Source: a virus. Taken from it: a DNA stretch of 23,834 bases. Shown here one piece after another: positions 1-23,834 of this stretch. Numbering within the stretch: the stretch's first letter is position 1; each line of letters begins with the position of its first letter. The notes beneath the pieces are model-generated. The model was given only the letters and a program-made list of their open reading frames with translations, was not told the origin of the DNA and searched no databases. The position numbers and the translations under genes are program-made. The stretch is from the IMG/VR virus record IMGVR_UViG_3300046003_004612, positions 1 to 23,834 of that record; one strand, written 5' to 3'.

Positions 1-29
1 CCAACTGGAATACTTGGCACTTCTCTCAT
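1..29 (-). CDS. Start of an incomplete virion-operon gene
   Basis: An ATG at 29 on the minus strand overlaps the stop codon of the large tail protein as ATGA, the usual coupling in this operon. Only nine codons (MREVPSIPV) lie inside the window, so no family can be assigned. By position, next after a large tail protein, it is probably another virion or tail gene; that is inference. Confidence 0.55.
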
Positions 30-3000
30 TGTAATTCACTCACTGAGTTAGCTATTGCAAACGATTGTAGTGTTCCTGTACCCGATACTTCTATTTGAAA
101 CTCTTTAGCGCGATAGCCACTGGGCAGTCTAACAACATTACTATCACTGACTGTTGTCGTAAAGACTAATGCACTATCCGCATAAAGTTTGAATGTCACG
201 TTTCCAGTTGCATAAAGTCGCAGTGCGGATGGGCATATAGCATTAGGTTCACGCGCTAACTTGCTTTTCCATATATAGGTTTGATTACTCCCCGTTTCCC
301 ATGTTGATATATGTCCTGATGTATCTAACACATAGAGTTTATCTGCACTTAAATCATTAAATCCTGAAGATACTGTAAATCCTGAAATATCGGTTAATAC
401 CGCAGGATCATTACGCATATCAAACATGAATTGTTTGGTGTCTGAAAATCCTATATAAACACCTTCATAGAGATAGCCACGCATAGTGCTAGGCGAATAG
501 GCTTGCCATTGGTCGCGTGTTAAATAGTTTTGGGTAGCAATGGCCATCTCATTTGCAGTGACTGAACAAAGACCATCCGGTGAAGCAAATAACGCATAGC
601 CGCCCATATTGACTATACTGGCTTTATTAGCGCACGTTTGTTGATGATCAATGCGAATAGCGCTTAAGGTGCCTGGTGTAGATCCTGTTACCAAATAAGG
701 CGCATCATCCGTAAAGACGACTAATGAATCACCTGTTGGTGCTATACCGGTTATTTTCCCTGAAAATCCAAGTTGATTAAATGGGTTAAAGGCATGGGGA
801 AACATGGCTTCACTGACACAGAGTGAATTACTTGAATAGCCTACAATAAATCCATTAGGCGTTGACGTAATGCCTTGCATATCTAAAGGTGGTGGAAACC
901 AGTTCAGTGATGGCATGGGTTCGCCTAAAGCGACATCGAGTAGATTATCTTCAAATATAGCATTGGTTATATCGACATCAGCTACAAATAGATATTCTGT
1001 GCTGGTTGTTCCTGTTGCTGTTCGATAAATGCGTCTTTTCCCACCCGTTAAATTATAAGGTCTTGATGCATCAGATGTTGAATCAAGCTTAGGCGTAACA
1101 TCACCGCTTATACTGGTTGGGAATGTTAAAGTAACGATTTGTAAATCATTCACTGTGATTTTAACAGCGCCACTTGGTGGACCTTCTTCACCTAAAGGGG
1201 TAACATAAGAGTAAACATAGCTTCGATCTTTTTCGGTGAGATCTGTGTTAGCGGATGCTAATATGTCACTGTTAGTTAAGTTGGTGCCTAATTGTATGCC
1301 GGTAATTGCTGCGCCCACTTTATTCAATGAAGAATCAAAGTAAAAAGCTTTTGTTAAAGCAACTGTTGTCGCTGAAGTATATAACGGTGTCCCACTGCCA
1401 TTCTTGGAATACACGACGTTTCCGGTTACTGTGACTTCGACTTGGAATATATCGGTTAAGGCAAAAGATCCGCAATCTGCTTTAAATACGCCATTTTCGT
1501 AGACCTTTAAAAGTCCCGCTGTCGTAGTGACTAAGGCAAAGTCAATATCTGTATAACCCGCTTTTGTTAAGGGCGCTGCATTTAAGCCACCGGCAGCAGG
1601 TAGCGTTAAGCTACCAAATTGAAACTTGGTGATGCAAGCGCCTGTAATGCTTTGTGATGAAGTAGCTTGTGTATTCCAGCCAGTGCCGCCTTTTGTTTTT
1701 GATATGCTAGTGCCATTAATGGTTGTATAGGCATTATTACTGGTTAAAGTAACAGTATCAGCTTTGAACACATCATCAGCAGTCGCAGTGCCTGTGCCTG
1801 AGCCAACACCGGTTGCTTTAAACTTCGTACCCACAACATTATCAGCTGCGCCTATTGCTGTAAAATCAGTGGTTCCATGTGTTAGTATTTTATAAGACTG
1901 CCCAACAATGAAGTTACCGGCTGCAACGGTTGCCGTCAGTGCTGTAATGGCATATTGACCAAATTCTATATCACTAATCAAAGAGAAAGTGCCAGATCCT
2001 GATGCAGCTCCTTGCAGAGAAGCATCCATATAAAATGTTTGTCCACCCACTACTTTTTTATTTTTTTTCTGATTAACAGGATCATAGGTGGTATAAACAA
2101 TAGCGCCATTTTTGCTGACATTAATGGTTGTACCAATGTATTCAATTTCAAAAACATCGGTACTGACATAAGTAAACGTCGATCCACTGGCTACTACCGC
2201 ACCGCTATTCAATACTTGATAACTTCCATTAGGTAGGCCATAAATAGCCCAATCTATTTTTTTAAATCCTGCATCTAGCGTTGGATCAGTATTAATACCA
2301 ATAACTGCGCCAGCTAATCCTAAATTTGCAATGGAAAATCGTAGAACACAGTTATCTTTATACGATAAGGCAGAATAACCTTGTACTGTCCAAGTTGTGC
2401 CTGTTGAAGTTCTTTGTAGTCCAGGTGATGAAATAGCAGTTCCATTTCCGGTTCCAGCATTAACACATACAAATGTTGAGTTTACCGCATAGGTTTTACC
2501 GGTAGTGCCAGCGATGGTGTTCCAGTTAACTTGTGTCGTTGTTGTTCCTAGTGAAGTAATGGTGTAGTACCTGCCTACGACAAAAGATCCTGCGGTTGAG
2601 GTAATACCGGCTACTTGGGTCGCATTGCCCAGTAAACCTAATGTGCCTGGTGTGAATGTTTTTCCACCTGTTAGCGTATCACTGGTTGGACCTGATTCGG
2701 TTAATACAGGAACAACGCTGGGTCTTGGTACACCTAAGAGATATTCACTACTAATTACCGAGTTTGTTGTATCGTAGTATTTGTATTTAGGCTCACCATT
2801 GCCTGTGATATAGATACGTCGATAACGATCATTGGGTACTGGGCTTCTGATGACATTGACGTTTTGATTATCCCATCCTAACCAATTAGGTGTATCTTCA
2901 GGTGCTTCATAATTATAAATAGATCTATTCGTGCTAGTTATGGTGGGTGCTGATATTTGTGTTAGCCCTTTCAGTGCTGTAATAGCGCCACTATCAATAC

Positions 3001-3094
3001 GCAGATTAGTCGCTACGGTTGCCATATTATCTCTTAGCAAATGGTCACTAACTTTAGGCGCTTTACCTGAGAACTGATCGATCTTAATTGCCAT
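26..3094 (-). CDS. Large virion protein, probable tail nozzle/stabilization type
   Basis: A 1022-residue, Thr/Ser/Gly-rich, beta-rich protein without signal peptide or membrane segment. The ends (about 1-150 and 610-1022) look like the large protein that follows the head-tail adaptors in short-tailed phages (P22 gp10-like tail nozzle / packaged-DNA stabilization). The C-terminal part has repeated strands of the kind seen in beta-propellers, such as ALFASPDGLCSV and YLYEGVYIGFSD. The middle is an insertion of two similar modules: a short Gly/Thr repeat (about 168-222 and 392-437, the second with GTTDFTAIGA and GSGTGTA) each followed by a jelly-roll-like domain (about 232-378 and 468-602). The start is ATG with AGG seven bases upstream. 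It lies 2 bp after the 223-aa adaptor-like gene. The virion role is confident; the exact tail component is inferred from position and composition. Confidence 0.6.
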   Translation of the reverse strand: MAIKIDQFSGKAPKVSDHLLRDNMATVATNLRIDSGAITALKGLTQISAPTITSTNRSIYNYEAPEDTPNWLGWDNQNVNVIRSPVPNDRYRRIYITGNGEPKYKYYDTTNSVISSEYLLGVPRPSVVPVLTESGPTSDTLTGGKTFTPGTLGLLGNATQVAGITSTAGSFVVGRYYTITSLGTTTTQVNWNTIAGTTGKTYAVNSTFVCVNAGTGNGTAISSPGLQRTSTGTTWTVQGYSALSYKDNCVLRFSIANLGLAGAVIGINTDPTLDAGFKKIDWAIYGLPNGSYQVLNSGAVVASGSTFTYVSTDVFEIEYIGTTINVSKNGAIVYTTYDPVNQKKNKKVVGGQTFYMDASLQGAASGSGTFSLISDIEFGQYAITALTATVAAGNFIVGQSYKILTHGTTDFTAIGAADNVVGTKFKATGVGSGTGTATADDVFKADTVTLTSNNAYTTINGTSISKTKGGTGWNTQATSSQSITGACITKFQFGSLTLPAAGGLNAAPLTKAGYTDIDFALVTTTAGLLKVYENGVFKADCGSFALTDIFQVEVTVTGNVVYSKNGSGTPLYTSATTVALTKAFYFDSSLNKVGAAITGIQLGTNLTNSDILASANTDLTEKDRSYVYSYVTPLGEEGPPSGAVKITVNDLQIVTLTFPTSISGDVTPKLDSTSDASRPYNLTGGKRRIYRTATGTTSTEYLFVADVDITNAIFEDNLLDVALGEPMPSLNWFPPPLDMQGITSTPNGFIVGYSSNSLCVSEAMFPHAFNPFNQLGFSGKITGIAPTGDSLVVFTDDAPYLVTGSTPGTLSAIRIDHQQTCANKASIVNMGGYALFASPDGLCSVTANEMAIATQNYLTRDQWQAYSPSTMRGYLYEGVYIGFSDTKQFMFDMRNDPAVLTDISGFTVSSGFNDLSADKLYVLDTSGHISTWETGSNQTYIWKSKLAREPNAICPSALRLYATGNVTFKLYADSALVFTTTVSDSNVVRLPSGYRAKEFQIEVSGTGTLQSFAIANSVSELQ

Positions 3095-3096
3095 AA

Positions 3097-3768
3097 TTAA
3101 GCCTGTGGTGCTTTAGTAGGATTACTTAGTGTGCTATCTACACCCATTTTTGAAGCTATAGCGCTGATAAACATTTTATAGTAATCATTGCCTCTTACTG
3201 TTTGATTGGCACCATCAGAATCTTTAGAAAATCCACGATATAAAATGTAATCAAGCAATGCATTTTGATATTGATCATCAATGGTAATTTTTGTGCCAGC
3301 ATTAGCATTAGCTATCAAAACAGGTATTGCTGAATACACACATTCTACGTATTTGGTAGTCGCAGGTTGTGGCGGATAAATATAAAAGATAAGTGGATCA
3401 CTGGCGCTATAGATGTAATGCTTAACCACACTATTAGGGAGTGTTGCTGTCCATCCTGGTATTCTTTTTAACATGATCTCTTTAGGCACATGATTAATGA
3501 CTGTGCCGACTGTTGTGCCATTTGATCCAGAGTTATAGGGTATATCGAGTAATATAATGGCATCACTTGGCAGGGATTGCTTAACCCCTGAAACTAAATG
3601 TAGTGCTACATTTTTTACATTAACTTGTGGTGCAAGGGTAACTAATTCACGTTGTCCATCATTAAGCCAACCTAATAATTCAGCTGTTGTCCATCGAGTT
3701 GCAGTTATATCACTGAGTATGACGCTTGCTTTATCAATAATGGTTTTTGCATCGGTAACTGAAGCCAT
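3097..3768 (-). CDS. Head-tail adaptor-like protein (DUF6682-type)
   Basis: A 223-residue protein whose N-terminus is typical of a phage adaptor family: a helix beginning DAKTIIDKASVILSD followed by RWTTAELLGWLNDGQREL (about residues 24-41). The C-terminal half has DDQYQNALLDYILYRGFSKD (about 163-182), another family hallmark. Such proteins sit between portal/capsid and tail genes and are thought to join the portal ring to the tail. The start is ATG with AAGGATC upstream. It lies between another connector-like gene and the large tail protein, as expected. Family recognition is from memory of conserved segments; the structural role is inference. Confidence 0.72.
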   Translation of the reverse strand: MASVTDAKTIIDKASVILSDITATRWTTAELLGWLNDGQRELVTLAPQVNVKNVALHLVSGVKQSLPSDAIILLDIPYNSGSNGTTVGTVINHVPKEIMLKRIPGWTATLPNSVVKHYIYSASDPLIFYIYPPQPATTKYVECVYSAIPVLIANANAGTKITIDDQYQNALLDYILYRGFSKDSDGANQTVRGNDYYKMFISAIASKMGVDSTLSNPTKAPQA

Positions 3769-3777
3769 GATTGATCC

Positions 3778-4413
3778 TTAGAAATTAAATGGATTGCGAT
3801 ATAAAGTCGATTGTTCTGATGCGGCTCTATTCACTGTGTCAAATAAGGCATTACGCTTATGACCAAAAGCTTTATCAAACTGATTAGAATACATAACGGC
3901 TTTGTTGATATCAGTCATGCCGTTATTATTGATAGAGAAGAAACGATATAAACACCAGTTACTTAAATCATCATGGTATTGACTAGGCGTTTCCATCGAC
4001 ACAATAGGTCTGCGTGAGCCTTCTAATTGCATCGTGTAAGATTTGGTTGGGATAGGATACAAAGTTAGCTTGGTATCATCCTGAAAATAGTATTTAGGTG
4101 TACCTGTTTCGGTAGACCAGTAATTGATATTAAAGTCCAGTTCGCGTCGAGTAGTCTTTATAAGCGGTTTGCTTTCGCCACTCAACCGAACTGAATCAAT
4201 AAAAATAATGCTTGGATTGATCGCATAAACTGCATTGCCGGCAGTAACGGCTATATCGTAAGTGCTATCAAGTCGTAAAAACTGAGCGCGTTCTGCTGCT
4301 TCTGTTTCAGCCTCACTTATAAAGCCAGCTAAGACAGTATCAGGTACAACATAAGGTTCTACATCATCACCGGAGTAACGTCTGATCAGCGCTATGAGCG
4401 CACTCTGTTTCAT
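3778..4413 (-). CDS. Phage connector/adaptor protein, hypothetical
   Basis: A 211-residue protein of a kind commonly found directly after capsid genes in podovirus-like phages. It has an N-terminal helical part (about 1-45, including FISEAETEAAERAQFL), then short beta strands with landmarks AGNAVYAI, KYYFQDDTKLTLYPIP and LEGSRRPI, then a helical C-terminus with NQFDKAFGHKR. The pattern fits a head-completion or tail-connector subunit. The ATG directly abuts the TAA of the 128-aa gene upstream, so translation is probably coupled. The Shine-Dalgarno is weak. The name is positional; no catalytic motif is present or expected. Confidence 0.62.
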   Translation of the reverse strand: MKQSALIALIRRYSGDDVEPYVVPDTVLAGFISEAETEAAERAQFLRLDSTYDIAVTAGNAVYAINPSIIFIDSVRLSGESKPLIKTTRRELDFNINYWSTETGTPKYYFQDDTKLTLYPIPTKSYTMQLEGSRRPIVSMETPSQYHDDLSNWCLYRFFSINNNGMTDINKAVMYSNQFDKAFGHKRNALFDTVNRAASEQSTLYRNPFNF

Positions 4414-4800
4414 TTAGATAGCCATTGCGCTAAATGGATAGGCAGGGACCTCACGTTTAGTGATTGATTTAGTTACTTCATCTTGCACGTAAATTTCTTT
4501 TACAGCATTTTCTAGCACTTCAACAAGAAAATCTGGAACGATGACTTCCATGCCGCGTTTAATCAACCACGTTTTACCATTGACTGATACCGGCACATCG
4601 ATAGAACCTGTGTCACCTTCTGTTTTATGAATCATTAATTTAATTTTTTTGGCACTTGTCACGACATCGACATCGCCTACAGCTTTACGAATTAAAGCTT
4701 TAATAGAATCTATACTGAGCCTGGCACTTGCAGTGACATTCAGTTCTTTGGCATATTCAAGTAAATCGTCTTTGTTATCTGATGTTTCAAAATCAAGCAT
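4414..4800 (-). CDS. Small capsid-associated phage protein with HeH/SAP-like N-terminus
   Basis: A 128-residue protein. Residues about 10-40 form a two-helix segment (DLLEYAKELNV then LSIDSIKALIRKAV) resembling the small HeH/SAP/Rho-N fold. Residues about 67-95 contain VSVNGKTWLIKRGMEVIVPD followed by FLVEVLENA, a pattern (NG-x-hydrophobic-RG-x-x-VP-x-x-x-VEVL) that recurs in small proteins encoded next to major capsid genes. It follows the capsid gene on the same strand, separated by a terminator-like hairpin, so its level may be set below that of the capsid. The function is unknown; head decoration or a connector role is only a positional guess. Confidence 0.6.
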   Translation of the reverse strand: MLDFETSDNKDDLLEYAKELNVTASARLSIDSIKALIRKAVGDVDVVTSAKKIKLMIHKTEGDTGSIDVPVSVNGKTWLIKRGMEVIVPDFLVEVLENAVKEIYVQDEVTKSITKREVPAYPFSAMAI

Positions 4801-4822
4801 GAGCTTTCCTTGTTAGTTAAAG

Positions 4823-4853
4823 AATAAAAGAGGTGTGCATTGCTACACACCTC
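4823..4853 (-). terminator. Intrinsic terminator after the major capsid gene
   Basis: On the minus strand an 8-bp perfect stem GAGGTGTG/CACACCTC with an 8-base loop is followed by TTTTATT. It lies 18 bases after the capsid stop codon. Because essential connector genes follow in the same direction, it is more likely a partly effective terminator that trims downstream expression than an operon end. Confidence 0.75.
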
Positions 4854-4870
4854 AGATTTATAGAATGGAA

Positions 4871-5875
4871 CTACAACGCAGTCGCACCGATTTCGATACG
4901 CGCTAACCAATTTTCATTAAGCACTTTGGCAGCGAAGTAAGTTTTCCAACCAACAAAGCCAACTTGACCTAATGGATCTGATTTAGAAGGCGTGCCAGGG
5001 TTCAATACACTTGGAGTGATTGAGTTAGCACCTTTCAATGGAACTAAGCCGTAAGCTTCTTTAGCAACGAATATCATTGGATAGACATCGATGTTAGTTG
5101 CGTTATCAGAAATCATGCCAGTTGATGCTACAGCTGCACCCGCTGCTTGGAATGGCACCATCAATGGAGTCAAGATAAAACGAATAGACTCAACAGAGCC
5201 TAATTCTTCTGGACACAAAGGTTGGCGTGAACCATAAGAGGCAACAGGAGTAAAGCCAGGTAAAGCGCGAATATCTGCTTCAAGATCAGTATGACCAAAA
5301 GCAATATATCCACCCTCAATAGCTTTAGTAGCATAACCAGGTGATGCCGATAACATTGAAGTCACTGGTTTGCCTCGGTTAGCACGTAATGCCCTTACCA
5401 CAGCACGAACGCGATCAATAGTGATCTTGCTGTTTACAGTCGCGCGTGAAGTATGAGCAATGGTGTCATAGAACACGTTAGTGCCAGCTTTGATAGCACC
5501 GTAAGTGATCATTTCAACCGTTTCAGCTGCTTGCTCACCGGCCATCATTGCTGCATCTTTCAATACAGGATCTTCAGCCAAATCATCAACTTTGTCAGTG
5601 ATGGCAATAACTGCACCATACTGAGCGATTTGCACAGTGACATCTTCATAGGTCATTTGCTGAGTAGTAGGCGTTACACCTTCAGTCAATGCAGTTGTTG
5701 AAATTGCAAATGGAATAGGACGACGAAACTTTACAGTATCGGCTTTGTTTGAAGGCAGTGGTTTAGACTGACCGAATTTTGATAAAACCAGTATAGGTTC
5801 TGCATGAGATAACATTTCAGTTGCAGCCCATGCAGCAGTACGCTGACTAATGGTGCCGTAAGTAGTATTGGCCAT
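4871..5875 (-). CDS. Major capsid protein, N4-gp56 family
   Basis: A 334-residue HK97-fold coat protein. The N-terminus (TYGTISQRTAAWAATEMLSH, then ILVLSKFGQSKPLPSNKADT and VKFRRPIPF) and TALTEGVTPTTQQMTYEDVT are typical of the N4-gp56 major capsid group. It is followed by IAITDKVDDLAEDPVLKDAA and by ANRGKPVTSMLSASPGYATK. About 335 residues is normal for coats of this kind. The start is ATG with AGGA seven bases upstream. The preceding 187 bases hold no convincing gene but do contain the third copy of the TGTCGGGAGACA hairpin. A terminator follows. Hundreds of copies should form the icosahedral shell. Identification is confident. Confidence 0.9.
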   Translation of the reverse strand: MANTTYGTISQRTAAWAATEMLSHAEPILVLSKFGQSKPLPSNKADTVKFRRPIPFAISTTALTEGVTPTTQQMTYEDVTVQIAQYGAVIAITDKVDDLAEDPVLKDAAMMAGEQAAETVEMITYGAIKAGTNVFYDTIAHTSRATVNSKITIDRVRAVVRALRANRGKPVTSMLSASPGYATKAIEGGYIAFGHTDLEADIRALPGFTPVASYGSRQPLCPEELGSVESIRFILTPLMVPFQAAGAAVASTGMISDNATNIDVYPMIFVAKEAYGLVPLKGANSITPSVLNPGTPSKSDPLGQVGFVGWKTYFAAKVLNENWLARIEIGATAL

Positions 5876-5975
5876 AAATAATTCCTAATAGTAAAATAAT
5901 TGAAAACAACGGTTCTAAGTTGTCCAAAATCTATACAAGGGATTATTATTTGACCGGCCAATACTTCTCAGCGGG

Positions 5976-6023
5976 TTACAAAACCATCATACCTTTTGGT
6001 GTTCCTTTCGGAGCAGTGGGCAT
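5976..6023 (-). other. Possible 15-codon ORF in the capsid leader
   Basis: ATG to TAA encodes MPTAPKGTPKGMMVL. It lies between the hairpin at 6042-6055 and the capsid gene. The GGGAG in that hairpin is about 22 bases from this ATG, too far for a normal ribosome site. It may be a real micro-peptide, a leader peptide or chance. Confidence 0.2.
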
Positions 6024-6041
6024 CTAGCTCACTGTGTTGCG

Positions 6042-6055
6042 CTGTCTCCCGACAG
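6042..6055 (-). repeat. Copy 3 of the TGTCGGGAGACA hairpin, upstream of capsid
   Basis: Read on minus: CTGTC-GGGA-GACAG, a 5-bp stem closed by a GNRA-type GGGA tetraloop. Unlike the copies before portal and scaffold, no start codon lies 8-9 bases after the GGGAG, so this copy is either an operator-like remnant or acts on the leader rather than as a ribosome site. Confidence 0.6.
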
Positions 6056-6062
6056 TGCGGTA

Positions 6063-6845
6063 TTACTTCTTTTTACTTGCGTAGTATTCCCACGCAGAGC
6101 TAAAGTCATCTGGTGCAGATGATGATTTACTTGCACCTTTACTTTGTACTGCCACATTACCGGCTAATTTATCTTGCCTTCTTTGTGCCAGTTCATTTGA
6201 TTTGTTCTTGGTACTTTGAAATGAGCCAATGAGATACTGATAATCACGGGCATCATAACTGTTACGCATATCTTGAACGGCTTTGGGTTGCTCGGCTATC
6301 CAGTTGCTATAATCAGTGCTGGCTATAATGTCTCGCCAATCCGGTATGCTAGAGTCGATAATACTGAGTTGAGTATCGATGTAGCGCTGCTCATCTTGAC
6401 GATCATTTTGTTGTTGAATGGGAGCTAGACGTTGATCCAGGTCGCCATACTTACGCTCAAAGTAATCGATCATGGGCTTTACGATTTCAGGATAATCTTC
6501 CATCGCAACCGCTAGATCATCATCAAATTTCTTTGCTGGTGGATTTTGGCTATCAAGTTTCTTTTGCAGGGCGCTAACACGGCCTACTTGAGACTTGAAG
6601 CTATGCTCAATGTCATCTTTCTCTTTACGCAATAATTCGATTTGTTGTCGTAGTTTTTGCGCTTCATCTTCAACTTCGTTTTCAATGGTATTGTCAGCGC
6701 TTAATTCATAATCGCTGGAATCATCGTCAACGGACTCTTGGACAAGATCATCAATAACTTTTGCATCATCTTCAGCAAAACCATTAAATAATTCTTCAAA
6801 ATCTTCATCATCACGGCTGCTAACAGCGGTGTTATCATCTAACAT
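6063..6845 (-). CDS. Scaffolding protein
   Basis: A 260-residue, very acidic protein. The first 60 residues are dominated by Asp/Glu, residues about 60-100 form a charged coiled coil (LRQQIELLRKEKDDIEHSFK), a Gln-rich helical region follows (about 135-155), and the C-terminus is short and basic (SAWEYYASKKK). This is the composition of podovirus scaffolds, where the basic tail contacts the coat. Its position directly before the capsid gene and after the portal supports the call. The ATG is 9 bases after a GGGAG that lies inside a small hairpin shared with the portal gene. No protease motif is seen, so the scaffold probably exits or is degraded by other means. Confidence 0.8.
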   Translation of the reverse strand: MLDDNTAVSSRDDEDFEELFNGFAEDDAKVIDDLVQESVDDDSSDYELSADNTIENEVEDEAQKLRQQIELLRKEKDDIEHSFKSQVGRVSALQKKLDSQNPPAKKFDDDLAVAMEDYPEIVKPMIDYFERKYGDLDQRLAPIQQQNDRQDEQRYIDTQLSIIDSSIPDWRDIIASTDYSNWIAEQPKAVQDMRNSYDARDYQYLIGSFQSTKNKSNELAQRRQDKLAGNVAVQSKGASKSSSAPDDFSSAWEYYASKKK

Positions 6846-6851
6846 GATGCG

Positions 6852-6863
6852 TGTCTCCCGACA
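6852..6863 (-). promoter_or_regulatory. Hairpin-embedded ribosome site of scaffold gene
   Basis: Minus-strand TGTCGGGAGACA: 4-bp stem TGTC/GACA with loop GGGA, so the Shine-Dalgarno GGGAG sits in loop and stem. The scaffold ATG is 9 bases after GGGAG. The same 12 bases precede the portal gene. Confidence 0.75.
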
Positions 6864-6873
6864 GGCTTGTTGA

Positions 6874-7080
6874 TTAACTGTATTCGTTACTGGTGAGTAA
6901 AGATACAGGTTGTTTAGACGACAATGACTTTAAGTCAGTCAGTGCCGATACTATTCCTCGATGATACATTGTTAAATTATAATCCAGTGTGACTGAAGCC
7001 AGCTTGCGGCTTGATGCGGCCAGCTGTTCATCAATGAAACTTTCAATCTCTAACCATGTATCTGACGTTGTATCTATCAT
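6874..7080 (-). CDS. Small conserved-type phage protein between portal and scaffold
   Basis: A 68-residue protein with an early amphipathic helix (WLEIESFIDEQLAASSRKLA) and a second segment MYHRGIVSALTDLKSL. Small proteins with a W-x-x-I-x-x-x-I helix and an RG-I-x-x-L segment are common between portal and scaffold genes in podovirus-like genomes and remain uncharacterised. The ATG has only a weak AAGAA upstream. No membrane segment or Cys motif is seen. A virion or assembly role is inferred from position alone. Confidence 0.55.
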   Translation of the reverse strand: MIDTTSDTWLEIESFIDEQLAASSRKLASVTLDYNLTMYHRGIVSALTDLKSLSSKQPVSLLTSNEYS

Positions 7081-7154
7081 AATTCTTGTATTATGCTGCG
7101 TTACATGTTAACACATTTACGTTTTTCGCAATAGGGGCATATTTTTAGCGCTTT

Positions 7155-9374
7155 TTAGTCCATCTGCCGTGTCTCAATACCTTGATTCATTCCTTGTGCT
7201 GCAGACTGTGGGTCTATTTGCTGCGGCTGATTAGGATCTTGTGGCATACCTTCTTGTGGTAAGGCTGGTGATCCTGGACTGGTGTTTTGCTGCATATTAG
7301 GTGCTTGTTGTGCCATATTTGGTGCTACAGTGCTGGGTAGTCCATTAGCATCTTTATATCCTGCACTCTTCATTAGCTCATCACCAATAGGCACTATCTG
7401 AGGCATCTGTACAATAGATCCTGCTGTTTGCATGGCACTGAACTGAGTCTTAACATTGATATCTGCCGTTTCTGCAGTTAGCTTATCAATCTTACCCTGC
7501 AGTTCTTGAACTTGCAGTTGCATCATGGCGGCTTGTTGCTCTTGCATCGCCTGTTGCATTGGATCGGGTTTATTCTTTTCTGCTTCTAATTCATCATCCG
7601 TCTTAACAACATCATCGGGATTAAGGTGCTGTGCCTGTATTGCTTTGCGATACAGTTCGGGATGTTTAGTTAAATCAGAATAGATAGGTTGTAGTGATAC
7701 TGACATTAGATTAAGCAGGGCTTGTGTCTGAGTCTCTTTCACTAACAGTGCTGATGACCCTCTAGCATCTACTTCAAAGTCACCTTTGATTGCTTCCTTA
7801 TCACTGTTCTGCATGTTCCAATCATACATACGCCCTATGAAAGGTTTAGTGATGCCATCATCAAAGGCTTTAACGACATTACGCAACACAGTATTAGCAG
7901 CATTAAGTAACATACTACGGCCAGCTGCCGTATCTTGTGTGCCACCGACTTCACCCTGAGCGATCATCGGTAAACTGGTGACTTCACTGGCCATGTTCTT
8001 AGCGGTTTCAAAGATATTGGATAACTCGGCTTGATGTGAAGCAATCTCATGACTACCAAAGGCATCATCAACACGATGCTCTGGATCGGTTAGCCACCAG
8101 ACTTTACGGGCTTTAAGATCCCAGCTACCATCTGAAGGTGTTACCAATTCTCTATTGATGATTAATTGAGGTCCAGTTGATAGCGCAGCATTGTCGAGTA
8201 ACATACGCCAAGCGGCATTAACGATACGTTGCTCATTACGCAATAGATACGGAATACCAAAGCCAAAGACACTGGTATCATCATCTTCATACGCAAATAC
8301 CGAGTATGGACACTCACCGGTCTCCAGTGGATTCAGATCGGCTTTAATTACAGTGCCATTGATAAATGACACAATCACATCATGCTCGATTAAGTCATCA
8401 TTCTCAACCATGCAGCCACACGCCTCTAAATCTTCTTTAGTTGCAGGACCATGATATTCCCAGAGTTCATAGCGATTATCATTGATGTTAGCCTGTACAC
8501 CGGATAACTCACGTATTCGCCCAACATGACTAGAGCCATTAGAATTATTGCGTGCATCAACAGCAATAATCTTTTTGATTTGTTCTTTTAGATAGCCTGG
8601 ACGTTTAGACAGTTCGATGAGCTGCTTTTTAGTGACATAACGTCTTTCAAAGAAAAAACCACATTCGTTGATCTTGGTAGCTGACATATCGGGAAACCAA
8701 TCCCACACGCTGACATGCTCAACACCTGGCCGGTATTCTTGTACGATATCTAACTCATAGACTGCATTATCCAGCTGCTTCCAGTTCTTGCGTGTTCGAT
8801 TGATAACAACAGGACCTTTTAAGATACCTGTACCAAACAGACAAGCATCATGGATGACCTCTCTAGCTATCGTATGATACTTAGCTTCGACTAACTGATC
8901 ATCAATCTCGCGTGTCATTGCTTCAGCGCGTGCTTGTGCTTCTTTGATTATTCCTTTAGCAAGATCAGCATGAGTAATCTCATTGCCTTGTTCATCTTGA
9001 CCAGCGACCTCCTGATTCATTGCCATTTTCTGCAATTCTGGAACTGGCGTTGGCTGTATTGCCCAGTTAGTATCATCGGAGGGGAATAACATATCAGACA
9101 GTCTTGCTTCAGCGCCTGTTGACTTTGATCGTGTGATATTGACAAAAGCCTGGCTACCACCTGATTTCTTCAATCTCTCCAGTGTTTCTGCATCATAGTG
9201 ACCCATGTACTGCTCAAGATCTGATAACCATCGATCTTCAGTTTGCTGCCTAATACCAATTTGCTCTTGTGCTAGACGTGTTAAACGCCAACCCAGTGCT
9301 TGTATAAGCTCGCCTGCTTCTTCTTCTGCGTTATGTTCGAGTTCGTACTCGTCATCTACTTGTTGCATTTGCAT
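7155..9374 (-). CDS. Portal protein
   Basis: A 739-residue podovirus-type portal, which forms the dodecameric ring at one capsid vertex through which DNA enters and to which terminase and tail attach. Landmarks: an N-terminal helical region with Trp/Glu-rich start; LFGTGILKGPVV (about 180); EYRPGVEHVSVWDWFPDMSA, typical of this portal group; FGFGIPYLLRNEQRIVNAAW; and the C-terminal core IAQGEVGGTQDTAAGRSMLL followed by NAANTVLRN. The tail after about 620 is Gln/Met/Pro-rich and low complexity, probably a flexible barrel or internal extension. ATG lies 8 bases after the hairpin-embedded GGGAG at 9378-9391. It follows terL, as usual. Confidence 0.92.
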   Translation of the reverse strand: MQMQQVDDEYELEHNAEEEAGELIQALGWRLTRLAQEQIGIRQQTEDRWLSDLEQYMGHYDAETLERLKKSGGSQAFVNITRSKSTGAEARLSDMLFPSDDTNWAIQPTPVPELQKMAMNQEVAGQDEQGNEITHADLAKGIIKEAQARAEAMTREIDDQLVEAKYHTIAREVIHDACLFGTGILKGPVVINRTRKNWKQLDNAVYELDIVQEYRPGVEHVSVWDWFPDMSATKINECGFFFERRYVTKKQLIELSKRPGYLKEQIKKIIAVDARNNSNGSSHVGRIRELSGVQANINDNRYELWEYHGPATKEDLEACGCMVENDDLIEHDVIVSFINGTVIKADLNPLETGECPYSVFAYEDDDTSVFGFGIPYLLRNEQRIVNAAWRMLLDNAALSTGPQLIINRELVTPSDGSWDLKARKVWWLTDPEHRVDDAFGSHEIASHQAELSNIFETAKNMASEVTSLPMIAQGEVGGTQDTAAGRSMLLNAANTVLRNVVKAFDDGITKPFIGRMYDWNMQNSDKEAIKGDFEVDARGSSALLVKETQTQALLNLMSVSLQPIYSDLTKHPELYRKAIQAQHLNPDDVVKTDDELEAEKNKPDPMQQAMQEQQAAMMQLQVQELQGKIDKLTAETADINVKTQFSAMQTAGSIVQMPQIVPIGDELMKSAGYKDANGLPSTVAPNMAQQAPNMQQNTSPGSPALPQEGMPQDPNQPQQIDPQSAAQGMNQGIETRQMD

Positions 9375-9377
9375 CGT

Positions 9378-9391
9378 ATGTCTCCCGACAT
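9378..9391 (-). promoter_or_regulatory. Hairpin-embedded ribosome site of portal gene
   Basis: Minus-strand ATGTC-GGGA-GACAT: 5-bp stem with a GGGA (GNRA) tetraloop. The portal ATG follows 8 bases after GGGAG. The outer pair is A-T here and C-G in the copy at 6042-6055, a compensatory change that supports a real stem. Confidence 0.75.
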
Positions 9392-9406
9392 TCGTTAAAA
9401 TATTAG

Positions 9407-9424
9407 AGTCTCATTGGTGAGACT
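9407..9424 (-). other. Short stem-loop between terL and portal
   Basis: A perfect 6-bp inverted repeat AGTCTC/GAGACT with a 6-base loop lies just after the terL stop codon. On the minus strand it is followed by CTAATATTTTAAC, not a proper T-tract, so it is at best a weak terminator or an RNA-processing/stability element. Confidence 0.35.
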
Positions 9425-9425
9425 G

Positions 9426-10763
9426 TTAGTAACCGGTAATAGAGTCGCCTGTAAATGTTTCGATATGTTTAAAATTAGCTTTTCGTGGTGACACAATGGC
9501 ACTAAATAACTCTGCTAACACCCAGATCCAGGCATCAGCTCTATTGGGTGATCCACCGCCTAAATAACCGGTTGTAGTAAATGAACACAGTTCGTCTTCT
9601 AATTCTGGAAAATAACCACCATGACAGACTTTTCCTTGCTCATAGAGTGCTGAGATAGGTTCAGCTCTGATATGTTTGCCACGCGTTGCTGTGACAGCTT
9701 TGTAAGGTGTTCTTGACCTAGCAGTTTGGATTGTATGTCTAACCATATCCCCACCATAGTTAGCCTCGCCTACTACACAATCAGCAGCATGACGATCATA
9801 AGCTGTTGTTGCTATTCTTCCCCAAGTTGCCGGTCCTGCCGTCACTGTACAATCTTCTAGCAAGTATGCTTTACCATCTGTACCCAAGGCTCCGACTACA
9901 ATACCAATAGCATCATTCTCTTTGTTATCAGTTTCACCGGCACCTGATGGATCTACACCCACAATGACACGGATAAATTCAGGATAACCAGAATCAATGA
10001 CTCTATTCTCGTCAATGTTCTCAAAGGTGAATAGAGCGTTAGGTGTAGCATCACTAAACTCACCAAGCAGGAATCTTCTCTTTAATCTTGGTGCCAGGCT
10101 GTTGAGTGTGGCTAAGTAAGTTGTCGATAAATTTTCCGTGTTATCAGCTGGATTAATCTTGAAGCTGGCATAATCATTTGGCATTTCTAAAGGCTTCTTA
10201 CTGTCTGGATCTCGCTTTTCAATAAACCGTTTGTATGACCAATGCGCTTTCGATGGTGGATTAAGATCGTAATAACATCTAGGCTTAAGATCTGAGCTAG
10301 CTGTGCCAATCATTTGTGTTGATTTTTGAGCTAATCGTGTAATTGATATATCAATAGACGATAAAGGTATCTGTGAGGCCTCGTTGTAGTAGATTGTTGC
10401 AAACTCCATTCCTAATATCTTCTCGGTACGCTCCTTATCATCTAGTCCACCAAACCAGATCTGACTACCATTATCAAACTGTGCGTAAAAGTCAGTCTTG
10501 TTGAGCGAATAAGAAACGCCTGGATAAGCTATCTGCATCACCTTTGGAAAAGTGTCCATAATCACCGAGGCTTTAATAGCGTTAAACCTAAACCTAAAGA
10601 TAGCGTGACGTGAGTTAGCAGCTTTCAATGCTCTAAAGACAACATTGCGCGTCAATAAGAATGTCTTACCTGATCGACTACCTCCAAATAAACAGATATG
10701 CGTTGCAGGCCCAGCTAACACTTCCTGTGCTTCCATTTGCTTAGATGTGAGCTTAAAGCTCAA
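9426..10763 (-). CDS. terL: Terminase large subunit (packaging ATPase/nuclease)
   Basis: A 445-residue protein. Walker A is GGSRSGKT (residues 27-34). The Walker B-like strand with catalytic Glu is TIYYNEAS (Glu about 128). NPPSKAHWSYKRF (about 168-180) is a typical TerL segment. The C-terminal RNase-H-like nuclease begins with VIVGVDPSG (Asp about 271). The protein translocates DNA into the prohead through the portal and cuts concatemers. As read, the first codon is TTG overlapping the terS stop (TTGA), with GGA nine bases upstream; ATG at codon 10 (position 10736) is an alternative but would shorten the N-terminus close to Walker A. Identification is secure. Confidence 0.93.
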   Translation of the reverse strand: MSFKLTSKQMEAQEVLAGPATHICLFGGSRSGKTFLLTRNVVFRALKAANSRHAIFRFRFNAIKASVIMDTFPKVMQIAYPGVSYSLNKTDFYAQFDNGSQIWFGGLDDKERTEKILGMEFATIYYNEASQIPLSSIDISITRLAQKSTQMIGTASSDLKPRCYYDLNPPSKAHWSYKRFIEKRDPDSKKPLEMPNDYASFKINPADNTENLSTTYLATLNSLAPRLKRRFLLGEFSDATPNALFTFENIDENRVIDSGYPEFIRVIVGVDPSGAGETDNKENDAIGIVVGALGTDGKAYLLEDCTVTAGPATWGRIATTAYDRHAADCVVGEANYGGDMVRHTIQTARSRTPYKAVTATRGKHIRAEPISALYEQGKVCHGGYFPELEDELCSFTTTGYLGGGSPNRADAWIWVLAELFSAIVSPRKANFKHIETFTGDSITGY

Positions 10764-11152
10764 AGCAGTGCGTCCAGAGCAGATGCTATGATTTGTACAT
10801 TTCCTGTAACTGCAACTTTTTCAGTATAAAGACCAGCCGCTTTCCCACGATTTGTTTCAGCTGTAACAGCAGGACCATAGTTTTCTGCTTCTTCTGCTTT
10901 TTTGCTTAGATGTTCAAGCCTAGCTAGATGTGCTTCAAGTGTTAAGCCAACCTTTTCAATGATAGGTTTGCGTAATTCATCCACCCTTGATATTACGTTG
11001 GGGTCTGACATTAACTTAGATGCAGATTGATGTATAGATTCTTGCTTAGTATTTGCTCTAACTTTATAAGCACGTCGATAAGCATCGCTTTGGCTTTCAC
11101 CCGATGCAACTGTTTGTGCAAACAATTCTTGTTGTGGAGTTAATGTCGTCAT
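10760..11152 (-). CDS. terS: Terminase small subunit
   Basis: A 130-residue protein with the terminase_2-type N-terminus LTPQQELFAQTVASGESQSD followed by AYRRAYKV, which forms the DNA-recognition helix-turn-helix, then SASKLMSDPNVISRVDELR and a C-terminal helical oligomerisation part. It should recognise the packaging initiation site and stimulate TerL. It is the first gene of the minus-strand late operon, and its stop overlaps the terL start. An AT-rich region with a TATAAT precedes it. The Shine-Dalgarno is weak. No pac site could be recognised by sequence. Confidence 0.88.
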   Translation of the reverse strand: MTTLTPQQELFAQTVASGESQSDAYRRAYKVRANTKQESIHQSASKLMSDPNVISRVDELRKPIIEKVGLTLEAHLARLEHLSKKAEEAENYGPAVTAETNRGKAAGLYTEKVAVTGNVQIIASALDALL

Positions 11153-11181
11153 AACACTATATCTAATAAAATCATAGCTCT

Positions 11182-11208
11182 ATTATACTATATCTATTAT
11201 TTATGCAA
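11182..11208 (-). promoter_or_regulatory. Candidate late promoter for terS operon
   Basis: Minus strand: TTGCAT (11208-11203), 15-base spacer, perfect TATAAT (11187-11182). The spacer is short, so the -35 assignment is weak, but the -10 is ideal and lies about 30 bases before terS. Late genes often need an activator or antiterminator, so this may not be the only driver. Confidence 0.45.
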
Positions 11209-11257
11209 TATAAGCACTTTTCTACTAAATTTATTTACCTTATTTATTAAATAACGC

Positions 11258-11286
11258 TTTACGTTTAGCATTACATGTGATTTAAT
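11258..11286 (+). promoter_or_regulatory. Candidate promoter of the plus-strand cassette
   Basis: TTTACG (11258-11263), 17-base spacer, TTTAAT (11281-11286) preceded by TGA, i.e. an extended -10. It lies 45 bases before the first cassette gene, whose ribosome site GAGGAG is strong. It is oriented opposite to the late operon. Confidence 0.5.
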
Positions 11287-11330
11287 AGCTTCACGGTTTC
11301 AACTTCTGGAACCCTTGAGGAGATACGATC

Positions 11331-11624
11331 ATGGAACAAAATAACAACACTTTTAATAGCATAAAAAAATTGATTGATGGCTTGGAATATTATGCGGGCG
11401 ATGAAGATGCCAGCTCTGACTTTATCATGCAAGCCCAATATAAACTAGCAGATCAATTTGAAAGAGCTGCTAGTGCAGAATGGACTAGACAAGAATTAAA
11501 TGATTTTATCTTTGATAATGACGTACTTGATTTTATTGATGCTAATGACGCAATAGTAGCCGACTCTTTTAGAGATGATGTGCGTGAAATTCAACACGCT
11601 ATCATTGGTTTTTTCGGAGAATAA
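11331..11624 (+). CDS. Small acidic protein, unknown function
   Basis: A 97-residue, strongly acidic protein (Asp/Glu outnumber Lys/Arg several-fold) predicted largely helical, with segments KLIDGLEYYAGDEDASSDFI and FDNDVLDFIDANDAIVADSF. There is no membrane segment, Cys motif or recognised domain. The start is ATG with GAGGAG upstream. It is the first gene of a plus-strand cassette inserted between the two minus-strand operons; the next gene starts 1 base after its stop. Small acidic proteins in such phage islands are sometimes host-modulating or DNA-mimic proteins, but nothing here proves that. I do not recognise the family. Confidence 0.7.
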   Translation: MEQNNNTFNSIKKLIDGLEYYAGDEDASSDFIMQAQYKLADQFERAASAEWTRQELNDFIFDNDVLDFIDANDAIVADSFRDDVREIQHAIIGFFGE

Positions 11625-11625
11625 A

Positions 11626-11892
11626 ATGTACGAAAAAACTTTAGAACTAAATCCTTGGCAGGTTTATAGGGAAGCTAAAGCTAATTTGGCTGAAATGATT
11701 AAAGAATTGCAAAATGCAAATTCTTACAACTTAGATCTACTTGAGTGCTTATCTCACAATGTTTCTGTTCAATGTAAATATTTAAAAGAAATAAAAGGTG
11801 AGATTAAAACGTTTGAAGATAGCAAACTTAATAAAATGCTAAAAGATGCTGAAAATGAAGTTGTTGTTTTTGACATGCCTTTTGCTTGCTAA
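11626..11892 (+). CDS. Small helical protein, unknown function
   Basis: An 88-residue protein. ATG at 11626 is chosen over an upstream in-frame ATG because GGAGAATAAA precedes it immediately and the previous gene stops at 11624. The sequence is mostly helical, with WQVYREAKANLAEMIKELQN then LECLSHNVSVQCKYLKEIKG, suggesting a short coiled coil, and three Cys residues. It ends VVFDMPFAC. No family is recognised. Co-transcription with its neighbours is clear from spacing. Confidence 0.65.
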   Translation: MYEKTLELNPWQVYREAKANLAEMIKELQNANSYNLDLLECLSHNVSVQCKYLKEIKGEIKTFEDSKLNKMLKDAENEVVVFDMPFAC

Positions 11893-11898
11893 TCAGTT

Positions 11899-12069
11899 AT
11901 GGAATCGAGTAGCCCTGGCGCTTTACTTGCCTCACTCCGCAAAAATGAAACTAAGAAATGCTTAGTCTGCGGATCTGAGTTCACCGGTCTTATCAAAAAG
12001 ATTATTTGCAACAAATGCTTGAACAAGGCCAGAGTTGCAAAGTTTAGAAATAAAACTATTGGAGAATAA
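11899..12069 (+). CDS. 56-aa zinc-ribbon protein
   Basis: ATG at 11899 to TAA at 12067-12069 encodes 56 residues: an N-terminal tail MESSSPGALLASLRKNE and a compact zinc ribbon with C21-L-V-C24 and C37-N-K-C40, followed by a basic helix KARVAKFRNKT. The two CxxC knuckles 12 residues apart are a standard treble-clef/zinc-ribbon spacing. It starts 7 bases after the preceding stop and is followed at once by the next gene. No strong Shine-Dalgarno is seen, so translation may depend on coupling. A nucleic-acid or protein-binding adaptor role is plausible but inferred. Confidence 0.6.
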   Translation: MESSSPGALLASLRKNETKKCLVCGSEFTGLIKKIICNKCLNKARVAKFRNKTIGE

Positions 12070-12070
12070 A

Positions 12071-12283
12071 ATGAAACAAATATACTTTTCAAACGGCAAC
12101 ACATTTGGCCCTTTTATCGATGGCAGGTCTTATTCTGAAGGCGTTGCTTTAGTTGCGCTAACTCATGAAGATGAGACAGCTATGGATGACATAGCTAATG
12201 GGGCTAGTTCTAAACTGCTAGTACATCTTGAGCGAAAGCCCGCATCTTGTCTTAATGGCAAGATTACGATCTTTGGTGAGTAA
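12071..12283 (+). CDS. 70-aa protein, unknown function
   Basis: ATG at 12071 is preceded by GGAGAATAAA, the same ribosome site used for the 88-aa gene, so the upstream in-frame ATG at 12035 is rejected. The protein has a beta-rich start (QIYFSNGNTFGPFIDGRSYS), a central acidic helix (THEDETAMDDIANG) and C-terminal strands (SKLLVHLERK, KITIFGE). I do not recognise the family. It is the last gene of the cassette: a clean intrinsic terminator begins 21 bases after its stop. Confidence 0.62.
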   Translation: MKQIYFSNGNTFGPFIDGRSYSEGVALVALTHEDETAMDDIANGASSKLLVHLERKPASCLNGKITIFGE

Positions 12284-12303
12284 CAAGTCCCTGAGTAACC
12301 AAC

Positions 12304-12328
12304 AGCCCCTTAATCGGGGCTTTTTTTT
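12304..12328 (+). terminator. Intrinsic terminator closing the plus-strand cassette
   Basis: AGCCCC/GGGGCT 6-bp perfect stem, loop TTAATC, followed by eight Ts. Clearly oriented for plus-strand transcripts. Confidence 0.92.
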
Positions 12329-12433
12329 GTCCAATCTTTTGCGTAAAAAATATATCTAATTAATATTTTAAAAAATAGATAGAAAATTCCATTAAGATAT
12401 GACCATTAAAGTTAAAAAACATTGGAGAATCAA

Positions 12434-12673
12434 ATGACCCATCAAGAAGCTCTAGTAAAAGCACTTGTGTTATCTATCACAGCAACAACAGCTGAAGATG
12501 CAGAAAGAACCGGTAAACTTGTCGATCAGTTCTCATCACTCTTAACGGAACAAGAAGTAGTGCATTGCAAAGAACAAGCGCTATCAATGGTTGAAGGAGC
12601 TGTAAAATGGCAATTACTTGATGATAAAATCAAGAATGAATATGACATTTTGAAATCAGGCAAATCTGCTTAA
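12434..12673 (+). CDS. 79-aa helical protein, unknown function
   Basis: ATG at 12434 is preceded by GGAGAATCAA, closely resembling the ribosome sites of the cassette genes; an in-frame TTG at 12422 is less likely because it precedes that site. The protein is predicted helical: HQEALVKALVLSITATTAED, ERTGKLVDQFSSLLTEQEVV, then KEQALSMVEGAVKW. It lies after the cassette terminator, so it needs its own promoter; TTGCGT-N16-TAATAT around 12339-12366 is a weak candidate. Its stop overlaps the 3' end of the convergent 33-aa gene. No family is recognised. Confidence 0.6.
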   Translation: MTHQEALVKALVLSITATTAEDAERTGKLVDQFSSLLTEQEVVHCKEQALSMVEGAVKWQLLDDKIKNEYDILKSGKSA

Positions 12674-12771
12674 TTCGGTTTTAGCTTTCCTAATTCGGTT
12701 TTATAAGAACTTTCGTCTGCTCTAAACTTAGCCACTTTCTTTCTATTCTTATTAGTCGTTTTAAGTGCCAT
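12670..12771 (-). CDS. 33-aa basic micro-protein
   Basis: ATG at 12771 overlaps the stop of the preceding gene as TAATG. It encodes 33 residues, rich in Lys/Asn/Arg at the start (MALKTTNKNRKKVAKFRADE) and ending KPN. It is the last gene of the minus-strand operon and converges on the 79-aa gene, with stops overlapping. The 3' part contains a 13-base direct repeat TAATTCGGTTTTA at 12671 and 12692. The coupled start supports translation; function is unknown. Confidence 0.4.
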   Translation of the reverse strand: MALKTTNKNRKKVAKFRADESSYKTELGKLKPN

Positions 12772-12896
12772 TAAAAATACCCGTTGTCATCATCTTTCCA
12801 TATGTCATCAAATACCTTCAGAGCGTACTTGACTAAGATACCGGTAATACCAATAACTCCGATTGATAATGCGATTAAAACAGCTAGTAGTTGCAT
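12771..12896 (-). CDS. 41-aa single-pass membrane micro-protein
   Basis: ATG at 12896 has AGGA six bases upstream (an ATG two codons earlier would sit on top of that site). Residues 1-23 are a hydrophobic membrane helix (LLAVLIALSIGVIGITGILV), followed by KYALKVFDDIWKDDDNGYF, an amphipathic then acidic tail. Positive residues after the helix suggest an N-out, C-in or peripheral topology, uncertain. The downstream 33-aa gene overlaps its stop by one base. Function is unknown; small membrane proteins in phage early operons include exclusion and lysis-timing factors. Confidence 0.5.
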   Translation of the reverse strand: MQLLAVLIALSIGVIGITGILVKYALKVFDDIWKDDDNGYF

Positions 12897-12905
12897 ATCC
12901 ATTCC

Positions 12906-13091
12906 TTACCTCTGATGTTCTATCTTTAAACCATTGTTGATATAACGCTTTTCACCGCAATTTTTTCCATAGCACCATTTCTGATTCATGCTGTACAACA
13001 TCATCCAGTTATCATGCTCACATTTCTTGAAACGTTTTGGCACATTAAACAAATTTACTGGACCAAAATTAATCATTGGCCATTCAATCAT
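12906..13091 (-). CDS. 61-aa phage protein with possible zinc-binding residues
   Basis: A 61-residue protein. Its ATG overlaps the stop of the upstream DUF6378-like gene (ATGA). Residues about 24-45 contain CEHDNWMMLYSMNQKWCYGK followed by NCG. A Cys-x-His, W, WC-x-x-x-x-C-G pattern recurs in small uncharacterised phage proteins that sit in replication/recombination operons. It could bind a metal through C24/H26 and C41/C46. No further assignment is possible. Confidence 0.6.
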   Translation of the reverse strand: MIEWPMINFGPVNLFNVPKRFKKCEHDNWMMLYSMNQKWCYGKNCGEKRYINNGLKIEHQR

Positions 13092-13360
13092 AGTAATAAC
13101 TTCTCAGGTATTAATAGATCAGCAACTAACTTTACATACCCATTAACATCGTGCCATGAATCATGATAATCAGGATCCCCATTCAATATTCTTCCTACCT
13201 TATGCGCTACCATTTCTAAGCACTCTTTCTGATCGTCTTTAAGAGTATTCCAGTTAGGACTATCAACCATAGCGCGTTTGATATTTTGAGTGATACGCGC
13301 ATGTTCGGTAAATGCACCATAACGACTGCCTCTTTCTTCCAGCGTTGCTTCTATAGTCAT
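13088..13360 (-). CDS. DUF6378-like phage protein
   Basis: A 90-residue protein with the family pattern TIEATLEERGSRYGAFTEHA, then ITQNIKRAM, then KECLEMVAHKVGRILNGDPD followed by YHDSWHDVNGYVKLVADLL. Proteins of this kind are common in tailed phages and are related in pattern to nucleotide-handling MazG/dATP-like helical folds, though the function is not established. The conserved E-x-x-x-H-K-x-x-R and D-x-W-x-D residues are present. Its ATG overlaps the stop of the 57-aa gene, and its stop overlaps the next start. The family call is confident by pattern; the role is unknown. Confidence 0.75.
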   Translation of the reverse strand: MTIEATLEERGSRYGAFTEHARITQNIKRAMVDSPNWNTLKDDQKECLEMVAHKVGRILNGDPDYHDSWHDVNGYVKLVADLLIPEKLLL

Positions 13361-13530
13361 ATAATTTCCTTAAATGCTTTTCGTCTTGCTTCCATATTGC
13401 TTTTCTTTTGATCGATTACAAGCACTCTAACCCTAGCCATATATTCATCTTCCTGTTTTTCACTGACTGTCTTGTTATTCATATTTGCCCATTTGTATAG
13501 TAACTCTACGTCCCACTCAACTTCATCCAT
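13357..13530 (-). CDS. 57-aa helical protein, unknown function
   Basis: ATG at 13530 with AAGGCG nine bases upstream; the TGA overlaps the DUF6378-like ATG. It encodes 57 residues, acidic at the N-terminus (MDEVEWDVELLYKWANMNNK) and basic at the C-terminus (KKSNMEARRKAFKEII), predicted helical throughout. It begins inside the last codons of the 44-aa gene. No family is recognised; the overlapping arrangement and ribosome site argue that it is translated. Confidence 0.55.
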   Translation of the reverse strand: MDEVEWDVELLYKWANMNNKTVSEKQEDEYMARVRVLVIDQKKSNMEARRKAFKEII

Positions 13531-13657
13531 CTATTTCGCCTTCTTTACAATATCCTGCAACAAGAAATAACCATGTGAACTCAAATCCTTCAGCATCAGT
13601 CATTACCCAAGGGAATATTGTCCAGTCTTTTATCTTCAGAAATCCCCAATAGATCAT
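13523..13657 (-). CDS. 44-aa aromatic-rich micro-protein
   Basis: ATG at 13657 overlaps the stop of the 77-aa gene (ATGA); the TGA lies 8 bases inside the start of the 57-aa gene. It encodes 44 residues rich in Trp/Phe/Tyr (MIYWGFLKIKDWTIFPWVMT and FEFTWLFLVAGYC). The second segment is hydrophobic but short for a membrane span. Function is unknown. Evidence for translation is the coupled start only. Confidence 0.42.
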   Translation of the reverse strand: MIYWGFLKIKDWTIFPWVMTDAEGFEFTWLFLVAGYCKEGEIDG

Positions 13658-13887
13658 TTAGATAGCCTTGCTAAGTTTTCAGAAAGTAATGTTTTTGCGT
13701 GTTTGGTTACTTTTATCCGATCAATACCTGCCCATCTAACTCGATTAGGTAAAGAAGCTAAGTATCCTTTTAAGAAAGTAATTCGATCACAATCATCAGG
13801 TCTAAATGTTCCTATCTGATTGATGTATTCAATCTCTGATTCCGTTGTCCAAGCTACAGCTTCTTTTTCTTTTTTAACAGGTAACAT
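13654..13887 (-). CDS. 77-aa phage protein, hypothetical
   Basis: The start is set at ATG 13887 (MLPVKKEKEAVAW), which overlaps the stop of the 27-aa gene as TGATG and has GGGG six bases upstream; longer in-frame reading to 13962 would run through that gene. It contains WTTESEIEYINQIGTF (about 13-28) and ITFLKGYLASLPNRVRWAGI followed by DRIKVTKHAKTLL. A pattern of W-x-T-x-x-E, I-G-T, L-x-x-Y-L-x-x-x-x-x-R-x-x-W-x-x-I-D is common in small phage proteins beside NinB/RusA genes. Function is unknown. Confidence 0.6.
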   Translation of the reverse strand: MLPVKKEKEAVAWTTESEIEYINQIGTFRPDDCDRITFLKGYLASLPNRVRWAGIDRIKVTKHAKTLLSENLARLSK

Positions 13888-13970
13888 CAGCATCCCCACC
13901 AGGTTGAATAAATCACATAAATCATAAATAAAATCGTTGCGTAAAAAGGCAGTACAAACCAATCAATCAT
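13887..13970 (-). CDS. 27-aa membrane micro-protein
   Basis: ATG at 13970 starts 2 bases after the rusA stop; GAGG lies seven bases upstream of it, within the end of rusA. It encodes MIDWFVLPFYATILFMIYVI followed by YSTWWGC, a single hydrophobic helix. Its stop overlaps the start of the 77-aa gene (TGATG). The good ribosome site and coupling argue it is translated. It may only serve to load ribosomes for the next gene, or be a genuine membrane peptide. Confidence 0.45.
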   Translation of the reverse strand: MIDWFVLPFYATILFMIYVIYSTWWGC

Positions 13971-13972
13971 TT

Positions 13973-14320
13973 TTAAACCTCGAATATCATTTTGCTAATG
14001 CCTTTCTGATACTCTTTTTTTAGTATCATGGTTGTAAACTTTCCATCATCTATGCCTAGTGCTGCGCTCATGCCGTCAATATGTGCTTTACAGGAAGCTA
14101 GTGCATTGTCTAGGTCACGGTTATGCTTTGTTGGATATATGAAAGTAATCTTTAGTGTCTCGCTGAATATTGCTTTTGTGCTTTTGTTCCATACCTCAAG
14201 CGTTAATATCCTGGCATCTTCTTTAGCTTTCTCTTTTATCTTCTTTGTACTTAGCCAGTGCTTTCCATTTTTGTTATTGGGTGATAGTTTTTTATCCGGC
14301 AAATCAAATTCAATTCTCAT
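13973..14320 (-). CDS. rusA: RusA-like Holliday junction resolvase
   Basis: A 115-residue endonuclease that cuts four-way DNA junctions as a dimer, resolving phage recombination and replication intermediates before packaging. The family core is clear: RDLDN (Asp69, Asp71), Lys78, HIDGMSAALGIDDGKF (Asp82, Asp91/92), matching the metal-binding acidic residues and Lys of RusA. The N-terminus has LSPNNKNGKHW. The length is close to E. coli RusA (120). Its ATG overlaps the stop of the HNH gene. Neighbouring NinB and HNH genes are standard company in lambdoid nin-type regions. Confidence 0.88.
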   Translation of the reverse strand: MRIEFDLPDKKLSPNNKNGKHWLSTKKIKEKAKEDARILTLEVWNKSTKAIFSETLKITFIYPTKHNRDLDNALASCKAHIDGMSAALGIDDGKFTTMILKKEYQKGISKMIFEV

Positions 14321-14571
14321 TTGAATAATCTCTCTATCGTTTCAGCTAACAAATCCAGTTCTGATCCATAAATATTGGTAAATTGTCTTTTGCTCATGTG
14401 AATAGAAAAATCACCTTGGTGATGCTCTTGGCACAAAGGAACAGTCAAATAATCATTCTTATTGCGCTCTTCTCTGATGTGATGTGCATTAGCTGGTTGA
14501 TTACATACTAAGCAGCCAACCTCTCTGACTTTCTGCATGTAACGTTTTGACTTGGCTGTTGATTTACTCAT
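14317..14571 (-). CDS. HNH-type endonuclease-like protein (Ref/DUF968-like)
   Basis: An 84-residue protein. The start is set at 14571 (MSKSTAKSKRYMQKVREVGC), whose ATG overlaps the ninB end; the longer frame lies inside ninB. The core is GCLVCNQPANAHHIREERNK (Cys-x-x-Cys and a His-His pair), then YLTVPLCQEHHQGDFSIH (second Cys and His-His), as in small His-Me-finger nucleases that resemble the P1 Ref C-terminal domain. It ends with FTNIYGSELDLLAETIERL, a frequent tail in this group. It is probably a zinc-stabilised DNA nuclease acting with NinB and RusA in recombination; activity is inferred. Confidence 0.75.
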   Translation of the reverse strand: MSKSTAKSKRYMQKVREVGCLVCNQPANAHHIREERNKNDYLTVPLCQEHHQGDFSIHMSKRQFTNIYGSELDLLAETIERLFK

Positions 14572-14989
14572 AACCCATAGACTCATATTGTCTTTTTGAC
14601 ATAGGCACTTTGACACCTCGATCTGCTGCAACTGACTCTAAAAAAGCCATCCATTCTGGCCACTCATCTTTTTTAAACTCCCTTGTTTTATGTCCTAACA
14701 TAACCATTCCTCCGTCTAATCCTTGAGCAATTCGTGTTGTTTCTTGTCGGTAAGCAGCAGTAAGAATATCTTTCCATTCATCACCCGATAACTTAACCAT
14801 TGCACCATTAACAGGCCAAAGTAATTGCTCGCTAAAAGCATTTAGAATTGGCCATTGGACTGCATTGTGAGCTAATGTTCGTGTTACTTTCTGAATCGTA
14901 ACCATCATGCTTTTATCAGTCGGCAAATCACCGATGGTTTTCTGTGCATGAAAAGCATTACGTTCATCAATTACAAAAGTATCTTTCAC
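14564..14989 (-). CDS. ninB: NinB-like recombination protein
   Basis: A 141-residue protein of the lambda NinB (Orf) family, which binds single-stranded DNA and SSB and helps load recombination functions. Family landmarks: LAHNAVQWPILNAFSEQLLW (about 39-58), WKDILTAAYRQET (about 72-84), LDGGMVMLGHKTREFKK and the C-terminal SKRQYESMGYE. The first codon is GTG at 14989, overlapping the TGA of the 47-aa gene (GTGA). The length equals lambda NinB (about 146). The arrangement with HNH and RusA is classical. Confidence 0.9.
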   Translation of the reverse strand: MKDTFVIDERNAFHAQKTIGDLPTDKSMMVTIQKVTRTLAHNAVQWPILNAFSEQLLWPVNGAMVKLSGDEWKDILTAAYRQETTRIAQGLDGGMVMLGHKTREFKKDEWPEWMAFLESVAADRGVKVPMSKRQYESMGYE

Positions 14990-15129
14990 CAGCTAACCCC
15001 CGATTTAGGCACAGTCATATTGCGTTTTTGTTGAAACTTACCTTCACGCATGATTAATGTGTCTTTATGCTTCATAGCTTTAGCTTGTATCCCAAATGTT
15101 TTTTCTATCATCTCTGTAAACTCGTGCAT
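14986..15129 (-). CDS. 47-aa basic protein, unknown function
   Basis: ATG at 15129 to TGA at 14986, overlapping the GTG of ninB. It encodes 47 residues, with MHEFTEMIEKTFGIQAKAMK followed by a Lys/Arg/Gln-rich stretch (MREGKFQQKRNMT) and VPKSGVSW. It begins 6 bases after the primase stop and has ACTGAAA rather than a clear Shine-Dalgarno. Coupling with both neighbours supports translation. The family is unknown; a nucleic-acid contact is possible from charge only. Confidence 0.5.
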   Translation of the reverse strand: MHEFTEMIEKTFGIQAKAMKHKDTLIMREGKFQQKRNMTVPKSGVSW

Positions 15130-15135
15130 TTTCAG

Positions 15136-16086
15136 TCAGGAAGCGGCTTTCATAATGACGTAATCGTTGTAGTCGCATTTACGTCCATAATCTTCAACGG
15201 TTTCTTGATTGACTAAAGTAACAACTCGAACGGTTTTCCCCTCTTTTACCTTTAACCGATTTGCTAGGTCATAAGCGGCTTTCTGGCCGGTAAAACTCTC
15301 GTCCGCATCGGCATAAATCCAAACGACTTTTACGCTCTCGGGAATAACGATATTGACCATTGCTTGTGCTGATCCTGCTGCCCAACAATGAATACCTTGA
15401 TCCTGTCTTACTGATAACGCAGTTTCTATGCCTTCCGTAATAGCCAGCACTTCTTCAGCTTCAAACAATCTAACAGCACTCCCTACCATTGGGCGCATAA
15501 CGGGTAATATTTTTCTAGCTATCTTTACGGGTGCTTTCTCACCGTCTTTAGTCAGGTAAGTGATATGAAGGGTTGACACTTCGCCCTCTGACGTTCTAAA
15601 AACTGACACCATTGCCGGATAAGTCCCCGTTTTAACGCCATCCTCCCAATAATCTAATTTAGGATGTTCGTAGCAATCAGCATCGGGTAAAACTGATATC
15701 CCTCGTTTTGCAAGATACAAAAAAGTAGCTGTATCAGGAGTGATATGTTTTAACCCTGCATGAATCTTGCGTATTCTTGCCTCTGCTTGTTGTGTATCGG
15801 CAGGCTTTACAATTTGTAGTGGTGTCGTCATAACAGTTGGCCTGATTAAGTTAGTTGTTTCTTTAAATGACAGTCCGGTGTGTTCAATAGCCATGTCAAT
15901 CGGTTGCTTGTGTCCACATTGTGAGCAGTAATAAAACTCTTTGGCTCTATCCCATCTGGCTCTGTCCTTACCGCCACAAAATAAGCAGGGCTGATGCTTG
16001 CCATTAAATAGCCTTGCATCGATGCCCAAATTGGTTAAAACACCACTCCAGCGACCAGCACATTCTTGCTTGATATCAGATCTCAC
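15136..16086 (-). CDS. Zinc-finger/TOPRIM primase-type protein
   Basis: A 316-residue protein. The N-terminal zinc ribbon has C34-x-x-C37, GGKDRARW and C54-x-x-C57, as in P4/T7-type primases that recognise template DNA. A linker (about 75-205) precedes a TOPRIM domain: AITEGIETALSV (Glu218/221) and WIYADADES (Asp260, Asp262), the residues that bind metal in primases. It ends YGRKCDYNDYVI, typical of this family. The first codon is GTG at 16086, overlapping the helicase stop (GTGA). It is probably the primase that works with the adjacent helicase to start phage DNA replication. No DnaB-like helicase domain is fused to it. Confidence 0.85.
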   Translation of the reverse strand: MRSDIKQECAGRWSGVLTNLGIDARLFNGKHQPCLFCGGKDRARWDRAKEFYYCSQCGHKQPIDMAIEHTGLSFKETTNLIRPTVMTTPLQIVKPADTQQAEARIRKIHAGLKHITPDTATFLYLAKRGISVLPDADCYEHPKLDYWEDGVKTGTYPAMVSVFRTSEGEVSTLHITYLTKDGEKAPVKIARKILPVMRPMVGSAVRLFEAEEVLAITEGIETALSVRQDQGIHCWAAGSAQAMVNIVIPESVKVVWIYADADESFTGQKAAYDLANRLKVKEGKTVRVVTLVNQETVEDYGRKCDYNDYVIMKAAS

Positions 16087-17570
16087 GCTGCTGCCCTCTT
16101 AGCAAAAGCAATATGACTATGCTTTATATAACCAATCGTCTCTGGGCTTGGTGCTATGGGTTGTGCGCTGTTCTTTCCATGTGGCCATTCGTTAAACTTC
16201 TTTCTGAAAATAGCTAGGGCAAACTTACTGCTTTTACCGTTCTGTTTGGCATACCCTAATAGCTCGGCATAAAACGTCTTTTTATCAACGGAGTGTATCT
16301 TTACGACCTCTTTCAAGTCTGCCTGATGTATTGGTACGGGCATACCTTGTGGAATAGACTCATAGCCACAGTTTGGGCATGAACGTCTTGACCTGAATAC
16401 CGTTCCGCAGTCGCCACAAATAATGTCTTTTGGCTCTTTCTTTTCTTCTTTTGTCTTTTTATTCCGATCCTCGACTGACTCTTTGCCATCAAGTGACCAC
16501 TCAAAGTCATCGGTTGCAAATCCAAGCCTTTCGATAATGCCAGCGTGATCTATAACAATACCGTGTGTCTTACCCTTACAGATTCGTGTGACTCTGCCCA
16601 AACACTGTAAATACATCGCTATCTTGCGGGTAGGACGTGCCAACACCACACATTCCAAGTTAGGTATGTCGATACCGACTGACACAATGCCAACATTCAC
16701 AATAACTTTGGTTTTCCCTGAGCGAACCCTGTCAAACATTTCCTGCCGTTGTTCATCTGGTGTATTGCAATCAACATATTCTGCTGAATAACCATGACTA
16801 TTAAATTCATCACAAATATGCCTCGCGTGTGATTGCGAGCTGGCAAAAATAACAGTGCTTTTATCTCGTGCTATACGATGCCAGTTATCAAATATGTCAC
16901 CGATCAGCTTAGGTTTGTCCATCACATCACCGAGCTGCGACTCTCGCCAGTCACCGTCTTTGCCTAGCAATAATCCACTTAAATCAATGTCAGGACGTGC
17001 GTAATACTTCAATGGCGATAAAAACCCAAGCTCTGTTAATTTACCCAATGTCACTGTCTCAACAATCGAATCGTAAAATAATCCTAAACTCTGTTTGTTC
17101 GGTGCTACCGGTGTTGCTGAGAAGCCTATAACGAATGGATAACGCGCAAATAATTCCAGTTTCTTTGGTGTAAACTGCAAGTGCATCTCATCCACGATCA
17201 AGCAATCACCTTCTATAAACTTCAATGTTTCATTTGCCATCCTTTTCGTATAAGTATCAATACTCACTATCTGGCATCTAGGCATCAGAAACGGCTTAAC
17301 TCCACTCATTACTACGCCATGATTAATGCCCCAACCAGTGAATGAATCGCTTAGTTGTTTAACTAATGAACGTCTGGGTAACACAATCACAACACGCTTA
17401 GTGCCGGACTTCTTCTCCAATAAAGAGGCTACTAACTCGCCAATCATGATGCTCTTTCCGCTTCCTGTAGGAGCGCAAGAAATAATCCGTTTATTGCCTT
17501 TCATCGCTGATGCTCTAACACCATCGTTTTGTACTTGCTGATACTCTCTTAATAATTCCTGTAAATTCAT
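16083..17570 (-). CDS. SF2 DEAD/DEAH-box helicase
   Basis: A 495-residue protein from the ATG at 17570, which has AGGAAGA seven bases upstream; a GTG at 17609 would lie within a hairpin and is less likely. Motifs (residues from this start): I APTGSGKS (about 33-40), II VDEMH (about 127-130), III FSATP (about 150-154), VI LGRVTR. It resembles the UvsW/RadD/RecQ-like single-chain helicases encoded next to phage primases. After the helicase core lies a C4 zinc ribbon, CGDCGTVFRSRRSCPNCG, then a C-terminal helical part. It is likely the replicative or branch-migrating helicase of the phage. Confidence 0.86.
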   Translation of the reverse strand: MNLQELLREYQQVQNDGVRASAMKGNKRIISCAPTGSGKSIMIGELVASLLEKKSGTKRVVIVLPRRSLVKQLSDSFTGWGINHGVVMSGVKPFLMPRCQIVSIDTYTKRMANETLKFIEGDCLIVDEMHLQFTPKKLELFARYPFVIGFSATPVAPNKQSLGLFYDSIVETVTLGKLTELGFLSPLKYYARPDIDLSGLLLGKDGDWRESQLGDVMDKPKLIGDIFDNWHRIARDKSTVIFASSQSHARHICDEFNSHGYSAEYVDCNTPDEQRQEMFDRVRSGKTKVIVNVGIVSVGIDIPNLECVVLARPTRKIAMYLQCLGRVTRICKGKTHGIVIDHAGIIERLGFATDDFEWSLDGKESVEDRNKKTKEEKKEPKDIICGDCGTVFRSRRSCPNCGYESIPQGMPVPIHQADLKEVVKIHSVDKKTFYAELLGYAKQNGKSSKFALAIFRKKFNEWPHGKNSAQPIAPSPETIGYIKHSHIAFAKRAAA

Positions 17571-17600
17571 GTATAATTCTTCCTGCTGGTTAAGTTCAGT

Positions 17601-17639
17601 AAAGCCCACGTCTAACTTTTGCCGGTTTCAGTGGGCTTT
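17601..17639. terminator. Long inverted repeat in the helicase leader
   Basis: Perfect 9-bp inverted repeat AAAGCCCAC/GTGGGCTTT with a 21-base loop, between the PD-(D/E)XK gene and the helicase. Plus-strand RNA would have six Ts after the stem (a good terminator against read-through in that direction). Minus-strand RNA has only TTTACTG, so for the operon itself it would be a weak attenuator. Confidence 0.6.
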
Positions 17640-17657
17640 TTTATGTCTATAGGTAAG

Positions 17658-18197
17658 TTATGCAGGCCAATGCACTAGACCGCCCAATTCTTTTACTGCG
17701 TCCTCCATTATTTTTTTTAAATTGAAGTTTGTTTCTTCGAGCTGTTTAATCCTTTTGTTTAAAAAAGTTATATCAACTGGTTTTGCTGGATTTTTATCAG
17801 CATAGTCATACCAATCAGCGACAAAGTTGTGCATCCTTTCTGGTGTTGTCTCTGCATGTCTATCCATTTTTATATTGTTTTTAAAGCCATTAGCACACCA
17901 AATCTTTGCACTCTCTGGCGATAACTTGCCTTCAATAAAAATAATCGTGAAACATCCCAACTTAAAAGCAGACTCAAATGTGTACATCTGACCTAGTGGA
18001 ATTGGCACGCCTACGCCCTTGGTTTCAAATAATAAAAAATTTCCCTTTCTCTCAATAACACCGTCAAAATCCATCGGTGTAATTCTTCCAATCCCAAGAG
18101 CTCCTTGAGTCCATGACCAATCAAAAACACCGTCATAACCAGCAGCCGGTGAATTTAAGAAAGTTTCAGGGTGCTTTATGGTGTCCGGTAAACTCAT
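17658..18197 (-). CDS. PD-(D/E)XK nuclease-like protein
   Basis: A 179-residue protein. The core MDFDGVIERKGNFLLFETKG (about 42-61) has the Asp-(x)n-Glu-x-Lys signature of the PD-(D/E)XK superfamily (Asp43/45, Glu58, Lys60), followed by a helix with QMYTF (Gln70), as in RecB-like and phage nucleases of this type. The C-terminus (about 143-172) is a coiled coil (FLNKRIKQLEETNFNLKKIM). Its ATG overlaps the methylase stop. A role in phage recombination, or pairing with the methylase as a restriction-like unit, is possible; the methylase neighbour is only suggestive. Confidence 0.68.
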   Translation of the reverse strand: MSLPDTIKHPETFLNSPAAGYDGVFDWSWTQGALGIGRITPMDFDGVIERKGNFLLFETKGVGVPIPLGQMYTFESAFKLGCFTIIFIEGKLSPESAKIWCANGFKNNIKMDRHAETTPERMHNFVADWYDYADKNPAKPVDITFLNKRIKQLEETNFNLKKIMEDAVKELGGLVHWPA

Positions 18198-19192
18198 GCT
18201 TTCACCATCACTAATCCGTATTGTGAAAATTCTTTGTTAAACACTTCTGGATTATTGCCAAAGTAAAAAAATGACTGCCCGTTTGTTGGGCTTGATGTTG
18301 ATCCATCACGCTTTAAAAAATTAATACGTCCCGCTGTGAAGCAAATAGCGGAGGCTTGTTGTGCTGATTTATGAAACCAAGAAGTGTCTGTGTTGTTATT
18401 TGTCAGTACAATGGCTTCAGTTACTTCATTGTTTTCAAAATGACTAACCAGTTTTTCAAGGAATATATTTATAATCCTTGCTGTATAGGGTGGATTCATC
18501 CAAACCTTGCCTTTCCATTGCTTTGTTAGCCCATCATCAGCTTGGGTATAATAAATATCTGCATTGACGTTTTTTTGCGCCATTGGGTTTGATGCAGGAT
18601 CCAAATCAATACTGCCCATTACTAAACGAGCTGACTCAAGGTATTTTTCAGGTGTATAACTTTCTTCGTCGCCCGTGTTTAAAGTTGCCAAGGTTGCTGA
18701 AGTAAATCCTTTTGTTTCAAACTCAATATCTTCAATCACCTCACCGGAAGCAATAAATTCATCAACTTTGTTCTGAACATAAGCCGCTGTGATTTTTACT
18801 TCATCACCTTGAGAGTCATAAACAACATTTTTCCAAACGGCTATGCGTTCAGAATCAGTTTTTAAGCTATCAATTAATGGCCTTAAATGGCTTTCTAATG
18901 AGGGTAAAAAGTGCACAATTTGTGCACTTTTTTCGTCTTTATCCGTTAGAATTTCAGCTTGATAAAAGGCTATTTTTTGCGTCAAATCGGCTGCATTAAT
19001 AATCTGATAACCGCGTCTTTTTTGCCCAAACTCCCATCTTGTTTCTAGGTAGTTTTCAAAAGTGGTGTATTTTTTTTCGTAAAGCCTTTCATCACGGATC
19101 TTCATTAAAATTAATCCGTTTTGATACCAGGCAGCCTTGATGTTTTTATCAATCAGCTTTTCTAAGGTAATTAGTTTTTTTGAATCACTCAT
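18194..19192 (-). CDS. dam: DNA N6-adenine methyltransferase, phage Dam type, with extra N-terminal domain
   Basis: A 332-residue protein. Residues about 178-332 are a phage N-6-adenine methyltransferase: YTPEKYLESARLVMG, DLDPAS (196-201), then catalytic WMNPPY (232-236), and the C-terminal GRINFLKRDGSTSSP. Residues 1-170 are a separate helical domain (LETRWEFGQKRRGYQIINAA, NKVDEFIASG) resembling the DUF3102-like/ParB-like helical regions that precede some phage methylases. The host-like specificity GATC cannot be told from sequence. It likely protects phage DNA or marks packaging. The 373-base structured region lies directly upstream; no good Shine-Dalgarno is visible. Confidence 0.85.
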   Translation of the reverse strand: MSDSKKLITLEKLIDKNIKAAWYQNGLILMKIRDERLYEKKYTTFENYLETRWEFGQKRRGYQIINAADLTQKIAFYQAEILTDKDEKSAQIVHFLPSLESHLRPLIDSLKTDSERIAVWKNVVYDSQGDEVKITAAYVQNKVDEFIASGEVIEDIEFETKGFTSATLATLNTGDEESYTPEKYLESARLVMGSIDLDPASNPMAQKNVNADIYYTQADDGLTKQWKGKVWMNPPYTARIINIFLEKLVSHFENNEVTEAIVLTNNNTDTSWFHKSAQQASAICFTAGRINFLKRDGSTSSPTNGQSFFYFGNNPEVFNKEFSQYGLVMVKA

Positions 19193-19565
19193 TTTTTAGA
19201 CATAGTTATCGCTAGAATTGATGAAAAGCCCTAACCATATGGCTAGAATCAGCTTAAATTTGTTGTAATAGATATAGATTCGCCTGGTTATGGGGGATAA
19301 CCAATCCTCTATAATCATTAAGTTCTTGTAAAAGACCCCCTACCCCAGCAAGCTAGAGTAAAGAGGGTAAGTTCTTGCCCTTTCGGGTTTCTCGATGCTA
19401 CGGATTGGTTACCGTACGCCCTGGGCTTCGAGATGCGACCAGCCCGCAGATTCTTAAGGATTTGCACCCGCTCACGTTATTCTGTGGCTTACTGCTATCA
19501 GTTTCTTGAGGTTCAACCCTGATAGGGTCATCAACTAAAGTGCCTCTGACTTTTACCGATTGGTA
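19193..19565 (-). ncRNA. Structured non-coding leader upstream of the methylase operon
   Basis: No credible gene occupies these 373 bases. Read on minus, the RNA would contain: stem TCTCGA/TCGAGA (19428-19433 with 19390-19395) enclosing TACGG/CCGTA with an 8-base loop; a CCC-GAAA-GGG tetraloop hairpin (19378-19387) that is favourable only on this strand; a 7-bp hairpin TGGTTAT/ATAACCA with loop CCCCC (19285-19303); ACCCT/AGGGT (19516-19528). A perfect 10-base inverted repeat GGATTGGTTA (19402-19411) / TAACCAATCC (19298-19307) would let the first hairpin's loop pair with the arm of the second. CAAGAACTTA occurs twice (19319-19328, 19368-19377 on minus). The region may continue into the ORF upstream. 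The RNA class is not recognised. Confidence 0.5.
19330..19368 (-). terminator. Terminator-like hairpin inside the left leader
   Basis: On minus, ACCCTCT/AGGGGGT (7 bp including one G-U) with a 20-base loop is followed by CTTTTAC. It would stop the leftward early transcript before the methylase unless overridden. The T-tract is short, so it may be partial. Confidence 0.45.
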
Positions 19566-19763
19566 CTACTTATTTCTTACAAACCGTCCAAATTTGGATT
19601 GAAAACACACATGTCTGCGTTGGTTTTCAATAATGTCCATTTCGGTGGCTTTGGGCGATAATTCAAAGCCTCTGCCGAATGTATTGGTCTGAGCTTTACG
19701 AGGACGCAAAGACAAACTTGCTGCCCTCTTATCCCCTGCTATGTTTCTTTTCTGTACGCTCAT
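19566..19763 (-). CDS. 65-aa basic protein, uncertain
   Basis: A 65-residue, Arg/Lys-rich ORF (KRNIAGDKRAASLSLRPRKA; NQRRHVC; FGRFVRNK) after the ribbon-helix-helix-like gene. Its ATG lacks a good Shine-Dalgarno; a 5-codon ORF with AGGTAAAG starts just before it. Position directly upstream of a structured leader and the arginine-rich start would suit an RNA-binding antiterminator such as lambda N, but no sequence match is claimed. It contains a 12-base palindrome TCCAAATTTGGA (19588-19599). It may instead be part of the structured RNA. Confidence 0.4.
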   Translation of the reverse strand: MSVQKRNIAGDKRAASLSLRPRKAQTNTFGRGFELSPKATEMDIIENQRRHVCFQSKFGRFVRNK

Positions 19764-19794
19764 ATTTATTTACAATTCGATACTCATCGATTCT

Positions 19795-19986
19795 TTACCT
19801 ATTTTTATTGCCGGCTAAACTTGATTTATCTTCAAGCCATTCGGAATAACCATGTTGCTCAAGAAAATCAGCTACAGCCATATAAGCAAGAGTTCCAACT
19901 GGACGAACGTCTTTTTTTGCCATTTTTTCGAGAAAAACTCGTTGATCGTCATCAAGTCTTACGATGACTGGATTAATTCTTGCCAT
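19795..19986 (-). CDS. Ribbon-helix-helix-like small DNA-binding protein
   Basis: A 63-residue protein. The N-terminal strand PVIVRLDDDQRVFLEKMAKK followed by a helix-turn-helix (PVGTLAYMAVADFLEQHGY) has the shape of Arc/CopG/MetJ-type ribbon-helix-helix proteins: a basic beta strand with alternating side chains, an LDDDQ cap, and two helices. The length fits. It starts 2 bases after the cro stop, so both are expressed from the early leftward promoter. It is probably a second early transcriptional regulator; its target is unknown. Confidence 0.6.
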   Translation of the reverse strand: MARINPVIVRLDDDQRVFLEKMAKKDVRPVGTLAYMAVADFLEQHGYSEWLEDKSSLAGNKNR

Positions 19987-19988
19987 AG

Positions 19989-20204
19989 TTATTTACCAAA
20001 AATGTCGGGACGGATTTCTTCTCGTGGTATGCCGGTAAGTTCAGCAATTTGCTTAACTCTTTTTGGCGGTATAGGTACGCGATTCTTTTTGTTAGAAGTA
20101 AGCCAAGCGCCAACATTTGACTGTCTAACACCAAGGCAATCAGCAATGTATTGTTGTGTTCCACAACTACTAATTTTTTCTATTACATCCATTTTTAAGG
20201 CCAT
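19989..20204 (-). CDS. Cro-like repressor
   Basis: A 71-residue protein. A helix-turn-helix spans about 16-36 (TQQYIADCLGVRQSNVGAWL), followed by VPIPPKRVKQIAELTGIPRE and EIRPDIFGK, the standard ending of Cro/YdaS-type phage repressors. It is divergently transcribed from the CI-like gene and is the first gene of the leftward early operon. The -10 TATAAT is only 19 bases before the ATG, giving a leader of about 11 bases with no Shine-Dalgarno. It should bind the same operators as CI and push the switch to lytic growth. Confidence 0.82.
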   Translation of the reverse strand: MALKMDVIEKISSCGTQQYIADCLGVRQSNVGAWLTSNKKNRVPIPPKRVKQIAELTGIPREEIRPDIFGK

Positions 20205-20222
20205 TTATTTACTATGCGAAAG

Positions 20223-20250
20223 ATTATAGGCTATTTGGATAAAAAATCAA
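20223..20250 (-). promoter_or_regulatory. Early leftward promoter (cro promoter)
   Basis: Minus strand: TTGATT (20250-20245), 16-base spacer, TATAAT (20228-20223). The spacer contains one operator and the second operator abuts the -35 on the upstream side. The layout is base-for-base similar to the rightward promoter at 21204-21231. Confidence 0.85.
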
Positions 20251-20264
20251 TAGGTTATTTGGAT
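20227..20264 (+). promoter_or_regulatory. Left operator pair
   Basis: Two 14-base sites, TAGGCTATTTGGAT (20227-20240) and TAGGTTATTTGGAT (20251-20264), start-to-start 24 bases, on either side of the cro -35. They match inverted copies at 21190-21227. Probable binding sites for CI and Cro. Confidence 0.8.
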
Positions 20265-20288
20265 GATTATTTAGTTAATAATAAGGAA

Positions 20289-21041
20289 ATGAATAATCAA
20301 TCAAAATATCCAGAATTTTCAAAGCGCTTAAAACAAGTTTGGAAAGAATGTGCAGCTGCTCCATCTAATCAAACTCAATTAGCTAAATGGCTAGGCTTTG
20401 CTCAACCTACTGTAAATAACTGGATAAATGGAAATGCACTGCCAAGTTTATTGACAGCAGTTGGATTAGCTGAAAAGCTTGGATGCTCAACAGAATGGCT
20501 TCTCAGCGGAAAAGGTCAAAAGGAATTAACGCAGCTATCAGGAGTCGCTACAGTATCTCCAATAGCAAAAGGAACCATAGTATTGGGTGGTTTTGACCTT
20601 TGGGACGATGATACGCCATTAGATGATGACGAAGTTGCATTACCTTTCTTTCGTGAAGTAGAGCTGTCAGCCGGATCAGGACGACATCAAGTTATCGAGA
20701 ATCATGGCAAGAAACTCAGGTTTGCTAAATCAACTCTCAAAAAAAGTAATGTCGCTATTAATAAAGCTGCCTGTGTAACCGTATCTGGTAATAGCATGGA
20801 GCCAGCCTTACCAAATGGTTGTGTCGTTGGTATAGATACTAATAATAAATCTATTGTGGACGGAAAGCCCTATGCTATCGATTATCATGGCGATCTATTA
20901 GTTAAAAGACTTTATAAAATACCTGGTGGTGGGTTTCGGCTAAATAGCTTTAATTCAGAATATCCAGACATTAACTGTTCTGCTGATGATTCTGGTATTG
21001 TGATTATCGGAAAGGTTTTTTGGAGTAGCCAGCTCTGGTAA
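20289..21041 (+). CDS. CI-like repressor with LexA-type autoprotease
   Basis: A 250-residue protein from ATG 20289 (MNNQSKYPEF); an upstream in-frame ATG at 20214 would run through both operators and the cro promoter and has no ribosome site. The N-terminal helix-turn-helix (about 27-50) includes TQLAKWLGFAQPTVNNWING. A linker is followed by the S24 peptidase: cleavage site SAGSG (Ala128-Gly129), nucleophile in SGNSMEP (Ser169), general base in LLVKRL (Lys206). It should keep the prophage silent and self-cleave on RecA-ssDNA, so the phage is probably SOS-inducible. AAGGA lies very close to the ATG. A strong terminator follows. Confidence 0.9.
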   Translation: MNNQSKYPEFSKRLKQVWKECAAAPSNQTQLAKWLGFAQPTVNNWINGNALPSLLTAVGLAEKLGCSTEWLLSGKGQKELTQLSGVATVSPIAKGTIVLGGFDLWDDDTPLDDDEVALPFFREVELSAGSGRHQVIENHGKKLRFAKSTLKKSNVAINKAACVTVSGNSMEPALPNGCVVGIDTNNKSIVDGKPYAIDYHGDLLVKRLYKIPGGGFRLNSFNSEYPDINCSADDSGIVIIGKVFWSSQLW

Positions 21042-21063
21042 TAATATCTAATATCAACATTCA

Positions 21064-21085
21064 AACCCCTTAACTGGGGTTTTTT
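21064..21085 (+). terminator. Intrinsic terminator of the repressor gene
   Basis: AACCCC/GGGGTT 6-bp stem, 6-base loop TTAACT, then TTTTTT. It lies 22 bases after the repressor stop and separates lysogenic from early rightward transcription. Confidence 0.9.
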
Positions 21086-21099
21086 ATTGCCTAAAATAG

Positions 21100-21132
21100 T
21101 TGCGCGAAAAGTTTACGCGCAAATCGCGCAAA
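21100..21132. repeat. CGCGCAAA repeat cluster before the rightward promoter
   Basis: TTGCGCG (21100-21106) is inverted to CGCGCAAA (21116-21123), which is directly repeated at 21125-21132 with a 9-base period. The GC-rich motif stands out in AT-rich DNA. It lies about 70 bases upstream of the rightward promoter and could bind an activator, a host factor or an initiator. Confidence 0.5.
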
Positions 21133-21189
21133 ATAAATACCTCAATTAATCAGATAGTTATGGTTTTATGTGTTATTTTGTTTAAAATA

Positions 21190-21227
21190 ATCCAAATTGC
21201 CTATTGATTAATTATCCATTTTGCCTA
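21190..21227 (-). promoter_or_regulatory. Right operator pair
   Basis: ATCCAAATTGCCTA (21190-21203) and ATCCATTTTGCCTA (21214-21227), inverted relative to the left pair and with the same 24-base period. One lies in the spacer of the rightward promoter, the other directly upstream of its -35. Confidence 0.8.
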
Positions 21228-21231
21228 TAAT
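21204..21231 (+). promoter_or_regulatory. Early rightward promoter
   Basis: TTGATT (21204-21209), 16-base spacer, TATAAT (21226-21231). The predicted +1 is near 21238, just where the structured leader RNA begins (its first paired base is 21240). Same arrangement as the cro promoter. Confidence 0.88.
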
Positions 21232-21237
21232 AACATC

Positions 21238-21434
21238 CAACGAAACGGAAAATCCCCGTAGAAGGATTGCAAGGCCGGTGAAATACTCCGATAGACCTTA
21301 GCAGGAAATCGTCTTTATAAGACTTGGTATGTTAGTTCTACGGGGGTAGCCTTTCGTGCCAAGTCTTATAACCTCGAAGGGTTACTCCTCGCCTAATGGC
21401 ACATTCAAACCCTCATTTCGGTGAGGGTCTTTTT
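21238..21434 (+). ncRNA. Structured leader RNA with crossing stems and own terminator
   Basis: No gene is present. Stem A: CCCCGTAGAA (21254-21263) with TTCTACGGGG (21336-21345), 10 bp plus one G-U. Stem B: ACGAAA (21240-21245) with TTTCGT (21352-21357), extended by GG/CC after a bulge and nearly continuous with A. Stem C: TTATAAGACTTGG (21315-21327) with CCAAGTCTTATAA (21359-21371), 13 perfect pairs. C crosses A/B, so the fold is a pseudoknot or two alternative states. Stem D, 21265-21310, fills the loop of A (TGC/GCA, AAGG/CCTT, CGG/CCG). The RNA ends with the terminator at 21409-21434, giving about 197 nt from the predicted +1. Class unknown; it could be a cis antiterminator, an attenuator or a free small RNA. 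Confidence 0.7.
21409..21434 (+). terminator. Intrinsic terminator inside the rightward leader
   Basis: ACCCTCA/TGAGGGT 7-bp perfect stem with loop TTTCGG, followed by CTTTTT. It lies about 290 bases before the first early gene, so the early operon requires read-through. Confidence 0.88.
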
Positions 21435-21720
21435 GGGAGATAAGAATTTACGGCTGGTGTCCTCTCGCACCATAAAAAGACGGGAGTTAGTGTAATCCTT
21501 AATTAACATAACTGCCGTAATTGCTAACCCAGACCGGCTAAGTGTCTGGGGTTTATAAGACTGTCTATCTTGATAGATTGTTGTGAGAGGCTTGCTGTCT
21601 TGGTAGGCAGTCTTATGAATTGTGTACATGCTTCAGTCAGGTATAGCACATCACGCTTGTGCGATAACGGACAGCTCCATGCGATCTGGGGCAATCAATA
21701 ATAATTATCGGAGAAATAAA
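21435..21720 (+). ncRNA. Second structured segment of the rightward leader
   Basis: No gene on the coding strand. Three-way junction: TTACGGC/GCCGTAA (21448-21454 with 21514-21520) enclosing TGGTG/CACCA (21455-21472) and AGTTA-g-TGT/ACA-TAACT (21485-21513). Then hairpin CCCAGAC/GTCTGGG (21528-21550). Then ATAAGACTG/CAGTCTTAT (21555-21563 with 21608-21616) enclosing TCTAT-CTTG-ATAGA and CTTGC/GTAGG. Then GCACA/TGTGC (21646-21662), GCTCC/GGGGC, and CGATAA (21662-21667) with TTATCG next to the ribosome site GGAGAA of the first gene. The TTATAAGACT...AGTCTTAT pair repeats the arms of stem C upstream. Confidence 0.55.
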
Positions 21721-21721
21721 C

Positions 21722-22012
21722 ATGGCTATTCACTATCCAGTAAAAGACTTTGCATCTAAGCAACGTCAAGACTTCATCAAAGAACAAGCTAAGAAAGTAT
21801 TTAAACCAGAACGAGTGATTGTTGAAGAATACGAAGAACACTTCTACATAGATGCTCAGGCTGTCAGCGATGCTAAATTCCTGATCGCTATTCTTGCTGG
21901 CATCTTGTTGCTCTTATCAATGTTTTTAACTACCACCCAAGCCAAGGCTGAAGATGGAAGTGCAATGCCTATTAGTCCAATGAGCTTAGTTGATGCCTGG
22001 GGGAATGAATAA
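21722..22012 (+). CDS. 96-aa membrane protein, unknown function
   Basis: A 96-residue protein and the first gene of the rightward early operon, with GGAGAAATAAAC before its ATG. Residues 1-50 are charged and probably cytoplasmic (KQRQDFIKEQAKKVFKPERV, EEYEEHFYID). Residues about 52-72 are one membrane helix (FLIAILAGILLLLSMFLTTT). Then QAKAEDGSAMPIS resembles an AxA signal-peptidase site, so the helix may be a late signal anchor and the C-terminal 25 residues periplasmic. The stop overlaps the next ATG (TAATG). Position and topology would suit a superinfection or host-takeover factor; that is speculation. Confidence 0.72.
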   Translation: MAIHYPVKDFASKQRQDFIKEQAKKVFKPERVIVEEYEEHFYIDAQAVSDAKFLIAILAGILLLLSMFLTTTQAKAEDGSAMPISPMSLVDAWGNE

Positions 22013-22194
22013 TGTCAACTTCAGTTTCTATCCATCACATACAGGACCTTACTTTCAAGCAAGAAAACCTATTCATGCCAGATGGTTCACTCATTCGCTT
22101 AATGTATGTCACTGCTGTTGATAAAAAAGGTGACGTGAACGAAATCACTTTGTATCTGACTGAAAACTGCCAGATCGAGGAGCTGATTAAATGA
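22012..22194 (+). CDS. 60-aa protein, unknown function
   Basis: A 60-residue protein beginning at the ATG that overlaps the previous stop and ending in an ATGA overlap with the next gene. It is beta-rich: IHHIQDLTFKQENLFMPDGS, LIRLMYVTAVDKKGDVNEIT, LYLTENCQIEEL. No membrane segment or known motif. A pattern of Asp-Gly-Ser then a long strand pair suggests a small beta-barrel-like fold, but nothing more can be said. Coupling to both neighbours supports that it is real. Confidence 0.62.
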   Translation: MSTSVSIHHIQDLTFKQENLFMPDGSLIRLMYVTAVDKKGDVNEITLYLTENCQIEELIK

Positions 22195-22349
22195 TCAGAT
22201 GGATTATGCAAATCTTGGCCAAGGCTGACTTTGAGAACCACCGCGAGCCAAGATTCACAAACAAACATTACTTAAACGAATACGGCAACCTGTACGCCAA
22301 TACAGAAAGCCAAACACATTATACAGAGGTTTATGATGACTATTTATAA
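22191..22349 (+). CDS. 52-aa protein, unknown function
   Basis: ATG at 22191 (overlapping the previous TGA) to TAA at 22347-22349, 52 residues. It starts with a short hydrophobic helix MIRWIMQILAKAD, followed by a polar, Asn/Tyr/His-rich stretch (ENHREPRFTNKHYLNEYGNL) and an acidic end (TEVYDDYL). The 3' end overlaps the start of the ERF gene and contains its ribosome site GAGG. No family is recognised. Translation is supported by overlap only. Confidence 0.5.
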   Translation: MIRWIMQILAKADFENHREPRFTNKHYLNEYGNLYANTESQTHYTEVYDDYL

Positions 22350-22863
22350 GAAATTGCAAGAAGCACGAATACGCTTGCAAGCAACACCACTTAACAAGTC
22401 TGGTGTAAATGCTTTTGCCAAATACTCTTACTTTGAATTAGGTGATTACCTGCCTCAGATTCAAGCCATTTTTAATGATGTTGGCTTAACTGGCATTATC
22501 AGCTTTGGCGTAGAGCTGGCAGAGCTAAATATATTTGAGCATGAAGGTGACGGCAAAATAACCATTACTTCTCCTATGTCATCAGCCTCGCTTAAAGGCT
22601 GTCATGATGTCCAAAATCTTGGAGCAGTACAAACCTATCAAAGACGTTACTTGTGGCAGTCGGCATTGGAAATAGTCGAGCATGACGCATTAGACGCAAC
22701 AACAGGGCAGGAAAAACAACCTGACTATAAAGCCTTGCTGGAAACCGCAAAGAATGTGTCACAGCTGGGTTCAGCATGGCAAATGATACCTAAGCCCATG
22801 CAACCTAATTTCGTTGAAATTAAAGACGAAATGAAAGCTAAATTAACCGAGGTAGCAGCATGA
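22336..22863 (+). CDS. erf: ERF-family single-strand annealing protein
   Basis: About 175 residues. Two adjacent ATGs (22333, 22336); GAGG lies six bases before the second, so 22336 is preferred. Family landmarks are KSGVNAFAKYSYFELGDYLP (residues about 20-40, the N-F-x-x-Y-x-Y-F-x-L-x-D pattern), the central ITSPMSSASLKGCHDVQNLG, and AVQTYQRRYLWQSALEIVEH with D following. It anneals complementary single strands during phage recombination, like P22 Erf, and pairs with the exonuclease and SSB encoded next. The stop overlaps the exonuclease start. The short C-terminal tail may contact SSB. Confidence 0.85.
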   Translation: MTIYKKLQEARIRLQATPLNKSGVNAFAKYSYFELGDYLPQIQAIFNDVGLTGIISFGVELAELNIFEHEGDGKITITSPMSSASLKGCHDVQNLGAVQTYQRRYLWQSALEIVEHDALDATTGQEKQPDYKALLETAKNVSQLGSAWQMIPKPMQPNFVEIKDEMKAKLTEVAA

Positions 22864-23564
22864 GTATTATTCATTTTGATCTGGAAACCATCCCTAGCCA
22901 AGCTGATGGGGTGATTGAATCCATACGCGAAAATATCAAGCCTCCTGCCACTATGTCAAAGCAAGACACGATTGACAAATGGTATGAGGAAAAAGCCGAT
23001 GATGCAGCCAATGAGCAACACAGAAAGCAGTCATTTGATGGCGCATTAGGCGAAATTATTTCAATAGCCTGGGCGCTGGATGATGGTCCAGTTAATGTGA
23101 ACTACCGGTCTGATGATAATGAAGCTGGATTATTACGCAGCTTCTTTGCAGATATTAACGACCTGACTGACAAGTATGGTCAAAAGGTCCATATCTCTAC
23201 TTGGTCAGGGCATTACATCACAGGATTTGATCTGCGATTCCTATGGCAACGCTGCGTCATGCTCGGTGTTAGACCAACTGTGCATATTCCGTATGAAGCC
23301 AAGCCTTGGGACTCAAAAGTGTTTGACACAAAAGTAGCTTGGACAGGTACAGGTCAATACTCAGGGATTGGTAGCTTAGATGCACTCAGTAAAGCATTTG
23401 GCATGGAAGGTAAAGGCGACATTGACGGCAGTAAAGTCTATGACTACTGGCTTGATGGACGCATTGAAGAAATTGCTGAGTACAACAAACAGGATGTTGA
23501 GAAATGCCGGTCTTTATATAACAAGATGAACTTCATTACTGAGTCATCACCATGTCTTATTTAG
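22860..23564 (+). CDS. DnaQ-like 3'-5' exonuclease (DEDDy)
   Basis: A 234-residue protein. Exo I is FDLET (Asp7, Glu9); Exo II is HYITGFDLRFLWQR (Asp124); Exo III is YNKQD (Tyr208, Asp212), the YxxxD form, so all four metal ligands and the Tyr are present. The layout is that of the predicted PolB-like exonucleases found beside phage annealing proteins. It probably supplies or trims single-stranded DNA for ERF, though the polarity here is inferred from the family. The ATG overlaps the erf stop (ATGA), and the following small gene starts 13 bases before its end. Confidence 0.87.
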   Translation: MSIIHFDLETIPSQADGVIESIRENIKPPATMSKQDTIDKWYEEKADDAANEQHRKQSFDGALGEIISIAWALDDGPVNVNYRSDDNEAGLLRSFFADINDLTDKYGQKVHISTWSGHYITGFDLRFLWQRCVMLGVRPTVHIPYEAKPWDSKVFDTKVAWTGTGQYSGIGSLDALSKAFGMEGKGDIDGSKVYDYWLDGRIEEIAEYNKQDVEKCRSLYNKMNFITESSPCLI

Positions 23565-23737
23565 ATGATCACGAAAACAGGCTGATGACTGTATTAAAAA
23601 CTACACAAGGAAGTGAAGTTTTTAGACAAATTCTAATAGATGCTGTAGCACAACAATTAGGGCTTAAACACCAACATGCAGAGAAATTGTTAGAACTGCA
23701 TTTTAACCAACTTGATAATTTTGAGGAGTACAAATGA
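23552..23737 (+). CDS. 61-aa helical protein, unknown function
   Basis: A 61-residue, mainly helical protein starting inside the exonuclease gene and ending in an overlap with ssb. Sequence features: DDHENRLMTVLKTTQGSEVF, LIDAVAQQLGLKHQHAEKLL and an acidic end DNFEEYK. The AQQLGLKHQHAEKLL segment resembles a small helix-turn-helix or helical hairpin, not strong enough to call. The GAGGAG near its 3' end is the ribosome site of ssb. Confidence 0.62.
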   Translation: MSYLDDHENRLMTVLKTTQGSEVFRQILIDAVAQQLGLKHQHAEKLLELHFNQLDNFEEYK

Positions 23738-23834
23738 GTAATGTTTTTTCGTTCACAGGCACTGTCGGCAGAGATGCTGAGGTTAGATATATTCCATCAG
23801 GGCAAGCCATATTAAGCGTTACCGTAGTTTCCCC
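23734..23834 (+). CDS. ssb: Single-stranded DNA-binding protein, N-terminal part
   Basis: The gene runs off the window. ATG at 23734 overlaps the preceding TGA, with GAGGAG seven bases upstream. The visible residues MSNVFSFTGTVGRDAEVRYI and PSGQAILSVTVVS are the start of the SSB OB fold (TGxVGRDAExRY...G...). It binds single-stranded DNA during phage replication and ERF-mediated annealing; the partner-binding C-terminal tail is outside the window. Confidence 0.9.
   Translation, partial: MSNVFSFTGTVGRDAEVRYIPSGQAILSVTVVS

Follow-up and report, generated by a model that had tools for sequence, protein, structure and literature searches.

A conserved and exchangeable leader RNA of a lambda-like early operon that probably decides whether polymerase continues into the recombination genes

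Antitermination by RNA alone is known in phages mainly from the put elements of HK022, of which putL lies just downstream of the PL promoter, is about 70 nt long and contains two stem-loops (PMC9378689). For the boxA motif, which is relevant to any comparison with the nut/N system of lambda, the consensus GYTCTTTAANA has been given (PMC5725501). In the case of Gifsy-1 IsrK, one promoter gives rise to a terminated small RNA as well as to a read-through mRNA (PMC4825925).

The leader analysed here is found in an IMG/VR virus record of 23,834 bases, the whole of which is referred to as the window. Its control region is lambda-like, and the contig is that of a temperate phage. Promoters flank the cI gene on both sides, a YdaS/Cro-like gene is located on the minus strand, and the promoter on the plus strand is followed by the leader, more noncoding DNA, the gene of a 96-aa protein, an Erf-like gene and an exonuclease gene, which is the same layout as in the PL operon of lambda (Table 1). 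The cI reading frame opens at 20214, with the ATG at 20289 as the likely start; the divergent promoter overlaps the start of the longer frame. Positions 19566-19763 (minus strand) encode a small basic protein (65 aa, pI 11.5) in which a QKRNIAGDKRAASL motif is conserved. Most carriers have this protein in their early operon; it matched no family and is possibly an RNA-binding protein. The other early transcript also includes a stretch of 350-450 nt without long ORFs (19196-19566 in the window, minus strand). When the equivalent place was compared in the window, L103, L015, L016, L017, L101, L115 and L011, this stretch turned out to be wholly unlike between relatives, yet common to the pairs L103/L015, L016/L017 and L115/L011, as would result from a swapping of large structured RNAs; it had no Rfam match.

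The homologues of the leader comprise about 15 metagenomic contigs, mostly fragments. Class W consists of the window and six contigs (L002 to L007; the leader of L002 is identical to that of the window, and L004 is partial), which are nearly identical and keep the whole element including both long stems. Class M consists of eight contigs (L024, L025, L026, L029, L101, L104, L105 and L115) that keep the first 66 nt, bar the apical hairpin of the branched stem P2. At the place of the 13-bp stem P3 they possess a 13-14 bp helix of other sequence, TTGTATAAATAGCA/TGCTATTTATACAA; the crossing is absent, and their terminator, GCTCCGTAGCGATACGGGGCTTTTTT, differs from that of class W. Over both classes, 53 of the 66 columns of this 5' module are invariant, with most variable ones in the apical loop, and one pair of the small 5' hairpin is broken in one of eight distinct sequences. 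The module occurs beside differing repressors, Cro genes and first genes: in L104, L105 and L115 it is joined to another downstream leader, and in L105 it is accompanied by another Cro and a different repressor. As far as sequence comparison tells, the element moves as a unit that reaches from the transcript start through the terminator. A truncated form is seen in L028 (2902-2965), where 24 nt of the 5' module are directly joined to the class M terminator and the operon is kept; this could be a true deletion or an assembly fault. The distant relatives L009 and L011 have short and unrelated leaders, with a terminator soon after the promoter.

The conservation is anchored at the predicted transcript start. 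Upstream of it, a 46-nt stretch of the PL-like promoter recurs, at 78% identity, in the divergent promoter next to cI (20223-20268, minus strand), which we read as common repressor operators. Transcription is predicted to start at about 21238, and 13 contigs with eight different promoter/operator sequences are alike from CCAACNAAACGG on, within 1-2 bases of this position. The class W sequences are 46-67% identical to the window in the promoter region, against 97-100% over the first 66 nt of the RNA. The 13 contigs differ in the DNA 5' of the predicted +1 but share the RNA, which lends good support to a start at about 21238, and the original prediction that an early rightward transcript begins here is borne out by the lambda-PL-like promoter and by the position at which the conservation sets in. 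The convergence of contigs with eight promoter/operator sequences at this point indicates that selection acts on the RNA, and we regard it as strong evidence that the unit under selection is the transcript from +1.

Table 1. Features of the leader element and of the surrounding control region and early operon in the window
Feature	Position	Strand	Remarks
CI-like repressor gene	20289..21041	+	PHROGs phrog_4 repressor, E 1.6e-53
cI-transcript terminator	21063..21082	+	7-bp hairpin, then T run
PL-like early promoter with operator-like repeats	21185..21231	+	TTGATT-16-TATAAT (21204-21231), 10/12 promoter match; -35 21204-21209, -10 21226-21231; sequence varies from phage to phage
5' module, from predicted start	21237..21302	+	near-invariant in classes W and M
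6+2 bp stem, extension of P1	21240-21248/21350-21357	+	
Small 5' hairpin ACGG-AAAATCC-CCGT	21245..21259	+	MFE/centroid; alternative to the 10-bp stem
10-bp stem P1	21254..21263 / 21336..21345	+	perfect inverted repeat; 3' arm within the P3 loop
Branched hairpin P2	21267..21304	+	folds
CGTCTTTA	21310..21317	+	located where class M has CGCTCTTT; boxA-like, not above chance
13-bp stem P3	21315..21327 / 21359..21371	+	perfect; extends to 17 bp, 21315-21331/21355-21371
Small hairpin GCC-loop-GGC	21391..21400	+	arms kept, loop length variable among W phages
Intrinsic terminator closing the element	21409..21434	+	8-bp hairpin 21409-21428, then CTTTTT; 8 bp invariant in W
Further noncoding leader up to first gene	21435..21721	+	folding z -4.47; exchanged as modules in L104, L105, L115
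First operon gene, 96-aa likely membrane protein	21722..22012	+	no family assigned
Erf-like ssDNA annealing protein	22333..22863	+	PHROGs phrog_155, E 4e-23
Exonuclease gene	22860..23564	+	same operon as the Erf-like gene; PHROGs phrog_403, E 4e-17

The helices of the original prediction, i.e. the 13-bp, 10-bp and 6+2 bp stems and the branched hairpin, were all found at the coordinates of Table 1, and the element indeed ends in a terminator about 197 nt from +1. Among 400 dinucleotide-preserving shuffles, a 13-bp perfect stem occurred in none and a 10-bp perfect stem in 3, and none contained a crossing pair totalling at least 18 bp with each stem at least 8 bp long. The folding z of the whole element is -3.59, and that of the 5' module, for which two hairpins are predicted in 69 nt, is 0.01 against shuffles. 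P1 and P3 alone leave linkers of 8 nt (21328-21335) and 13 nt, and linkers of these lengths fit an H-type pseudoknot. The geometric objection that 8 nt would have to span about 19 bp arises solely from including the 6+2 bp extension, and P1 and P3 by themselves are compatible. A fold forced to contain P3 with free P1 strands reaches -52.8 kcal/mol, and the nested minimum lies at -65. With our own estimates of about -22 for the P1 helix without its loop and of a typical pseudoknot penalty, a pseudoknot with P1 and P3 would come near the nested minimum and be about isoenergetic with it. When growing transcripts are folded to minimum energy, P1 and its extension appear between 21345 and 21364 and are later displaced by P3 (13-17 bp), which agrees with the suggestion that the stems alternate, P1 with its extension probably forming first and P3 next.

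Class W keeps the named stems in 96-100% of cells. A pair of P1 is broken in L005 and a pair of P3 in L003 and L005, by one change each; none of the pairs is changed on both sides among its 4 distinct sequences, which speaks neither for nor against the stems. Also the joint alignment of W and M revealed no covariation for the pairs of P2 and the 5' hairpin. Read by eye, the apical pairs of P2 are CGG/CCG in class W and L025 and CGC/GCG in the remaining class M sequences, a single swap which, owing to a gap, went unregistered in the automatic alignment. For P3, the helix of other sequence at its position in class M supports pairing; P1 as a crossing stem is, on the sequences compared, without support beyond class W. 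The covariance-model search that had been proposed was run with the 5' module over 91 sources and found only the known carriers, and compensatory changes were not found in class W. The case for the pseudoknot as the defining feature of the element is weakened, given that class W shows no covariation, class M no crossing, and that the crossed fold is approximately isoenergetic with the nested one; from this comparison it is class-specific.

The second half of the leader contains a long hairpin, TTTATAAGACTGTC...GGCAGTCTTATGAA (21552-21619, plus strand), which is kept in most relatives, with T-G replaced by C-G in its stem. Two 20-nt copies of TTTATAAGACT..., which are 80% identical, are located in P3 (21314-21333) and in this downstream hairpin (21552-21571), in class W only.

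In agreement with the earlier statement that no known RNA class could be recognised, an Rfam search of the element at gathering score was empty and a relaxed search gave two spurious miRNA matches (E 0.31 and 3.7); Rfam searches with six relatives yielded nothing real. Comparison of the leader with a phage collection by blastn gave no match, and a scan of viral sequences with an alignment of the first gene found no new leaders. The 22-nt 5' pattern was matched 8 times in GTDB contigs; all these matches are put down to chance, since their surroundings are unlike the leader. No hit of the 5' module covariance model was obtained in 369 genomes of the class of a Vibrio genome, which says little as no carrier genome was included, and an Erf relative was likewise missing from the genomes of that class. 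A leader peptide was considered as well and rejected, since class M has not retained the only short frames (e.g. ATG TTA GTT CTA CGG GGG TAG near 21330), in line with the noncoding nature that had been assumed for the element.

In the window, no promoter-like site was found on the plus strand between 21231 and 22843, and L101 of class M contains none from the transcript start to the first gene. As the terminator precedes all genes and no other promoter-like site lies before Erf, the recombination genes, the Erf-like gene among them, can be expressed by this route only through read-through. The conserved and swappable leader module probably decides whether polymerase continues into the recombination genes. 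We tentatively favour, with confidence somewhat short of even, a cis-acting leader of the PL-like early operon that governs read-through of its own terminator by a put-like action on polymerase, with host factors only. A repressor-controlled PL-like promoter would start the transcript, with the cis-acting leader between this promoter and the operon genes. The nascent RNA, first the 5' module and then P3, would need only host factors to act on the elongating polymerase, and polymerases started at PL would then pass the terminator, as with HK022 put. In the course of transcription, P1 would form first and would then yield to P3 or be bridged by it. What leads us to hold such a host-factor-only action most likely is the variety of repressors, Cro proteins and first genes that accompany the module; L105 has the leader RNA and lacks the small basic early protein. 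Against a put-like action speak that the 5' module by itself has no folding advantage over shuffles, that in L028 the operon and the terminator persist with just the initial 24 nt and without most of the element, and that L009 and L011 have only short leaders before the terminator. A more far-reaching version is held with low confidence: the leader would represent a second, unrelated family of RNA-only processive antiterminators, anchored at the start, working with host factors alone and consisting of a 66-nt conserved 5' module and a long, sequence-exchangeable helix, which temperate phages would exchange along with the terminator.

The alternative that survives best, though we consider it rather unlikely, is a dual small RNA and leader like Gifsy-1 IsrK, in which most transcripts would stop at 21434 and the remainder would read through into the operon. 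The stable RNA of about 197 nt would act in trans on a host or phage target via its invariant 5' end. It would fit this proposal that the 5' end is conserved in sequence with little structural requirement, that the terminator is strong and the element exchanged as a unit, and that IsrK provides a precedent for one promoter with both products; the missing match to any Rfam family, c4 included, and the loss of most of the RNA in L028 speak against it.

An attenuator or switch, in which exclusive pairings of the 5' CCCCGTA box would set terminator formation depending on a factor, the speed of transcription or an RNA, is in our opinion unlikely. In class M, the 5' GGAAAAUCCCCGUA is complementary, except for one position, to UACGGGGCUUUUUU, which comprises the 3' arm of the terminator and the U run, and the CCCCGTA box can pair with the terminator's own 3' arm. 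A gap of 0-2.3 kcal/mol separates folds that contain the 5' pairing from those that contain the terminator, and the former is the minimum for L024 and L028; this predicted pairing could be a switch. In the window, the change from P1 to P3 in growing transcripts points in the same direction, as does a GGGTT/AACCC pairing that is predicted shortly before the terminator is complete. However, the pairing with the terminator is not carried over to class W, where the P1 box pairs in the P3 loop and P1 and P3 are not linked to the terminator stem. A pairing beside the U run could moreover terminate by itself, and the complementarity is partly of low complexity and was noticed after the fact. A passive leader, whose terminator merely shields the operon from leakage of the cI transcript and whose stems serve RNA stability, is improbable, as it would fit the terminators close to the promoter behind the unrelated leaders of L009 and L011 and the second terminator at 21063, but leaves unexplained both the near-invariant 66 nt at the head of the RNA and the passage of PL transcripts through the terminator.

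Returning to the favoured put-like action, the comparison with HK022 reveals both likenesses and differences. As in HK022, the module of the window lies directly 3' of an early PL promoter and starts at +1, a conserved unit of about 70 nt with two predicted hairpins is followed by a terminator, and an obligatory phage protein is not evident. In contrast to put, the element is single-copy, its small hairpins are no better than chance, and the long P3 helix and the terminator are part of the unit. No similarity was detected to the putL/putR region, which was located in NC_002166 by mutual similarity of the two, the best local matches being 6-9 nt long, and no second copy of the module stood out above shuffles on the divergent early transcript of the window, L101 or L103. 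The lambda nut/N system shares with the element a PL-like leader, a TCTTT motif followed by a hairpin, and a downstream terminator. A boxA appeared attractive in class M (CGCTCTTT), but the window leader has no match with up to 2 mismatches, class M has 3 mismatches, and the counts equal chance. As an N-like partner, the only conserved small basic early protein, of 60-65 aa (pI 10-11.5) and found in most carriers, was considered; it is absent from L105 and matches no N family. Since the tests for put (similarity and second copy), for boxA and for a phage partner all failed, we do not file the element as put or nut. With the leaders of IsrK, P1 c4 and P4 CI RNA it would have in common that a phage promoter gives a short terminated RNA and a read-through transcript, but it is without an Rfam match and without a repeat pair like seqA/seqC that is conserved in W and M; P4-like repeats (TTATAAGACT) in P3 and the downstream hairpin were rejected, being present in class W only. 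Even as an attenuator or a small RNA, the element would be an undescribed compact leader with natural variants, namely pseudoknot, terminator-competing and truncated forms, whose mechanism is directly testable. If the put-like reading is true, uncultured phages would possess a family independent of HK022 put, and control of polymerase by nascent RNA would have arisen more than once.
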